Assembly: GCA_030540085.1 (NCBI GenBank)
Contig: JAUNWY010000003.1
Span: 62,001 to 126,000 of the forward strand
Source of the DNA: Eggerthella sp.
Lineage (GTDB): Bacteria > Actinomycetota > Coriobacteriia > Coriobacteriales > Eggerthellaceae
Direction of reading: 5' to 3'
DNA length: 64,000 nt
The translations under genes and the position numbers were made by a program. The notes beneath the pieces are model-generated. The model made no database searches. It worked only from the letters and a program-made list of their open reading frames with translations, and had not been told where the DNA came from. Position 1 is the stretch's first letter. Each line of letters begins with the position of its first letter. This document shows positions 1 through 64,000 of this stretch, one piece after another.

Positions 1-1533
1 CGCAAAAGGAACAATGTTCATTTCACTACTTCGTTTCGCGTCGAATTGCCGCAAGCTCAGGAACAACGCCTGCTTAATAGGGCGCCAAAGGGCCTAAACG
101 TTCGCGTGGCAAAAGAATACGAACCCCTTTTGTGCCCTGACTGCTCCCACTCCAATCGCAATCAGGGCGGCAGAGTTGTGGTAGTGGGCTTGGGTCCCGC
201 GGGGCTTTTCGCCGCGCTGTACCTGGCACGCTGTGGGCTCCGCCCCTTGGTGGTGGAACGCGGCTTCGACGTGGAACGGCGCGCTGAAGGCATCGCGGCA
301 TTCCACGCAACGGGCGCTTTAAACCCCAACTCCAACATTCAATTCGGCGAAGGCGGAGCGGGTACGTTTTCAGACGGCAAGCTCACTACCAATATCAAGA
401 ATCCTTTTGCAAAGCACGTGCTGCATTGGTTCGTTGACGCCGGTGCGCCCGAAAGCATCTTGATCGATGCCCATCCGCACCTGGGCAGCGATAACTTACC
501 CGGTATCGTGAGCGCTATGCGCAACGAAGTAATCGAGCGTGGCGGTGAAGTGCGTTTCGGCACGCGTCTTTCTGGGTGGAGCTTTGCGGAAGGCGAGCTT
601 GCCACCGTACAGCTGGAAAACGTGGAAACGGGCGCTTACGAAGAAATTGCTGCTGCTGAACTGGTGTTGGCGTGCGGTCATTCGGCGCGTGATGTGTTCG
701 AGCTGTGCCGCAACCAGGGCTTCGCCATGGAACAGAAGCCCTTTTCGGTGGGCGTGCGCATAGAGCATTCGCAGCAGGCCATTAATCAGGCTCAATGGGG
801 GAAAGCATCGAAGCATCCCGCCTTGGGCGCTGCCGAATACAAGCTAGCGGTGCATTTGCCTACGGGCCGCAGCGTATACACGTTCTGCATGTGCCCTGGT
901 GGGGAAGTGGTGGCCGCCGCCAGCGAAGAGGGAGGCATTGTCACCAATGGCATGAGCCGTTATGCCCGTGCAGGAAAGAACGCCAATTCGGCAGTGCTGG
1001 TGAACGTCGATCCTACCGATTTCGGAAGCAGCGATGTGCTGGCGGGCGTTCAGCTCCAGCGTGAAATAGAGCAGGCGGCGTTTCGCGTTTCGGCAGAACA
1101 CGGCGGGAAGCCCTACGAAGCGCCAAGCCAGCGCGTGGGGAGTTTTTTGGGTGGCTCCGCTCCAGTGAAGGGCGCAAAGCCTGCGCCAACGTATGCTCGC
1201 GGCGTGATCGAAGCGCCCATTGCCGAGTGCTTCCCTTCTTTCGTGTCCGAAGCGCTCGCGCAGGCGTTGCCTCTGCTGGGACGAAAACTGAAGGGTTTTG
1301 ATGACCCGAATGCCCTGATGACGGCCCCGGAAACGCGGTCTTCTTCGCCGGTTCGCATTTGTCGTGGCCGTGATATGCAGGCGCGTTTTGTCAAGGAAGG
1401 CGCCGATCTTGAAGACCTTCCCGGCAACGGCGTGTACCCCTGCGGGGAGGGTCCTGGTTTTGCGGGCGGCATCATGTCTGCCGCCTGTGATGGCTTGAGG
1501 ATAGCCAGCAGGATTGCAGAGCGTTACGTTTAA
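1..1533 (+). CDS. FAD-dependent dehydrogenase (COG2509-like), 5' end outside window
   Basis: The frame is open from base 1, so the gene almost certainly begins before the window; a TTG at 46 is an internal codon or a weak alternative start. A dinucleotide-binding motif GLGPAG lies near base 187, preceded by a VVVVG beta strand, and an acidic/basic VVERG strand end follows as in Rossmann-type FAD proteins. Later segments such as FGEGGAGTFSDGKL (bases ~344-385) and the C-terminal GEGPGFAGGIMSAACDG (near 1444-1495) are typical of the uncharacterised FAD-dependent dehydrogenase family. About 510 codons are visible, close to the family's full length of roughly 530. The substrate is unknown. A hairpin terminator follows the stop. 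Confidence 0.85.
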   Translation, partial: RKRNNVHFTTSFRVELPQAQEQRLLNRAPKGLNVRVAKEYEPLLCPDCSHSNRNQGGRVVVVGLGPAGLFAALYLARCGLRPLVVERGFDVERRAEGIAAFHATGALNPNSNIQFGEGGAGTFSDGKLTTNIKNPFAKHVLHWFVDAGAPESILIDAHPHLGSDNLPGIVSAMRNEVIERGGEVRFGTRLSGWSFAEGELATVQLENVETGAYEEIAAAELVLACGHSARDVFELCRNQGFAMEQKPFSVGVRIEHSQQAINQAQWGKASKHPALGAAEYKLAVHLPTGRSVYTFCMCPGGEVVAAASEEGGIVTNGMSRYARAGKNANSAVLVNVDPTDFGSSDVLAGVQLQREIEQAAFRVSAEHGGKPYEAPSQRVGSFLGGSAPVKGAKPAPTYARGVIEAPIAECFPSFVSEALAQALPLLGRKLKGFDDPNALMTAPETRSSSPVRICRGRDMQARFVKEGADLEDLPGNGVYPCGEGPGFAGGIMSAACDGLRIASRIAERYV

Positions 1534-1542
1534 TCCCAGTTC

Positions 1543-1582
1543 AATGCCACCGGGAGCATGTGCTCCTGGTGGCATTATTTTT
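1543..1582 (+). terminator. Rho-independent terminator after the FAD dehydrogenase
   Basis: A 16-bp stem, AATGCCACCGGGAGCA against TGCTCCTGGTGGCATT with one G-U pair, has a 2-nt loop and is followed by ATTTTTC. It begins 10 bases past the stop codon. Confidence 0.85.
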
Positions 1583-1933
1583 CATGTGCCGTTTAAGCCC
1601 AGGAGTTAGCGAGGGGCGTCGGGCTTGGGGTCGTGGTGGTTGCGAGTGGGTTTTCGGCTTGCGCGCCAATCGGATCCGCCTCATTTCCTGGTCGGAAAAT
1701 CTGCGAGCACTCTGCTTGCGGCTCAGGCTATTCCCCTTTGCCGGCGCAGGAATGCGGCGTCTGGGCCTGGGGCGCGAAGAGCGCAGCCTCTCTTCCCCTT
1801 TAACCGCCACCGAAAAACAAGGTAACAATTCGCTGAAAGCGAACCATTATCCGCGGGTAATGCTGTGCCCCGCGCTGTGGGCGCGGTATTATTGAAGTCC
1901 TGAAACAAGGCTTAGTGCCACGCGCGAAACCGC
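1583..1933. other. Gene-free interval upstream of tsaC
   Basis: About 350 bases without a convincing gene. A 111-codon frame on the plus strand starts inside the terminator hairpin and lacks a ribosome site. I saw no tRNA, riboswitch core or tandem repeat, and no consensus sigma-70 promoter. Confidence 0.5.
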
Positions 1934-2578
1934 ATGGCGAAACGTCCCATAATCATGAAAGCTTTGATGAAAATGCCCCACGGAGCGCACACACACGAAG
2001 AGGCCCTGGAAGCGTTAAAGAGCGGCCAGCCCATCGTTTTCCCAACTGATACCCTATTCGGGTTGGGTGTTTCGGTGCTGCATGCGCCGAGCCCCGATAT
2101 CCTTTATGCCATCAAGCATCGCGAAAAGAAAAAGCCTATCGCCTGGTTGGTGGGTGGTATCGAAGACCTCGAACGCTACGGCAAGATGGTTCCCGATTTC
2201 GCTTTTGCCCTGGCACGCACGTTTTGGCCTGGTCCGCTTACCATCATTGTGAAGGCAAGCGATGGAGTACCTGCTGCTTTCTGCTCGGAGGAAGGCACCA
2301 TTGGTTTGCGCATGCCCGCAAATGAAACAGCTCGTGCTCTTATCAGGGAATTGGGTTGTCCTTTGGCCACTACCTCGGCAAACATTTCGGGGCAGAAGAA
2401 CACCATAGCCTTCAACGAAATCGATCCAGCACTATTTGCAGCAGCGGGTGCAGCGCTTTCCGACGAAGAGCCGAAAAGCGGCATCGCTTCCACTATCGTT
2501 AACTGCGCCTTGGGCGATCATCCTGTGTTGGTGCGCGAGGGGGCAATCACCGTCGCCGATATTCGCGCGCTTTCCTAA
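1934..2578 (+). CDS. tsaC: L-threonylcarbamoyladenylate synthase (TsaC/YrdC/Sua5 family)
   Basis: Makes threonylcarbamoyl-AMP from threonine, bicarbonate and ATP for the t6A modification of ANN-decoding tRNAs in the cytoplasm. The YrdC fold shows at residues 37-45 (PTDTLFGLG), in the basic KHREKKKPI segment that binds nucleotide, in the WPGPLTI strand and in the late TTSANISG motif. The 214-residue length fits the short TsaC form without the Sua5 C-terminal domain. The start is uncertain: no clear ribosome site precedes the ATG at 1934, and in-frame ATGs follow at 1955 and 1967. The next gene begins 14 bases after the stop, so the two are probably co-transcribed. Confidence 0.88.
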   Translation: MAKRPIIMKALMKMPHGAHTHEEALEALKSGQPIVFPTDTLFGLGVSVLHAPSPDILYAIKHREKKKPIAWLVGGIEDLERYGKMVPDFAFALARTFWPGPLTIIVKASDGVPAAFCSEEGTIGLRMPANETARALIRELGCPLATTSANISGQKNTIAFNEIDPALFAAAGAALSDEEPKSGIASTIVNCALGDHPVLVREGAITVADIRALS

Positions 2579-2592
2579 AAGGAGGCACGGCT

Positions 2593-3714
2593 ATGGCTCG
2601 TAATACCTATCCCCTTGTGCAAGAAACCTCCACGCTTTCCGCCGACGGCAGGTCGTGGTTGCGCGTTATGGTGTGGCTGCCCGACCCGGTATACAGTCGC
2701 CGCGGCGTAGTTCAATTGGTCCATGGCATGGCGGAGCACATCGAGCGCTATGATTCGTTTGCCCGTTTTTTGGCGGGCCTGGGTTATGTTGTGTTTGGGC
2801 ACGACCATATCGGTCACGGAAAAAGCGTCTCTTCTGCCGATGAACTGGGATGCATGCCTCTCCAAGGAGGAAAAGACATCCTGGTTGCCGATGTGCTGCG
2901 TGCACGTGAAGCCGCATTTAAGGCAAGCCGCGAAACAGGTGATCTGCCGCTGTTCCTGTTCGGCCATTCCATGGGAAGCTTCGTGGTGCGTGCCTGTATT
3001 GCCCGTAATCCGAAGGGTCTAACAGGCGCCGTGCTGTGCGGAACGGGCAATCAGCCTCGTGCGCTTTCCCTGCTTGGTCGTACGCTTTCGCGCGTGATTG
3101 GCGCCTTGTGTGGGGAAACGTATCGTTCTCGCCTGCTTGATTCGCTGACAATCGGCGCGTTCTCATCTGCTATCGAAGATGCGCGCACCGATTCAGATTG
3201 GATTTCCACCGATCCTGCTGTTGTTGATGCCTATTTGGCCGACCCGCTTTCCGGCCAGGCTTTTTCGGCCGGCGCCTATGCAACGCTCACCGACCTTACC
3301 GCAGAAGTGGTAACGAAAAAGAGCGCGGCGGCAGTGCCGAAAAATCTGCCCCTGCTGTTTGTGGCTGGCGCGGAAGACCCTGTGGGTGCGTGTGGCGAAG
3401 GTGTCCGTGAGGCGGCTGATCTGTATCGCAGCCGGGGCGTTGAAGATGTTCGCGAAATCGTCTATCCGAACATGCGCCATGAGATTCTGAATGAGCCACG
3501 CCGCGTTGATGTCTTCACCGATGTTGAGCAATGGTTTACCGAGTGCGTGGTTATGAACGCCGTGGTGCGTACACGTGAGGTTGTGCGGCCCATTGCCGTT
3601 GAAAGCGATGAAGCGAACTCGCCGGCAAAAGAAGAGGTGGACGCAGGCGCGAGCCGCGATGCGGGCGAAGGTGCGGGCGGCACTGCTGCAGAATCCGAAA
3701 CTTCCAAAAGCTAA
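2593..3714 (+). CDS. Alpha/beta hydrolase, monoacylglycerol lipase-like
   Basis: Serine hydrolase of the Hydrolase_4/lysophospholipase group. The nucleophile elbow GHSMGS (residues 124-129, Ser126), Asp262 in VAGAEDPVG and His296 in NMRHEI form a full catalytic triad; HGMAEH near residue 44 supplies the oxyanion region. The ribosome site AAAGGAGG lies 9 bases before the ATG. The fold ends near residue 320, and the last ~53 residues are an Ala/Glu/Gly-rich tail that looks disordered. glpK starts 46 bases downstream, which suggests release of glycerol from monoglycerides feeding glycerol kinase; that link is inferred from position only. Confidence 0.85.
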   Translation: MARNTYPLVQETSTLSADGRSWLRVMVWLPDPVYSRRGVVQLVHGMAEHIERYDSFARFLAGLGYVVFGHDHIGHGKSVSSADELGCMPLQGGKDILVADVLRAREAAFKASRETGDLPLFLFGHSMGSFVVRACIARNPKGLTGAVLCGTGNQPRALSLLGRTLSRVIGALCGETYRSRLLDSLTIGAFSSAIEDARTDSDWISTDPAVVDAYLADPLSGQAFSAGAYATLTDLTAEVVTKKSAAAVPKNLPLLFVAGAEDPVGACGEGVREAADLYRSRGVEDVREIVYPNMRHEILNEPRRVDVFTDVEQWFTECVVMNAVVRTREVVRPIAVESDEANSPAKEEVDAGASRDAGEGAGGTAAESETSKS

Positions 3715-3760
3715 GCAACACCAAGCACCAACCCTCCGAAGAACAAGGAGAGCAGCCATT

Positions 3761-5254
3761 ATGGGCGAATATGTTATTGCGCTTGATCAGGGGACGACGT
3801 CCTCCCGCGCAGTTTTGATAGATAGGCTGGGCCGCATAAAGGGCATGTCCCAGAGCCCCTTCCCCCAGTTGTTCCCGCAGCCGGGTTGGGTGGAGCATTC
3901 TCCGAAAGACATTCTTTCCAGCCAGCTTAAGGTGTTGGCGGAATTGCTGGTATCAACGGGTATATCAGCAGATCAGATAGACAGTATTGGCATCACTAAC
4001 CAGCGCGAGACCACCGTTGTGTGGGATCGTGTTACGGGCGAGCCCATTCACAATGCCATTGTGTGGCAATGCCGCCGCACCACGGAAATCGTGGAGCGAT
4101 GCTGCTCGGATGCGGAAATCACTGCAGAAGTAACTCGCAGAACCGGTCTAATTCCCGACGCGTACTACTCCGCATCCAAAATCGCTTGGATTTTGGATGC
4201 GGTGCCCGGTGCGCGCGAACGCGCCGAAGCCGGCGAACTGGCTTTCGGCACGGTGGATTCCTGGCTTATCTGGAATTTAACCCAGGGCGAGGTCCACGCG
4301 ACCGACTCCACCAATGCTAGTCGCACCATGCTCTTCAACATACATACGGGGCAGTGGGACCAATGGCTGTGCCAACTGTTTGGCGTTCCTGAGTCCATGC
4401 TGCCCGAGGTTCGCCCTTCTTCGGGCGATTTCGGAATGATGCATCATCCAGTAATCGCAGGTGCTATTCCGATTCGCGGTGTGGCGGGTGACCAGCAGGC
4501 GGCGCTGTTCGGGCAATGCTGCTTTAAGCCCGGTCAGGTGAAGGCAACGTTTGGCACTGGGTGCTTCCTGCTTATGAGCACGGGGCAGCGGCTATGCGCC
4601 TCCACCCACGGGCTGGTAACCACGGTTGCTGCCTCCGCGCCGGGCTCGGTGGGTCTTGAATACGCGTTGGAGGGAAGCGTCTTCATGGCAGGCGCCCTTA
4701 TTCAGTGGCTGCGCGATGGCCTGGGGATCATCGACGACGTTTCCCAAACCGAGGAATTGGCAATGAGCGTGCCCGACTCGGCAGGAGTGTGCGTGGTGCC
4801 TGCGTTCACGGGGCTGGGCGCTCCGTATTGGGACGCTAACGCGCGTGGTGCCATCTACGGATTGACGCGTGGCGCCACAAAAGCGCATGTGGTGCGCGCG
4901 TGTCTCGAGGCGCAAGCGTTTCAGGTGCAGGACGTGCTGCAAGGCATGGCTCGCGATGCGGGAATTCCCGTATCTGCGCTGGCGGTTGATGGTGGCGCCT
5001 GTCGTAACAATTTCATGCTTCAATGTTGCGCCGATATCGTAGGCGCTGCCATCCAACGCCCTGAATGCGTGGAGAGCACGGCCTTGGGAGCGGCTTATTT
5101 GGCTGGTTTGTCTACGGGCTTCTGGCGTGACACCGAAGAAATTGCGAGCTTGCGGGGCATCGAGCGCACCTTCATGCCGGATGTGAGCGCTGGCACGCGT
5201 TCTCGCATGCTCGACTATTGGCATGAGTGCGTCGACAGGACGCGCTCCCGATAG
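3761..5254 (+). CDS. glpK: Glycerol kinase
   Basis: Phosphorylates glycerol to sn-glycerol 3-phosphate with ATP. The 497-residue product opens with the FGGY-kinase phosphate motif (ALDQGTTSSRAVL, from residue 7), has the glycerol-binding NQRETTVVWD stretch and the C-terminal DGGACRNNFMLQ ATP/ADP motif, and matches the family length. The frame continues upstream, but AAGGAGAGCAGCCATT directly before the ATG at 3761 makes this the start. No glpF or glpD is adjacent; the preceding gene is a monoglyceride-lipase-like hydrolase. Confidence 0.95.
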   Translation: MGEYVIALDQGTTSSRAVLIDRLGRIKGMSQSPFPQLFPQPGWVEHSPKDILSSQLKVLAELLVSTGISADQIDSIGITNQRETTVVWDRVTGEPIHNAIVWQCRRTTEIVERCCSDAEITAEVTRRTGLIPDAYYSASKIAWILDAVPGARERAEAGELAFGTVDSWLIWNLTQGEVHATDSTNASRTMLFNIHTGQWDQWLCQLFGVPESMLPEVRPSSGDFGMMHHPVIAGAIPIRGVAGDQQAALFGQCCFKPGQVKATFGTGCFLLMSTGQRLCASTHGLVTTVAASAPGSVGLEYALEGSVFMAGALIQWLRDGLGIIDDVSQTEELAMSVPDSAGVCVVPAFTGLGAPYWDANARGAIYGLTRGATKAHVVRACLEAQAFQVQDVLQGMARDAGIPVSALAVDGGACRNNFMLQCCADIVGAAIQRPECVESTALGAAYLAGLSTGFWRDTEEIASLRGIERTFMPDVSAGTRSRMLDYWHECVDRTRSR

Positions 5255-5322
5255 CCTTCGGCCGCAACGACCCTTTTCCGTTTCGGCGGCGTTAAGCTGG
5301 GTGAGCTTGCGCGCTTCTTCCG

Positions 5323-5328
5323 TATAAT
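5323..5328 (+). promoter_or_regulatory. Candidate -10 box for rpiB
   Basis: A perfect TATAAT lies 78 bases upstream of the rpiB start. No good -35 is found 16-18 bases before it, so only the -10 is proposed. Confidence 0.45.
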
Positions 5329-5405
5329 GTGGATAGATTATCTATAGCGGGGCTGTGCGCCCTTGCGTCTGTGTGCCGCCTTAGCGCGGAAAAGGAGAAG
5401 GCATC

Positions 5406-5840
5406 ATGAAGATCTCTATCGCATCGGATCACGCTGGCTTCGAGCAGAAACAGCAGCTTGCTGCTTACTTGAAGGGCGAAGGCCACGAGGTTATCGATCG
5501 CGGCCCCGATAGCGACAACCGTGTAGATTATCCCGATTTCGCCGTTAAGGTTGGCGAAGACGTGCAGTCGGGCGCTGCTGAGCGCGGCGTTTTGGTATGC
5601 GGCACGGGTATCGGCATGGCCATGGCGGTAGACAAGATGGAAGGCATCCGCGCAGCCAATGTGGTTCGCCGCGATTTCGCCGTGCTGTGCCGCGAGCATA
5701 ACGATGCCAATGTCATCACGCTTTCCGGCCGCTTCGTTTCCCTGGAAGACAACGAAAGCATCCTGGATGCCTTTATCGCCACGGAATTCACCGGCGGGCG
5801 TCATGCTGGTCGCGTTGAAAAGATCAATGCGCTCGATTAA
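5406..5840 (+). CDS. rpiB: Ribose-5-phosphate isomerase B
   Basis: Interconverts ribose 5-phosphate and ribulose 5-phosphate in the pentose phosphate pathway. The product of 144 residues is typical of RpiB/LacAB. Diagnostic parts are the N-terminal IASDHAGFEQK, the YPDFA segment, the catalytic-cysteine region VLVCGTGIGMAMA and the C-terminal SGRFVS. AAAAGGAGAAG sits 6-7 bases before the ATG. It has its own -10 box and is not tightly linked to glpK. Confidence 0.95.
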   Translation: MKISIASDHAGFEQKQQLAAYLKGEGHEVIDRGPDSDNRVDYPDFAVKVGEDVQSGAAERGVLVCGTGIGMAMAVDKMEGIRAANVVRRDFAVLCREHNDANVITLSGRFVSLEDNESILDAFIATEFTGGRHAGRVEKINALD

Positions 5841-5950
5841 AGCACTTATCAGCTAATATGGCATATTGCGCAATCCGATCGTATCGATAGCGCCCCTTTT
5901 GGGTAAATCTGTTTGGGACAAGCTCGTTTGAGCTTGAAAAGATATCTTTC

Positions 5951-5976
5951 TGCATTCGTGCGGAAAGACGAATGCA
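5951..5976 (+). promoter_or_regulatory. Perfect inverted repeat abutting the lipoprotein ribosome site
   Basis: TGCATTCGT and ACGAATGCA (5951-5959 and 5968-5976) are perfect complements around an 8-base loop. The right arm shares its last base with the AAGGAGG ribosome site. It could be an operator or an RNA hairpin affecting translation. Confidence 0.45.
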
Positions 5977-5987
5977 AGGAGGAAAAG

Positions 5988-6605
5988 ATGGACAACGCAA
6001 AGACGCAAGCCCGCCATTGGCTTTTGGCGGCAGCCGTGGCGCTGTTCGCGGCAATTCTGTGCCTCGGCCTGGTAGGCTGTGGCCCGAGCGAAGAGGAGAA
6101 GGCGAAGCAGGCGCTCGATGGCGAGCTTTCCCAGTTCGTCAATCCCAGCGACGATGAGGCATCTAAGCTTGTTGGCGAAATGGGCGGTTCTGACTTACAG
6201 CAGCTTGAGCAGCTGGGCATGGATGGCGAATCCCTGTTCAAGTCTTGGGTAAATGGCTTCGCTTATGAAATCGGCGATGTGAAGGTTGACGGCGATACCG
6301 CCAAGGCAACCACCAAGATCACCAGCAAGCAGCTCTATGTTGTTCTTACGAGCTGGGGCGACAGCTTCGCTGATGACGCCATGAACCAGGATTTCAGCAC
6401 CACCGACGAGATCTATGCTTATGCGGGTAAGACGTTCATGGCGGCTCTCGACGCTGCAACTCCGGTAGAAACCGAAGTTACCTTTACCTTGACCAAGGAC
6501 GGTAAAGACTGGAAGCTCGACATGGACAACACCGACAACCAGCAGGCACTTGCTGACAGCATGTTCGGTGGCGGTATTTCCGCTTCCGAGGCTTTCGGTA
6601 ACTAA
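5988..6605 (+). CDS. Secreted lipoprotein of unknown function
   Basis: The 205-residue product has a hydrophobic signal segment (residues 11-30) ending in a lipobox with Cys31 (GLVGC), followed by a charged linker, so it should be lipid-anchored on the outer face of the membrane. The mature part is acidic with alternating beta-strand-like stretches (KVDGDTAKATTKITS, TEVTFTLTKDGKDWKLDM), resembling small DUF4878- or NTF2-like lipoproteins, but I cannot name a family. The ATG at 5988 is chosen because AAGGAGG lies 5-6 bases upstream. It is a single-gene unit with its own terminator. Confidence 0.8.
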   Translation: MDNAKTQARHWLLAAAVALFAAILCLGLVGCGPSEEEKAKQALDGELSQFVNPSDDEASKLVGEMGGSDLQQLEQLGMDGESLFKSWVNGFAYEIGDVKVDGDTAKATTKITSKQLYVVLTSWGDSFADDAMNQDFSTTDEIYAYAGKTFMAALDAATPVETEVTFTLTKDGKDWKLDMDNTDNQQALADSMFGGGISASEAFGN

Positions 6606-6654
6606 GGGGTTCGTGGCGGATTCATTTCGCGTACGTAACATTTGTCGAAAACAA

Positions 6655-6697
6655 GGAGCCGTAGGGCCGCAGGAGCGGTGCTACGGCTCCTTTTCTT
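6655..6697 (+). terminator. Rho-independent terminator after the lipoprotein
   Basis: GGAGCCGTAG pairs perfectly with CTACGGCTCC (10 bp) around a 16-base loop and is followed by TTTTCTT. Confidence 0.85.
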
Positions 6698-6763
6698 ATG
6701 ACGCTGTGCTATCTTTGAGAACATTACAAAAGCGCTAAGCGCAGTTCGAAAGGAGCGCGGCAT

Positions 6764-8014
6764 ATGTCTTACGACTATCTCGCAGCAGAAGACCCTCAAA
6801 TAGCAGACGCAATTGGGCAGGAGCTTTCCCGCCAGCGCTCAACTATCGAGCTCATCGCATCAGAGAACATTGCTTCACCTGCCGTAATGCAGGCAATGGG
6901 CACCGTGCTTACCAACAAGTACGCTGAAGGTTATTCTGGCAAGCGCTATTACGGCGGCTGCGAAAAGGTCGACATCGTTGAAGATTTGGCCATTGAGCGC
7001 GCCTGCAAGCTGTTCGACTGCAAGTTCGCCAACGTGCAGCCTCATTCCGGCGCTAATGCCAACCTTGCTGCCTATCAGGCTCTGATCAACCTGGGCGACA
7101 CCGTGTTGGGACTTTCCCTCGACCATGGTGGTCACCTTACCCATGGTTCTCCCGTTAATTTCTCGGGCAAGGATTACAACATCGTCTCTTACGGTGTTAA
7201 CCCCGAAACCGAGCTTATCGACTACGACGAGATCGAGCGTCTTGCCAAGGAGCATAAGCCCAAGCTCATTGTGGGTGGCGCTTCTGCATATCCTCGCGTT
7301 ATCGACTTCAAGCGCATGCGCGAAATCGCAGACGAGGTTGGCGCATATCTCATGATCGATATGGCGCACATTGCCGGTCTGGTTGCTGCTGGTTTGCATC
7401 CGAGCCCCGTGCCCTATGCTCACGTGGTAACCTCCACCAGCCACAAGACCCTTCGCGGTCCTCGTGGCGGTTTTATTCTCACCAACGACGAAGCTCTGGC
7501 GAAGAAGATCAATTCCGCGGTATTCCCTGGTACGCAGGGCGGTCCTCTGATGCACATCATCGCAGCAAAGGCCGTTGCTTTCGGCGAGGCTTTGAAGCCC
7601 GAGTTCAAGACGTACATGGAAAACGTGGTTAAGAACTGCGCTGCTATGGGCGAAGGCATGGTGGAAGGCGGTCTGCGTCTGGTATCGGGCGGTACCGACA
7701 ATCACCTGGTTTTGGTGGACCTTACTCCTGCCGACATTACCGGTAAGGATGCAGAGAAGCTTCTTGAATCCGTAGGCCTGACGGTGAACAAGAACACCAT
7801 CCCCAACGAAAAGCGCTCGCCTTTCGTAACCAGCGGCATTCGCGTTGGTACGGCAGCAGGCACCACGCGTGGTTTCGATGCTGATGAGTTCCACCGCATC
7901 GGCCAGCTTATCGCTGCTACGGTATTCAACGCTGAAGACGAGGCGCGCCTCGCACAGATTAAGGAAGAAGTTGCGGGCCTTATCGCCAAGCATCCTCTTT
8001 ATCCCGAGCTGTAA
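6764..8014 (+). CDS. glyA: Serine hydroxymethyltransferase
   Basis: PLP enzyme converting serine and tetrahydrofolate into glycine and 5,10-methylene-THF. At 416 residues it has normal length. The PLP-lysine is Lys228 in the motif [14 protein letters not shown]; Asp199 and His202 (MIDMAHIAG) lie in the cofactor pocket; [10 protein letters not shown] and YYGGCE near the N terminus are hallmark sequences. AAAGGAG lies 8-9 bases before the ATG. A REPIN-like element begins immediately after its TAA. Confidence 0.97.
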
Positions 8015-8148
8015 GTGGGGATATAGGGACAGGTCCCATTTTCCCGCTTAGTCATAATGCATAAAGAAAGAACCCCGTTTGCGCAACGTGTCGCAAGCGG
8101 GGTTCTTCTCGTTGGGCGGGAAAATGGGGCCAGCCCCTATATTCCCAC
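8015..8148. repeat. REPIN-like element, copy 1
   Basis: Two inverted imperfect palindromes (GTGGGGATATAGGGACAGG... and its counterpart ending CCCCTATATTCCCAC) face each other around an inner hairpin at 8068-8107 whose arms are AAGAACCCCG and CGGGGTTCTT. It has the same architecture as the copies near 24.1, 26.8 and 44.6 kb, and starts one base after the glyA stop. The inner hairpin has only a short T run, so its terminator role is uncertain. Confidence 0.8.
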
Positions 8149-8278
8149 GCCATTCCACCTCACCTATTTCAGGTGATATCTTGCCATGAGTGCGCAAACC
8201 CTGCCTTTTCCCTGTTTTGATTCGGCTAAAAGCAATACACTGTTCAGCGAAGAAGTGCGCAGCAGTAAGGAGAAACGC

Positions 8279-8950
8279 ATGGACTTCGCAAGCGAAGAGC
8301 GTCTAACCGTTGTCGATCATCCGCTTATTAAGCATAAGTTGTCGGTAATCCGCAATGAAGATACGCCCGATTATCTTTTCCGCCAGACCGTGCGTGAGAT
8401 TACGCTTTTGGAGGGCTATGCAGCCACCCAGGATTTAGCAACGCGCTCGGTCGAGGTGAAAACGCCTATCGCCACGTGCGAATGTGAATCAATCAGAGGC
8501 ATCGAGCCGGTGGTTGTTCCCATCTTGCGTGCAGGTCTTGGCATGCTCGACGGCATGTTGGATCTGATTCCCACTGCTCCCGTTGCCCATTTGGGTATGT
8601 ATCGCGATGAGGTGACCCACGAACCTCACGAATATTATGCAAAGATGCCCGACTACATTGCCGAGCGCTCGGTGCTGCTCGTTGATCCCATGCTTGCTAC
8701 GGGCGGATCCCTTTGCGCGGCAATCGATGCGTTGCGCAAGCGCGGCGTGAAAGATATCTCTGCCTGCGTTATTGTCGCATCGCCCGAGGGCGTGCAGGCC
8801 GTGCTCGAGCATGATCCTTCCGTACGCCTATTTACCTGCGCTATCGACGAAGGTCTTAACGATGATGCCTACATCGTCCCCGGCCTGGGCGATGCGGGCG
8901 ATCGCATTTTTCGTACCGAAGGCACGCCGGTTCAAAGCGAACTGGTTTAA
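8279..8950 (+). CDS. upp: Uracil phosphoribosyltransferase
   Basis: Salvages uracil to UMP with PRPP. The product of about 223 residues carries the PRPP-binding loop VDPMLATGGS, the N-terminal KHKLSVIRNEDT signature and the uracil-site C-terminal GLGDAGDRIF. The frame is open further upstream, but the ATG at 8279 has AAGGAGAAA 5 bases before it and gives the family length. It is followed after 18 bases by dCMP deaminase, forming a small pyrimidine-salvage unit. Confidence 0.95.
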   Translation: MDFASEERLTVVDHPLIKHKLSVIRNEDTPDYLFRQTVREITLLEGYAATQDLATRSVEVKTPIATCECESIRGIEPVVVPILRAGLGMLDGMLDLIPTAPVAHLGMYRDEVTHEPHEYYAKMPDYIAERSVLLVDPMLATGGSLCAAIDALRKRGVKDISACVIVASPEGVQAVLEHDPSVRLFTCAIDEGLNDDAYIVPGLGDAGDRIFRTEGTPVQSELV

Positions 8951-8968
8951 GAGCGGGGAGGGAGTTTG

Positions 8969-9442
8969 ATGATCAGACAAGAGCGCCCTTCATGGGATGA
9001 GTACTTTATGACCTTGGCCGATGAAGTTGCCACGCGCACAACGTGCTTGCGTCGCGCAGTGGGTGCCATCATCGTAAAGGAGAAGCGCATCCTGGCTACT
9101 GGCTACAACGGTGTGCCCACGGGGCTGCGCCATTGCTCTGTTACCGGATGTCTGCGAGAAAAGCTCGGTGTTCCTTCGGGCCAGCGTCACGAAATCTGCC
9201 GCGGCTTGCACGCGGAACAGAATGCCCTTCTTCAGGCAGCGCGTTACGGCATCGATATCGAAGGTTCATCTATCTACATCACCACGCAGCCCTGTGTAGT
9301 GTGTGCGAAAATGCTTATAAATGCTGGAATCAGTGAGATTATCTACCGCAATCCGTATCCCGATGAACTTGCAATGGAACTTTTGAATGAGTCAAATATC
9401 AAAATTCGCATATTTGACGGACAGACTTCAAAAAGTGAGTAG
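8969..9442 (+). CDS. dCMP deaminase (ComEB-like)
   Basis: Zinc-dependent deaminase converting dCMP to dUMP for dTMP supply. The active site reads HAEQNALL (zinc His and proton-shuttle Glu) followed by PCVVCAKM with both zinc cysteines. CSVTGCLREK and GVPTGLRHC between strands are typical of bacterial dCMP deaminases. The ATG at 8969 follows GGGAGGGAG by 4 bases; an in-frame TTG lies just before it. At 157 residues it has family length. It is co-directional and close behind upp. Confidence 0.9.
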   Translation: MIRQERPSWDEYFMTLADEVATRTTCLRRAVGAIIVKEKRILATGYNGVPTGLRHCSVTGCLREKLGVPSGQRHEICRGLHAEQNALLQAARYGIDIEGSSIYITTQPCVVCAKMLINAGISEIIYRNPYPDELAMELLNESNIKIRIFDGQTSKSE

Positions 9443-9626
9443 CGTATTTTCCACAAATGACCATGTTTGCTTTATAGAACGTGTTTGAAAACTTTGAAAT
9501 GTTCAAAAATGTAGGACAAAACAATAGTATTGGCCGTCAGATTGCCAAATTGAGGTTTCAGATAACGGGTTAGTGCGCTATTGTGTTCAGCTGGGTTTGT
9601 GAATAAATACCACTCGCCCAAATTTA

Positions 9627-9655
9627 TTGCACGTTATCGGAAACACTGGTAACAA
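9627..9655 (+). promoter_or_regulatory. Candidate promoter of the ATP synthase operon
   Basis: TTGCAC (9627-9632), a 17-base spacer and TAACAA (9650-9655) preceded by TGG, an extended -10 feature. It lies 71 bases before the first gene of the operon. Confidence 0.5.
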
Positions 9656-9726
9656 CCACGTGGTGGCGTTTATGCTGCATGTGGTCAAAATTGGGCTTTG
9701 ACCCTGAACGCGGAAGAAAGGAAGAA

Positions 9727-10020
9727 ATGCTCGCACCAGTAGCAGCAGGAATCGCAGCAGGAATCATTGGGTTTCTCCCTTTGTTCATTTCCCTGCGCCT
9801 TGCACGCCGCTCTACGAGCCTTTCTGCCATGAGCGCTGGTTTGTACGGTTTGGCTGGTACATTTGTATCGCTCATCGTGGTTGCCGTCGCTCTTATCGTG
9901 TGCGCTATGGTTGCACGCGATGTGGTTCTTCCCTTTGGTGTGGCTGAGATCGTGGCGCTTATCGTGTCCACGTCTGCATATGTCGTTTATAAGAACGTCC
10001 TTGCTAAGCGCAAGAAATAA
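9727..10020 (+). CDS. Small membrane protein in AtpI position
   Basis: A 97-residue hydrophobic protein with about three membrane segments and a basic C terminus (NVLAKRKK). It is the first gene of the ATP synthase operon, 28 bases ahead of atpB, where AtpI or an equivalent assembly/Mg-uptake protein sits in many bacteria. The sequence is too short and generic to prove AtpI homology; the name is from position and topology. The ATG at 9727 follows GGAAGAAAGGAAG, while a longer in-frame start at 9679 has no ribosome site. Confidence 0.7.
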   Translation: MLAPVAAGIAAGIIGFLPLFISLRLARRSTSLSAMSAGLYGLAGTFVSLIVVAVALIVCAMVARDVVLPFGVAEIVALIVSTSAYVVYKNVLAKRKK

Positions 10021-10048
10021 GTAAGTAACGGAAAGGTAAGGAATCCTG

Positions 10049-10837
10049 ATGGGTGAAGCTCTTTCACAGTTCGTCGAGGAGGCACAGCATCTCTCGTCTC
10101 AGTTCGACTCGACGACGGTCTTTTCCATTGCGGGTTGGAACGTGTCCCAGTACGTCCTGTACATGCTGGTCGCTCTCGTTCTGGTAGCTGCATTGGTTCT
10201 TATCGCGGGTCGCAAGCTTACGCTCGTACCTCACGGTAAGTTCGCACACATCTTCGAGTTCGGCTACGACTTCATTTCTGAAGGCGTTGGCGCCGACGTT
10301 ATCGGCGAAGGCTTCAAGAAGCACGTTCCCTTCCTGGCTACGCTGTTCTTCTTCATCCTTACCGCCAACATCATCGGCCTCATCCCTGGTGCAAAGGCTG
10401 CTATGGGCACCATCTCCATCACCTGGGCGCTGGCTGCCATTTCCTTTATCTACTTCAACTTCTGGGGCTTGAAGGAGCTTGGCTTCTTCCATTACTTCAA
10501 GTCGCTGTGCCCTTCGGGCGTACCGGCACCTATTGCCCCCATCATTTGGTTCCTGGAGTTCTTCTCCATGGTAATCCGCGTTCTGACTCTTGCCGTTCGA
10601 CTTTACGGCAACATGCTCGCAGGCCATATGGTTCTCGCCGTATTCTCTCTGGCAACCACCATCTTCCTGCAGACCGCCATCTTCCAGATGGACATCGTTG
10701 CGGGCCTGCCTGCAATCGCATGGTTCTTCTTGCTGTTCTTCATGTATGCGCTCGAAACCCTCGTTGCTTTCTTGCAGGCATACGTATTCACCATTCTGTC
10801 TTCTTCCTACATCGGTATGGCAATCCATCCTCACTGA
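10049..10837 (+). CDS. atpB: ATP synthase Fo subunit a
   Basis: Membrane stator subunit forming the proton half-channels. The 262-residue product has five to six hydrophobic segments and the essential arginine (Arg184) in LTLAVRLYGNMLAGH, matching E. coli Arg210. The C-terminal membrane helix ends near SSYIGMAIHPH. GGAAAGGTAAGGA precedes the ATG. A 154-base gap with a small hairpin-forming stretch separates it from atpE. Confidence 0.95.
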   Translation: MGEALSQFVEEAQHLSSQFDSTTVFSIAGWNVSQYVLYMLVALVLVAALVLIAGRKLTLVPHGKFAHIFEFGYDFISEGVGADVIGEGFKKHVPFLATLFFFILTANIIGLIPGAKAAMGTISITWALAAISFIYFNFWGLKELGFFHYFKSLCPSGVPAPIAPIIWFLEFFSMVIRVLTLAVRLYGNMLAGHMVLAVFSLATTIFLQTAIFQMDIVAGLPAIAWFFLLFFMYALETLVAFLQAYVFTILSSSYIGMAIHPH

Positions 10838-10991
10838 TAAGAAGAAACAGTTTTCGGCTTGCGCCCTTAGCGGCGCAGGCGGCTTAAAGGCCGTCACTTA
10901 ACTTGTGTACTACAGCTGGTACAAGAAAAATTTCAGCTGATTAAGTAATAGGGACGAGGGAAAGGCCCTTGTCCAACTAAAGGAGGTAATC

Positions 10992-11210
10992 GTGGAACTC
11001 ACTCTCGCAATCGCTGCGTTGAAGGTCGTTGGCTATGGCCTCGCAGCAATCGGCCCTGGCATCGGTATCGGCGTTGCTACCTACGGCCTGTGCGTGTCTG
11101 CTGCTCGTCAGCCTGAGATGAAGGGTCAGCTCATGGGCTACTTCTTCATCGGTGCTGCTATGTCTGAGGCACTCGCACTGCTCGGCCTGGTTCTTTTCTT
11201 CATCGGCTAG
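10992..11210 (+). CDS. atpE: ATP synthase Fo subunit c
   Basis: Proteolipid of 72 residues forming the rotor ring: two membrane helices joined by the polar loop ARQPE (38-42), with the ion-binding Glu59 in AAMSEALALLG. Helix 1 carries the GPGIGIG glycine motif. Helix 2 has SEAL rather than the ES/ET pair of sodium-type rings and helix 1 lacks the Na-site glutamine, so proton coupling is more likely. The start is a GTG preceded by AAAGGAGGTAATC. Confidence 0.95.
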   Translation: MELTLAIAALKVVGYGLAAIGPGIGIGVATYGLCVSAARQPEMKGQLMGYFFIGAAMSEALALLGLVLFFIG

Positions 11211-11268
11211 AACTTCGCGAAGTAAGTAACTAACGAAGAAACCGAAAGAAGAGAAGGAGGCACGCGAA

Positions 11269-11865
11269 TTGAACGCACACGTACGTAACTGCGCAAGTGG
11301 CATGATCGCCTTTGCGGCTGCGTCTGCGGCATTCCCGGTATGCGCGTTCGCTGACGAAGGAGCAGGAATCAATGCAATTCTTCCCCAGATGGAAGAATTC
11401 ATCCCCATGCTCGTCGCCTTCATCATCTTGTGGATCGTCCTTGCTAAGTTTGGTTGGCCTCTGTTCGAGGGCATGCTGAACAAGCGTGAGGAAACGATCA
11501 AGAACTCTTTGGAGAAGTCCGAAGAGGCACGACAGGAAAGCGAACGACTTCTGGCTGAGTATCGCGAGCAGCTCGAGGGTGCAAAAACCCAGGCTCAGCA
11601 GATCCTCAACAATGCCAAGCTCACCGGCGACGCTCTCGAAAAGGAGATCACCGCTAAGGCTCAGGCTGAGGCAGATGCCATTGTCGACAAGGCTCGTGCG
11701 CAAATCGAGCAGGAGAAGGAAAACGCCATCAAGGAGCTTCAGGCTACCATGGCAGATACTTCTATTGCCGTTGCATCTCGCCTGATCGGTGAGGATTTCA
11801 GCGACGATGAGCACCGTAAGCTCATCGAGCGCTACGTGAAAGAGGCAGGTAGTCTAAATGGCTAA
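11269..11865 (+). CDS. atpF: ATP synthase Fo subunit b, with signal-peptide-like N terminus
   Basis: Peripheral stalk subunit linking Fo to F1. The 198 residues comprise an N-terminal segment that looks like a cleavable signal (residues 10-28, ending VCAFA then DEG), a membrane anchor (about 45-62), and a long charged coiled coil rich in E, K, Q and A. The start is TTG at 11269 with AAGGAGG 8 bases ahead. The stop overlaps the start of atpH by 8 bases. The extra hydrophobic N terminus is unlike E. coli subunit b, which begins directly with its anchor. Confidence 0.92.
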   Translation: MNAHVRNCASGMIAFAAASAAFPVCAFADEGAGINAILPQMEEFIPMLVAFIILWIVLAKFGWPLFEGMLNKREETIKNSLEKSEEARQESERLLAEYREQLEGAKTQAQQILNNAKLTGDALEKEITAKAQAEADAIVDKARAQIEQEKENAIKELQATMADTSIAVASRLIGEDFSDDEHRKLIERYVKEAGSLNG

Positions 11866-12430
11866 TCGTCTTGTCATCAATGAAACGATTGCAGCCTACG
11901 CCAACGCTGCCATCGATGGCGCTAACGCCACCGGCGGTCGTGACGCTGTCGTTGAGGTTCGCAACCAGATGCGCCAGATCCTTGGGTTCATGGCAACCAA
12001 CATCGATTTACGTCTCTCGTTGGACAACGAGGCTTACACTGCCGAAGAGCGCCAGGCGCTTGCAGGCAACGTTTTCGATGGCTACAACCCAGTGGTCAAA
12101 GAGCTTCTTGGAGTTATGGCTTCTCGCTGCGACGCAGCGCTGTTCCGCCGCGTTGTTTCTCTGTACGAGGATCTCATCGAGAGCAAGCTTAACTTCAACG
12201 TTGTTGATGTGACGACGGTTGTTGAACTTGATGACAACCTGCGAACCGTAATTACCAATAAGGCCGAATCTGATCTTGGTCGTGACTGTGTTCTTGTTGA
12301 GCATATCGATCCCTCGATCCAGGGCGGCATTATCCTGAGCACTGGCGACCGTTATGTCGATGCGAGCGTCCGCACGCAGTTCGACAAGGCTCGCATTGCT
12401 CTGAAAAAGAAAGATGGAGGTGAATGCTAG
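11858..12430 (+). CDS. atpH: ATP synthase F1 subunit delta
   Basis: Connects the b stalk to the top of the alpha/beta hexamer. The 190-residue product has the delta/OSCP layout: N-terminal helical domain (residues 1-110) and a C-terminal part with the conserved end pattern [23 protein letters not shown]. It overlaps atpF by 8 bases, and its stop overlaps the atpA start, so translation is probably coupled. Confidence 0.93.
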
Positions 12431-13989
12431 TGACTGAAATCACCGCACAGTCTATCGACGCCGCACTGCGCAAGCAGCTCGACGCCATCAACACCAGCGT
12501 TGAGTCTCGCGAGACCGGCACGGTTGTACAAATTGGCGACGGTATTGCGCGTATCGACGGCCTTAAGGGTGCGATGTCTGGCGAGCTTCTCGAGTTCGTC
12601 GCTTCCGATGGACGTATCGTTTCCGGTTTGGTGCAGAACCTCGAAGAAGATGAGGTTGGCGCCGTACTCCTCGGTGACGTCACCGCAATTAAGGAAAACG
12701 ACCAGGTACGTACCACTGGCAAGATTCTTGAGGTTCCTGTTGGCAAGGCTATGCTTGGTCGCGTTGTTAACGTACTTGGCCAGCCTATCGACGGCAAGGG
12801 CCCCATTGAGACCACTGCTACCCGCCCGGTAGAATTCAAGGCTCCCGGCGTTCATGAGCGCCAGCCTGTTGAAGAGCCGATGCAGACCGGTATCCTCGCA
12901 GTTGACTCCATGATTCCGATTGGCCGTGGTCAGCGCGAGCTCATCATTGGCGACCGTCAGACCGGTAAGACCTCTATTGCCGTTGATGCCATCATCAACC
13001 AAAAGGGCAAGGGCATGGTCTGCGTATACGTTGCTGTAGGCCAGAAGGCTTCCACCGTATCCGGCATCGTTGAGACCCTCGAGCGCTTTGGCGCTATGGA
13101 TTACACCATCGTTGTTGCTGCTACCGCATCCGATCCTGCTCCTCTGCAATACATGGCTCCTATGGTTGGTGCTGCAATGGGCGAGTACTTCATGTACAAC
13201 GGTGAAGACGGCAAGCCTGCCAACGCTGAGAATCCTGGCGGTCATGTACTCTGCATCTACGACGACCTCACCAAGCAGGCCGTTGCATATCGTCAGATGT
13301 CCCTGACCCTGCATCGTCCTCCCGGACGCGAAGCATATCCTGGCGACATCTTCTACCTGCATTCTCGCCTGCTCGAGCGTGCATGTAAGCTGTCTGATGA
13401 AAACGGTGCAGGTTCTCTTACCGCACTGCCTATCATCGAAACCCAGGCTGGTGACGTTGGTGCGTTCATTCCTACGAACGTTATCTCCATTACCGACGGT
13501 CAGATTTACCTCACCACCGACCTGTTCTATCAGGGTCAGCGTCCTGCTGTTAATGTTGGCATCTCCGTATCCCGCGTTGGTGGCTCCGCTCAGGTGAAGT
13601 CTATGAAGTCCGTTGCTGGTACGCTGCGCCTCGACCTCGCTGCATATCGCGAGCTCGCTGCATTTACCCAGTTCGGTTCCGACCTGGACGCTGCAACCCA
13701 ACAGCAGCTTACCCGTGGTGCTGCAATGACCGAGCTTCTTAAGCAGGGTCGTTACACCCCGATGTCCGTTGAAGATCAGGCAACTGCTATCTGGGCCGGC
13801 GCTCATGGCTTCCTGGACGATGTACCGGTTAAGAGCATTGTTCGCTTCCGCGCTGAAATGCTCGACTACCTGCATCACTCTGGCAATGGCGTTATGGACA
13901 AGCTTGCTGATGCAAAGAAGTTCACCGACGAAGTAGAGGCTGAACTGAATGCTGCTATCCCGGCATTCAAGGCTCAGTTCATCGCGTAA
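12430..13989 (+). CDS. atpA: ATP synthase F1 subunit alpha
   Basis: Non-catalytic nucleotide-binding subunit of the hexamer. The Walker [10 protein letters not shown] and the alpha signature near [17 protein letters not shown] are present, and the length of about 519 residues is normal. I choose the GTG at 12430, which overlaps the atpH stop (TAGTG) and has GGAGG 9 bases before it; an ATG at 12424 is only 3 bases from the same ribosome site. Confidence 0.96.
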
Positions 13990-14000
13990 GGTAGGTCACT

Positions 14001-14921
14001 ATGCCCAACCTTCACGATATTGAAAGGCGAATCAAGTCCGTCGAATCGACGAAGCAGATTACGCATACCATGCAGATGGTTGCTGCTGCAAAAATCCGTC
14101 ATTCGACCGAGCGTGTCGAAGCTGCTACGCCTTATGGCGAGGCTGTGAAGGAGATGCTGGCCAACATCGCACGCATGGGCGGTACTACTGCACCGCTCGC
14201 GACGCCGCATGACGAGGTTAAGAAGACCCTTATTGTGGTCATCGCCTCCGACCGTGGTTTGGCTGGCGGCTTCAATTCCAGCGTGCTTCGTCGTGCCGAG
14301 CAGATCATGAAGGAGCGCAAGGCAGAGGGCAAGGAGATCGCTGTTGCCGCATGTGGCAAGAAAGCGATCGGCTACTTCAAGTATCGTGGTATCGATACGG
14401 TGCTTGCCTTCCGCGACCTGTCCGCTGATCCTCGCGTCGAAGAGGCCGATGCCCTGGCAGACTATGCTATGGAGCATTACCTCTCTGGCGAAATTGACGA
14501 GGTAGTCGTTCTTTACAATCATGCGAAGAACGCAGGTGAGCAGGTTCTGATCCAGCAGCCTCTGTTGCCGGTAAACCCGAAGGCATTCCTCCCCAAGGGC
14601 GAGGTATTTGTCAAGGGCGGCGGCATCACCGAGCCGACTCCCGATAACCCCGATCTTCCGGGTGCTATCGATTACGAGCCCAGCGAGGAAGATGTCTTGG
14701 ATCACTTCCTTCCCGAGTATATTGCAGGTCATTTCTACTATATGCTCATTGACTCAGCAGCAGCTGAGCAGGCTGCTCGTCGCAATGCTATGAAGAATGC
14801 GACGGACAACGCCAATGACATGATTGAGACTCTCAACCGTGTCTACAACCGTGTACGTCAAGGCGCTATTACGACCGAGATCAACGAGATCGTCGGTGGC
14901 GCCGCAGCTTTGGAGGACTAA
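14001..14921 (+). CDS. atpG: ATP synthase F1 subunit gamma
   Basis: Central rotor shaft. The N-terminal coiled-coil strand (IERRIKSVESTKQITHTMQMVAAAK begins here, residues 6-31) and C-terminal strand ending NRVRQGAITTEINEIVGGAAAL are diagnostic. The 306 residues include an insertion rich in D, E and P around residues 205-235 (FVKGGG...PSEEDV), seen in several actinobacterial gammas. atpD starts at the base after its stop. Confidence 0.95.
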   Translation: MPNLHDIERRIKSVESTKQITHTMQMVAAAKIRHSTERVEAATPYGEAVKEMLANIARMGGTTAPLATPHDEVKKTLIVVIASDRGLAGGFNSSVLRRAEQIMKERKAEGKEIAVAACGKKAIGYFKYRGIDTVLAFRDLSADPRVEEADALADYAMEHYLSGEIDEVVVLYNHAKNAGEQVLIQQPLLPVNPKAFLPKGEVFVKGGGITEPTPDNPDLPGAIDYEPSEEDVLDHFLPEYIAGHFYYMLIDSAAAEQAARRNAMKNATDNANDMIETLNRVYNRVRQGAITTEINEIVGGAAALED

Positions 14922-16367
<1,446 letters not shown>

Positions 16368-16370
16368 GTC

Positions 16371-16799
16371 ATGTCGGTGATCAGGTGTGATGTCGTAGCA
16401 AAGAACAAGGTGCTCTTTTCAGGTGAGCTCTACAATGTCATGGTTCCCGGCACCGAAGGTGAACTGGGCATCATGGAAAACCATGAGCCATTTGTATCCG
16501 CCCTTAAGGACGGCGTCATCTGGGCCCGCACCCAGCAGGAGGGCGGCGAAGTTTTGAGCGCTGCTATCATGGGTGGTTATGTCCAGGTGTTGAAGGACCG
16601 CGTCATCGTTATTTGCGACAAGACGCGCCAGATCCAGCGCATCAACGTCGACAGGCTTAACAAGGATATTCCTGTGCTTGAAGAGAAGATCGCTAACCTC
16701 AGCGAGACGAGCATCGTTTCTCGCTCTCTTCTGACGCGTAAGCTGCGCTGGTGTAAGGTTCAGCTTGCTGCAAAGGAAAAGGAAGACCTGTACAAGTAA
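16371..16799 (+). CDS. atpC: ATP synthase F1 subunit epsilon
   Basis: Rotor-foot subunit that modulates ATPase activity. The 142 residues comprise the N-terminal beta sandwich with PGTEGELGIMENHEPFVSALKDG and a C-terminal helical hairpin (LNKDIPVLEEKIANL onward). It is the last gene of the operon, and a strong terminator lies 51 bases downstream. Confidence 0.94.
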   Translation: MSVIRCDVVAKNKVLFSGELYNVMVPGTEGELGIMENHEPFVSALKDGVIWARTQQEGGEVLSAAIMGGYVQVLKDRVIVICDKTRQIQRINVDRLNKDIPVLEEKIANLSETSIVSRSLLTRKLRWCKVQLAAKEKEDLYK

Positions 16800-16850
16800 G
16801 GATCATCCACGATTACCTTCAGTTGGTTTTTCTGATCTGTGCCAGAATCG

Positions 16851-16880
16851 AAAGGCGACCCTACGGGGTCGCCTTTTTGC
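16851..16880 (+). terminator. Terminator of the ATP synthase operon
   Basis: AAAGGCGACCC pairs with GGGTCGCCTTT around a TACG tetraloop and is followed by further Ts. Confidence 0.9.
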
Positions 16881-16904
16881 GTTTGCACGGGCATGGAGTG
16901 GTTG

Positions 16905-17098
16905 TCGAAGCCGTCTGATCGGAGGGGGCGAGCGCTCCATCTGCATCTCGCGGCACTTCGCGTAGCATTCGAAGCCGTCCGATCGGGGGCAGACTGCCAT
17001 CCGAGGGGCTCCTGGTCGGCGGGGTAGACTGCCATCCGGGGGACTCCCAATCGGCGGGGCGGACGGTCATCCGGAGCCGCCCGATCGGCGGCCTCTCG
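16905..17098. repeat. Degenerate tandem array, period about 33-37 bp
   Basis: Four to five degenerate units share the pattern GATCGG-GGG...GACTGCCATCCG...; core units start near 16917, 16980, 17013 and 17048. Spacing between the better units is 33-35 bp. No gene is visible here. Confidence 0.6.
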
Positions 17099-17230
17099 GG
17101 ACTTGCCCGTATCGTAGACAATGCGCCGTATGCTCGCCACTGAAGTTCATCGGCGGCTCATCTCAGACCGTAATGGGTGTCAGGGGCGGGCGATCTGGTG
17201 TTGGCGATTTGCGCGGTTTGGTGAGACAGG

Positions 17231-17790
17231 TTGGCAAGATATGCGCGCTATGTATGATTTGGAGGCCTCGGACGGGATTAGGGGCCCTTCCTGGCAAGAT
17301 TTTCACGTAGTGTATTCCTAGCTAGCGGTTTGCGCGGCTTTTTGGATACACCGCGCGCGAATTTTGCCAAAACCAGCTCATTTTGGATGCATAGCGGTGA
17401 TATGTTGCCACGGAGGGGCGTTTTTTCTGTCCGAGGCTCCTTTGGGGATGCATCAAGTGAAAATCTTGCCACGTTCAGGCAGTTGGGAACGCATTTTGCG
17501 AACATCTTGCCTTTGTCGACCAGCGGAGAGCGAATCACGGAGGAATATTGCCAATGCCTGCCAGCGGAGAACGCATCGCGGGGAAAATCTTGCCATTGTC
17601 GATCGGTGGAGAATGCGTCACGAAGGAATTTTCCCATCGCTGAACACTTCGGGATGCGCCTTAGCGGAATACAGCGGCAGCCATCGCCGAACGCTCAGAG
17701 ATTTGCCTTAGCGAAATAACGCGGCAATCGTCGCCGAACACTTCGGGATGTGCGTTGGCAAAATGATGCTGCAGTCATCCCTCCCCAGAA
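17231..17790. repeat. Cluster of TGGCAAGAT...TGCATTCC repeats, locus A
   Basis: About nine recognisable and up to twelve total copies of a degenerate ~27-bp motif. Two run on the plus strand (17231 and 17291) and the rest are inverted (from 17343 on, for example 17384, 17446, 17486, 17525, 17566, 17608), the later ones spaced about 41-43 bp. The segment 17347-17445, read on the minus strand, is about 85% identical by eye to 60543-60640. Both strands have open stretches, but none has a ribosome site or non-repetitive protein. Confidence 0.75.
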
Positions 17791-17839
17791 GCAGCGAGCC
17801 TCAGCCAGCGAAGGCAGGCCCGCGTCCCACAGGATTAAG

Positions 17840-17980
17840 CTCTCGGTGCGCGGGTGCGCCTTCGCGCGGGTGTGCACACTCTCGTGGGGCGCCTTCTCGT
17901 GCGGGTGCTCCTTTGCGTGCTTGTGCCCCCTCGTGCGGGTGCGCTTTCGCGTGCTTGTGCTCTCTCGCATTTCTGCCATT
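17840..17980. repeat. GTGC-rich minisatellite, period 34 bp
   Basis: Units starting CTCGTGCGGGTG at 17896 and 17930, with a partial next copy at 17964, repeat at 34 bp; degenerate units precede them. From here to the dnaE start at 18139 I see nothing else except AT-richer sequence likely to hold the dnaE promoter. Confidence 0.6.
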
Positions 17981-18138
17981 TTGGCCCTGAGGACTTTCCC
18001 GTTTCCCTATCCTTGCGCGTTAATCGAACAAGAACTGTTGTTTTGATTGCAAGTCTGCCATTTTTGATATTCGATGGCACAATAAAGAACGATAAGTATT
18101 TCGAGGTTGCGCATTCGCGCACAGCATAGGAGACGTAC

Positions 18139-21100
18139 ATGGCATTTGCTCATTTACACTGCCACACTGAGTATTCTTTGCTAGACGGTGCTACCCACAT
18201 CTACGACATGGTTAAGCGCGCAGCCGATTTGGATATGCCAGCCGTGGCTATCACCGACCATGGCGTTATGTCTGGCGTTCCGGAGCTCGACGAAGCTTGC
18301 CGCAAGGTCAAAAAAGAAACCGGCAAGTGGGTTAAGCCTATTTTTGGCTGTGAGATCTACTTCACCACCGATAGCGAACTGAAGAAGCAAAAGCAAAAGC
18401 TTCATCATATGATTCTTCTGGCAAAGAACAATACGGGTTACCACAACCTGTTGAAGCTGGTCAGCGAATCGCACGTAGACAATTTCTATTATCGTCCGCG
18501 CACTACATTTGAAATGCTCCAGAAGTATTCTGAGGGCATTATCGCTACCAGTGCGTGCATCGCAGGTATTATTCCTCGCTGCATCGATGACGGGGCGTTT
18601 GCCGAGGCCAAGGAGTGGGCGCAGAAATTTGCTGCACTCTACGAGCCCGGCGATTTTTATATCGAGCTTCAGGATCAGGGCATTACCACCAATGCGGGCA
18701 TGTCCCAGTACGAAATGAACTGCAAGCTTACCCAGCTTGCTCGCGAGCTGGGTCTGCAAACTATTGCCACGAACGACTTCCATTACCTTACGCAGGAAGA
18801 CGCAATGGCGCAGGACGTTATGCTCTGCATCGGCACCAACGCCACGATCACTCAGGAAAAGCGCTTCAAGTTCCCGAATGACCAGTTCTACATGAAGACC
18901 GAAGAAGAGATGCGCCAAGCGCTGAAAGACTTCCCTGAGGCGTGCGACAACACGGTTCTGCTCGCCGAAAAGTGCAATGTTGAACTGGAGCGAGACGAAA
19001 TTCTCCCACGTTTTCCGTTGCCAGAAGGCTATACCGAAGAAATGCTCTTCCGCGAAGAGATCGAAAAGGGCCTCGAGCATCGCTATGGACCCGATTGGCG
19101 CAATGTCGTTATTGCCGACAACACCGGCAAGGAAAAGTCGGTTTTGGAACAGTACGAATACGAAGCCGACATCATCATTCAGCAGGGCTTCCCAGCTTAC
19201 TTCCTTATCGTTCAGGAGTATATCCGCTGGGCTCGCGAGAATGGTATCGGCGTAGGTCCCGGTCGTGGCTCTGCAGCAGGATCGCTCTGCACGTACGCCA
19301 TGGGCATCACCGACCTCGACCCTATCAAGAACGGCTTGATGTTCGAACGCTTCCTCAACCCCGAACGTGTTGAGATGCCCGATATCGACGTCGACTTCGA
19401 CGATCAGCATCGTCAGGATGTTATCGAGCATATTCGCGAATTCTACGGCGAAGATCATGTTGCGGGCGTTATCACGTTCGGCAAGTTGCAGGCGAAGAAC
19501 GCTGTGCGTGATGCTGCGCGTGTTCTGGACTACCCCTATGCTGTGGGTGACCGCATCTGCAAACTTATCGGCGGCGAGCTGGGCATCACCATCGATGGTG
19601 CGCTCGAGACAAACCCCGATTTGAAAAAAGCCTACGATACCGAAGAAGACGTTAAGCGCGTTATAGATGCCGCGAAGTCCATCGAGGGCCATGTGCGCGG
19701 TGAAGGCGTGCATGCGTGCGCAACCATCATCTGCCGCGACCCCATGAGCGATCATGTTCCCATGAAGCGCGATACCAAGGGCGGCGGCATCATCACCCAG
19801 TACGATGGCCACTATACGCCCGACCTGGGTCTGCTCAAGATGGACTTCCTTGGCCTGCGTACCTTGGGCGTGCTTTCGCGCGCCTGCAATAATATCGAGG
19901 CAACCACGGGTGAAAAACTTCTCCCGGAAGAAATTCCCATCGAAGACGATCGTGCGTTTGCGTTGATGCGTGGCGAGCTTCGAAAGAACGGGATGCCCCT
20001 CAACATGGATGGTTTGTTCCAGGTTGAAGGCGCGCTGTATGTGAGCCTGTTCGCTCAGATTCCGCCAGAGCGCTTCTCTGACGTTGTGGCTTCTATTGCT
20101 CTTAACCGCCCGGGCCCGCTCGAGTCTGGCATGGTCGAAGACTACGTAAAGGTTGTACAAGGCAAGAGCCCCGTTCACTATTACGACGATCGTCTGCGTC
20201 CTATCCTGGAAGAAACCTACGGCACGATGGTGTACCAGGAACAGATCATGCAGGTGTCCATGGTTATGAGTGGTTTTTCTGCTGGCAAGGCAGACAAGCT
20301 GCGTAAGGCAATGGGCAAGAAGAAGCTCGATGTTATGCGCGAGCTTCAAGAAGACTGGAACAACGGCGCAGTAGAAAACGGCTATTCGCTCGACATCGCC
20401 AAAGAGATTTGGGAAGACGCCGAGAAGTTCGCAAAGTACGCGTTCAATAAATCGCACTCTGCGGCATATGCGTTGCTCGTTATGCGTACGGCATATCTGA
20501 AGGCGCATTATCCAAATGAGTACATGGCTGCTGTGCTGTCCAGCTACATGGGCAACAACGACCGCCTGATCAAGTACATTGCGAGCTGCAACCGCAGCGG
20601 CATTCCCGTTTTGCCTCCTGACGTTAACTCGTCCAATCTGGAGTTCACCCCGCTTGAAGAGGGGATCCGTTTTGGCTTGGCGGGCGTTCGCGGCGTAGGC
20701 GAAAAGGTGGCTCAGTGCATCATCGATGAGCGAGAGAAGAACGGCGAGTTTACCTCGTTGCATGATTTCGTGAACCGCGTCGACTCTTCGGCATATAACC
20801 GCAAGACGCTCGAGGCATTGGTGAAATCGGGAGCGTTCGACTCTACGGGCTATACGCGCAAGCAGCTGATGTATTTTATTGACGAGACGCCTCTCCTTGA
20901 AAGCGCAGCGAAGCGTCAGAAGGACAAAGCGGCCGGTCAGCTTGATATGTTCAGCATGTTCTCGGATGTAGATGAAAGCTTCAAGGATGATATCCCCGAG
21001 CCCGATGGTGTGGAGTGGGACAAGAAGACCTTGCTCGCCTTCGAGAAGGACATCTTGAAGATGTACGTTTCCGACCATCCGTTGCGTCGCTACGAGAATT

Positions 21101-21657
21101 ACCTTTCGCGCACCATGAAATACACCTTGGGCGAATTGAGCGAGCGAGAGCAGGGCATTAAGTCGGCAACGTTCGCGGGAATGGTTTCCGAGACGAATGT
21201 TCGTCGAACCAAACGCGGCACGCTGATGGCAAGCTTCACGCTTGAAGACACCTCGGGGCATGTTGAATGCGTTTGCTTCAACTACGACAAGTTCAAGGAA
21301 GCCATTCAGGAAGATGCGATTATCACCTGCAAGGGCAAGTTTGAAGTGAGCGATCGTGGCAGCCAGATCATCGTGTATGAAGCTGCTCTTCTGGAGCTTT
21401 CCGACGAAGACGCCAATGTTGCCCCGCTTCAGCTTGAGTTGAGTATCGCGACGCGCGAGCTTGATTCGGTGACGTCCGATAAGCTGATGCGCATCCTGAA
21501 GGACCATCCAGGGAAAGACCCGGTAGTGCTCTATGTGCGTCAGGCCGACGGACGCCGCATGCGCGCCGAGCTGCCCATGACGGCCGATTCGGGCAACCAG
21601 CATTTGAAGGCGCACCTGTACGACTTGTTCGGACGCACGGTTTGGAGGGCTTCTTAG
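18139..21657 (+). CDS. dnaE: DNA polymerase III subunit alpha
   Basis: Replicative DNA polymerase catalytic subunit, 1172 residues. It starts with a PHP domain (AHLHCHTEYSLLDG, residues 4-17), has the palm motif GPGRGSAAGS near residue 373 and the catalytic aspartates in PDIDVDFDD (residues 414-422), the KSHSAAYALL fingers region, then a helix-hairpin-helix and a C-terminal OB fold (FAGMVSETNVRRTKRGTLMASF). AGGAGA lies 6-7 bases before the ATG. Its stop overlaps the truA start by one base. Confidence 0.97.
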   Translation: MAFAHLHCHTEYSLLDGATHIYDMVKRAADLDMPAVAITDHGVMSGVPELDEACRKVKKETGKWVKPIFGCEIYFTTDSELKKQKQKLHHMILLAKNNTGYHNLLKLVSESHVDNFYYRPRTTFEMLQKYSEGIIATSACIAGIIPRCIDDGAFAEAKEWAQKFAALYEPGDFYIELQDQGITTNAGMSQYEMNCKLTQLARELGLQTIATNDFHYLTQEDAMAQDVMLCIGTNATITQEKRFKFPNDQFYMKTEEEMRQALKDFPEACDNTVLLAEKCNVELERDEILPRFPLPEGYTEEMLFREEIEKGLEHRYGPDWRNVVIADNTGKEKSVLEQYEYEADIIIQQGFPAYFLIVQEYIRWARENGIGVGPGRGSAAGSLCTYAMGITDLDPIKNGLMFERFLNPERVEMPDIDVDFDDQHRQDVIEHIREFYGEDHVAGVITFGKLQAKNAVRDAARVLDYPYAVGDRICKLIGGELGITIDGALETNPDLKKAYDTEEDVKRVIDAAKSIEGHVRGEGVHACATIICRDPMSDHVPMKRDTKGGGIITQYDGHYTPDLGLLKMDFLGLRTLGVLSRACNNIEATTGEKLLPEEIPIEDDRAFALMRGELRKNGMPLNMDGLFQVEGALYVSLFAQIPPERFSDVVASIALNRPGPLESGMVEDYVKVVQGKSPVHYYDDRLRPILEETYGTMVYQEQIMQVSMVMSGFSAGKADKLRKAMGKKKLDVMRELQEDWNNGAVENGYSLDIAKEIWEDAEKFAKYAFNKSHSAAYALLVMRTAYLKAHYPNEYMAAVLSSYMGNNDRLIKYIASCNRSGIPVLPPDVNSSNLEFTPLEEGIRFGLAGVRGVGEKVAQCIIDEREKNGEFTSLHDFVNRVDSSAYNRKTLEALVKSGAFDSTGYTRKQLMYFIDETPLLESAAKRQKDKAAGQLDMFSMFSDVDESFKDDIPEPDGVEWDKKTLLAFEKDILKMYVSDHPLRRYENYLSRTMKYTLGELSEREQGIKSATFAGMVSETNVRRTKRGTLMASFTLEDTSGHVECVCFNYDKFKEAIQEDAIITCKGKFEVSDRGSQIIVYEAALLELSDEDANVAPLQLELSIATRELDSVTSDKLMRILKDHPGKDPVVLYVRQADGRRMRAELPMTADSGNQHLKAHLYDLFGRTVWRAS

Positions 21658-22505
21658 TGGAACCCGGTAACAACGGCAATGCAACACAGCAGGCAGCCGA
21701 AGAGGGGAAGGGCGAGGTAATCCTTTCCCTCTTGGTTTCGTACAACGGAGAGCCCTTTGCCGGTTTTGCGCGTCAGCCTGGTCAGCTCACGGTTCAGGGG
21801 AGCATCGAGGAAGCGCTGGGACTGGTGTTCCGTCGCCCTATCGAAACGGTATGCGCGGGGCGCACCGATTCGGGCGTGCATGCGCGTGGTCAGGTGGTGA
21901 GCTTTGCGCTTGCAGAAGAAGAGCTTGCCGGTCGTAGCGAGTTCAAGTTGCTGCGTTCTCTGAACGCTCTGACTCATGAGGATATTTCCATTAAGTCAGT
22001 GCGCCGTCAGAAGGGCGATTTCTCGGCTCGTTTTTCCTGCACAATGCGCGAATACAAGTACTTTATCTGCACCGATGCTTATAAGCCTCTTTTGATGAAA
22101 GGGTTCTGCTGGCATATTCCCAAAGAGCTTGACCTTGAAGCCATGCGCGCAGCAGCTGCTTACCTGATAGGCGAACACGACTTCAAGAGCTTCTGCATGG
22201 CGGCATCCGCTGAAGGCAAGTCAACCATGCGCAATGTGTTCAGCATCGATGTGTCGCGCGAAGATGCGTGGGGTGAAAACCTGGTGGTTATCACGGTGAA
22301 GGGCAATGCCTTTCTCCACTCGATGGTTCGTACCATTGTGGGCACGTTGGTGGCAGTTGGCCTTGGGAGGCGCAAGCCGGAATGGATCGCAGAGGTGCTT
22401 GATGCGCGCAATCGCGCTGCAGCGGGTGAAAACGCGCCGGCGCAGGGTTTGGTGTTCTGGAACGTCAGTTACGAGGGCGAGCGCGTGCACGACCCGCTGA
22501 AATGA
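21657..22505 (+). CDS. truA: tRNA pseudouridine38-40 synthase
   Basis: Isomerises uridines 38-40 in the anticodon stem of tRNAs. The catalytic aspartate is Asp71 in AGRTDSGVHARGQV, and FLHSMVRTIVGTLVAVG near the C terminus is typical. The GTG at 21657 overlaps the dnaE stop (TAGTG) and has GGAGGG 7 bases before it, inside the end of dnaE. About 282 residues with a 20-residue hydrophilic N-terminal extension. Confidence 0.93.
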   Translation: MEPGNNGNATQQAAEEGKGEVILSLLVSYNGEPFAGFARQPGQLTVQGSIEEALGLVFRRPIETVCAGRTDSGVHARGQVVSFALAEEELAGRSEFKLLRSLNALTHEDISIKSVRRQKGDFSARFSCTMREYKYFICTDAYKPLLMKGFCWHIPKELDLEAMRAAAAYLIGEHDFKSFCMAASAEGKSTMRNVFSIDVSREDAWGENLVVITVKGNAFLHSMVRTIVGTLVAVGLGRRKPEWIAEVLDARNRAAAGENAPAQGLVFWNVSYEGERVHDPLK

Positions 22506-22686
22506 GAGCTCTAGCGAGAGGGGCAATGCGGCGCTTCGGTGCCGCTAATGCGTTAAGGACGCCGCCTGTCCTTCTCTCGAAATCTCTACAAGTGCTTACG
22601 CTATAGTACCCACTATTACAATCTTGTTTCATAAGTATCGAAGGCGCATAGGGGCGCCTGGTGGGCGTAATGCCCATGTATGAATT

Positions 22687-22700
22687 CCCGCATATGCGGG
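22687..22700. promoter_or_regulatory. Perfect 14-bp palindrome upstream of the symporter
   Basis: CCCGCATATGCGGG lies 15 bases before the symporter start and is a plausible operator or leader hairpin. A weaker inverted repeat, TGGGCGTAATGCCCA, lies just upstream. Confidence 0.4.
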
Positions 22701-22715
22701 ATAGAAGGAGAGTGT

Positions 22716-24110
22716 ATGTCAACCTCAACCGAATCTGCCCAGTTGGCTGGTCGAGCCTCCTGGTCGGGCAAACTGGCGTTTGTTCTTTCGGCGGCGGCAT
22801 CCGCTGTTGGCCTGGGAGCAATGTGGCGCTTCCCGTATTTGGCAGCCAAATACGGTGGCGGCATGTTCCTGTTCGTGTATTTGATCCTGGTATTCACCAT
22901 TGGCATTTCTTTGCTGCTTTTGGAAAATGCCCTTGGTCGTAAAACGGGGCAGAGCGCCATCGGTGCCTTCAAGGCGTTCGGCAAGAAGTTTACGTTTATC
23001 GGCGTTCTTATGTCTGCCGTGCCGTTTATCATCGTGCCGTACTACTGCGTAATCGGCGGTTGGGTAACGAAGTACCTTGCAGCATATGTAGGCGGCGAGG
23101 CAGGTGCTCTTGTCGACGGCGGCACGTACTTCACGAACTTCATCGGCAATGGCCCTGAAAGCATCCTGTTCATGCTTGTCTTCATGGCCATCACCTACTT
23201 CATTGTGGGCCTGGGCGTTAACAATGGCCTCGAGAAGGCAAACTTCATCATGATGCCTGCGCTTATTGTTGTGGCGGCAATCCTCGCCGTGTATGCGCTT
23301 ACCATGCCTGGGGCAATCGACGGTCTTGCTTTCTACCTTGTTCCCGATTTCAGCAAATTCTCCCCTGAGTTGGTAATTGCGGCATTGGGCCAGACCTTCT
23401 TTACGCTTTCGTTGGCAATGGGCATTATGGTTACCTACGGCTCCTACCTCGACAAGGCCACCAAGCTCACTTCCAGCGTTGCCCAGATTGCGGGCTCGAC
23501 ATTCGGCGTTTCTCTTCTTGCTGGTTTTATGATCATCCCCGCAACGTTTGCTGCTATGGGTTCTGGCGAAGCGGTTGCCGAAAATTCTGGCCCTTCCCTT
23601 ATGTTCATCGTTCTGCCTCAGGTATTTGAGGGCATGGGCAGCTTTGCTCCCGTTGTGGGTGCTGGCTTCTTCGTCTTGGTTCTGTTCGCCGCTCTTACCA
23701 GCGCTCTTTCTTTAGTGGAAACCTGCACTTCCATTGTCCAGGATGCGACTCACTGCTCTCGTGGCAAGGCGCTTGCTACGGTTATCGTGTGGACTACGCT
23801 CATGGGCCTGCTCGTTACCTTGGGTTACAGCTCGCTTTCGTTCATTGAGCCCCTGGGCGCAGGAACCTCTATCCTTGACTTCCTCGACTTCATCTCCAAT
23901 TCGGTAATGATGCCTATCGTGGCATTACTGACCTGCATCTTCATTGGATGGATCGTTGGCCCGAAGATGATCGAAGAAGAAGTTATGCTTTCCTCTCGGT
24001 TCAGGCTGCGTAAGGTTTGGGTCTTCATGATCAAGTACCTTGCCCCCGTTGCGCTGGTGGTTATCCTGGTAGCCTACGTGGCACAGACCTTCGGCTTCTT
24101 CAGCATGTAA
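22716..24110 (+). CDS. Sodium-dependent transporter, SNF (neurotransmitter:sodium symporter) family
   Basis: Integral membrane symporter of 464 residues with about eleven to twelve helices, of the LeuT fold. Helix 1 has the diagnostic AASAVGLGAMWRFPYLAAKYGGG with the unwound substrate/sodium site. The substrate is probably an amino acid but cannot be read from sequence. The ATG at 22716 follows AGAAGGAGAGTGT; a longer frame upstream has no ribosome site. A REPIN-like element begins directly after the stop. Confidence 0.92.
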   Translation: MSTSTESAQLAGRASWSGKLAFVLSAAASAVGLGAMWRFPYLAAKYGGGMFLFVYLILVFTIGISLLLLENALGRKTGQSAIGAFKAFGKKFTFIGVLMSAVPFIIVPYYCVIGGWVTKYLAAYVGGEAGALVDGGTYFTNFIGNGPESILFMLVFMAITYFIVGLGVNNGLEKANFIMMPALIVVAAILAVYALTMPGAIDGLAFYLVPDFSKFSPELVIAALGQTFFTLSLAMGIMVTYGSYLDKATKLTSSVAQIAGSTFGVSLLAGFMIIPATFAAMGSGEAVAENSGPSLMFIVLPQVFEGMGSFAPVVGAGFFVLVLFAALTSALSLVETCTSIVQDATHCSRGKALATVIVWTTLMGLLVTLGYSSLSFIEPLGAGTSILDFLDFISNSVMMPIVALLTCIFIGWIVGPKMIEEEVMLSSRFRLRKVWVFMIKYLAPVALVVILVAYVAQTFGFFSM

Positions 24111-24285
24111 GTGGGAATATAGGGACTGGTACCGTTTTCCCACCTAGCAAACAAAGCCCTGCTTGTGATTGATTTCGCAAGCAGGGCTTTTTCTTTGCGC
24201 GCTATTCCTAGGTGGGAAAACGGTACCTGCTCCGAAAGTCGGGGAAAAGGGGTCTGGGAAAATGGGACCTGTCCCAGTATTCCCA
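24111..24285. repeat. REPIN-like element, copy 2, plus a third half unit
   Basis: The arms at 24129-24148 and 24209-24228 are a perfect 20-bp inverted repeat (GGTACCGTTTTCCCACCTAG and complement). They enclose a terminator hairpin at 24153-24195 (AAAGCCCTGCTTG / CAAGCAGGGCTTT then TTCTT). A further half palindrome of the other subtype (GGGAAAATGGGACCTGTCCC) follows at 24257-24285. The element starts at the base after the symporter TAA. Confidence 0.8.
24153..24195 (+). terminator. Terminator hairpin inside REPIN copy 2
   Basis: AAAGCCCTGCTTG pairs with CAAGCAGGGCTTT, then TTCTTT; placed to end the symporter transcript. Confidence 0.75.
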
Positions 24286-24337
24286 GTTGTTGTGGTGCGC
24301 GACTTATGCCCCTTTCGGGCGTTTTCTTTTTGGGTGG

Positions 24338-24343
24338 TATGAT
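24338..24343 (+). promoter_or_regulatory. Candidate extended -10 for ychF
   Basis: TATGAT preceded by TGG (extended -10), 41 bases before the ychF start; no strong -35. Confidence 0.4.
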
Positions 24344-24383
24344 GGAATGCGTACAAAAACGAGAACCCTATCAAGGAGCAAAC

Positions 24384-25448
24384 GTGTCCCTTTCCATTGG
24401 CATTGTTGGCCTGCCGAACGTTGGCAAGTCTTCTCTGTTCACCGCTCTTACTAAGAAGAGCGGATTTGCCGCAAACTATCCTTTTGCAACCATCGAGCCC
24501 AATGTGGGTTTGGTCCCCGTTCCCGATAAGCGTCTTGATGGACTTGCCGCTATCGATCACCCAGCGAAGATCATTCCCGCAACGGTAGAGTTCGTGGACA
24601 TTGCAGGCTTGGTTGCCGGCGCTTCCCAGGGCGAAGGCTTGGGCAACAAATTCTTGGCGAATATTCGCGAAACCGATGCCATCTGCGAAGTGGTGCGCTT
24701 CTTCAGCGACCCGAACGTAGAGCACGTATCCAAGAAGGTCGACCCGCAGAGTGATGTCGAAACCATCAAAACCGAGCTGATTCTTGCCGATATCGCCACT
24801 ATCGAAAAGGCGCTGCCCCGTCTGGAAAAGGAGGGCAAGCGTTACAAGGAAAAGGCCATCAATTTCGAAGTTGCCCAGAAAGTGCTCGAGGGCCTGAACG
24901 AAGGCAAGCGCGCTTTGCAGCTTGACCTTTCCGAGGAAGAGCAGGATGCCATTCGCGAGTTGTGTCTGCTCACCATGAAGCCCATGCTCTACATTGCCAA
25001 TGTGGACGAAGACAAGGTTAACGCTGAGCTTCCTGAAATCGACGGACAGCAGCCCGTGCCCATCAGTGCGAAGATCGAAGCCGATCTGGCCGAGCTCGAT
25101 GCCGAAGAGGCAGCCATTTTCATGGAAGAACTCGGCTTGGACGAGTCGGGTCTTTCCCGCCTTATTCGCGAGGCCTACAAGCTGCTGGGCCTTCAGAGCT
25201 ATTTCACCAGCGGCGAAACTGAAACGCGCGCCTGGACTATTCCCGTTGGTGCGAAAGCCCCGCAGGCCGCTGGCGTTATCCACTCCGATTTTGAGCGCGG
25301 TTTCATTAAAGCGGAAACTGCTTCGTATGAAGACTATGTTGCTCTGGGCGGCGAAAAAGGCTGCCGCGATGCTGGTAAGCTTCGCCAGGAAGGAAAAGAT
25401 TACGTCGTGCAAGATGGCGATGTAATGCACTTCAAATTCAACGTGTAA
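24384..25448 (+). CDS. ychF: Redox-regulated ATPase YchF (Obg-like)
   Basis: Ribosome-associated P-loop ATPase of the Obg family. The P-loop GLPNVGKSS begins at residue 9, the G3 region is DIAGLV, and the specificity motif reads NVDE instead of NKxD, the known basis of ATP preference in this family. The C-terminal TGS domain ends with the typical [17 protein letters not shown]. The GTG at 24384 follows CAAGGAGCAAAC and gives 354 residues, near the family's 363; longer in-frame starts lie inside the upstream repeat. Confidence 0.95.
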
Positions 25449-25470
25449 GCGTTTTTTACGCAGCGTGACC

Positions 25471-25504
25471 AAAGGCCTCCCGGAAAACTCTAGGAGGCCT
25501 TTTT
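25471..25504 (+). terminator. Terminator after ychF
   Basis: AAAGGCCTCC pairs with GGAGGCCTTT, with a 12-base loop and a T run. Confidence 0.85.
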
Positions 25505-25612
25505 ACGTGCGCGTAGTTTTGCGATACCCTGAACTTAACTGAATCAAAGCACGTTGGCTTTATGCGGCATAGGGGACAAAGCGTCGTAGCCAACGAAGAC
25601 AGGAGGGGTGTC

Positions 25613-26773
25613 ATGGAATTGCGTGCTTTCGGCAATACGGGCATGATGGTTTCGCCGCTGGGCTTTGGCGTTATGCGCTTGCCTATGAAAGATGGCGGCA
25701 AAACGGTAAACAGCAACACCATCGACCAGGTAGATGTCGACACATCGATTGCGATGATCCGTGCGGCCATCGATGGAGGGGTCAATTATTTCGACACGGC
25801 TTACAACTATGTAAGCGGCTATTCGGAGCGAATCTTGGGCGAGGCGCTGAAGGACGGCTATCGCGAAAAGGTGTATGTTGCCACTAAATCGCCTGCGTGG
25901 CTCTATAAGTCACCTGAAGATTTCGATCGTTTCCTTGATGAGCAGCTCGATCGTTTGGGCCTCGATTATGTTGACAACTACCTTCTGCACTCAATGAATG
26001 GCGGCAGTTGGAAGAAAACGGTGCGCAACAACGCAATCGATGGCATGAAACGTGCCAAGGAAAGCGGGAAAGTGCGCAATATCGGCTTTTCCTTCCATGA
26101 CGATTTGGAGCTGTTCGAAGAGATTTTGAACGCTGCCGATTGGGATTTCTGCCAAATTCAGCTGAATTACTATGACCGCGATTATCAGGCGGGCATCAAG
26201 GGCATGAAAATGGCGGCCGAGCGAGGTATTGCCGTAGTGGTTATGGAGCCGTTGCGCGGTGGGCTGCTGGTTGATTTGCCGAAAAACGCCCAGGCGGTGT
26301 TCGATAGTTCGGACATCAAACACAGCAATGTTGAATGGGCCTTTGATTGGCTCTGGGATATGCCTGAGGTATCTTGCGTTCTTTCGGGCATGAGTACGCC
26401 CGAGCAGCTCCAGCAAAACATCGGGTATATGCAGAACGCGCATCCGGGCATGCTTTCTGACGAAGAACACAAGGTCCTTGACCAGGCAAAAGCCGCGCTC
26501 GATTCGCGCGCTGCAATTCCCTGCACCGGTTGCAACTACTGCGTGGATATGTGCCCGAACAAGATTGCTATCCCGTATAACTTCCGCGCCTACAACATGG
26601 GTACGCTGTATGACGATATGGAGCTGGCGAAGGATTTCTACCAGAACGAGGTTACCAGTTATGGCCGTCGTGCTGATTCGTGCACAAGCTGCGGATCGTG
26701 TGAAGAGATTTGCCCGCAGCATATCGCCATTAGCGAGTGGCTCCCGAAGGTCGACGAATTGCTGGGAGATTAG
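25613..26773 (+). CDS. Aldo/keto reductase with C-terminal [4Fe-4S] ferredoxin domain
   Basis: 386-residue oxidoreductase. The AKR barrel has the full catalytic tetrad: Asp and Tyr in YFDTAYNYV, Lys in YVATKSP and His in NYLLHSMN. The C terminus carries two cysteine sets, CTGCNYCVDMCP and CTSCGSCEEICP, consistent with two [4Fe-4S] clusters, so electrons may be exchanged with ferredoxin rather than only NADPH. AGGAGGGG precedes the ATG at 25613. It is convergent with a second Fe-S AKR protein, with a REPIN-like element between them. Confidence 0.9.
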   Translation: MELRAFGNTGMMVSPLGFGVMRLPMKDGGKTVNSNTIDQVDVDTSIAMIRAAIDGGVNYFDTAYNYVSGYSERILGEALKDGYREKVYVATKSPAWLYKSPEDFDRFLDEQLDRLGLDYVDNYLLHSMNGGSWKKTVRNNAIDGMKRAKESGKVRNIGFSFHDDLELFEEILNAADWDFCQIQLNYYDRDYQAGIKGMKMAAERGIAVVVMEPLRGGLLVDLPKNAQAVFDSSDIKHSNVEWAFDWLWDMPEVSCVLSGMSTPEQLQQNIGYMQNAHPGMLSDEEHKVLDQAKAALDSRAAIPCTGCNYCVDMCPNKIAIPYNFRAYNMGTLYDDMELAKDFYQNEVTSYGRRADSCTSCGSCEEICPQHIAISEWLPKVDELLGD

Positions 26774-26904
26774 TGGGAATATAGGGACAGGTCCCATTTT
26801 CCCACCTAGGGATGGCACTCAAAGAAAAGCCCTGCTTGCGATATTAGTCGCAAGCAGGGCTTCGTTTGTTAAGTGGGAAAATGGGACCTGTCCCTATATT
26901 CCCA
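26774..26904. repeat. REPIN-like element, copy 3 (best preserved)
   Basis: Terminal arms of 31 bp (26774-26804 and 26874-26904) are perfect inverted repeats; each arm is itself palindromic around GGGAC-AG-GTCCC. The core 26827-26862 is a perfect 15-bp hairpin (AAGCCCTGCTTGCGA and complement). It directly abuts the TAG of the upstream reductase and fills the space between two convergent genes, where it may act as a two-way terminator. Confidence 0.9.
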
Positions 26905-26909
26905 CCTGT

Positions 26910-28052
26910 CTAGAAGTCAAACAGTTCTGCCGCTTTTTCCATGCGCTCGGCAATTTTCACGCCGAAGGGGCAATTTGCTTCACAGGTTTGGCATCCAGTG
27001 CATTCGCCTGCAGTAACGTCGAGCGATTCGTAGTGCTTCAGCACCGATTCTGGAACAGTTCCCTGCATTTCTGCCAAATCGTAGAATTTATTCACTTCGG
27101 CGATGTTGATTCCCACGGTGCATGGCTGGCAATGTCCGCAGTAGATGCACTGGCCAAAGTAAGTATGCGTGGGCGCATTGGAGAGCACATGGCCGAAGTC
27201 GCGCTCTTCCTGCGTTGCGGTTACATATTCCAAGCAGCCGTCGCACTCTGTCTCGTCCTTAAAGCCGGCAAGAACCGAAGCGACAGCGGGACGGGAAAGG
27301 CAGTATTCGATGCATTGTGTGGGCGTCATAGCGATGCCGAAAGGTGATTTTGCTGCATCGAGCAGGCGACCTCCTGCGAATGGCTTCATTACGGTAAGCC
27401 CAATGTTATTGATGCTGCACTGACGATGCAATTCCTGACGCTTCGGGTCAATGTTCGAAAGATTTTGCTGATAGTTTTCTGCGAACAGAGTGTTGATGTC
27501 CTCCGAGGGCGGCAGCATGTCGAACGCCGGATTCAGTGAAAACATGATCATCTCGATTTCGGGATACTTGCATGCTTCAAGTGCCACATCGGGGTTATGG
27601 GTGGAAAGGCCAATGTGATCGATGCGACCTGCATCTTTTTCGCTGCGGACGTATTCGATGAAGGGTCCATCCATGATGTTATTAAACTCGCTGAGGGCAT
27701 CGACGTAGTGAATAAGGCCGAGCTCGATGTGCCCTCCAAAGCAATCCAGCAGGAATTCCCAAGCGGGAACAACCTGCTCCAGGTTGCGAGTGCGTTCGTA
27801 CTGTCCGTTTTTCCAGGTGGCGCCAAAATGCCCCTGCACGATCCAGTGGCTGCGATTTTCGCATACAGCATCGCCTAGCGATCGACGGATATCGGGGTCG
27901 ACCATCCAGCAATCGACGATGTTGATACCCGCTCTTTCCGCATGACGGGCAAGACGGCGCGCAAATAATGGATCGCTGTTTGGCAGCCACTCGGCGCCGA
28001 AGCCAATTTCGCTAACTTGAAGGCCTGTTTTGCCCAACGTGCGGTATTCCAT
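26910..28052 (-). CDS. Aldo/keto reductase-fold Fe-S protein lacking most of the catalytic tetrad
   Basis: 380 residues with an AKR-like N terminus (LGKTGLQVSEIGFGAEWL) and a C-terminal ferredoxin part with CIYCGHCQPC and CTGCQTCEANCP. The expected catalytic Asp region reads NIVDCWMVDPD, with no Tyr; the Lys position reads HWIVQGHFG, with Gln in place of Lys; only His (LGLIHYVD) seems kept. It may therefore bind a cofactor or cluster without classical AKR chemistry. GAAGGA precedes the ATG. The neighbouring convergent gene is an intact AKR of the same architecture. Confidence 0.82.
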   Translation of the reverse strand: MEYRTLGKTGLQVSEIGFGAEWLPNSDPLFARRLARHAERAGINIVDCWMVDPDIRRSLGDAVCENRSHWIVQGHFGATWKNGQYERTRNLEQVVPAWEFLLDCFGGHIELGLIHYVDALSEFNNIMDGPFIEYVRSEKDAGRIDHIGLSTHNPDVALEACKYPEIEMIMFSLNPAFDMLPPSEDINTLFAENYQQNLSNIDPKRQELHRQCSINNIGLTVMKPFAGGRLLDAAKSPFGIAMTPTQCIEYCLSRPAVASVLAGFKDETECDGCLEYVTATQEERDFGHVLSNAPTHTYFGQCIYCGHCQPCTVGINIAEVNKFYDLAEMQGTVPESVLKHYESLDVTAGECTGCQTCEANCPFGVKIAERMEKAAELFDF

Positions 28053-28196
28053 GGTGGTTTCCTTCTCTGTATATGGTGATTTCGCTTTAGCTCGATATGA
28101 GAGCTGAGTCTCGCTTGCTATTGAGAAATTAGTGACGCGGTGTCACTTATGATACCATGCTGTCGAACAACAATGCGTCGTTACGCTGTAATGAAT

Positions 28197-28233
28197 AAGT
28201 GGGAAAATGGGACCTGTCCCTAAATACCCACTT
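28197..28233. repeat. Solo REP palindrome in the larB leader
   Basis: AAGTGGG...GGGAC-CT-GTCCC...CCCACTT forms one imperfect hairpin, equal to a half of the REPIN copies. It ends 13 bases before the larB start, next to its ribosome site. Confidence 0.75.
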
Positions 28234-28246
28234 GATCGGAGGGTGC

Positions 28247-29023
28247 ATGGAATCCGATGCTATAGAGAAGATCCTGGAAAGCGTTGCCGCAGGTGAAACC
28301 ACGCCTGCCGAAGCGTTGCTTTCCTTGAAGAAGGAGCCCTTTACCGACTTGGGGTATGCCAAGGTTGATCATCATCGCGCCCTGCGCCAAAATGCCACTG
28401 AGGTTATCTATGGCGAAGGAAAAACCCCTGATCAGATTCGCGGTATCGCGGAGTCTCTGCAGCAGGGTGGCGCCGAAACGGTGCTTATCACCCGTATGAA
28501 GGCCGAAGCGGTAAGCCTTATGGTCAGCCACTTCGCCGATGATTTCACTTACTTCGACATTCCGCGTGTGGGGCTGCTTGGACGCATGCCCGAACCGACG
28601 GGCAATGGCACTATCGTGGTTGCCGCCGCCGGCACCAGCGACATGTATGCTGCTGAGGAAGCGGCGCTCACTGCCGAAGCCCTGGGCAACCGAGTGCAGC
28701 GTCTCTACGATGTGGGAGTTGCGGGGCTTCATCGCCTGCTTGCGCACATGGATGACATCATGCAGGCGCAGGTTATCATCACTGTTGCCGGCATGGAAGG
28801 CGCCCTTGCCAGCGTGGTGGGCGGTATGGCTTCATGCCCGGTTATCGCGGTGCCAACCAGTGTGGGCTACGGGGCTTCATTCGGTGGCTTGTCGGCCCTG
28901 CTTTCCATGCTCAATTCCTGTGCAAGCGGAACGAGCGTTGTCAATATCGACAATGGCTTTGGAGCCGGTTTCCAGGCCCATCTCATCAATCATCTTCCGG
29001 GCGCAGCGCCCGCACAGCAGTAA
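28247..29023 (+). CDS. larB: Pyridinium-3,5-bisthiocarboxylic acid mononucleotide pathway enzyme LarB
   Basis: LarB carboxylates and hydrolyses nicotinic acid adenine dinucleotide as the first step of nickel-pincer nucleotide synthesis. The 258-residue product has the AIR-carboxylase-like (PurE-like) C-terminal half: VVAAAGTSDMYAAEEAA, LYDVGVAGLHRLL, IITVAGMEGALASVVGG and PVIAVPTSVGYG. The N terminus includes DHHRALRQNATEVIYGEGKT. The ATG at 28247 follows CGGAGGGTGC. It is followed 9 bases later by a short larC-like gene; no larE or larA is seen in the window. Confidence 0.9.
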   Translation: MESDAIEKILESVAAGETTPAEALLSLKKEPFTDLGYAKVDHHRALRQNATEVIYGEGKTPDQIRGIAESLQQGGAETVLITRMKAEAVSLMVSHFADDFTYFDIPRVGLLGRMPEPTGNGTIVVAAAGTSDMYAAEEAALTAEALGNRVQRLYDVGVAGLHRLLAHMDDIMQAQVIITVAGMEGALASVVGGMASCPVIAVPTSVGYGASFGGLSALLSMLNSCASGTSVVNIDNGFGAGFQAHLINHLPGAAPAQQ

Positions 29024-29032
29024 GGAGCGAAT

Positions 29033-29581
29033 ATGGTGCTTTCCTTCGACTTCACCGAAAACGCCACGCGCGGCCAGATCTTCGACACTCTCTTCAACGC
29101 AATGGACGAATCGCAGCACAAGCGTTTCTATGAGATAATTGAACGCGCCGAAGTGCCCGAAAAGCACCATCATGACATCGCCGAGATTAATGAAACCATC
29201 GATGTGCTTGATGCTCCTGAGCAGGTAAAATCTGATTTGCGCAGCGTGTATGCCATTCTTGCGGCTGCCGAGGCGAAGGTTCATGGGTGCGATGTGTCCC
29301 AGACCCATTTCCATGAAGTGGGGAAGGCGGGCGGCATCCGCAACGCGCTGGCTATTTGCGCAGAATTCTATGTGCTTGCCCCTGAAGAGGTTGTGGCAAC
29401 CCCCATTCAGCCCGGCGAAGGTGAAATCGAATGCGCTCATGGTGTGCTTTCGCTGCCTGCTCCCGCAACTGCCGCTATCCTAGAGGGTATGCCGCTCGCT
29501 GAGCCGCGTATGGGAGGCGAACGTTGCACGCCAACGTCTGCCGCCTTGATTAAGCATTTTGTAAAGAACTTCAAGGAATAG
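29033..29581 (+). CDS. Short LarC-like nickel-insertion protein
   Basis: The 182 residues match only the N-terminal half of LarC, which inserts nickel into the pincer cofactor: a HHHDIAEINETID stretch, AAAEAKVHG, the hallmark THFHEVGK, then CAHGVLSLPAPATAAILEG and GERCTPTSAALIKHF. The usual N-terminal glycine-rich DxxxGISGDM start is missing and replaced by FDFTENATRGQIFD, and the CTP/Mn-binding C-terminal domain (about 200 residues) is absent. It could be a separate LarC1-type subunit or a degenerate copy. AAGGAGCGAAT precedes the ATG; it is in an operon with larB. Confidence 0.78.
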   Translation: MVLSFDFTENATRGQIFDTLFNAMDESQHKRFYEIIERAEVPEKHHHDIAEINETIDVLDAPEQVKSDLRSVYAILAAAEAKVHGCDVSQTHFHEVGKAGGIRNALAICAEFYVLAPEEVVATPIQPGEGEIECAHGVLSLPAPATAAILEGMPLAEPRMGGERCTPTSAALIKHFVKNFKE

Positions 29582-29584
29582 CGT

Positions 29585-31561
29585 TTGCAAAAGCCCGAGG
29601 GCAAAACACCAGAAACACGCCGCGTTGGCTGGCTTACGTTGCCAGCCCGGCTTTCTGCGCCCTTGAGCCGCGATGTTGTCGACGGTGCGGATGCCGATGT
29701 GCCGCCGTACGACGACCAGTTGGCATATGGTGCGCAGCCGCAAAATATCGAGCAGCCGTCCAGCCAGGAAAACCTGTTGTTGGGGCGTTATCGTTTGGAA
29801 GGGGAGGCTGGCCACGGCGGCTTTGCCTCGGTGAAGGTTGCGTGGGACACGCGCATTCAGCGTCGAGTTGCCATCAAGTGCATGCCCCTTGAAGAGGCCG
29901 CTGAAATGTTCCCTGAGGGCGGAAGCATTCTTTTGGGGAAGGGCACCATTGACACTTCTGCGGTGCCCGGGTTGGAAGAGGCTCGTACCGCAGCGAAGCT
30001 TTCGGATTCTTCCATCGTTCAGGTGTACGACTTTGAAGTGCAAGATGGTATGGCGTATCTCATTTTGGAGTATGTCGACGGCATGACTCTTGCCGAAGTG
30101 TTGCACACGTACCCCGACGAAGTGGATCCCGATATTGTTTCCGCCGTATTCAAGGCAGTGGCAAAGGCGCTTCAGGTTGCTCATGCCCATCAAGTGCTCC
30201 ATCTCGATATCAAGCCCGAAAATGTGCTGATCGATAAACAGGGGCACGTTAAGGTGACCGATTTCGGCCTGGCGCGATTGGCTGGGGAGGCCGGTTATGG
30301 CGCCGCAGAGGGCGGCACGATCGGCTATATGCCGCCCGAGCAGATGGAGCAGCGCAATCTGAGCGAGCGTTGCGACGAATGGGCTCTTGCGAGCTTGGCT
30401 TATGAAATGATTTCGGGTGCCAATCCGTTTTTAGCCAATAGCATTCCTGAAGCCGAAGATGCAATTTACGATGCTGAGTTGGTCATTCCCTCCCTGTGCA
30501 TGGAGGGGCTTGACCCCGCAATAGACGATGTGATGTTCTGCGCTCTTTCGCCCGACCCCGATGAGCGTTATGCGTCGATAAAAGAGTTTGCCGATCAGAT
30601 GCAGCCTTGTTTGGGCGGGCCGCGTAAAGGTGCCAACAAACTAAAGCGCCTGGTGGGGGACGAGCTTGAAGAAACCGCGGAAGAGGAATCCGAAGAGTTT
30701 GAGCCGGAGTTGCCCGAAGAGCCGCGCGAGCTTTGGCGTCCCACGCCACGGATGAAATCGGTGTTTGCTCGCGTATGGGCAGCGGCAAGCGCAGCGGTTA
30801 TGGGCTTTTTGACGCTCAATTCCGTTGCGGCTCCTGATGCATGGAGCAATCCTATATCGTGGGGTATTCTGGCGGCGTTCGCTTTGCTTTCCGCCTTGTT
30901 GCCTTCCGTTGGTGCCCTGTTTGCCTGCGAAGCGCTGGGTGTTTCGCTGTGCGTGTTCGGCTCTCCGATTCTGGGCGTTGCCTTTATGGCTGCAGCGGCA
31001 TGCTGGTGGTATTTCACTGCTCGTCATTCGCATGAAGCTGCAAACGTTGGATTGCTTCCGGCTCTTATCGGATCGTTCGGATTTGCGCCGCTTGTTCCCT
31101 TTGCGGCTGGTTATTTGCTGCGTCCTCGCGACGCGGCGGCAGCTGCGTTGTTTGCAGGCATTCTTGCCCTAGTGCTTTCAGGCTTGGGGTCGCATGCTCT
31201 TTCGGGCTGGGATGCGGTTTCCTATGCCCTGATTCCCCTTGCTGACAACGTCCAAGATTTGGTTGCCGCTTTGCTAGTGTTGCCTTCGACGTGGATTACC
31301 TTGGCGGCTTGGGTTGCCGCTGCCGCTGTTTCGTCGGCTTTGTGCGGTACAGGCAATCGTGTTTTCTGCACGTTGGGCATGATACTTGCTGGAGCGCTAG
31401 AAATAGGCGCCATTGTGGCTGGCTCGTTGGCCGATTCGGCTGGAACCACCTTGCTTGCCAACCCGCTTGCCTTAGTGCCAGTAATTGCCGCTTTGGTGGT
31501 TGCCGTGGTACTCACCTGCACCGCCGCGCCCTCGCGCGCCTTCGTTAGCGAAGAGGAGTAA
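29585..31561 (+). CDS. Membrane-anchored eukaryotic-like serine/threonine protein kinase
   Basis: 658 residues. After a ~65-residue N-terminal stretch a kinase domain (about 67-340) has the P-loop GEAGHGGFASV, VAIK with Lys98, the catalytic loop HLDIKPENVL (Asp208; the usual Arg of HRD is Leu, so a non-RD kinase), DFG at 226-228 and PPEQM. An acidic linker (EEEESEEFEPELPEEP type) follows, then about six hydrophobic segments. There are no PASTA repeats. The TTG at 29585 sits 4 bases after the larC-like stop with AAGGAA ahead, so translation may be coupled. Confidence 0.85.
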   Translation: MQKPEGKTPETRRVGWLTLPARLSAPLSRDVVDGADADVPPYDDQLAYGAQPQNIEQPSSQENLLLGRYRLEGEAGHGGFASVKVAWDTRIQRRVAIKCMPLEEAAEMFPEGGSILLGKGTIDTSAVPGLEEARTAAKLSDSSIVQVYDFEVQDGMAYLILEYVDGMTLAEVLHTYPDEVDPDIVSAVFKAVAKALQVAHAHQVLHLDIKPENVLIDKQGHVKVTDFGLARLAGEAGYGAAEGGTIGYMPPEQMEQRNLSERCDEWALASLAYEMISGANPFLANSIPEAEDAIYDAELVIPSLCMEGLDPAIDDVMFCALSPDPDERYASIKEFADQMQPCLGGPRKGANKLKRLVGDELEETAEEESEEFEPELPEEPRELWRPTPRMKSVFARVWAAASAAVMGFLTLNSVAAPDAWSNPISWGILAAFALLSALLPSVGALFACEALGVSLCVFGSPILGVAFMAAAACWWYFTARHSHEAANVGLLPALIGSFGFAPLVPFAAGYLLRPRDAAAAALFAGILALVLSGLGSHALSGWDAVSYALIPLADNVQDLVAALLVLPSTWITLAAWVAAAAVSSALCGTGNRVFCTLGMILAGALEIGAIVAGSLADSAGTTLLANPLALVPVIAALVVAVVLTCTAAPSRAFVSEEE

Positions 31562-31758
31562 CGGGGGGGCGGCGATCTCGCTTTTTCCGATATGATGAGG
31601 GCGGCTATCGCGCTTTATGCGGCATAAAGAGGGAAGTTGCCTAAAGAACATGCTGATGTTCAAGCTACTTAGATGATGGAGCTTGGAGCGTTCGCCGAAG
31701 AGCGGAGTGGGGCATTTTGCGAAACGGTTGCGCAAGCGAGTTCGAGCGGTATTTTACG

Positions 31759-32214
31759 TTACCAGCGGTCAATACGATCGCGAGAGTCCAATTCTTCGAG
31801 CGCGTTGATGAGCTGCTGCTGGAGCTGCGCTTTCGTCAATCCCAAAACGTACGAGACGATTTCGCGATGCCGTTCTTCCGCCTCATGTTCCAGGGCTGCG
31901 TTGTAGAGAGACTCTTCCAGCTCGACCTCTCGGAGAAAGTTCGCCTCGGCATCAGGGATGGCTTTGAAGAAAAGTGCGACCTTGTGCTTGCAGACGACCA
32001 TTCGGCCTTTCGCGTGCGGGCAATCGCAGGTGGAATTGCGTGGATGCTCAAGCGACAGCCTGACGTGATACGGCTGTTCGGCAGATCCCTGTACGGTTCC
32101 CTCGAACCAGTTATCTTCAACTTTTCTGCAGGTGAGAACCATATTTGCATGGTAGATGTCCAACCCGCGCCAGGCTGATTTCGCGCTGGCGAGTTTGATC
32201 ACAGGGTGATACAT
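31759..32214 (-). CDS. SWIM zinc-finger protein of unknown function
   Basis: 151 residues. A SWIM motif is formed by Cys63 and Cys65 (STCDCPHA), Cys75 and His77 (VVCKHKVA), following a beta-rich stretch as in other SWIM proteins, which bind DNA or partner proteins. The C-terminal half is helical and charged (ALEHEAEERHREIV). The start MYHPVIK at 32214 is used because AAGGAG lies 7 bases ahead; the frame runs on upstream without a site. It stands alone, divergent from the AbiE pair. Confidence 0.75.
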   Translation of the reverse strand: MYHPVIKLASAKSAWRGLDIYHANMVLTCRKVEDNWFEGTVQGSAEQPYHVRLSLEHPRNSTCDCPHAKGRMVVCKHKVALFFKAIPDAEANFLREVELEESLYNAALEHEAEERHREIVSYVLGLTKAQLQQQLINALEELDSRDRIDRW

Positions 32215-32570
32215 AGGTAACTCCTTCGCAGGACGGAGCGCTTTCCTCATTCTATTTTAGAACCGCTTACGAGTGGTCTGAGGATGACCCGCCGTATCCT
32301 TTTAAGCAAAATGCAAGCTCGGCGATTCAGGTTTGAAAAAGGATCTTTGAAACTTCCTCAACTTTTGTTCCCGAAGCCGATGAAGCGCGATGCCATGCTG
32401 CACGTCGGTACGTGTTCCCTGGTGACGCGAAGAACTAGGCGCAATTGAGGCGATGAGATGCCAGATCTGGAGCCATTGAGTGGGAATAACGCTCGTTTAG
32501 TGCAATGCGCTGCCCAATATCCTGCGGTGCCGCTCATTGTTACGGGCATCGTTGTTTCGACTTCTAAATG
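32215..32570. other. Gene-free interval between the SWIM gene and the AbiE pair
   Basis: About 350 bases with no convincing gene, tRNA or clear repeat. Its right end leads into the abiE promoter. I see no direct repeats that would mark an insertion boundary. Confidence 0.5.
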
Positions 32571-32598
32571 TTGCATTTGTTGGGAAATAACCTACAAT
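32571..32598 (+). promoter_or_regulatory. Promoter of the AbiE operon
   Basis: TTGCAT (32571-32576), a 16-base spacer and TACAAT (32593-32598). The antitoxin ATG at 32605 is 7 bases after the -10, exactly where transcription should begin. Confidence 0.65.
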
Positions 32599-32604
32599 TG
32601 GCGC

Positions 32605-33252
32605 ATGAAGAACAAAGATCACATATCATCAATCATTGAGCTTGCCGAATCTGAGGGCGTGTTCACCACCGCCCAAGCGGCTCGACTCGATATCCCTCGC
32701 GACGCGCTGCACGATGCCTGCGTGTCAGGACGCCTCGAGCGTATCGTCCACGGAGCCTACCGATTGATGGGCTCAGGGTCAAAAGAGACCGATGAGCTCT
32801 TCGCGCTCTGGAAGCTTACCTCTTCAAAGCTATTTGCGTATGAACGCTTTGCCCGCTGGGATGGGGTTTGTGTCGGGGGGTCGAGCGCCGCCTACCTCAA
32901 TGACATGGGCGACTTTCATCTTTCCCCATACCGCTTCTTCTCGAGGGAGCGGATCAGCTCCCGTAACCCGTCCGCTCGTTTCGGTATACGCGACGTTGAA
33001 CGGCGGGATGTCTCTTTCGAGCGGGGCATTCCTGTTACTAGACCCGAGCGCACGGTTTTCGACCTTGTACTCGACAGGGAGGACCCTTCGCTTATTGCCG
33101 GCGCGCTGCGCGACGTTGCGAGTTCGGATAGCAAATTCGACTGTGCCAGGCTGCAAGAAATGCTCGTTGGGAAATATGGCGAGGCGAAAGGTGGCTCTAT
33201 CTTCAAATCGCTACTTGCTAACTCGGGAATCGTGGAAGGGGAAATGCATTGA
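32605..33252 (+). CDS. AbiEi-type antitoxin / transcriptional regulator
   Basis: The 215-residue product has an N-terminal winged helix (about residues 7-55, IIELAESEGVFTTAQAARL... then VHGAYRL) and the AbiEi_4-type C-terminal region (ISSRNPSARFGIRDVERRD, PVTRPERTVFDLVLDRED). In type IV toxin-antitoxin systems AbiEi represses its operon and counteracts AbiEii. The ATG has no ribosome site, but a good promoter is positioned so that the mRNA would begin at or within a base of it (leaderless). The stop overlaps the toxin start (TGATG). Confidence 0.88.
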   Translation: MKNKDHISSIIELAESEGVFTTAQAARLDIPRDALHDACVSGRLERIVHGAYRLMGSGSKETDELFALWKLTSSKLFAYERFARWDGVCVGGSSAAYLNDMGDFHLSPYRFFSRERISSRNPSARFGIRDVERRDVSFERGIPVTRPERTVFDLVLDREDPSLIAGALRDVASSDSKFDCARLQEMLVGKYGEAKGGSIFKSLLANSGIVEGEMH

Positions 33253-34151
33253 TGCATAAGACTCCTGCGGCATTTGAGATGGCGGTTAAGCATGCCGCCA
33301 AGGAATCGTCACAAGACACGAACCGTGCTATTGCGGGCTTTTGGCGACACAGGCTACTGTGCCGTGTGTTTGCGAACGCAAACCACTCTTTCGTGCTGAA
33401 GGGAGGGCATGCGATGCTTGCCCGCACGGTCGATGCACGTGCAACTCGCGATATAGATCTGCTCTCGAAGAGAGATTCGCTTGACGCAGCAGTCGAAGAG
33501 CTGAAACGACTTGCGGCAGCGGACCTCGGCGACTTCACCACCTTCGAGTTTTCGCGTGCGACACCTATCAAAGCAGAGGACGAGTATCGCAGCGGGCTCG
33601 ATGTGCGCTTCAAGTGTCTCGTGGGCGCCAAATACGTTCAGGACGTTTCCATCGACCTGGTCATCGACGAGGTCGCATTGGAGGACATCGACATCATAGA
33701 GCCTGCTGACAGGCTTGAGGTGAGAGGCGTAGAAGTCTGCGACTATGCTGTCTATCCAGTTGAATGCGTGCTGGCAGACAAACTTTGCGGAATTATCGAG
33801 ACTCATGACGGCAGGGCATCCTCCCGCGTGAAGGACCTCGTGGACATTGTTGTCATCGCCATATCCATGGCAGTCGATGGGACGAAGCTGCAGAAGAGGA
33901 TTGCCACAGAACTTGGAGCGCGCAAGCTCTCGATGCCGGATGCTTTTGGCATTCCCGCCATATGGAGAACGTCATATTCCTCTTCTTATCTAAAGATGGC
34001 GAGGCAGGCGCACCTTCCGTCTGAAGCCGCATCCCTGGAGGGTGCTGTGGTATTGGCGAAGAAGCTGCTCGATCCCGCGGTCGGATCGCTTTCTGATGGC
34101 ATGCTGTGGGTTCCCGAATCAGGGCAGTGGGCAAAAGAGACGAGCTGGTGA
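33252..34151 (+). CDS. AbiEii-type nucleotidyltransferase toxin
   Basis: The 299-residue product has the AbiEii nucleotidyltransferase core: FVLKGGHAML (GG at 51-52) followed by TRDIDL with Asp67 and Asp69 as metal ligands, then a helical C-terminal part with VECVLADKLCGIIE and RVKDLVDIV. The family transfers nucleotides to RNA targets and halts growth on phage infection. The ATG overlaps the antitoxin stop by one base, with AAGGGG upstream. It is convergent with the phospholipase-like gene. Confidence 0.88.
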   Translation: MHKTPAAFEMAVKHAAKESSQDTNRAIAGFWRHRLLCRVFANANHSFVLKGGHAMLARTVDARATRDIDLLSKRDSLDAAVEELKRLAAADLGDFTTFEFSRATPIKAEDEYRSGLDVRFKCLVGAKYVQDVSIDLVIDEVALEDIDIIEPADRLEVRGVEVCDYAVYPVECVLADKLCGIIETHDGRASSRVKDLVDIVVIAISMAVDGTKLQKRIATELGARKLSMPDAFGIPAIWRTSYSSSYLKMARQAHLPSEAASLEGAVVLAKKLLDPAVGSLSDGMLWVPESGQWAKETSW

Positions 34152-34246
34152 GACTGTCATGTTTGAGCAGCTTGAAGATAACGGATCGGGGCATCAACGA
34201 AAAGTGTCTGAATGGCCACGGTGGCAAGGCGTCGCACCTCGTTATG

Positions 34247-35185
34247 CTACCGCTCTACCTGCTCCCCTGAAAAATTCAGCCCCTGCGTAAGCTCGTGGGC
34301 TTGCTCCATGGTGAAGTTGCCGGAAACAATTTGGGGAATGTACTCGGTTGCTTGCTCAAGTGCCTGGTTGAACAGGTCCTGGAAGCTGGCGGTGCTCACT
34401 GTTTTCGTGAAGGGATTGATCCACGCAGCGCGCTGATGGTTGTCGAATTCGCTGGCGGTTAGCTCAACGGCGCGGTGGCTCATGGCTTGCACGAACGAAT
34501 GCTTGCGGAACTTGCGCTCGATGTTGCCCAGCGCGGTGCGCTTGATGCCGCGCGGCGAATGGAACACATGCTGGATGCGGCGGAATCCCAAAACGCTTTT
34601 CGTGAACAGATCGGGGCTTACCTCTTTGCCGTAGGCGTCGTGTACCGCCATGCTAACCAGGTAGGAAATGATGGCAAGCGTTTGCCTATCGGCTTTCAGG
34701 ATTTCCTTGTGCGGGTTAAACGAGGCAACAGTTTTGCCCTCATAGGTCCAGAGCACCATTTCGTCCAAATCGCTTTCGATGATGGCGTGCACTTCCGACC
34801 CATCCTTGTCGCTCAACCCATCGATGCCAGCATCGCACAGGGCATACTGCTGCGCGTACACCAGAGGATGCTCGGCTCGGTCGAGCAGGTAATGGCAAAG
34901 AAAGCCCGCGATATAGGCCTTCGCCAAAGGGTGGGCGGCTTCTGGCAGGTAGACTAGGCTCTGAGCGAGCGAAAACAGCAACGCGCTGGGATCGGCGTGA
35001 TGCATCAGGTTTCCCAGCTTGTGGTATTTGGCGGTAGTGGGGTTTGCTACACAGTAAAACAGCGGGTCGGGCCCCTGGTTTCCCAGCAAAAAGGCATTGC
35101 GTTCGCGTTCATTGGAAACAACGCCAGCGGCCGCTTTAGCAAGAGCTTTGCGACCGAATTGATCGTGAGTGATAATCGCTGGCAT
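34247..35185 (-). CDS. Zinc-dependent phospholipase C-like protein
   Basis: 312 residues. The N terminus ITHDQFGRKAL, GNQGPDPLFYC, HKLGNLMHHADPS and GFLCHYLLDRAEHPLVYAQ carry the clustered histidines and aspartates of the Zn_dep_PLPC family. There is no signal peptide, so it is probably cytoplasmic, and its substrate is unknown. AAGGGG lies 9 bases before the ATG. The gene is divergent from the MFS transporter. Confidence 0.8.
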   Translation of the reverse strand: MPAIITHDQFGRKALAKAAAGVVSNERERNAFLLGNQGPDPLFYCVANPTTAKYHKLGNLMHHADPSALLFSLAQSLVYLPEAAHPLAKAYIAGFLCHYLLDRAEHPLVYAQQYALCDAGIDGLSDKDGSEVHAIIESDLDEMVLWTYEGKTVASFNPHKEILKADRQTLAIISYLVSMAVHDAYGKEVSPDLFTKSVLGFRRIQHVFHSPRGIKRTALGNIERKFRKHSFVQAMSHRAVELTASEFDNHQRAAWINPFTKTVSTASFQDLFNQALEQATEYIPQIVSGNFTMEQAHELTQGLNFSGEQVER

Positions 35186-35305
35186 ATATACCCCTTCGTT
35201 TCTTTACGGATATTTTAGATATCCCGTATACATGCACCGTATACTGGTGTGCGTTTTATGATGCGTCCAAACGGGCGTGCGTTCAAGGACGAAAGGGTAA
35301 CGATT

Positions 35306-36538
35306 ATGGCGTTTGGGCTCACTAAAAAAGAGCTGAGTTGGGTTCTTTACGATGTGGGCAATTCGGCCTTCGTCATGCTTTCCACTGCGCTGATTCCCGT
35401 TTATTTCGCCTCCATCGCCGACCCTGGTTCTTCGGTGGTGGTTGCTTGGGGCTATGCCGAAACGGTTGCCTCGTTGGTTCTTGCCCTACTCATGCCTGTG
35501 TTGGGCAGCCTTGCCGACCTGGCAGGCAACAAGAAGAAGTTTTTGGTTGGCTTTGCGGGTACCGGCGCGGTTGCCTGTGCTGCATTGGGCATTCCCGAAC
35601 ATGCGCTTGCTTTTTTGGTCGTATATGTAATTGCCGCCATTATGCTGAACGGCTCAATGGTGTTCTACGACGCTTTCCTGGTGGACGCCACCACTGAAGA
35701 GCGCTACGACAAGGTTTCTTCTCACGGTTACGCCTGGGGCTACATCGGCTCGTGCATCCCGTTCATAGCGTGCTTGGCAGTGGTTCTGGGGGGATCGAAC
35801 TTTGGCATCGATGCGAAGCTTGGCATGAAAATCGCGTTTATCATCACCGCCGCATGGTGGGTGGTCTTTACGGTGCCCGTTGCCAAGAACGTCAAGCAGT
35901 TGCACGGCAAAAAGCGCTCCGACCATGTGCTGCGCACCACTATTTCCGGCTTGAAGGGAACGGTGAAGAGCATCGTGAAGGACAAGCGCCTGTTGTTCTT
36001 CATGCTGGCGTTTTTCTTCTACATCGACGGCGTGCATACGGTAATCAAGATGTCCACCAGTTACGGCACCGACCTGGGCATCGACTCGACGCAGCTGGTG
36101 TTGGCGCTGTTGGTAACCCAGTTTGTGGCGTTTCCTTCTGCAATCGCTTATGGCAATCTGGCGAAACGCTTTGGAACCAAGCGCATGCTGAAGGTGGGCG
36201 TACTTGCGTACTTCTTTATTGTGCTGTTCGCGGCGTTTTTCTTGAAGAGCGCGGTGGAATTCTGGATCCTGGCAATTTGTGTTGGCCTGTTCCAGGGTGG
36301 TATCCAGGCGCTTTCGCGTTCAGAGTATGGCAAGCTCATTCCGAAGGAGCGCGCCAACGAGTACTACGGGTTCTTCGACATCTTCGGCAAGTATGCTGCC
36401 GTTATGGGCACTTTCCTGGTAAGCGCCTTTACCCAACTTACAGGAAGCTCTTCGCTGGGCGTGCTTTCCATCGCCCTGCTGTTCATTGTTGGATTCCTGT
36501 TCCTGCGCGCTATGCCGCCCATGCTGGGGGATAGCTAG
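35306..36538 (+). CDS. MFS transporter, UMF1/Atg22-like
   Basis: 410 residues with about twelve membrane helices. The start LSWVLYDVGNSAFVMLSTALIPVYF and the SSHGYAWGYIGSCIPF motif match the UMF1 (Atg22-type) permease family, often proposed to export amino acids or sugars; the substrate is unknown. The RFGTKRMLKVG loop fits the MFS pattern between helices 8 and 9. The ATG at 35306 has AAAGGG 8 bases ahead; the frame extends upstream without a better site. Confidence 0.85.
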   Translation: MAFGLTKKELSWVLYDVGNSAFVMLSTALIPVYFASIADPGSSVVVAWGYAETVASLVLALLMPVLGSLADLAGNKKKFLVGFAGTGAVACAALGIPEHALAFLVVYVIAAIMLNGSMVFYDAFLVDATTEERYDKVSSHGYAWGYIGSCIPFIACLAVVLGGSNFGIDAKLGMKIAFIITAAWWVVFTVPVAKNVKQLHGKKRSDHVLRTTISGLKGTVKSIVKDKRLLFFMLAFFFYIDGVHTVIKMSTSYGTDLGIDSTQLVLALLVTQFVAFPSAIAYGNLAKRFGTKRMLKVGVLAYFFIVLFAAFFLKSAVEFWILAICVGLFQGGIQALSRSEYGKLIPKERANEYYGFFDIFGKYAAVMGTFLVSAFTQLTGSSSLGVLSIALLFIVGFLFLRAMPPMLGDS

Positions 36539-36566
36539 AAAATCTTTCGGCGTCGGACCGGGGGCG

Positions 36567-36746
36567 CTATTCCTCGTCGAAAAACTCCGTATCGGTATCT
36601 TTCTCGCCGCGATCTTTGAAGGTTTTGCGCGTGCGGTATTCCAAAATAGCCGCAATGATGGTGGTAAGAACCAGGCATGCCACAATAAGGCAGCCGATGC
36701 CTTCGATGGTTTCAAACAGGAAATGATAGAGCTCGGCGAAGTCCAT
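36567..36746 (-). CDS. Small single-span membrane protein, 59 residues
   Basis: A short gene between the MFS transporter and serS, on the minus strand. The product starts MDFAELYHFLFETIEGIG, has one hydrophobic helix (about residues 17-35) and a charged cytoplasmic tail (YRTRKTFKDRGEKD) ending in DTEFFDEE. GAGAGGA lies 5 bases before the ATG. It is convergent with the MFS gene and divergent from serS. No family is recognised. Confidence 0.6.
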   Translation of the reverse strand: MDFAELYHFLFETIEGIGCLIVACLVLTTIIAAILEYRTRKTFKDRGEKDTDTEFFDEE

Positions 36747-36877
36747 GGGTTCCTCTCACGGATTTGTTCATTGCGCGAACGGGTAAGCCGCCTGCGCGTG
36801 CTAGGTGAATAAGAGTATACTAGCGCTACTGTTTTCAAACGGAAACATACCGTATAAAGCACGTCGAAAGGGCAGTC

Positions 36878-38161
36878 ATGCTAGACATTCGGTTCGTCCG
36901 CGAACATCTTGATGAAGTCGCTACTGCGATGCAGAATCGCAATCATACGTGGGATTCTGCGCGCTTCCAGGAATTGGACGAGTCACGTCGTGCTTCAATT
37001 GCTAAGGAAGAAGAGCTTCAGGCAAAGCGCAATGCTATCTCCAAGTCCATCGGCAAGTTGATGGGCGAAGGCAAGAAGGAAGAAGCCGAGGCTGCTAAGG
37101 CTGAGGTTTCCGAGCTCAAGAACCAGATCGCTCAGTTCAGCGCTGAGCGTGCTGCAGCTGACGAAGGCCTGCGCGATATGCTCATGTCCACGCCGAACAT
37201 GCCGGCAGATTCCACTCCGGTTGGCAAAGACGAAAACGACAACCCCGAGGTTCGTCGCTGGGGCACCCCGCGTAACTTCGAGGCTGAAGGCTTCGAAATG
37301 AAGCCTCATTGGGACTTGGGCGCAGAGCTTGGCATCATCGACGCCGAGCGTGCCGTAAAGCTCGCAGGTAGCCGCTTTGTGCTGCTGGGCGGCTTGGGTG
37401 CTCGTCTTGAGCGCGCGCTCATCAACTTCATGGCCGACACGCACACCTCCCGTGGTTACAAGGAATGGTGGTGCCCGGCTATGGCCAATGCCACCACGCT
37501 TACTGGCACCGGCCAGCTTCCTAAGTTCGAAGACGACCTGTTCAAAACCCGCGAAGGCATGTACCTCATTCCCACGGCAGAGGTACAGCTTACCAATATC
37601 CATTCCGGCGAAGTGCTCGAGGCAAGCGAACTGCCTCTTAAGTACTGCGCCTTCACGCCTTGCTTCCGTGAAGAGGCTGGTTCCGCTGGACGCGACACCC
37701 GCGGCCTTATTCGCGTGCACCAGTTCGACAAGGTGGAAATGGTCAAGTACGCAAAGCCCGAAGAAAGCTACGACGATCTGGAGTCCATGGTTGCTGATGC
37801 CGAGAACATTCTGCAGCTTTTGGGCCTGCCTTATCGCGTAATCAGCCTTTGCACCGGCGACATCGGATTCTCCGCCGCCAAGACCTACGATCTGGAAGTT
37901 TGGTTGCCTTCCTACAACGCCTACAAGGAAATTTCCTCCTGCTCCAACTGCGAGGATTTCCAGGCACGTCGTGCCAACATCAAGTATCGCGACCCCGAAA
38001 ACTTCAAGGGTTCGCGCCTTGTTCACACGCTCAATGGCTCTGGTTTGGCGGTTGGCCGCACCATGGCTGCCGTTATCGAGAACTATCAGCAGGCAGATGG
38101 CTCCATCAAGGTGCCTGATGTTCTGGTTCCCTACATGGGCGGTATTGAGGTTATCCGCTAA
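36878..38161 (+). CDS. serS: Seryl-tRNA synthetase
   Basis: Class II synthetase, 427 residues. An N-terminal antiparallel coiled coil (about 30-105) binds the tRNA long arm. Motif 2 lies around [22 protein letters not shown] and motif 3 at [20 protein letters not shown]. The tail [15 protein letters not shown] is typical. No T-box is visible upstream; TATACT at 36816-36821 may be a -10. Confidence 0.96.
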
Positions 38162-38177
38162 AGGATAGCCTGAAGGC

Positions 38178-38801
38178 ATGGCAGAAAAGAACACAAGCAA
38201 GCGTCCCTCAGTGGTAGGGCGCAAAACGAAGGCTTCAAACGCTTCGGCGCCTAGCGCTTCCGCGGGCAAACCCGAAGGCTTGCTTCAAGATTCTTCGAAG
38301 GGCGCGGCACATCCCATGCCGCGTCCTTCTATTCCCGAGGGCAAGAAGGCAAAGCCTTCCCTAAACGTGGAAACCGATTCGGTTTCCGAGAAGACGGGAA
38401 CGCCTCGCATGAGCGCCAAGGCGAAGAGCCGCAAGCGCCGTCTTTCGCGACGCTTTGTCGTAATTGCCTGTTCCATCGTTGCGGTGCTGGCAATCGCCAC
38501 GGGGTTGCTTTCATGGAATCAGTGGCTCCGCTACGACGATGCGGCCGATATCCAGGGAACGTGGGTTATCGACGGTAGCAGCGCAACCGTCACCGTTACC
38601 GATTCCGAGATCAAGATGAGCGATGATGTCTCGTATTCGTACTGCCTTGATACGTTCAACAAGACTATCAGCTTCTCATTCGGCAAATACACAGGCTCAG
38701 GTTCGTATGCGTTTTCGCCTGAGCGAGATACTCTTGTCATCACCGAAGAAAACCCTGATAGCGAACAGGGAAAAGCCTCGACCAAACTGGTGAAACAGTA
38801 A
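38178..38801 (+). CDS. Membrane-anchored protein with extracytoplasmic beta domain
   Basis: 207 residues: a Lys/Ser/Ala-rich cytoplasmic region (1-92), one membrane helix (about 93-113, VVIACSIVAVLAIATGLLSW) and an outer domain with beta-strand-like WVIDGSSATVTVTDSEIKM and SISFSFGKYTGSGSY-type repeats, resembling lipocalin-like DUF5640 domains in which a GTW motif opens the barrel (here QGTWVIDG). The function is unknown. Its stop overlaps the next start (TAATG). Confidence 0.7.
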   Translation: MAEKNTSKRPSVVGRKTKASNASAPSASAGKPEGLLQDSSKGAAHPMPRPSIPEGKKAKPSLNVETDSVSEKTGTPRMSAKAKSRKRRLSRRFVVIACSIVAVLAIATGLLSWNQWLRYDDAADIQGTWVIDGSSATVTVTDSEIKMSDDVSYSYCLDTFNKTISFSFGKYTGSGSYAFSPERDTLVITEENPDSEQGKASTKLVKQ

Positions 38802-39250
38802 TGTGCCGGTCGGGGTCGAACGAGGGGGCGTGCTCCGAGGAGCTGCCCCTTCGTGCTTTACGGGTGCGCGTGCGCCCCGATAGGGTGGAAGTTGAAGTGG
38901 CGGTGGCGGCCGAGCGCTATGCGCAAACAGACTCCAACCTGATAGCGGAGTGCTTGGGCCGTGTGCCAACGCTTGGGCAGCACGCGTGTCGTAATAGCGT
39001 AGGCCCGGTATTTGCTTCAGCGATGAGGAACACCTCCACTCCACACCTTCTTGAGCATTTGATCATCGATGCCCAAACTCGAGCCGCAAAAGACCCCAAT
39101 AGGGTCTTTACGGGCACAACGCAATGGAGCGCGGGGGATGATCTTGTGGCGCATGTTGCTTTTTCCTATGAGGACGATTTGGTGGCGCTCGATGCATTCA
39201 ATCAATCACTTGCATTCTTAAATGGCGTGCTTATCCGCCAACGTGGCTGA
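38801..39250 (+). CDS. Protein resembling the N-terminal domain of cyanophycin synthetase
   Basis: 149 residues. The order of motifs resembles the CphA N-domain as I remember it: a LGRVPTLGQHACRN stretch (compare LP.LxxHxC), TPHLLEHLIIDAQTRA (compare GHIVEHVALELQ), FTGTTQW, then VAHVAFSYEDDLVALDAF (compare VVFEYxDExxGRYA). The homology is suggestive only. The start overlaps the previous stop; about 255 bases downstream lies an ATP-grasp ligase, the enzyme class fused to this domain in CphA. The 255-base gap holds no clear gene. Confidence 0.45.
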   Translation: MCRSGSNEGACSEELPLRALRVRVRPDRVEVEVAVAAERYAQTDSNLIAECLGRVPTLGQHACRNSVGPVFASAMRNTSTPHLLEHLIIDAQTRAAKDPNRVFTGTTQWSAGDDLVAHVAFSYEDDLVALDAFNQSLAFLNGVLIRQRG

Positions 39251-39505
39251 TATTGGCCCCATTTCTCCTTTAAGATAATAAAGTGAAGCGCATGTTGGAG
39301 CTGATGGCTGGGGCATCTGCGAGTGCTCTGTCCGCACGCTCTTCGCTGCTGTGACTCCAGTTCCGGAAGCTTTATGCGCTTCGTTTCTTGCTCCCTTGGC
39401 GAAGGCTCGTTTTGCCTGGTGGGCAAGAAGATACATCGAAGTTCGCATCGCGCCTATGGGGCCTGCTGCTGGCGGGTTTCCAATCGGCCTGTTGAAAGGA
39501 CGAAT

Positions 39506-40483
39506 ATGAAAATCGCGGTACTTATGGGAGGCTCTTCTGCTGAGCGAGACGCCTCATTGGAAAACGGCAAGCGTATCATTGCCGCCTTGAAAGAGGCCGA
39601 GCATGCTCCCGTTGCCATCGACGTGTCGGAGGATCTGGTAGCAACGCTTCGAGCCGAACGCCCCGATGCTTGCATCGTTGCAGTGGCGGGCAAAATGGGC
39701 GAAGACGGCACCTTGCAGAGCTTGCTGGGTTTCTTGGGCATTCCCTATGTGGGTTCTGGCTCCGAAGTGTGTCGATCGGTTGCCGACAAAAGCTTGCTTT
39801 CTGCCCATATGCAGGCAGCGTGCGATTTCTCCGGCGAGCAAACCGTGGCTTCATGGCCGCAGGGCTTCTGCTTTTCGAAGGTTGCGTTTGACGAACTGGG
39901 CGCATTTGGCGCCGTCGATCTGTTCGAGGACCGCATTCCCGGCGGTTATCCTTTGGCGGTAAAGCCCGCATGCGAGGGCCTTGCTTATGGCGTGCACAAG
40001 GCAAACGACAAAGAGGAATTGCGCGATGCTCTTCGCGATGCGTTCACTTTTGACGACAAAGTGATCGTTCAGCAGTGGGTTGAGGGCGTTGAGCTTTCAG
40101 TGTGCATTTTGGGGTCCAGCTGGGATGCCCATGCTCTGCCGCCCGTTGAAATCGTCCCGCGCAAGGGGCTTTATCTTACCGATGCTCGCCTAGGCAGCGA
40201 TGCGGTTGATTTTTATGCACCTGTACGCTTGGAGTCGCTCTCCCATGACGAATCAACAGCTCAGGCTATCCGCTCGGAAATCGAGCGCGCGGCGCTTGAG
40301 GTTTATCGCGCGTTCGGCATGGAGGGCTATGGATGCGTCGACCTTATCTGGGACGGCGCTCAAGCGCAGGTTCTTGAGGTTAACGTAACCCCGAGCTTGG
40401 CCAAACGGTCTGTGTTCTCCGCCGCCTGCGAGGCGTCGGGGCTTTCCGTTCCTGCCGTGCTCGACCGGTTGATAGAGGAGTAA
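39506..40483 (+). CDS. ddl: D-alanine-D-alanine ligase-like ATP-grasp enzyme
   Basis: Joins two D-alanines for peptidoglycan precursors. The 325-residue product has the N-terminal MGGSSAERDASLENG, LLGFLGIPYVGSG, the ATP-grasp strand PLAVKPACEGLAYGV, VEGVELSVCILG and the metal/substrate end EVNVTPSLAKRS. The last differs from the usual NTxPGMTxxS (Ser for Gly), and AERD replaces the usual xEHEVS, so it is a divergent Ddl. The ATG at 39506 has GAAAGGA 7 bases before it; longer frames upstream lack a site. Confidence 0.85.
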   Translation: MKIAVLMGGSSAERDASLENGKRIIAALKEAEHAPVAIDVSEDLVATLRAERPDACIVAVAGKMGEDGTLQSLLGFLGIPYVGSGSEVCRSVADKSLLSAHMQAACDFSGEQTVASWPQGFCFSKVAFDELGAFGAVDLFEDRIPGGYPLAVKPACEGLAYGVHKANDKEELRDALRDAFTFDDKVIVQQWVEGVELSVCILGSSWDAHALPPVEIVPRKGLYLTDARLGSDAVDFYAPVRLESLSHDESTAQAIRSEIERAALEVYRAFGMEGYGCVDLIWDGAQAQVLEVNVTPSLAKRSVFSAACEASGLSVPAVLDRLIEE

Positions 40484-40560
40484 CGGCGTAATCTATATTT
40501 CACCTCGGCAACAAGAGCGCCGGGTGAACGGTTCTGCTGCCTGAAGGCTGGCAGCGCCTT

Positions 40561-40566
40561 TATAAT
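40561..40566 (+). promoter_or_regulatory. Candidate -10 box before the YtxH-like gene
   Basis: A perfect TATAAT lies 39 bases before the start; no clear -35. Confidence 0.4.
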
Positions 40567-40605
40567 GACGGTATTGCAACCAATCTTTTGGGGAAGGTGT
40601 TCTAT

Positions 40606-41190
40606 ATGGGCAAGTTCGCAACATTTCTTATCGGTGGCGCTGTTGGCGCTGTAGCAGGCCTGCTTCTTTCGCCCCGTTCCGGCGCGGAAAACCGTGCGCT
40701 TTTGAGTGAAGTCGCAAACGAAAAGTGCGGCACTGTTTCCTGCCCGCCTCAGCTGCAGGAAAAGGCTGGTCAGTTTGTGGAAGCTGCTGCATCCACCTCC
40801 ACCAAAGTAATCAATACCGTGGTAGACAACGGCGCTGAGGCTCGCAAGGTTGCTTCCGATCGCGTTCAGAAGTTCGCTCCTGCGCCGGTTCAGGCGTTCG
40901 ACACCAACGGCGACGAGCTTCGTCAGAAGATCGATGCTGCTCGCGAGCGTATTGCAACCCAGGTTGCCAAGAACGCTGAAGCTGCGCGTGATGCTGCGGT
41001 AGACAAGGTTCCTGCTGTGCTCGATGCCGCTGCAGTGGCAAAGGAAACCGCTACGGGCGCTGCTCAGCATGCTGCCGAGGCTGTTCAGGGTGCTGCTGCA
41101 ACCGCAGCCGATGCTGCCAAGGAAGCTGCTGGTACTGCTCAGCATGCAGCTGCCGCAGTTGCCGAAAAGGTCCGTCCTTCCGACAAGTAG
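40606..41190 (+). CDS. YtxH-domain envelope protein
   Basis: 194 residues. The N terminus FATFLIGGAVGAVAGLLLSPRSGAENRA is the YtxH pattern: one glycine-rich membrane helix followed by SPxSG. The rest is a long Ala-rich amphipathic helix with TAAQHAAEA-type repeats, likely coiled coil along the envelope. The ATG at 40606 follows GGGGAAGGTG. A terminator-like hairpin separates it from the PRC-barrel gene. Confidence 0.78.
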   Translation: MGKFATFLIGGAVGAVAGLLLSPRSGAENRALLSEVANEKCGTVSCPPQLQEKAGQFVEAAASTSTKVINTVVDNGAEARKVASDRVQKFAPAPVQAFDTNGDELRQKIDAARERIATQVAKNAEAARDAAVDKVPAVLDAAAVAKETATGAAQHAAEAVQGAAATAADAAKEAAGTAQHAAAAVAEKVRPSDK

Positions 41191-41272
41191 TACACGGTTC
41201 GGTGACGCTTCGTTTGCTGCAAGGATTTGCGATTACTGTAGAACAAGAACATGCGGTTCTTCGGGACTGCGG

Positions 41273-41300
41273 GAACGGCGGTTTGCACCGCCGTTCTTTA
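41273..41300 (+). terminator. Terminator-like hairpin between YtxH and PRC-barrel genes
   Basis: GAACGGCGGT pairs perfectly with ACCGCCGTTC around a TTGC loop, then TTTATA. The T run is short, so termination may be partial. Confidence 0.7.
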
Positions 41301-41332
41301 TACCTGCGGGTTATATGCGAAAGGAATGCTCG

Positions 41333-42142
41333 GTGAAGAAAAGCGAATATCTTATCAGCGAGCTTCGTGGTGTGCCGGTCTACGAGCCGGGGAAGAAGGG
41401 AAAGCCTTCTAAGCGTGTGGGCAAGGTGCACCATTTCGTATTTCATCCGAAGGCACGCCGCGTGGTCGGATTCACGGTAAAGCGTCCCGATATTGCACTT
41501 ATGGCCCACAGGTCCGACCTTTTTGTTGCCCTCGATGGCTTCGAAATCGAAGAGGGCCATATCCTTATCGACCCTAAAAGCTCTTCTGTTGGCAAAGCTG
41601 CCTGCAAGCATCTGGGCGTTTCCTGGGATGAGTGCATTATGTGGCAGGGTCTCCCGCTTCTAACCGAAGCGGGAGATCGTTGCGGGTTCGTGGGTGATGT
41701 TCGTTTTGCCAGCGCCGATGGTGCCGTCAAGGTCGTTTCGGTCGATAGGGGCAAAACTGCCGATATCCTGTTGGGCTACACCGATATCCCTGCTTCTCTG
41801 GTGAAGGGTTTCAAATTGGGGGTCGGCGATAGGCTCAACAATGAAGATGGCGAAGATTTCCTTCGTGGTGCCATCATCGTTTCGCCTGAAGTACTCGATA
41901 TGGCGCCCGAAGGCGGCCTGGCGGAAAAGGCCGGTTCAGCAAGTGCTGTGGTAAACGACAAGGCCGCCAAAGCGGTTAACAAGGTTAAGCCGGCTGCGTC
42001 CCAAGCAGCCCATAAGGCAGGCGAAGCGGTTAACGACGGCGCTTACAAGCTGGGCGTTCAGCTTTCCAAAACCAAGGGCATGTTCTCGAATTTCAAAGAA
42101 GAGTATCGTCGAGCTCGCAATGGCGAGGATAGCGAGGAATAA
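41333..42142 (+). CDS. PRC-barrel domain protein
   Basis: 269 residues. Two PRC-barrel-like segments are visible: SELRGVPVYEP...RVGKVHHFVFHPKARRVVGFTVKRPD and GDRCGFVGDVRFASADGAVKVVSVDRG. A helical Ala/Lys-rich tail follows (KAVNKVKPAASQAAHKAGEAVND) like that of the preceding YtxH protein. The GTG at 41333 has AAAGGA 7 bases ahead; an ATG at 41315 lies before that site. The stop overlaps the next start by one base. Confidence 0.8.
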   Translation: MKKSEYLISELRGVPVYEPGKKGKPSKRVGKVHHFVFHPKARRVVGFTVKRPDIALMAHRSDLFVALDGFEIEEGHILIDPKSSSVGKAACKHLGVSWDECIMWQGLPLLTEAGDRCGFVGDVRFASADGAVKVVSVDRGKTADILLGYTDIPASLVKGFKLGVGDRLNNEDGEDFLRGAIIVSPEVLDMAPEGGLAEKAGSASAVVNDKAAKAVNKVKPAASQAAHKAGEAVNDGAYKLGVQLSKTKGMFSNFKEEYRRARNGEDSEE

Positions 42143-42963
42143 TGGGCGGCGTTTCCAAGGAAACCGTTTCCGTATTTGGACACGAAATCAAGAAGAGCGA
42201 TCTGTTCAAGCTTGTTGGCTTGGTGTTCTTTATTGCTCTGGTGTTTGGCGTTGTGGCTGCGTTGTGGCCAAGCCTCTCTCTTATTTTCGAACCCGACGGC
42301 CTTGATCAAATGATCGAGAGCATCCAGAGCCAGGGTCCTGTGGGCGTTTTCATCTTGCTCGGTCTTCAGTTGTTGCAGATCATCGTTGCATTCATCCCCG
42401 GCGAAGTGGTGCAGGTTGCTGCGGGCATGCTCTATGGCCCCCTGTTCGGCACGCTCATCATCTTGCTTGGCTGCGTCATTTCCAGCTCTCTTATCTACAT
42501 GTTGGTTCACAGGTTGGGAGCTCCCTTTGTTCGGGCCATGGTGGATGAAAAGCACTTGGTGAAGTTCTACGAGTTTGAGCGCTCGGGAAAATTGAACCTT
42601 ATCGTGTTCGTGCTCTTTCTCATCCCTGGCATGCCGAAAGACGTGTTCACGTATCTGATTCCTCTAACCAATATGCGCATGCGCGCGTTCTTGGTCCTTT
42701 CGACCGTGGGGCGAATTCCCGGCGTTATTATCTCCACGTATGCCGCTGCCGGCTTGGCGGAGGGCGATATTACCACGAGTCTTATCATTTTCGGCATTGC
42801 TGCCGTGCTCATGATCCTGGGCATTATTTTCCGTGACAGGATTATGTGTGTGCTGGGTACCCAGCGTGCGCTTCATAAGATGGATAAGGAACGCGAAGAA
42901 GAGCAGATAGAGAAAACCTTGCGCGAATCCCTTCAGCAGGAAGACGAAAAGAGAGTAGAGTAG
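42142..42963 (+). CDS. VTT-domain (DedA/TVP38-like) membrane protein
   Basis: 273 residues with about six hydrophobic segments. The VTT core shows as AFIPGEVVQVAAGMLYGPLFGTLIILLGCVISSSLIYMLV and FLIPGMPKDVFTYL...RIPGVIISTYAAAG. Family members act in lipid scrambling or proton-dependent envelope homeostasis; the specific role here is unknown. The C-terminal tail is acidic and charged. It begins on the stop of the PRC-barrel gene (TAATG), so the two are coupled. Confidence 0.85.
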   Translation: MGGVSKETVSVFGHEIKKSDLFKLVGLVFFIALVFGVVAALWPSLSLIFEPDGLDQMIESIQSQGPVGVFILLGLQLLQIIVAFIPGEVVQVAAGMLYGPLFGTLIILLGCVISSSLIYMLVHRLGAPFVRAMVDEKHLVKFYEFERSGKLNLIVFVLFLIPGMPKDVFTYLIPLTNMRMRAFLVLSTVGRIPGVIISTYAAAGLAEGDITTSLIIFGIAAVLMILGIIFRDRIMCVLGTQRALHKMDKEREEEQIEKTLRESLQQEDEKRVE

Positions 42964-42964
42964 C

Positions 42965-43363
42965 ATGGCCGGCGGGGAACAGGAGCCAATTGCGTATTCT
43001 TCGGAATCGCAACCAGGTGGCTCTGCCACACAGTCATCGGGGAGCTCTGCCCAGTCCGCTGAAGCGTTTCGCGCTTCCCCCGTGCAGCCGCACTATGCGG
43101 CGCCTCTTGCTTCGCGCGACCATGTGGCAGCTGGGTTTCTGGCTCTGCTCCTTGGTGTTTTTGGCGTTCATAAGTTCTATTTGGGCTACAATGCCCAAGG
43201 TTTCACGTTGCTCGCCCTCACTGTTATCGGCGGGCTTTTCACCTTCGGGATAGCAACGGGGGTTGTTTGGATTGTCTCGGCGATAGAAGCTATTGCCTAT
43301 TTCTCGAAAAGCCAGAGTGAGTTCGAGCAAATTTACGTGTATGGCAAACGTGAATGGTTTTAG
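42965..43363 (+). CDS. TM2-domain protein
   Basis: 132 residues. A Ser/Gln/Pro-rich N terminus (1-50) is followed by the TM2 module: AAGFLALLLGVFGVHKFYLGYNAQGF, a turn and a second helix ending GVVWIVSAIEAI. The family's function is unknown. It starts one base after the VTT gene stop and completes a four-gene envelope cluster (YtxH, PRC, VTT, TM2). Confidence 0.85.
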   Translation: MAGGEQEPIAYSSESQPGGSATQSSGSSAQSAEAFRASPVQPHYAAPLASRDHVAAGFLALLLGVFGVHKFYLGYNAQGFTLLALTVIGGLFTFGIATGVVWIVSAIEAIAYFSKSQSEFEQIYVYGKREWF

Positions 43364-43510
43364 CCCTTTAGGCTTCGCTGAGCGGCCTTCTGTTTCTTGT
43401 GCGGCGAGAAATGAGTGAGAGTTCGTTCATATTTGCGAAGCTTTTTGTTTGGAAGATGTTGCCTATGGGGTTTATCGTGTGATGTCGCTATGTCTGCGTC
43501 GATAGCACGA

Positions 43511-43516
43511 TATAAT
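43511..43516 (+). promoter_or_regulatory. Candidate -10 box for the aldolase gene
   Basis: A perfect TATAAT lies 40 bases before the start; the -35 is weak. Confidence 0.45.
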
Positions 43517-43556
43517 GGTGACATCGTGTGTATTCATGCCTTTAAGGAGGAACATT

Positions 43557-44495
43557 ATGCCCACCATCACCCGTGATCAGGTTAAAGTCCCTGCGGACGT
43601 TATGCCTGAAGCTCGTGAGACGTACATTGACAACTACATGAAGGCAACCCGTGGTACGGGCCGCCTGATGCTTTTTGCTTGCGACCAGAAGATTGAGCAC
43701 CTGAACAAGGACTTCTACGGCGAGGGAATCGACATCTCCGACGCCGAGCCCGAGCATCTTTTCGAGATCGGTTCTCAGGGAACCATCGGTGTTCTGGCTG
43801 GTCAGCGTGGTCTCGTTGCTCAGTATGCTCCCGACTATCCCGAGATCAACTACCTTATCAAGATGAACTCCAAGACCAACCTGGTTAAGGGTTCTCAGGA
43901 CGATCCCTACAGCCCTCAGCTCTACGATTTGGAAGCTGTTCTGGCTATGCGCGAAGCCGGCGTGAACATTGTTGGCCTCGGCTACACCATCTACCTGGGT
44001 TCCGAGTACGAGTCCACCATGATGGCTGAAGCTGGCGAGCTCATCGCAGAGGCTCATGCTGCTGGTCTTCTTGTTGTGCTGTGGATCTACCCCCGCGGCA
44101 AGGCTGTTGCCGATGAAAAGGATCCCGATCTGATCGCTGGCGCAGCTGGCGTTGCTCTGTGCCTCGGCGCAGACTTCGTAAAGGTCAACCCTCCTCACGA
44201 AGTTGAGGGCCAGACCTCTGCAGAGGGTCTTGCTATCGCTTCCAAGGCTGCTGGTCGCACGGGCCTGGTATGCGCTGGCGGTTCCAAGGCAGACGCTAAC
44301 GTATTCCTTACCGAGCTGCACAACCAGATCCACATCGGTGGTGCTTGCGGTAACGCTACGGGTCGTAACATCCACATGCGTTCCACTGAAGAGGCAATCC
44401 GTCTGTGCAACGCTATTTCCGCTATCACTCTTGGCGACTGGAGCGTTGAAGACGCTGAGGCTGTATTCCGCGGCGAAAAGACTTTCGCACTCTAA
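43557..44495 (+). CDS. Class I fructose-bisphosphate aldolase, archaeal (FbaB/DhnA) type
   Basis: Schiff-base aldolase of glycolysis and gluconeogenesis, 312 residues. The catalytic lysine lies in GADFVKVNPPHEV; other family parts are LFACDQKIEHLN, GLGYTIYLGSEYE, VVLWIYPRGKAV and the phosphate-binding VCAGGSKAD. AAGGAGG lies 7 bases before the ATG at 43557. The DeoC/LacD superfamily also includes other aldolases, so the substrate is not fully certain. It is a single-gene unit with strong signals at both ends and likely high expression. Confidence 0.88.
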   Translation: MPTITRDQVKVPADVMPEARETYIDNYMKATRGTGRLMLFACDQKIEHLNKDFYGEGIDISDAEPEHLFEIGSQGTIGVLAGQRGLVAQYAPDYPEINYLIKMNSKTNLVKGSQDDPYSPQLYDLEAVLAMREAGVNIVGLGYTIYLGSEYESTMMAEAGELIAEAHAAGLLVVLWIYPRGKAVADEKDPDLIAGAAGVALCLGADFVKVNPPHEVEGQTSAEGLAIASKAAGRTGLVCAGGSKADANVFLTELHNQIHIGGACGNATGRNIHMRSTEEAIRLCNAISAITLGDWSVEDAEAVFRGEKTFAL

Positions 44496-44541
44496 GAGGA
44501 ACAATAACCCTGCACGCCGTTCTGGCGTACAGGGAAACCTC

Positions 44542-44588
44542 AAAGGGCAAGGCATGGCACGAAGGCCAATGCCTTGCCCTTTTTTAAT
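44542..44588 (+). terminator. Terminator after the aldolase
   Basis: GGGCAAGGCAT pairs with ATGCCTTGCCC, with a 12-base loop and a run of six Ts. Confidence 0.9.
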
Positions 44589-44636
44589 TTATCTCCCGTG
44601 CCCACCAGGACGGCGCTCGTTGACTTGCTGGCGAAC

Positions 44637-44767
44637 TGGGGATATGGGGGCAAGTACTGTTTTCCCGCCCGACAAACAAGGCCCTGCTCGCAACCAGCTT
44701 CGCAAGCAGGGCCTTTCTTTGCGTGCTATGCCCGGGCGGGAAAACAGTACTTGCCCCTATATTCCCA
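44637..44767. repeat. REPIN-like element, copy 4 (diverged subtype)
   Basis: The arms TGGGGATATGGGGGCAAGTA... and ...TACTTGCCCCTATATTCCCA face each other; the inner parts (CAAGTACTGTTTTCCCGCCC and complement) are perfect. The core hairpin is AGGCCCTGCTCGC against GCAAGCAGGGCCT followed by TTCTTT. The arm sequence differs from copies 1 and 3, but the layout is identical. Confidence 0.8.
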
Positions 44768-44966
44768 TTTCGGTTTGGGCTGCTAGACGCGTTCAACGCG
44801 AACTTTATCCGGGCTCGCTACCAAGGAAACGCGAAAAGGGTGCGAAGGGAAAGAAAAACTCTTGCAAATATGGCAATAGCTTTATGCTCAACAATGAAAT
44901 TGCAGGTGAGCGGGCAGTTTTCTCTGTCATAGTTTCCCCAACGTGGGTCGCGTTGGAGGGTGAGCT

Positions 44967-45434
44967 GTGATTGCGTTGCTAATCGCTATATTTTGCTTGT
45001 TCGTTCTTATAACGATACGTGATGTGCGCTATCGATTGGTGTATGGGGAAGATCTGCTGCTGTTGGTGTCGCTGCGCATCTTTGCTGCAGCTCTTTCTCT
45101 ATATCCTGATGAATTTGGTTTGCAAGCGCATCAATGGGGATTTGTCACTTTAGGCGTTTCGATTTTGGTGTCATGTATTGCCGCAGCATTGTTTTGGGCG
45201 ATGGGGCAGCTGGTATCTAAGCTTTCGTGCAACGCTTCCCTGGGAGGGGGAGACGTGCTGCTATTGGCTGCATGTTGCCTGTTTGTGGACCTTGACAATC
45301 TGGATAGCTATGTGCTGCTTGTTGCATTGATGGGTATCGCTCTTGCCTTGATTTGGCTGATCACAAAGAAGAGTAAAACCTTTCCCTTCGCCCCGGCTTT
45401 GGTGTGGCCCTGTTGGCTTCTGCTGGTTCTGTAG
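44967..45434 (+). CDS. A24-family prepilin peptidase
   Basis: 155-residue polytopic membrane protein. The aspartyl protease motif GGGD is present (Asp96 in NASLGGGDVLLL) with the first aspartate probably Asp19 (ITIRDVRYR), and the C-terminal FPFAPALVW matches the (P)FxPAL motif of type IV leader peptidases. It lacks the N-terminal methylase domain. No pilin genes are nearby. The GTG start has GGAGGGTG 4-5 bases ahead. The 200 bases upstream hold no gene. Confidence 0.82.
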   Translation: MIALLIAIFCLFVLITIRDVRYRLVYGEDLLLLVSLRIFAAALSLYPDEFGLQAHQWGFVTLGVSILVSCIAAALFWAMGQLVSKLSCNASLGGGDVLLLAACCLFVDLDNLDSYVLLVALMGIALALIWLITKKSKTFPFAPALVWPCWLLLVL

Positions 45435-45437
45435 GCA

Positions 45438-45556
45438 TGGGATCTGCGGAACCTGCCCTATTGCGGAGATCCGCCATCACGAATCGGCGGAATCTGCCCC
45501 ATTGCGGTGATCTGCCCATTACGGATTCGCAGGATTTGCTCTGTTGCGCCGATTTG
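45438..45556. repeat. Degenerate tandem array, period about 42 bp
   Basis: Three units begin ATCTGCGGAACCTGCCC, ATCGGCGGAATCTGCCC and ATTCGCAGGATTTGCTC at about 45439, 45480 and 45522, directly behind the prepilin peptidase stop. Confidence 0.6.
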
Positions 45557-45563
45557 TATGCTG

Positions 45564-45606
45564 CAAAAACAAAAAAGTTGCAAATTGAGCCGCATTTTTG
45601 TTTTTG
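45564..45606. terminator. AT-stem inverted repeat between convergent units
   Basis: CAAAAACAAAAA (45564-45575) is the perfect complement of TTTTTGTTTTTG (45595-45606). It lies between the peptidase gene and the oppositely oriented tRNA gene. The AT-only stem makes terminator function uncertain. Confidence 0.4.
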
Positions 45607-45701
45607 AGGTCCCAGAACGACCCTGTCGGCCAAATTGCTCCGAGGCGCATTTGCTTGCATTCCGAGGATGGCTATGGGTGGGGAGGCTTGAGCGTGGAAA
45701 A

Positions 45702-45728
45702 CAAAAAAGGCTTGCTAAAAGCAAGCCT
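45702..45728 (-). terminator. Terminator of the tRNA-Leu transcript
   Basis: Read on the minus strand, AGGCTTGC pairs with GCAAGCCT around a TTTTA loop, followed by TTTTTG. Confidence 0.85.
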
Positions 45729-45741
45729 ATATCATGTGAAG

Positions 45742-45825
45742 TGGTGCCCGAGGCGGGATTTGAACCCGCACGTCTTTCGACAACGGTTTTTGAGACCGCC
45801 GCGTCTGCCGTTCCGCCACTCGGGC
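45742..45825 (-). tRNA. tRNA-Leu, anticodon CAA
   Basis: On the minus strand the acceptor stem is GCCCGAG/CTCGGGC with encoded ACCA. The D arm holds GTGGCGGAACGGCAGAC, the anticodon loop is CTCAAAA (CAA), a long variable arm (TGTCGAAAGACG) marks a class II tRNA, and the T arm is GCGGGTTCAAATCCCGC. 84 bases including CCA. Confidence 0.95.
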
Positions 45826-45961
45826 GCAGAACTGCATTATACCTAAAACCAGAGAATTCGTCATCAAAAACGAATTATTCATAATCCCTCTGTGGGAAAT
45901 TTTTCTGGCTTTCCATCAGTTTCCTTTAACTAGCTATAAGCAATCCGTAGAGCGGGATTTC

Positions 45962-45991
45962 TTGCAGTGTGTGCCGATGCGGGAGCATAAT
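45962..45991 (+). promoter_or_regulatory. Candidate promoter of the aminotransferase unit
   Basis: TTGCAG (45962-45967), 18-base spacer, CATAAT (45986-45991), 46 bases before the start codon. A small hairpin AGCCAGTTTCTGGCT follows in the leader (46000-46014). Confidence 0.45.
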
Positions 45992-46036
45992 AACCTATTA
46001 GCCAGTTTCTGGCTCATGTTAGGAGGATTAAATACC

Positions 46037-47218
46037 ATGATCAATGAAACCATGTACGGTTTGGGCAACGCCCCTTCTGCAATCCGCGAGCTTTTCGCGT
46101 ACGGTCTTGAGCGGAAGGCTCAGATTGGCGAAGACAAGGTTTTCGATTTCAGCATCGGTAACCCCAGCGTCCCGGCTCCTGACAAAGTTGCAAAAACCAT
46201 GCATGAGTTGGCTGACATGCCCCCTGCTCAGCTGCACGCGTATTCTCCCGCTTCCGGCTTGGAGGAAACCAAAACGGCAATTGCAGACAATCTTAATCGC
46301 CGTTTTGGCACCGATTACGCTGCCAAGAACTTCTACCTCACCACAGGCGCTGCTTCCTGCCTTTCTTGCTGCATCAAGGCGGTTATTGTCGATCCTGGTG
46401 ACGAAATCGTCGTTATCTCGCCTTATTTCCCTGAGTATCGTGTCTGGATTGAGGCTGACGGCGGTACCTGTGTAGAGGTTCCTGCACGCAAGGACAACTT
46501 CCAAATCGACTTAGACGCACTTGCGGCGGCTATCAACGAACGTACTCGTGCTGTCATTATCAATTCGCCCAACAACCCAGTAGGCGTGGTCTATACGCGC
46601 GAAACCCTTGAAGGCTTGGCCGAGGTGCTGCGCACGAAGCGCAAGGAATTCGGCAGCTCGCTGTTCCTGATTTCCGACGAGCCGTATCGCGAGCTTGCAT
46701 ATGGGCCGGAAGTTTCCTGGGTTCCCTCCATCTACGACAACACTTTGGTGTGCTATTCCTGGTCGAAGTCCCTTTCCCTTCCGGGCGACCGCATCGGTTA
46801 TGTTTTGGTTCCCAACGAAGTTGAAGAATCTGAACGAGTGATGTTTGCCGTTGCTGGCGCAGGTCGCGCATTGGGCTATATTTGCGCCCCCGTGTTCTTC
46901 CAGCGCGTGATTGCCGCATGCGTCGATGAACCGGTGAACGCATCTGCCTATGCCGCTAATCGCGAGCTGCTCACTCAAGGCCTTGATGAACTGGGCTATC
47001 ACTACATTGCCCCCGATGGAGCCTTCTATCTGTGGATGCAGGCTTTAGAGCCCGATGCTCAGGCGTTTTCCGACAAGGCGAAGGAACACGAGCTGCTGCT
47101 GGTTCCTTCTGACAGCTTTGGCGTTGGCGGTTGGGTGCGCGTAAGCTACTGCGTCCCCGCCGATGTTATCCGCAATTCCATGCCTGCCTTTGCAGCACTT
47201 AAGCGTGACTATGAATAG
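46037..47218 (+). CDS. Class I/II pyridoxal phosphate aminotransferase
   Basis: 393 residues. Fold-type I features: FDFSIGNPSVPAP, the TTGAASCLS cofactor turn, NSPNNPVGVVY, DEPYRELAYG, and the PLP-lysine in YSWSKSLSLPGDRIGY, then a C-terminal arginine in GWVRVSYC. The group contains aspartate- and other amino-acid aminotransferases, so substrate is not assigned. AGGAGG lies 10 bases before the ATG at 46037. The next gene overlaps it by 8 bases. Confidence 0.9.
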   Translation: MINETMYGLGNAPSAIRELFAYGLERKAQIGEDKVFDFSIGNPSVPAPDKVAKTMHELADMPPAQLHAYSPASGLEETKTAIADNLNRRFGTDYAAKNFYLTTGAASCLSCCIKAVIVDPGDEIVVISPYFPEYRVWIEADGGTCVEVPARKDNFQIDLDALAAAINERTRAVIINSPNNPVGVVYTRETLEGLAEVLRTKRKEFGSSLFLISDEPYRELAYGPEVSWVPSIYDNTLVCYSWSKSLSLPGDRIGYVLVPNEVEESERVMFAVAGAGRALGYICAPVFFQRVIAACVDEPVNASAYAANRELLTQGLDELGYHYIAPDGAFYLWMQALEPDAQAFSDKAKEHELLLVPSDSFGVGGWVRVSYCVPADVIRNSMPAFAALKRDYE

Positions 47219-47888
47219 GGGACTCGATCCCATCAAGGGTGCCATCTTCGATTGCGATGGCACCCTTCTTGATTCCCTGGGTGCTTGGCGCGGCTTGGAG
47301 GATGAGGTGTCCCGATTAGCGGGCGTTACGGTAACGCCTGAAGAGCATAAGATGTTCACTACATTCACCATCCCCGAAGTAGCGCGTTACTTCCATGAGC
47401 AGTATGGACTTGCATCGAGCATGGAAGCGGTTATGGGCATTATGGACGAGTACATGATGTCTTACTACGAGCGCGCCCATCTTATGCCTGGTGCCGAGGC
47501 TATTCTGGAATCGTGTGCGCGAAACGATGTGAAGATGAGCATGGCCTCTTCCAGCAAGCCGCAGTTCCTATGGGCGGGCGCTAGGGCGACAGGCATCGCC
47601 GATTATTTCAGCGCTATCGTTTCGGTTGAGGAAGTGGGCGCCTCGAAGCGCGAGCCCGCAGTGTACGACCGCGCTCGTGAGGCTATGGGAACGGAAAGGG
47701 CTCTTACCTGGGGGTTTGAGGACGCCCTGTATGCTATGGACACCCTTGTGAGGGCAGGCTATCCCGTATTCGGCCTCTACGACGAGGCGCATGGTGTGCC
47801 TCAATCTGAAGTGGAGAAACGGGCTCGATTAGCGGCACCGACGCTCGAGAGCGTTGCCGTTCGTGAGGGAAGTCTTGTTGTAGGCTAG
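47211..47888 (+). CDS. HAD-family hydrolase (beta-phosphoglucomutase/phosphatase-like)
   Basis: 225 residues. HAD motif I FDCDGTLLDS starts at residue 13, motif II is MASSSKP, the motif III lysine lies in GASKREPAVYD and the acidic end motif in WGFEDALYAM. The cap is helical (subfamily IA). It overlaps the aminotransferase by 8 bases with no clear ribosome site, so translation is likely coupled. The substrate is unknown. Confidence 0.87.
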   Translation: MNRGLDPIKGAIFDCDGTLLDSLGAWRGLEDEVSRLAGVTVTPEEHKMFTTFTIPEVARYFHEQYGLASSMEAVMGIMDEYMMSYYERAHLMPGAEAILESCARNDVKMSMASSSKPQFLWAGARATGIADYFSAIVSVEEVGASKREPAVYDRAREAMGTERALTWGFEDALYAMDTLVRAGYPVFGLYDEAHGVPQSEVEKRARLAAPTLESVAVREGSLVVG

Positions 47889-48110
47889 CTTTTGCCCATC
47901 CCGTTTATAGCAGGAAGGCAGCTTGGGTTAGCGAAAGGCCGCAAGTGTGGGTTTCTCCCGTGTGGTGGATTCCGTGGGGGGACGCGCGCCTAGCGGTTGG
48001 ACCGTGCGGATTCAGCCCACTAAGCGGATGTCGCAAACAGTGCTTTAACGGGGCCATTTCGCTGGAGCGGTATCGACTCCTGTTGCTTGAAGAGAACGTT
48101 GGGCAGTGCG

Positions 48111-48821
48111 TTATTGCTTGCCCAGCTCGTTTTCCAGCTTGTAGTAGAGACGTCGACCTTCAATGATGACATCTTCGAGCTCGGAAGGGTTTTTCATCAG
48201 GGAGGGCAGAATGGATTCTCCTGTCATGGAGGCGATGTCTTCCGGCGTGTAATCACGAACCGAATATCCGGACGCTTCCAGGATCAGCTCTTTGCGATGC
48301 TTTGCGTGGTAATGGTGCTGCAGGCCTTCGTTGGTGGACAGGATGACGACCGTTTGCTCGTCTGCGGGGCGTTCGAAAAAAGCACCTTCTTCGATGCCGC
48401 GCTCGATGATGATAATCAGCGTTCGGTAGAGCTTGCGATAACGGTCGAAGAAAACTTCAAACCCGGAAGGGTTTTCGTTTGCGATGGTCTCTAGTTCCCA
48501 AAAATCAAAGGGAAGTTCGCATTTATGCACGATGTCGAAAGCGATAAGGGCGTAAAGCTGCGCTGCGCGATTTGAACTATGCGCTTCAAGCTCTTCGGCG
48601 GTAGGGATGGCCTTGTTAGGATTCAGAATGCTTTCAATAAGCGCTTCTTTCGAAGCGAAATAGTAGTAGAAAGACGAAGGGTCAACTCCAGCTTGGCGAG
48701 CAATTTCGCTCATGGAGGTGCGCGTATAGCCTTTGGTGCGGAAAAGCCCAATGGCAACGGCAATAATATTATTGCGGGTCTCCTGGCTTTTCGCGCGCGT
48801 TTTGGTGCGTGAGTTTGCCAT
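48111..48821 (-). CDS. TetR-family transcriptional regulator
   Basis: 236 residues. The N-terminal helix-turn-helix is canonical: NIIAVAIGLFRTKGYTRTSMSEIARQAGVDPSSFYYYFASKEAL in pieces between residues 18 and 61. The large ligand domain (70-236) is not informative. It sits alone, so it may be autoregulated or act on the holin-like gene upstream; no clear palindromic operator was found. Confidence 0.9.
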   Translation of the reverse strand: MANSRTKTRAKSQETRNNIIAVAIGLFRTKGYTRTSMSEIARQAGVDPSSFYYYFASKEALIESILNPNKAIPTAEELEAHSSNRAAQLYALIAFDIVHKCELPFDFWELETIANENPSGFEVFFDRYRKLYRTLIIIIERGIEEGAFFERPADEQTVVILSTNEGLQHHYHAKHRKELILEASGYSVRDYTPEDIASMTGESILPSLMKNPSELEDVIIEGRRLYYKLENELGKQ

Positions 48822-48949
48822 GATTCCCCTTTCTCAGCTGTGGCTTCAGTAAGCTTTCATTATGCCAAATCGCAGAAGAGGTATCTAACGTTTTGGGGCA
48901 AAGGCCTGTTTTTGATTTAACTGGAACAGGAAAGGTTCCATTACTTGAA

Positions 48950-49318
48950 TTAATCGGTTCCCAAGATAGAATTCATGATGCCCGAGACGATGGAGATAAC
49001 GATGGAGGCAACAAATCCTGATCCAAACGAATCGATAACGAATCCAGCACCGAACAACGCATTGCCCATAGAGGCGGCAACATATAGAAGAATGGTATTG
49101 ATTACCAGGTAGAACACGCCCAGCGAAAGCACGGTTATAGGGAGGCCGATAAGCTGGAGGAAAGGCTTTATGGTCATGTTCAAAAGGGCAATGATGAGCG
49201 CCATTACGGCAATGGAGCCCCATGAGCTTCCCACTCCAATGATGTCGATGCCGGGAACAAGCCAGACGGCAACGCCGACCGCAATGAAAATCGCAATTGT
49301 GCGCAAGATGAACTGCAT
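48950..49318 (-). CDS. Phage_holin_4_2 / YvlD-type membrane protein
   Basis: 122 residues with four hydrophobic helices. The WLVPGIDIIGVGSSWGSIAVMALIIALLN segment and KPFLQLIGLPITVLSLGVFYLVIN match the YvlD/holin-like family found in envelope-stress regions; it need not be phage-derived. No phage genes are nearby. A TGGAG site precedes the ATG. Confidence 0.85.
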   Translation of the reverse strand: MQFILRTIAIFIAVGVAVWLVPGIDIIGVGSSWGSIAVMALIIALLNMTIKPFLQLIGLPITVLSLGVFYLVINTILLYVAASMGNALFGAGFVIDSFGSGFVASIVISIVSGIMNSILGTD

Positions 49319-49442
49319 GGCAAAGCTCCATTTCCCTTGTAGGCATCATTTACAATAAACACGCTAGCAAAGCATCTTACGGCAGCGCAAGGCGCGCTGC
49401 CTCTTTGTTTCCCTCGGGTAGGAATTGGAAGGAAAGCCCTTG

Positions 49443-50537
49443 ATGATAGACGCAATAGAAAAGACTATTCGTACCCAGGGCCTGTTCAGTGCTGCAACTC
49501 CCGTAATCGCCATGGTTTCGGGCGGATCTGATTCGACGGCATTGGCATACCTTATCAGCGACCTTTACAAACGCGGTCTTGTGGGACAGCCCGCCATCTT
49601 GCACGTCAACCACCTTCTTCGGGGTGAAGACGCCTATGCCGATCAGAGGTTCGTGGAAAAGCTTGCTGCTCGTTTGGAGATCCCGTTCTTCTCGTGCGAG
49701 ATCGACGTGGCGGCTTTGGCCAAGGCGACCGGCGGCAACGAAGAGGCTATCGGCCGAAATGAGCGCTATCTGGCAGCGCATGAAGCTCTCGAAAGCCTGT
49801 GCCGTCATGTGATGATTCCCATTTCGGAAGGACGTATTGTTACTGCGCACACCCAAGACGACAGGGTGGAAAACTTCTACATGCGATCCATCGTAGGCAC
49901 GGGTCCTGGCGGTTTTCGCTCCATGCTGTACGCCAACGGGCCGGTGGTGCGTCCTCTGTTGGACGTATCTCGTCGGGCGCTACGCGATTTTGTGAACAAT
50001 ATCCCCGCTGACGAGGTAGTGGTTGACGAAGAGGGGAACCGTTGGCGCGAAGATGCCACCAACGCCCACACCGATAGGTTCCGCGCATTTGTGCGCCATG
50101 AGATAATCCCGAAGGCGAAGGAGCGCAACGGGCAGCTGCTCGATACGCTCTGTCGCACCATGAACCTCATTGCCGACGAAGACGATTTCCTTGATTCTTT
50201 GGCGAGCGAGGCAACTGAGAGCAACTTGAAGTGGATTGGCGGCGACGGGGAAGGCTCGTTCGATGGTTGTCGCTTGCTTCCTTCTTTCGGTGCGGTTGCG
50301 CGTCCGCTGCAGCGTCGTATGGTGATGGCGGTGCTCGAGGCGTTTATCGGAAACGAGGGACGTATTGAATCGGCGTCGATTGAGGCGATCCTTTCTGCTT
50401 TCGATGAGGAGGGCGCTCCCATCAGCGGTTTTGTTGCCAATGTGCAGGGGAATTTGGCGGTAAGCGCTAACAAGCAAGGCGTTTTGGTAGAGCCGATGGC
50501 GGTATTCCGTGCACGTCGAAAGCCCAACCGCGCATAA
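49443..50537 (+). CDS. tilS: tRNA(Ile)-lysidine synthetase
   Basis: Modifies C34 of tRNA-Ile(CAU) to lysidine. The 364-residue product has the PP-loop MVSGGSDSTALAY, HVNHLLRGEDAYADQ, TAHTQDDRVENFYMR and the later RAFVRHEIIPK. It lacks the long C-terminal domains of E. coli TilS. The ATG at 49443 follows GGAAGGAAAG by 6 bases. It heads a tilS-maf-hpt-ftsH-folPK-birA run. Confidence 0.92.
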   Translation: MIDAIEKTIRTQGLFSAATPVIAMVSGGSDSTALAYLISDLYKRGLVGQPAILHVNHLLRGEDAYADQRFVEKLAARLEIPFFSCEIDVAALAKATGGNEEAIGRNERYLAAHEALESLCRHVMIPISEGRIVTAHTQDDRVENFYMRSIVGTGPGGFRSMLYANGPVVRPLLDVSRRALRDFVNNIPADEVVVDEEGNRWREDATNAHTDRFRAFVRHEIIPKAKERNGQLLDTLCRTMNLIADEDDFLDSLASEATESNLKWIGGDGEGSFDGCRLLPSFGAVARPLQRRMVMAVLEAFIGNEGRIESASIEAILSAFDEEGAPISGFVANVQGNLAVSANKQGVLVEPMAVFRARRKPNRA

Positions 50538-50652
50538 CGAGCGTCCGAGCGCTGAAGCGTATCGCTTGCTTGAAATTGCCCGAAATTGTGCCAACTGCAA
50601 TTAAAAGTACCAGTCAACCCTATATGACCAATTGGCCTAAAAGGAGAATTAC

Positions 50653-51342
50653 ATGCCTGATACAACCACTATTCCCGTAAATGTCATTCTGGCTTCGAAC
50701 AGCCCTCGTCGAAAGCAGCTGCTCGAAGAAGCGGGCGTTAAGTTTACGGTGTATACCGGCTCCACCGAAGTAGACGAATCGCTTGATGCGGATCAACGCT
50801 CGCAGCCCTCTGAAGCGGTAAAGAAGCTTGCAGAGCGCAAAGCGGGTTCGGTTATCCAAGATATTTTGGCTGAAAACCCTGTGGGCTTAGGCATCGTTAT
50901 CGGTGCCGATACCACGGTGGTGCTCGATGGGGAGATGCTGGGCAAGCCCTACAGCGCAGACCATGCACGCGAGATGCTGGGCCGTCTTTCGGGTCGAACG
51001 CATGAAGTGATCACGGGCGTTTCCGTGTGGCTCGTTATGCTCAACGAGTCGGAGGAAAAAGGCGGCGACGGCAATGTTTCGTTGGCCTTCCGCTCGTTCT
51101 CCGAAACCAGCACGGTTACCTTCAAAGAGCTTTCGACCGAAGATATCAACGCTTATGTTGCCACGGGCGAAACCATCGATAAGGCAGGCTCCTATGCCAT
51201 CCAGGGCAAGGGCCGCAGATTGGTGGAAAGCTACGACGGCGACTTCAACAACATTGTCGGCTTGCCCGTCGATACGCTTCTGAAGAACTTCCCCGAAATC
51301 ATGCAGGAAACCATCGAAGCTGAGGTTAAGCCAAAAGAATAA
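50653..51342 (+). CDS. maf: Maf-like nucleoside triphosphate pyrophosphatase
   Basis: Hydrolyses non-canonical or methylated pyrimidine nucleotides such as dTTP/UTP. The 229 residues begin with the Maf motif VILASNSPRRKQLLEEAG, then GIVIGADTTVVLDGEMLGKP, and end with YAIQGKGRRLVESYDGDFNNIVGLPV. A 15-residue insertion (NESEEKGGDGNVS) sits mid-protein. AAAAGGAGAA precedes the ATG. Confidence 0.92.
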   Translation: MPDTTTIPVNVILASNSPRRKQLLEEAGVKFTVYTGSTEVDESLDADQRSQPSEAVKKLAERKAGSVIQDILAENPVGLGIVIGADTTVVLDGEMLGKPYSADHAREMLGRLSGRTHEVITGVSVWLVMLNESEEKGGDGNVSLAFRSFSETSTVTFKELSTEDINAYVATGETIDKAGSYAIQGKGRRLVESYDGDFNNIVGLPVDTLLKNFPEIMQETIEAEVKPKE

Positions 51343-51532
51343 TCGCAGTTGATGTATAGCTTACGCGCCGCCATTCCCTCCAAGAGGGGTGGCGGCGCTT
51401 TAGTACAGTGAAGATTTATTGCAAAACAGCCACAGGCACCTTTCCGCAAATGCGCTTAGGAAAGCTTTTGTTACACTGAAGTACTGTCTATACCCGTATT
51501 TACTCCACCTAGCGGTGGGAAAAGAGGCTTTC

Positions 51533-52078
51533 GTGGAGAAGCATCCCAATCTTGAGCGCATCCTTTTTTCCGAGGATGAGATTCGTACGCGCGTAAAGGA
51601 AATGGGCGCACAGATTACCGAAGATTATGCAGGTAAAAGCATCGTGGTGATTTCGGTGCTGCGAGGAGCGGCTATCTTCATGGCTGACTTGGTTCGCGAA
51701 ATCCACCTGCCGGTTGAAATGGACTACATGGCCATTTCTTCTTACGGCAACGGCATGAAGAGCTCCGGCGTGGTTCGTATTATCAAAGACCTCTCCAGCC
51801 AGATCGAAGGCCGTCACGTGCTTATCGCTGAAGACATCCTGGACAGTGGCCTTACCCTGCGCTACCTCATTAAGAACCTTGAGTCGCGCAACCCTGCTTC
51901 CATCGAAGTGGCAACGCTTCTTCGCAAGGACACTCCCAATCAGGCAGATATCAAGTGCAAGTACATTGGCTTTGAATGCCCCGATGAATTTATTGTTGGC
52001 TATGGCCTCGACTACGCCGAGCGTTATCGCAACCTTTCCTGCATCGGCGTGTTGAAGCCCGAAGCAACTCAGGAATAA
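51533..52078 (+). CDS. hpt: Hypoxanthine phosphoribosyltransferase
   Basis: Purine salvage to IMP/GMP. 181 residues with the PRPP loop VLIAEDILDSGLTLRYL, SVLRGAAIFMADLVRE and the C-terminal FIVGYGLDYAERYRNL. The GTG at 51533 gives family length with AAGAGG about 6 bases ahead; the frame is open for 38 codons upstream but without similarity. ftsH begins 42 bases downstream. Confidence 0.93.
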   Translation: MEKHPNLERILFSEDEIRTRVKEMGAQITEDYAGKSIVVISVLRGAAIFMADLVREIHLPVEMDYMAISSYGNGMKSSGVVRIIKDLSSQIEGRHVLIAEDILDSGLTLRYLIKNLESRNPASIEVATLLRKDTPNQADIKCKYIGFECPDEFIVGYGLDYAERYRNLSCIGVLKPEATQE

Positions 52079-52120
52079 CGTCCGTTGGTTCGATCGAAGA
52101 ACATAAGGAACTAATAACCT

Positions 52121-54313
52121 ATGGCACAAACACCCAATCAAAAGAAGCCTAATCACAGCAAGCCCCCCTTGCCCAAGCAGCCCAATCGCTCCAATATCGT
52201 TACGCTGGTCGTGTTCTTGGCCGTTGGTATTTTCTTTGCCGTGATGATGACCCGTACCATGACGGCAACGAACGGTATTACCCAGACCGACGAATTGGTA
52301 ACATCTGAGTTTACCCAGGCTGTCGAGCAGGGCCGTGTGAACACTGCTGTTTACGACACCGGCTCCTATACCATTACGGGCACCTACTACCCTGCCGCTA
52401 CGGCAGGCGAGGCCACAACGGATGCGTTCAACACCGCATTCAACGCGTTGAACTCCGGCATGGCAAGCACCACGGGCGCTCGTCCCACCATCGTGCAGAC
52501 GCAGGAGCTTGCTGCCTCCAAACTTGGCTCCGAGCATAACTACACCTGCACATGGGTTGGCTCCGATTCGCTGGGTCAGCTTATGGCGGCGCATCCTTCC
52601 ATTCAGTACAGCGTGCGCTTGGCATCGCCTTGGGGTTCCATCCTGGCATCGATTCTGCCCATTTTGATCATTGCTGGCCTGTTGCTGTTCTTCTTCTCCC
52701 AGATGAACAAGGCAAACAACTCGCAGATGTCATTCGGCAAGGCGAAGGTGAAGAAAAGCGTTGAGGAGCATCCCGACGTTCACTTCTCCGACGTTGCCGG
52801 TGTTGATGAAGCGGTTGAGGAAATGCAGGAGATCAAGGACTTCCTGGAAAACCCTGCAAAGTATCAGTCCCTTGGTGCAAAGATTCCTCGCGGTTGCCTT
52901 TTGGTGGGCCCTCCGGGTACTGGTAAAACCCTGCTTGCGCGTGCTGTTGCCGGTGAAGCGGGCGTTCCGTTCTTCAGCATCTCTGGTTCCGACTTCGTGG
53001 AAATGTTCGTAGGCGTGGGTGCTTCCCGTGTGCGTGACCTGTTCAAGCAGGCAAAGGAAGCTTCTCCTTCGATCATCTTCATCGACGAAATTGACGCCGT
53101 TGGCCGTCAGCGTGGCGCTGGCTTGGGCGGTGGCCACGACGAACGTGAACAGACCTTGAACCAGCTGCTCGTTGAAATGGACGGCTTTGAGGCCAACGAT
53201 TCCGTTGTTCTTATCGCTGCAACCAACCGTGCTGACGTTCTTGACCCCGCTCTGCTTCGCCCGGGCCGCTTCGACCGCCAGATTGTCGTTGACGCTCCTG
53301 ACGTAAAGGGTCGTGAAAAGATCCTGAACGTTCACGCTGCCAACAAGCCCCTGGCCGATGATGTCGACCTTGCCAGCATCGCTAAGCTCACCCCTGGCTT
53401 CACGGGTGCCGATCTGTCCAACTTGCTCAACGAGTCGGCAATTCTTACGGCTCGTCGCAACAAGCACATTATCACCAACAAGGAAGTTCAGGACTCCATG
53501 GAGCGTGTTATCGCTGGTCCTGAACGCAAGGGTCGTGTTCTTGACGAACGTACGCGCAAGACCATTGCGTACCATGAGTCGGGTCATGCTTTGGTTGGCC
53601 ACATGCTTGAAGGCGCCGACCCTGTTCATAAGATCTCGATCATCTCTCGTGGTCGCGCCTTGGGTTACACGCTTTCCATCCCTGACGAAGACAAAGTGCT
53701 CAACAGCCGCAACGAAATGCGCGACGAGTTGGCCGTATTCCTTGGTGGTCGCGTTGCTGAAGAGCTGTTCTGCGACGACATCACCACGGGCGCTTCCAAC
53801 GACCTTGAGCGTGCAACGAAGATGGCTCGCGCCATGGTTACCAATTACGGCATGAGCTCCGACTTGGGCGTGCAGGTATTCGGCCAGCCCAATCACGAAG
53901 TGTTCTTGGGCCGCGATTATGGCAACACGCAGGATTACTCCGATGATACGGCTCGCCGCATCGACGACGAGGTTGCTCGCATTATGAAGGAAGCCCACGA
54001 TCGTGCGGTGGAAATTCTTTCCTCCAAGCGCGACCAGATGGACCTTATGGCTACCGTTTTGCTTGAGCGCGAAACGATTGACGGTGATGCTTGCCAGGCA
54101 TTGCTCAACAACCGTTGGGCAGAGTACCTGCAGGAAGAGCAGGCTAAGGAAGCTGAAGGCAAAAAGCCAGAGCTTGAAACCGCCGAAGATGCCCCCGCTG
54201 ATGTTGCTGCACGGCAGGAACAGCAGGCCACTGCAGTAAGCGAGGCAGCATCCGTAAAGCCTGAAGCCCCTGATGGGGGAGCGTCGGGTCCCGAATCGGG
54301 CAACCAACAGTAA
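52121..54313 (+). CDS. ftsH: ATP-dependent zinc metalloprotease FtsH
   Basis: Hexameric membrane AAA+ protease for membrane-protein quality control. 730 residues: cytoplasmic Pro/Lys-rich tail (1-25), membrane helix (about 26-44), an outer domain, second helix (about 172-192), AAA module with Walker A GPPGTGKT (263-270) and [11 protein letters not shown], second region of homology GRFDRQ, and the zinc motif HESGH (485-489). The tail after ~690 is Gln/Glu/Ala-rich. Confidence 0.97.
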
Positions 54314-54370
54314 TGGTTAGCAACGCCCCGGGTCATACGGCCTGGGGCGTGGTTTATAAGGAGCAAAACT

Positions 54371-55684
54371 ATGATTTGGCGCTGTGGACGCTACCCCTTT
54401 GATTCTCGCACCCCCGTTATCATGGGCATTTTGAATGTGACCCCCGATTCATTTTCCGATGGTGGTTCGTACGCCAACGTAGAAGAGGCGGTTGCTGCTG
54501 CCCAGAAAATGGTTGATGAGGGCGCTCTCATCATCGATGTGGGCGGTGAGTCTACGCGCCCTGGCGCAAATCCTGTGTCTGTCGAAGAAGAGCTTTCTCG
54601 TACTATCGAGGTAGTGAAGCAGCTGGCTGAAAAGGATATATGCGTAAGCATAGATACCCGCCATGCCGAGGTGGCAAAGGCGGCAGTTGAAGCGGGCGCA
54701 AGCATCATCAACGATGTAACGGGTTTCCGTGATCCCGCCATGGTTGAGGTTGCCAAGGGATGCGATGCCGGCTTGGTGGTAATGCATATGCTGGGCGACG
54801 ACCCGCGCACCATGCAGGATGAGCCCCAGTACGACGATGTGGTTGCGGAAGTATGCGAATACCTCTCAAAGCGTGCTGCCGAGCTTGAGGCTGCCGGCAT
54901 TGCCCACGATCGAATCTGCCTTGATCCTGGTCCTGGCTTTGGCAAAACTGCCAAGCAGACCATCGAGCTTATGCGCAACTTCCAGGAGCTAGTGCATCTG
55001 GGGTATCCCACAATGGTTGCCGTTTCCCGAAAGAGCTACATCGGCTACGCCTATGACATCGACGACCCCAAGGAACGCGATGCTGCTTCTGCTGCAGAGG
55101 CGCTGATGGCATGCGAATTGGGTGCTTCGGTAATTCGCACGCATAATGTGGCGCTAACCGAAGAGTCGCTAAAGGAAAACCTGCGACCCTATGCGTTTAT
55201 CGGCCTTGGTTGCAACGTTGCTTTGGTTGCCGATGAAGGCGAGGAGCTCGAGGGCAAGAAGGCAATGCTCAGCCAAGCTATCACCGATATGTGTCTGTTG
55301 CCCGATTCTCAGATCATCGATGTTTCCAGCTTCTATGAAAGCGAGCCTGCTTATGTGGAAGATCAGGACTCGTTCGTTAATGCGGTGCTTATCTTGCGCA
55401 CGGGCCTGCCCCCGCAAGAGCTTTTGCGCTATCTGAATATCATCGAAGACAGGCTGGGCCGCATCCGTGAAAAGAAGAACGGCCCGCGCACGTGCGATTT
55501 GGATATCCTTGATTACCAGGGCTATGTGTCCGATTTGGAAGTACTGACTTTGCCCCATCCGCTCCTTACCGAACGTGATTTCGTGGTAAAGCCACTGCTT
55601 GAGATTGCTCCTAACCATGAGCTTTCCGATGGCACGAAAGTCACACTTGATACCGTAACGGTGGGCAAGGCGTGGAAGTGCTAA
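54371..55684 (+). CDS. Fused dihydropteroate synthase / HPPK
   Basis: Two consecutive folate-synthesis activities in one 437-residue chain. Residues 1-270 are dihydropteroate synthase (MGILNVTPDSFSDGG, DVGGESTRPG, SIDTRHAEV, DPGPGFGKT, VSRKSYIG). From about 275 the HPPK domain begins (AFIGLGCNVAL) with SSFYESEPA, FVNAVL and NGPRTCDLDILDY. AAGGAGCAAAACT precedes the ATG. The order is folP-folK with no folB between. The stop overlaps the birA start region by 13 bases. Confidence 0.94.
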   Translation: MIWRCGRYPFDSRTPVIMGILNVTPDSFSDGGSYANVEEAVAAAQKMVDEGALIIDVGGESTRPGANPVSVEEELSRTIEVVKQLAEKDICVSIDTRHAEVAKAAVEAGASIINDVTGFRDPAMVEVAKGCDAGLVVMHMLGDDPRTMQDEPQYDDVVAEVCEYLSKRAAELEAAGIAHDRICLDPGPGFGKTAKQTIELMRNFQELVHLGYPTMVAVSRKSYIGYAYDIDDPKERDAASAAEALMACELGASVIRTHNVALTEESLKENLRPYAFIGLGCNVALVADEGEELEGKKAMLSQAITDMCLLPDSQIIDVSSFYESEPAYVEDQDSFVNAVLILRTGLPPQELLRYLNIIEDRLGRIREKKNGPRTCDLDILDYQGYVSDLEVLTLPHPLLTERDFVVKPLLEIAPNHELSDGTKVTLDTVTVGKAWKC

Positions 55685-56523
55685 TCCAGTCCGAACATCA
55701 AACTTGCGGCCGTGTTGTAACAGGCGCCCCTTCGGTGGCGCCTTTGCGTCCGGCCGTTTCTTCTTTTTGGGATTTGCACGCCCATGCATGTGTCCGTTCG
55801 ACGAACGAGCTCGTGAAAGAAGCTCTTCGTCAGGGTGTGCCTGAGGGGTATTGTGCAACGGCCCTGGAGCAAGAAGGCGGCTATGGACGTCAAGGAAGGG
55901 TTTGGACCAGCCCTTTGGGTGGCGTATACACTTCATTCGCATTGCGACCTAACGTGCCGCCGCAAATGCTCCCTACTTTGAGTTTGGTGGCCTCATTGTC
56001 GGTAGCCGACGCCCTTGAGCAGGTGCGTCCAAGCTGCAGCCCGCTTATCAAATGGCCCAATGATGTGCTTTGCCCAGAGGGGAAACTCGCAGGCATTTCG
56101 CTTGAGGCTTTAGCTGGCGGCGTGTGCGTTGGTGTGGGGGTCAATGTGTATGAGCCTTCCACCAAACGCGAAGTTGAGGGGAAGTACTCCTTGGCGTATC
56201 TGCAAGATGGCGTTGTGGAGGCGGGCCTTTCCGCGGAGCAGCGTTCCGTCATGACCCAGTTGGTTGAAAACATGCTTGAAGCGATGGAGGGCCGCTACGG
56301 GCGCTGGCTCCAGGAAGGCTTCTCGGCTTTTATCGATGAGTACAGCCAGCGCTTCGCTTGCCGCGATAAGCGGGCATCCCTTGCGCTTATCAATGGAGAT
56401 GAGACCATCGAGGGGATAATTCGTGGTGTCGATAGCTTAGGGCGCTTGCTTGTCGAAAACGATGGTGGGGCGATTGTTCCCATGAGCTCGGGCGAAGTGC
56501 ATGTGACTTCGTTCCAAAGTTAG
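55672..56523 (+). CDS. birA: Biotin-[acetyl-CoA-carboxylase] ligase, monofunctional
   Basis: Attaches biotin to carboxylase carrier domains. The 283 residues contain the biotinoyl-AMP loop GGYGRQGRVWTSP, LIKWPNDVLCPEGKLAGISLE and a C-terminal SH3-like part ending MSSGEVHVTSF. There is no N-terminal DNA-binding helix-turn-helix, so it is not a repressor. The start is uncertain (GTG at 55672 or 55678, both inside the end of folPK). bioY lies 3 kb downstream. Confidence 0.9.
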   Translation: MEVLIQSEHQTCGRVVTGAPSVAPLRPAVSSFWDLHAHACVRSTNELVKEALRQGVPEGYCATALEQEGGYGRQGRVWTSPLGGVYTSFALRPNVPPQMLPTLSLVASLSVADALEQVRPSCSPLIKWPNDVLCPEGKLAGISLEALAGGVCVGVGVNVYEPSTKREVEGKYSLAYLQDGVVEAGLSAEQRSVMTQLVENMLEAMEGRYGRWLQEGFSAFIDEYSQRFACRDKRASLALINGDETIEGIIRGVDSLGRLLVENDGGAIVPMSSGEVHVTSFQS

Positions 56524-56538
56524 CCTGGAGCCGTTGGC

Positions 56539-57090
56539 CTAAAGCAGCAGAGACTTTAAACCGATAAGAATGAGCACGGCACCGCCAATGATGGTGGCTT
56601 TTTCGCCGAGTGCGTTACCGAAGCGCTTACCGATAACCAGGGCAACGATGCAGGTAAGTGCCGTAGTGACGCCGATGATGCCCGAAGAGGTGAGTACGTT
56701 TACTTCCAGGGCGGCAAAGCTTACGCCAACCGCTAGGGCATCAATGCTGGTGGCAACTGCCTGGAACAACAGTACGGGCATGGTGAGTGCTTGCTCGGAT
56801 GCCTCTTCGCCCTCTTCTTCATGGAAGGCGTCCCAGATCATCTTTCCGCCGATGAATCCCAAGATCACAAAGGTAATGATGCCAGCATATTGGGTGATGA
56901 AATCGCTTACCAGCTGACCCAGGACAAACCCTACAACGGGCATGAGGAACTGGAAAAAGCCGAAAGCAAGGGGCATGGAAAAGCTGCGGGCGCGTGAGAT
57001 GTTAGGATAAGCAAAGCTGTTGGAGATGGTAACGGCAAACGCATCCATGGAGAGTGCTAGGCCAAGTATGACGATTTCGACAATGCTCAC
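56539..57090 (-). CDS. mntP: Manganese efflux pump MntP
   Basis: 183 residues with six membrane helices in two repeats, each with an acidic motif: LALSMDAFAVTISN and VATSIDALAVGVSFA. These are the MntP hallmarks. GTG start with AAAGGA 6 bases ahead. No yybP-ykoY manganese riboswitch is visible upstream. It is convergent with birA at 15 bases and divergent from the MATE gene. Confidence 0.92.
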   Translation of the reverse strand: MSIVEIVILGLALSMDAFAVTISNSFAYPNISRARSFSMPLAFGFFQFLMPVVGFVLGQLVSDFITQYAGIITFVILGFIGGKMIWDAFHEEEGEEASEQALTMPVLLFQAVATSIDALAVGVSFAALEVNVLTSSGIIGVTTALTCIVALVIGKRFGNALGEKATIIGGAVLILIGLKSLLL

Positions 57091-57382
57091 GGCAGTCCTT
57101 TCTTGTGTGCAAACCTATATTTTCCCTCATGGCAAGCCGCTTGCTGACTAGGCGGTCAACATGACACACATTTGATAAATACATGCATTTTGCCTAGGGG
57201 ATATGGCGGTATTTGAGCTGCGTTATCAGAATAGGCAGAGCAACTGATTGGCTGCGTGCGTTAAGGCGGGCGGCCTGGAACAATAATGAAACATGAGCGA
57301 AAGGTATCGAGCCCGTATGACCGAAGAACAGATTCGGGGAGAACAAAAAGAGCATCAGGGGGCACATTTCGAAGAGGGTACT

Positions 57383-58861
57383 ATGCGCAAGCATGCTGCT
57401 GGGGGAGCAGCCGCCAAGGGCAACGATCGTACAGCGCGTATGGGAACGGGCCCCATTCCGAAATTGGTGTTGGAATTTGCCATTCCCTCTATTGTGGGCA
57501 TGCTGGTTAACGGTGCCTACAACGTAATCGACTCCATCTTCCTTGGCCAGGCTATGGGCGAGATTGGCCTTTCGGTGGCAACTGCCGCCATGCCGCTGAT
57601 GACCATCTTCATGGCGTTGGGCATGCTTATCGGCAACGGCGGCAATGCGCTTGCTGCACTGCGCTTGGGCGAAGGCAACAAGCAGGCTGCTGAAAAAAGC
57701 CTGGGCAATACAGTGTGTCTTGGAATCATCATTGCGGTTGTGGTGGCGATAATCGCCTGTATTCCGCCCTGCATGGAGGCGCTCCTTTCGCTTTCGAGCG
57801 CTACGCCTGAAATCCACGATTACACCTACTCGTTCATTCAGATCATCGCCTTCGGCGTTATCTTCCAGGTCATCGGCATGGGTGTGAATAACTTCATCCG
57901 TACGGCAGGCGCACCAAACCGCGCCTTGCTTACCATGGTTATCGGCACGTTTTCCTGCATCATTCTGAACTACCTGTTTGTGTTGGTTTTCGGATGGGGC
58001 GTTGTGGGCAGCGCGTTGGCAACCGTGCTTGGCCAGGGCGTTTCCTGTGTTTGTGTATTGTGGTACTTCCTGTTCACCAAGAACGTTGCATTCAAGCTGC
58101 ACGCACGCAACTTGAAGCTCGACGCCGAAGTGGTAGGATTCATTTTTTCCTTGGGTGCTGCCAGCTTCATCATGCAGATGGCTATGTCGGTCATCAACTT
58201 TCTTGTTAACTATCTGCTGGTGTTCTACGGTGCGCAGAGCCCCTTGGGAGCCGAGGCCGCGCTGGCGTCTATCGGCGTTGTTCAGCGTTGCGCCATGTTT
58301 ACCGTGCTGCCCCTTATTGGCACCGCAGTAGCGATTCAGCCGCTGCTGGGATTCAACTATGGGGCAGGGCTTATCCCACGCGTGCGCGAAACTGTGCGCT
58401 TCGGCATCTTGATGGCTACGGTTATCGGCACCTGCATGTGGGTCATGATTATGCTGTTCTCGGGCGATATCGTAGGCTTCTTTGGCATTCGCGCTGATGG
58501 CCTGCGTGACTTCACCGCTTTTGCGCTGAAGATTCAGTTGCTTGTGCTCCCGGTTGTTGGCTTCCAGATTGTGGTGGGCAACTACTTCCAGGCAACGGGG
58601 CAGCCGATGAAATCTATCATTCTTTCCCTTACCCGTCAGGTTCTGTTCCTTATTCCTCTGTATATCGTGCTGCCTATCGTGTTGCCTATGCTGGTGCCTG
58701 CGCTTACCGGTTTGGACGCTCTGTATTTTGCGGTACCGATCGCCGATGGTCTTTCCGTTGTTACCGCGGCGGCGTTCCTCGCATTCGAGATGCGCCGTTT
58801 GAAGCGCGTTGAGGCAGGGGAAGAAACGTCTCGCTTTGGCAAGGGCGCGAAGCATTCGTAG
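57383..58861 (+). CDS. MATE-family multidrug/cation efflux transporter
   Basis: About 492 residues, twelve helices. GPIPKLVLEFAIPSIVGMLVNGAYNVIDSIFLGQ is the MepA/NorM-type first helix region, with GNGGNALAALRLGEG and GTAVAIQPLLGFNYGAG typical of MATE halves. The start is uncertain: the ATG at 57383 has GAGGG 5 bases ahead, while in-frame ATGs at 57293 and 57317 add a hydrophilic Glu/Arg-rich stretch. Confidence 0.9.
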   Translation: MRKHAAGGAAAKGNDRTARMGTGPIPKLVLEFAIPSIVGMLVNGAYNVIDSIFLGQAMGEIGLSVATAAMPLMTIFMALGMLIGNGGNALAALRLGEGNKQAAEKSLGNTVCLGIIIAVVVAIIACIPPCMEALLSLSSATPEIHDYTYSFIQIIAFGVIFQVIGMGVNNFIRTAGAPNRALLTMVIGTFSCIILNYLFVLVFGWGVVGSALATVLGQGVSCVCVLWYFLFTKNVAFKLHARNLKLDAEVVGFIFSLGAASFIMQMAMSVINFLVNYLLVFYGAQSPLGAEAALASIGVVQRCAMFTVLPLIGTAVAIQPLLGFNYGAGLIPRVRETVRFGILMATVIGTCMWVMIMLFSGDIVGFFGIRADGLRDFTAFALKIQLLVLPVVGFQIVVGNYFQATGQPMKSIILSLTRQVLFLIPLYIVLPIVLPMLVPALTGLDALYFAVPIADGLSVVTAAAFLAFEMRRLKRVEAGEETSRFGKGAKHS

Positions 58862-59115
58862 GCGTCGTTCAAATTCCATGTGGTTTCGCTTGTGGGTTGG
58901 TTGGCAGCCTGTGCTAGTGGATGATTGTCATATGCAGCGCCGAAGAGCACGATGCAGAACATGGCCGTCCGTAGGCGGGTGGAGGCTGCCCCGAAGGGGC
59001 ACACGTTCGAGGGTGTTATCGCCGACTGCCCGCAGCCGGGCGGCAGCCGTGGTTCGCAAAGCGCCCGTAGATGCTTGCGTTAAATGCCTGTTAACGCTGA
59101 ACCTTTGCCTCTTGT
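58862..59115. other. Gene-free interval before the 33-bp array
   Basis: No convincing gene. A hairpin TGCCCCGAAGGGGCA (58987-59001) has no T tail. The interval leads into the minisatellite at 59116. Confidence 0.45.
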
Positions 59116-59280
59116 GTCCTATTGCCGAAAACGTCAAACTTCACCGGGTCGGCTTGGCCGCAAACGTCGAACTGCGCAGAATCGGTTTGGATACAAGCGT
59201 CAGGCCCCGTCGAATCGGTTTAGCTACAAACGTCATGCCGCACTGAATCGGTTTGGCTGCAAACGTCACGCCGCCCCGAA
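59116..59280. repeat. 33-bp tandem array, five units, upstream of bioY
   Basis: Units of exactly 33 bp at 59116, 59149, 59182, 59215 and 59248, each with a TCGGTTTGG..ACAAACGTC-type core. The frame starting at ATG 59084 is open through the whole array to a TGA at 59303-59305 and would encode an 11-residue repeat like NRFGYKRQAPS; there is no ribosome site before that ATG. Confidence 0.85.
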
Positions 59281-59343
59281 TCAGCTTGGTCTGGAAAACG
59301 CCTGATAATTTGCAAAAGGCAACATATCATATCAATTTGTGTA

Positions 59344-59373
59344 TTAACGTAGATCGAGAAGATGCGCTATACT
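59344..59373 (+). promoter_or_regulatory. Candidate bioY promoter
   Basis: TTAACG (59344-59349), 18-base spacer, TATACT (59368-59373), 54 bases before the bioY start. No recognised biotin-operator palindrome was found. Confidence 0.45.
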
Positions 59374-59426
59374 GCCCGAACATGGCGCAGCGTGCGCTTG
59401 TAAAAATCGAGGAAGGAATAGACAAA

Positions 59427-60035
59427 ATGTCTGAAGCAATGACGCAGCACTCCACCGCTCGTGCTCGTTCCGTCGCGTTTTGCGGCTTGTCCATCGCTCT
59501 TATGGCGGTTGCGGCATGGGTTACGGTTCCCTTTGGACCGGTTCCCTTCACCCTGCAAACGCTTGCCGTAATGTTTGTACTGTTCGCCTTGCCCACTAAG
59601 CAGGCGCTGGTCGCAATTGGCGGCTATATCGTTCTTGGCGGTCTGGGTCTTCCGGTGTTCTCTTCCTTCAAGGGCGGTTTGGCTGCCCTGATGGGTCCCA
59701 CGGGTGGTTTCATCGTTGGCTTCTTTGTTGCCGCCGTGGTTGCTATCGCCGTTGCTGCTCTGCTGAAGCGCACCCCCTTGTTTGCTTCCGAAGAGCAGAA
59801 ATCATTCTTTGGTACCCACATCGCCGCTGGCGTTCTTGCCCGTAACGTGGTTATGGGTGTGGTGTTCCTGGCGGTTCTCTATGTGTTTGGTTGGGCATGG
59901 CTCATGGTGGCAGGTCATCTCAGCGCCGAGGCTGCCTTTGCCGCTGCAGTTGCGCCTTTCGTTCTGATTGACGCAATGAAGATGATCGCTGCTGTTCTGA
60001 TTGCCCAGGCAGTAAGCGCCGTGGTCGCTCGCTAG
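59427..60035 (+). CDS. bioY: Biotin transporter substrate-binding protein BioY
   Basis: S component of an ECF-type biotin importer, 202 residues, about six helices. Family features: WVTVPFGPVPFTLQTLAVMF, GGYIVLGGLGLPVFSSFKGGLAALMGPTGGFIVGF and a C-terminal FVLIDAMKMIAAVLIA. No ecfA or ecfT is adjacent. The ATG at 59427 has GAGGAAGGA about 8 bases ahead. With birA nearby it points to biotin scavenging. Confidence 0.93.
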   Translation: MSEAMTQHSTARARSVAFCGLSIALMAVAAWVTVPFGPVPFTLQTLAVMFVLFALPTKQALVAIGGYIVLGGLGLPVFSSFKGGLAALMGPTGGFIVGFFVAAVVAIAVAALLKRTPLFASEEQKSFFGTHIAAGVLARNVVMGVVFLAVLYVFGWAWLMVAGHLSAEAAFAAAVAPFVLIDAMKMIAAVLIAQAVSAVVAR

Positions 60036-60100
60036 GTTTGCAGGTGCAGCTATCGAAGCTGCATTACGGCCCGTGAGGTTGTTGTTTCATCTAAGCACTC

Positions 60101-60346
60101 GTGCGTAGCTATCGAAGTTGTATTGCGGATATCGGATTGACTTTGACGAACCCGGATTTCGGATTGACTTCGATTAATCTGAGTATCAGACAGGTCCAGT
60201 TCAACCTTGGCATCGGACTGGCACTGTTCGATCTGGATATCGGACTGGTCCAGTTGGATCTAGACATCGGACTGGGCCAGTTTGACCTGGACTTAGGAAT
60301 GGGCCTGATCGACCTGGACATCGGACTGGCCCTGATTGACCGTTAG
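60101..60346 (+). CDS. Possible small repeat protein, 9-residue repeats
   Basis: An 81-residue frame (GTG 60101, no ribosome site). From 60131 to its stop the DNA is eight consecutive 27-bp units encoding IGLxxxDLD-like nonapeptides (for example IGLALFDLD, IGLVQLDLD, IGLGQFDLD). The DLD codons vary synonymously (GAT CTG GAT, GAT CTA GAC, GAC CTG GAC). A strong terminator begins 4 bases after the stop. It could be a translated repeat protein or a minisatellite that happens to stay open. Confidence 0.4.
   Translation: MRSYRSCIADIGLTLTNPDFGLTSINLSIRQVQFNLGIGLALFDLDIGLVQLDLDIGLGQFDLDLGMGLIDLDIGLALIDR
60131..60346. repeat. 27-bp tandem array, eight units
   Basis: Units at 60131, 60158, 60185, 60212, 60239, 60266, 60293 and 60320, all exactly 27 bp with no indels; units 4-6 are the most alike (ATCGGACTGG starts). 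Confidence 0.9.
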
Positions 60347-60349
60347 GTA

Positions 60350-60380
60350 GGAGGATCGCATCATGCGGTCCTCCTTTTTT
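60350..60380 (+). terminator. Terminator after the 27-bp array
   Basis: GGAGGATCGCA pairs with TGCGGTCCTCC (one T-G pair) around a TCA loop, then six Ts. Confidence 0.9.
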
Positions 60381-60420
60381 GTCCTATAACCCCTTTTTTG
60401 TGCGTAAACATCGGGTGAAG

Positions 60421-60760
60421 CCTGGCAAGAAGCCGTCGTTGTGTATTCGCGTGCTGTCAGAAGGCGCCTTCCTTGGCGAGATCTAGCTGCAGTGCATTCC
60501 TAAGCGGCAAGTCATGGCAATATTTCGTCGCTATTCATTTCCGAAGGGGCCCCGGACAGGAAAAACGCCCTTTCGTGGCAAGATATCGCCGCTATGCATC
60601 CAAAATCAGCTGATTTTGGCAAGATATGCTCTCCATGTATGCAAAATGCCCTGCAAAATGCCGTCGGGGAATGCATTTCGCGAGTATCTTGCCACGAAGA
60701 CCCTCTTTTTCCGTCCGCATCCCTCAAATCATGCACAGTGGGCAAATCTTGTCACTCTTT
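60421..60760. repeat. Cluster of TGGCAAGAT...TGCATTCC repeats, locus B
   Basis: Copies on the plus strand near 60423, 60473, 60515, 60577 and 60617, one inverted at 60667-60694. The span 60543-60640 matches 17347-17445 of locus A in inverted orientation. It includes a perfect 20-bp palindrome, CCAAAATCAGCTGATTTTGG, at 60600-60619. No supported gene. Confidence 0.75.
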
Positions 60761-60857
60761 TTCGACTCGTCTTTCGTGCGGGATTTTTGCGATTCCTGTC
60801 TACGCGGGAGCTCAGGGCGCGACCAGCATCGCGGCTCGGCCTTCACTGGGATATTAG

Positions 60858-61083
60858 CGTGTCCCCTACGTGAAGGTGCAAACGCTGTGGCTCGTCCTTT
60901 TGTGGGGGGGGGTGTGTGTTAGCGTCGTGGTTCATCCTCTACATGGAGACAAAAGCGCTGTGGTTCGCCCCCGTTGGGGCGTTAGCGCTGTGGTTCGCCC
61001 TCTACGTGGAGGCGCAAGCGTCGTGGCTCGCCCTCGACGTGGCGGCGCCAGCGCTGCGGTTCGTTCTTTGTGCGGGAATGCCA
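60858..61083. repeat. 33-bp tandem array with a G9 tract
   Basis: Units at 60922, 60955 (30 bp), 60985, 61018 and 61051, each starting GCGCTGTGG or GCGTCGTGG; degenerate units precede from 60858. A run of nine Gs lies at 60904-60912. One frame stays open and would give an 11-residue repeat such as SAVVRPLRGGA. No ribosome site or known domain. Confidence 0.8.
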
Positions 61084-61113
61084 GCGCGGCAAGAAAAATA
61101 ATCGCGTCGTCGA

Positions 61114-61204
61114 AAGGCGCCTTCCTTGGCAAGACCTAGCCGTAGTGCATTCCTAAGCGGCAAGTCATGGCACTATTTCGTTGCGATGCATTTCCCGAAG
61201 GGGC
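61114..61204. repeat. Locus C: second copy of a ~90-bp segment of locus B
   Basis: About 90% identical by eye to 60461-60550 (for example CATTCCTAAGCGGCAAGTCA is shared exactly), in the same orientation. It contains two more TGGCAAGAT-type motifs. It brackets the 33-bp array between the two copies. Confidence 0.8.
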
Positions 61205-61226
61205 GCATCGGTGCGGCAATGGAAAG

Positions 61227-62240
61227 CTACAGGGCGGGAAACGCCATCACGAATACGGCACCGCCTTCGGGGGCGTTGAATGCGGTTACTGTGCCGTCGA
61301 AACTCTCTACAATTTCCTTCACAATGGCCAGTCCAAGGCCGGCGCCTCCGCTGTTGCGTGCGCGCGAGGCATCGCTGCGGTAGAAGCGTTTGAACAGAAG
61401 GGAGGGGTCATCTTCGATGCCGCAGCCATCGTCTTTCACGGCAACTATCGCCTGGTTGTTTACGCCGGAAAGCAAGACGCTGACATGGCCGCCCTCTTCA
61501 ACGTGACGAATGGCGTTATCAACCAAATTGATGATGGCCTGCTTGAGGCGATCGGTGTTGCCCAGGATATCCGGGGCAGCGCCCTCTACGCTCAAGGTGA
61601 CGTTCTTGTCTTGGGCGATGGGTTCAAGCATTTCGATAACTTCTTGGGCGACGGGCGCAATATCCAGGCGCTTCAGGGCCGCCGCGGGTACGCCTTCTTT
61701 TGCATGCTGCAGTGCCAAGAGCGAATTAGTGAGCTTCTTCAGGCGTTCCGACTCGCTCAGAATGATTTCGCAGAAATGCTCGCGTGTTGACTGGGGCATA
61801 TCGGGATCGAGCATCAATTCAGCATTGCCGCTGATGGCGGTGAGGGGTGTGCGGAACTCGTGGGCAACATCGCTCACGAAAGAATCCTGGCGGTCCTGCA
61901 CTTTGGAAAGCTCGTTGAGCTTCGCCTCGTAGGCGCGGTTCAGCTCGCGGAAATCTTCGGACAGCTGGTCAACTTCGTGCAGTGCGCCGGTGGGCTCGAA
62001 CACGATGCTCTTGTCGCCTTCGCGGTAGGCGCGCGTTTTCTGCGCCAATTCAGTGAGTGGTTGGGCGATGAAGTGCGCAATAAGCAAGCTCAAAAAATAG
62101 CAGAGGCAGGAAACAGGGATGATAAATGCCAAGATGAAGTGTGAACAGCCGAATGCCAGCACGGCAATGGCTGCCGTAACAGAGCAGCCGAAAATAGCCA
62201 GCAAAGCGGTAAGAAAAGAAATATTGGTAAACAGCCTCAT
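61227..62240 (-). CDS. Sensor histidine kinase
   Basis: 337 residues: two N-terminal membrane helices (about 7-31 and 36-57) with almost no outer loop, a HAMP-like linker, the phospho-acceptor His127 in DVAHEFRTPL, and an ATP-binding domain with N box LVDNAIRHV, DDGCGIE and GGAGLGLAIVKEI. The tiny sensor loop suggests membrane-intrinsic sensing. It is downstream of, and probably co-transcribed with, the response regulator gene (minus strand). Confidence 0.92.
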   Translation of the reverse strand: MRLFTNISFLTALLAIFGCSVTAAIAVLAFGCSHFILAFIIPVSCLCYFLSLLIAHFIAQPLTELAQKTRAYREGDKSIVFEPTGALHEVDQLSEDFRELNRAYEAKLNELSKVQDRQDSFVSDVAHEFRTPLTAISGNAELMLDPDMPQSTREHFCEIILSESERLKKLTNSLLALQHAKEGVPAAALKRLDIAPVAQEVIEMLEPIAQDKNVTLSVEGAAPDILGNTDRLKQAIINLVDNAIRHVEEGGHVSVLLSGVNNQAIVAVKDDGCGIEDDPSLLFKRFYRSDASRARNSGGAGLGLAIVKEIVESFDGTVTAFNAPEGGAVFVMAFPAL

Positions 62241-62250
62241 TGAATCCCCT

Positions 62251-62336
62251 CGAAGCGGCAGATAGCGTATGCGTCAGCCCGCAAGCTTGCAGGCTGCTCA
62301 TCACGTCGATGCCGGCGAAGCGGCAGATAGCGCATG
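62251..62336. repeat. 21-bp direct repeats in the two-component spacer
   Basis: CGAAGCGGCAGATAGCG-ATG occurs at 62251-62271 and 62316-62336 with one mismatch, 65 bp apart, between the regulator stop and the kinase start. Confidence 0.6.
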
Positions 62337-62354
62337 TGCCGGTCTGCACGCCCC

Positions 62355-63047
62355 TTATTTCTTGAAGCGATAGCCGTATCCGCGCACCGTTTCAACAAGC
62401 TTCGGATCGTACCCGGCTGCCTCAATCTTATCGCGAAGACGCTTGATGTGCGTGTCGACTGTTTTCGTTTCCGTGATGAATTCCCATCCCCACGCATCGT
62501 GAAGAAGGTCTTCGCGGGAGACCACTTTGCCGGCATTGTGCATAAGGCAGCTCAGCAGCTCGAATTCGCGCGGAGTAAGGTCGATGGCCCCTTTTTCTCC
62601 TTGGGCGACGTGCGTGTCTTCGTTCAAGGTGATGCCGCTTGCCGTTACCTCATTCGAGGGCTGCGCGTTTTCCAGGCCTTGGCTGCGACGCAGAAGGGCG
62701 CGGGTGCGTGCAAGAAGCTCGCGCACGCCGAAGGGTTTTGCAAGATAGTCGTCAGCGCCAAGCTCGAGCCCTACGACTTTGTTCAGTTCGCTGTCACGCG
62801 CAGAAAGGAACAGGATAGGCGTGGTCATCTTCGCGCGGATGCGGCGGCACAGTTCGTATCCGTCGATGCCAGGCAGCATGATGTCTAAAATGAACAGATC
62901 GAAGTGGTCGCTCTCGATTTTCTCAAGCGCTTCTTCGCCGTTGGAAGCCACCTCGGTGAGGTAGCCTTCCTTCTGCATGGCATAGCTTACAAATTCAGTG
63001 ATGGAAGGCTCATCGTCTACGATGAGTATGCGAGCGGGATTTTCCAT
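62355..63047 (-). CDS. OmpR-family response regulator
   Basis: 230 residues. The receiver has Asp55 as phospho-acceptor (FILDIMLPG), acidic pair Asp11/Asp12 and Lys104 (LAKPFG). The C-terminal winged helix has LTPREFELLSCLMHNAGKVVSREDLL and VDTHIKRLRDKI...VRGYGYRF. The ATG at 63047 has GAAGGTGG 4-5 bases ahead; a longer frame upstream is unlikely. It precedes its sensor kinase. Confidence 0.94.
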   Translation of the reverse strand: MENPARILIVDDEPSITEFVSYAMQKEGYLTEVASNGEEALEKIESDHFDLFILDIMLPGIDGYELCRRIRAKMTTPILFLSARDSELNKVVGLELGADDYLAKPFGVRELLARTRALLRRSQGLENAQPSNEVTASGITLNEDTHVAQGEKGAIDLTPREFELLSCLMHNAGKVVSREDLLHDAWGWEFITETKTVDTHIKRLRDKIEAAGYDPKLVETVRGYGYRFKK

Positions 63048-63163
63048 TGCGCCACCTTCTGCGGATGCGTTAATTACGGTTACGGCTAAGGGATTGCCGT
63101 CCAAAATCGATAGTATGGTAGCATTCGCTCGTATCGCTTAAACCTGAAGGGATTGTCAGAAAC

Positions 63164-63934
63164 ATGTTACTTGCGATTGACGTGGGAAATACCCAAACCG
63201 TGCTCGGTGTATACGATGGTGAGCACTTGGTTCATATGTGGCGTGTGGCTACCAACGTAGATCACACCAGTGATGAGCTCCGAATCAAACTGCATGTTCT
63301 GATGGAGGCCGAAGGCGTTGATCCCAAGTGCATCGATGGCGCCATTCTTGCCTCGGTGGTTCCCGCTCTTACCCATAATTGGGAAAAGGCATGCTATCGC
63401 TCGTTCTGTGTTCAGCTGCTTGTGATCTCCGCTCAAACTGTGGGGCATCTTATCAACATGGACCAGGAGAAGTTTGCCGAATTGGGCGCCGATCGCGTAG
63501 CAGATGCTGCCGCCGCGAAATGCCTGTACGGTTCACCTGTCATCGTGGTCGACTTCGGTACCGCTACCAATATCGAGATCATCGATAAAACAGGTACGTT
63601 TGTGGGCGGCATTATTGCCCCCGGCGTCGATTCATCCATGCGCAGCCTGCTTTCCCGCGCAGCGTTGTTGCGTTCTGTGGAATTGGAAGACCCGGGTACG
63701 GCAATCGGAACCAATACTGCTGATGCGCTTAAGGTTGGCGTGGTGTACGGCGAGGCGGCTCGCGTTGACGGCTTGGTCGAGCGCGTCTTCGATCAGTTGG
63801 GCTACGAAGCCAAGGTTGTGGCAACCGGTGGTTTGGCGCACCGCATCGCCCCCGCATCGAAGCACATCGCCGAAATCAACCTCGAACTCACTTTGCAGGG
63901 TTTGCGGATGATCTACGATGAGATCGCCCAGTAA
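63164..63934 (+). CDS. coaX: Type III pantothenate kinase
   Basis: First step of coenzyme A synthesis. 256 residues with the ASKHA-fold phosphate motifs DVGNTQTVLGVYDG, GADRVADAAAAKCLYG, VDFGTATNIEIID and GGIIAPGVDSSMRSL. GAAGGGA lies about 10 bases before the ATG. It is divergent from the two-component genes. Confidence 0.95.
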   Translation: MLLAIDVGNTQTVLGVYDGEHLVHMWRVATNVDHTSDELRIKLHVLMEAEGVDPKCIDGAILASVVPALTHNWEKACYRSFCVQLLVISAQTVGHLINMDQEKFAELGADRVADAAAAKCLYGSPVIVVDFGTATNIEIIDKTGTFVGGIIAPGVDSSMRSLLSRAALLRSVELEDPGTAIGTNTADALKVGVVYGEAARVDGLVERVFDQLGYEAKVVATGGLAHRIAPASKHIAEINLELTLQGLRMIYDEIAQ

Positions 63935-63982
63935 AACCCAGTAGGACAGAGCAATAAGCCAAGAAGAGGAAGCGAACTGTTT

Positions 63983-64000
63983 ATGCTGACAGATATCGAA
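63983..64000 (+). CDS. Start of a further gene, cut by the window end
   Basis: ATG CTG ACA GAT ATC GAA follows AGAAGAGGAAG by about 11 bases, 48 bases after coaX. Only six codons (MLTDIE) are visible; they resemble starts of formate-tetrahydrofolate ligases but cannot identify the product. Confidence 0.35.

Follow-up and report, generated by a model that had tools for sequence, protein, structure and literature searches.

The intergenic region between atpC and dnaE of this Eggerthella sp. contains one copy of a dispersed element with a core of about 241 bp, in which five copies of a bipartite box recur in the same order, orientation, and spacing from copy to copy in the host genome. With a probability of about one half, this element represents a non-autonomous, MITE-like intergenic unit that consists of gene-less transposon ends of the Mu/IS21/Tn7 type, placed back to back. 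The chief rival of this reading is the use of the copies in place by a host DNA-binding protein. As far as the searches reached, the repeat family is without earlier description, and no literature was found on dispersed palindromic repeats in Coriobacteria or on MITEs in Eggerthella. Should the element be mobile, it would exemplify a MITE that has several sites at each end, in place of simple terminal repeats, and whose terminal sites gave rise to minisatellites by multiplication; should its copies be kept where they are, they would constitute a novel type of chromosomal nucleoprotein site, specific to one lineage.

Within the window, i.e. the whole stretch of 64,000 nucleotides that was analyzed, the element was encountered as a 560-bp block (17231-17790) in the 1.34-kb gap between atpC (ending at 16799) and dnaE (starting at 18139), both gene names being derived from the translated sequence and from the match in relatives. 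The sequence-only reading of this block had counted nine to twelve repeat copies, the first two on the plus strand and the rest inverted. Nine clear boxes and up to two vestiges, or up to 11 in all, were retrieved, the clear ones comprising two on the plus strand followed by seven on the minus strand. The weakest two, near 17651 and 17688, were barely recognizable (11/18 and 10/18 scored positions). As a box score of 13/17 corresponded to background under a Markov null, a match had to reach at least 14, or be in register with a copy, in order to be counted. The distance between the later copies had been given as 41-43 bp; the measured spacing of the minus-strand boxes was 41, 61, 41, 41, 42, and 41 bp. 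The core was aligned with 11 and with 15 other genomic copies, in two alignments, and the features of this first copy, element A, are as follows:

17232..17471, plus strand: core ("head") of element A, with the five boxes A (+0), B (+60), C' (-), D' (-), and E' (-) in an imperfect inverted-repeat layout (alignment and box map)
17232..17258, plus strand: box A, left terminal, with a sharp left boundary at TGG (alignment and box map)
17292..17318, plus strand: box B, left subterminal (box map)
17343..17369, minus strand: box C', third from the right end (box map)
17384..17410, minus strand: box D', right subterminal (box map)
17445..17471, minus strand: box E', right terminal of the core (box map)
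17486..17636, minus strand: tail of element A, four degenerate boxes (17486-17512, 17527-17553, ~17569-17595, and 17610-17636) at 41-42-bp steps (box map)
17637..17779, no strand: three degenerate repeats of ~47 bp after the tail, with box traces only

A second copy, element B, occurs in the same window. A resemblance between 17347-17445 and 60543-60640 had already been noticed and is real, although its identity, given as 85%, was measured at 82% (80/97). The features of element B are:

60514..60754, minus strand: core of element B (alignment and box map)
60728-60754, minus strand: box A
60668-60694, minus strand: box B
60617-60643, plus strand: box C'
60576-60602, plus strand: box D'
60515-60541, plus strand: box E'
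60423..60500, plus strand: two tail boxes (60474-60500 and 60423-60449) (box map)
61127..61194, plus strand: partial copy of element B (E' and the first tail box), 653 bp off (box map)

The last feature duplicates the fragment 60474-60541, with a 33-bp minisatellite in between.

When the block was used to search the host assembly (16 contigs, 1.56 Mb in total, 80% complete), a dozen strong matches were returned, each about 220-305 bp long, and a consensus query together with a 125-column sequence model raised the total to about 17 loci. Sixteen copies were aligned over the core of ~241 bp, 12 of them easily and four being diverged. In the host genome, the pattern TGGCAANATNNNNNCNNNNTGYAT gave 45 exact matches and 83 when one mismatch was allowed, whereas its reversed control gave none, and nearly all box matches in the assembly were located within element clusters. 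Numerous intergenic copies that share one core, as the sequence-only reading had proposed to look for by a genome scan, are thus present within this genome. All copies were located on contigs C3, C9, and C14 (567 of 1560 kb) and none on the other 13 contigs; in a comparison of the base composition of all contigs, these three were not set apart from the rest. The copies occupy unrelated intergenic sites beside diverse genes, such as those between atpC and dnaE, at the citrate synthase and shikimate dehydrogenase genes, at the gene for an AMP-binding enzyme, and upstream of dnaK- and dinB-like genes. No common function was found among the flanking genes, and both the orientation of the copies and their neighboring genes were mixed.

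Among the 138 family genomes searched, the element was present in that of the host only. A blastn search of 39 related genomes gave nothing similar, the sequence model reached an unconvincing best E value of 0.003 in 98 other family members, and the exact pattern gave at most one lone match in each of 137 other family members. The element was absent from the three congeners searched, and the atpC-dnaE gap of one of these (G003) contains a small gene and no element; a remnant of that gene was sought at the locus of element A and was not found. A scan of 84,980 GTDB species and IMG/VR with the exact pattern gave lone matches, one per stretch. These GTDB and viral matches were dismissed as chance matches, clusters having been checked in 13 stretches, and a phage or plasmid origin was rejected, as phage and plasmid records gave no match.

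With the first position of the element set to 0, box starts fall at 0 (+), 61 (+), 130 (-), 171 (-), and 232 (-), and those of the tail at 273, 314, 355, and so on, the positions given for minus-strand boxes being those of ATCTTGCCA. When distances are taken from the ends, the left side has boxes at 0 and 61 bp and the right side at 0, 61, and 102 bp, with order and distance fixed. The TGG edge points outward in every copy, the left boxes facing one way and the right boxes the opposite way. The arms A/E' and B/D' form terminal inverted repeats, with one box at each extremity and another 61 bp inward of it, and, since the linkers of the two arms are homologous too, the core is an imperfect palindrome of 241 bp. 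The element is not AT-rich. Twelve copies diverge by up to about a third, and their core alignment contains one internal 1-bp indel column. Homology among the copies mostly starts at the TGG of box A. Subfamily 2 (C9:115120, 117206, and 165212) has other linkers, lacks a tail, and is sharp at both ends, homology stopping at the CCA of E'; its boxes are identical in set and placement to those of subfamily 1. Most left ends of subfamily 1 are sharply bounded by TGG, with ~30 bp of degenerate sequence shared farther leftward by four copies, and the right side continues with 0-7 degenerate minus-strand boxes at 41-bp steps, which make the right terminus of this subfamily ambiguous. Two subfamily-2 copies flank an ORF of 317 amino acids (C9:115581-116534, minus strand), the product of which gave no Pfam, NCBIfam, or PADLOC match and has no second copy in the genome stretches examined.

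The box itself, of ~26 bp, has the bipartite form TGGCAAgAT-N5-C-N4-RTGYAT. The five boxes share one conservation profile, in which GGCA, TG, and the final T of RTGYAT are almost invariant, changes at positions 19 and 22 are mainly transitions (R, Y), and the gaps on either side of the conserved C are free to vary. Parsimony on a tree of 16 copies gave, per column, 0.77 changes on terminal and 0.13 on internal branches for the box cores versus 1.52 and 0.92 for the linkers, so that the cores change roughly half as fast as the linkers on terminal branches and about 7-fold more rarely on internal ones. With a core definition that came solely from subfamily 2, the copies of subfamily 1 showed private changes in 10 of 60 columns of the core and in 38 of 105 of the linkers (one-sided p=0.016), and the seven closest copies in 6/60 and 23/106, respectively (p=0.058). 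The difference between internal-branch rates and terminal-branch or private rates suggests that the boxes were strongly constrained during propagation and moderately spared afterwards. The internal geometry is so unusually well preserved that the predicted protein-binding motif can be read from the sequence alone.

The presence of several outward bipartite sites per end, in unequal number and with TG...CA edges, led to the interpretation of the element as a gene-less pair of transposon ends. Each copy would consist of a left end and a right end, back to back and without genes in between. Each end would expose an outward box at its terminus and a second one 61 bp inward, and the right end would add one more at 102 bp. 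Through its two DNA-binding domains, a transposase would recognize the TGGCAA half and the TGYAT half of each box, bring the two ends together, and cleave at the outer TG/CA. The right side of subfamily 1 would have been lengthened by tandem 41-bp units with one box each, probably through duplication of end sites. The rarity of core changes on internal branches fits the expectation if propagating lineages must keep their boxes, whereas the sparing of the core from private mutations is not predicted for a dead copy and argues against this reading. Further points in its favor are the dispersal of the copies over unrelated sites, their sharp ends, the homology of the two arms, and the scarcity of boxes outside the element clusters; further points against it are the ~30 bp shared to the left of box A by four copies, the ambiguous right terminus of subfamily 1, and the lack of AT-richness. 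Like MITEs, the element is short, non-coding, and multi-copy (16 copies of ~241 bp) and has terminal inverted repeats. No target-site duplication was found in the flanks of the 16 copies, which are old and often blurred at their right ends, and no parent transposon with matching ends was retrieved from the 80%-complete assembly. Because these two defining features were looked for and not found, membership of the MITEs is not established; the element is filed among composite dispersed intergenic repeats, as one that would work like a MITE with multi-site ends. The 241 bp contain no gene for a cognate DDE transposase or its AAA+ partner, and a search of the assembly for rve domains gave one match, a decayed fragment (C14:77749-77946), and no intact rve transposase. 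No box lies beside this decayed transposase fragment, the sole candidate partner that the rve search of the 80%-complete assembly yielded; it is about 2.9 kb from an element copy.

Tn7-like ends contain arrays of ~20-bp inverted transposase-binding sites, with three on the left and four on the right in Tn7 (PMC8649781), and IS21 involves repeated L1/L2 and R1/R2 elements, two HTH domains, and a terminal CA (PMC11208146). Similarly, the present element has several ~20-bp sites, opposed between left and right and unequal in number (2 + 3), with TG...CA edges, and, judged by its layout, outward arrays of such sites would occur at both ends. Unlike Tn7-like elements and IS21, it has no genes between its ends, no TnsB or IstA and no target duplication were found, and the linkers of its two ends are homologous. 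Short MITEs with tandem repeats are known, and minisatellites are carried by Porphyromonas MITEs (PMC4596501). BrickBuilt and MITE464/PgRS of Porphyromonas gingivalis resemble the present element in having ~10-20 degenerate intergenic copies in one species, inverted repeats, tandem units (41 nt in 464/PgRS), and strong predicted hairpins (PMC4596501), a likeness by description for which no sequence kinship is claimed. In contrast to these, neither an IS with matching ends nor a target duplication was found here, and repeat unit and ends are one motif, the box, in fixed opposed order. The BOX element of Streptococcus pneumoniae, thought to be parasitic, is also modular, dispersed, and intergenic, with variable tandem modules (PMC3049150). 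However, BOX is organized as A-B(n)-C with a central array (PMC3049150), whereas here the variable array occupies one flank only and has the same box in each module; identity with BOX was rejected on this ground.

Alternatively, the copies may be host-maintained DNA sites, selected in place, at which a nucleoid organizer, a partition-type protein, or a multi-gene regulator acts on five phased boxes, which is rather unlikely. That they are, instead of dead mobile elements, the in-use assembly sites of a chromosomal DNA-binding protein that reads the two-part 26-bp box in its five-box order, on some contigs of one lineage, is a shade more doubtful still. The halved rate of change of the box cores on terminal branches, the sparing of an independently defined core from private mutations, and the single 1-bp indel column among 12 copies of such divergence are consistent with selection in place, as are the same-orientation spacings of 41 and 60/61 bp, close to whole helical turns, and the confinement to C3, C9, and C14. 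Yet, absence from three congeners and the other family genomes searched would be unusual for a core chromosome function, the mixed orientation and neighboring genes argue against it, and proximity to the origin is not supported by synteny with relatives such as G003. Indeed, when a concatenated housekeeping query was used to place the genes of the host contigs on G003, those of the element-free contigs C7 and C16 were found 81 and 202 kb from dnaA and that of the element-bearing C9 329 kb away, so that an origin-proximal domain was rejected. Neutral minisatellite decay, whereby slippage in intergenic DNA prone to repeats would have lengthened a chance inverted repeat that no factor recognizes, agrees with the location of the elements in islands of unrelated degenerate minisatellites. 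It is very unlikely, however, given the dispersal to distant sites with a fixed five-box order and the box-specific conservation profile in all five boxes.

A structured RNA, i.e. a transcribed element of which the long hairpin would be a processing site, terminator, or regulator, is highly improbable as well. The predicted folds are very stable, with z between about -3 and -16; in all copies of subfamily 1, the plus strand is the better-folding one, with 121 G-U versus 48 A-C mismatches, and the covariation score was reached in 6 of 500 shuffles, which ignore relatedness. However, stable hairpins follow from the homology of the arms including their linkers, and both strands have extreme folding energies, which is expected of a long inverted repeat. 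Moreover, the strand preference of subfamily 1 is reversed in two of the three subfamily-2 copies, so that strand asymmetry was rejected as evidence for RNA. Arm identity is 63% within a copy versus 61% between copies, the excess being clearest in C9_115120 and C3_5319, change on both sides affects just 7 of 66 consensus pairs, no curated covariance model of Rfam was matched, and the tail units repeat the box, yet its plus-strand partners number two. The reversed strand preference, the near-equal arm identities, the few pairs changed on both sides, and the weak covariation agree better with recognition of the boxes at the DNA level than with a selected fold. Of the options left by the sequence-only reading, namely a protein- or RNA-recognized element or a decaying mobile unit, a protein-recognized MITE-like unit is thus favored by the box profile and the near-indel-free spacing; its copies may have moved, and recognition as RNA is doubtful. 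A deviant copy on C3 (L079:5075-5319) has z values of -16 and -10.5 on its two strands, as if its arms were mutually corrected.

A decayed gene was rejected, as no frame is open in all 12 copies and variable columns are distributed evenly among the codon positions (50/47/45), with no codon periodicity. CRISPR arrays resemble the block in their 27-bp repeat and regular intervals. Unlike these, it has linkers of 14 bp and strongly degenerate repeats in both orientations, and its linkers recur among genomic copies; CRISPR was rejected on this geometry and degeneracy, in line with the earlier judgment that the copies are too variable for it.

The unrelated degenerate minisatellites that cluster round the elements have periods of ~16-54 bp and were located as follows:

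In the window: 16986-17091, 17848-17962, 59179-59289, 60177-60341, and 60990-61053
Elsewhere: C3:7735, C3:8100, C9:117000, 141732, 150733, 161518, 165481, 175481, 297411, and 298520, and C14:83088

Eleven comparison stretches of 20 kb, located away from elements, contained one comparable array (C12:107583); this comparison is biased, as the other stretches had been chosen around elements. In addition, a second small repeat was found at ~17123-17177, which is 85% identical over 55 bp to C9:129255-129309; it is located to the left of element A and to the right of the copy at C9:129008.
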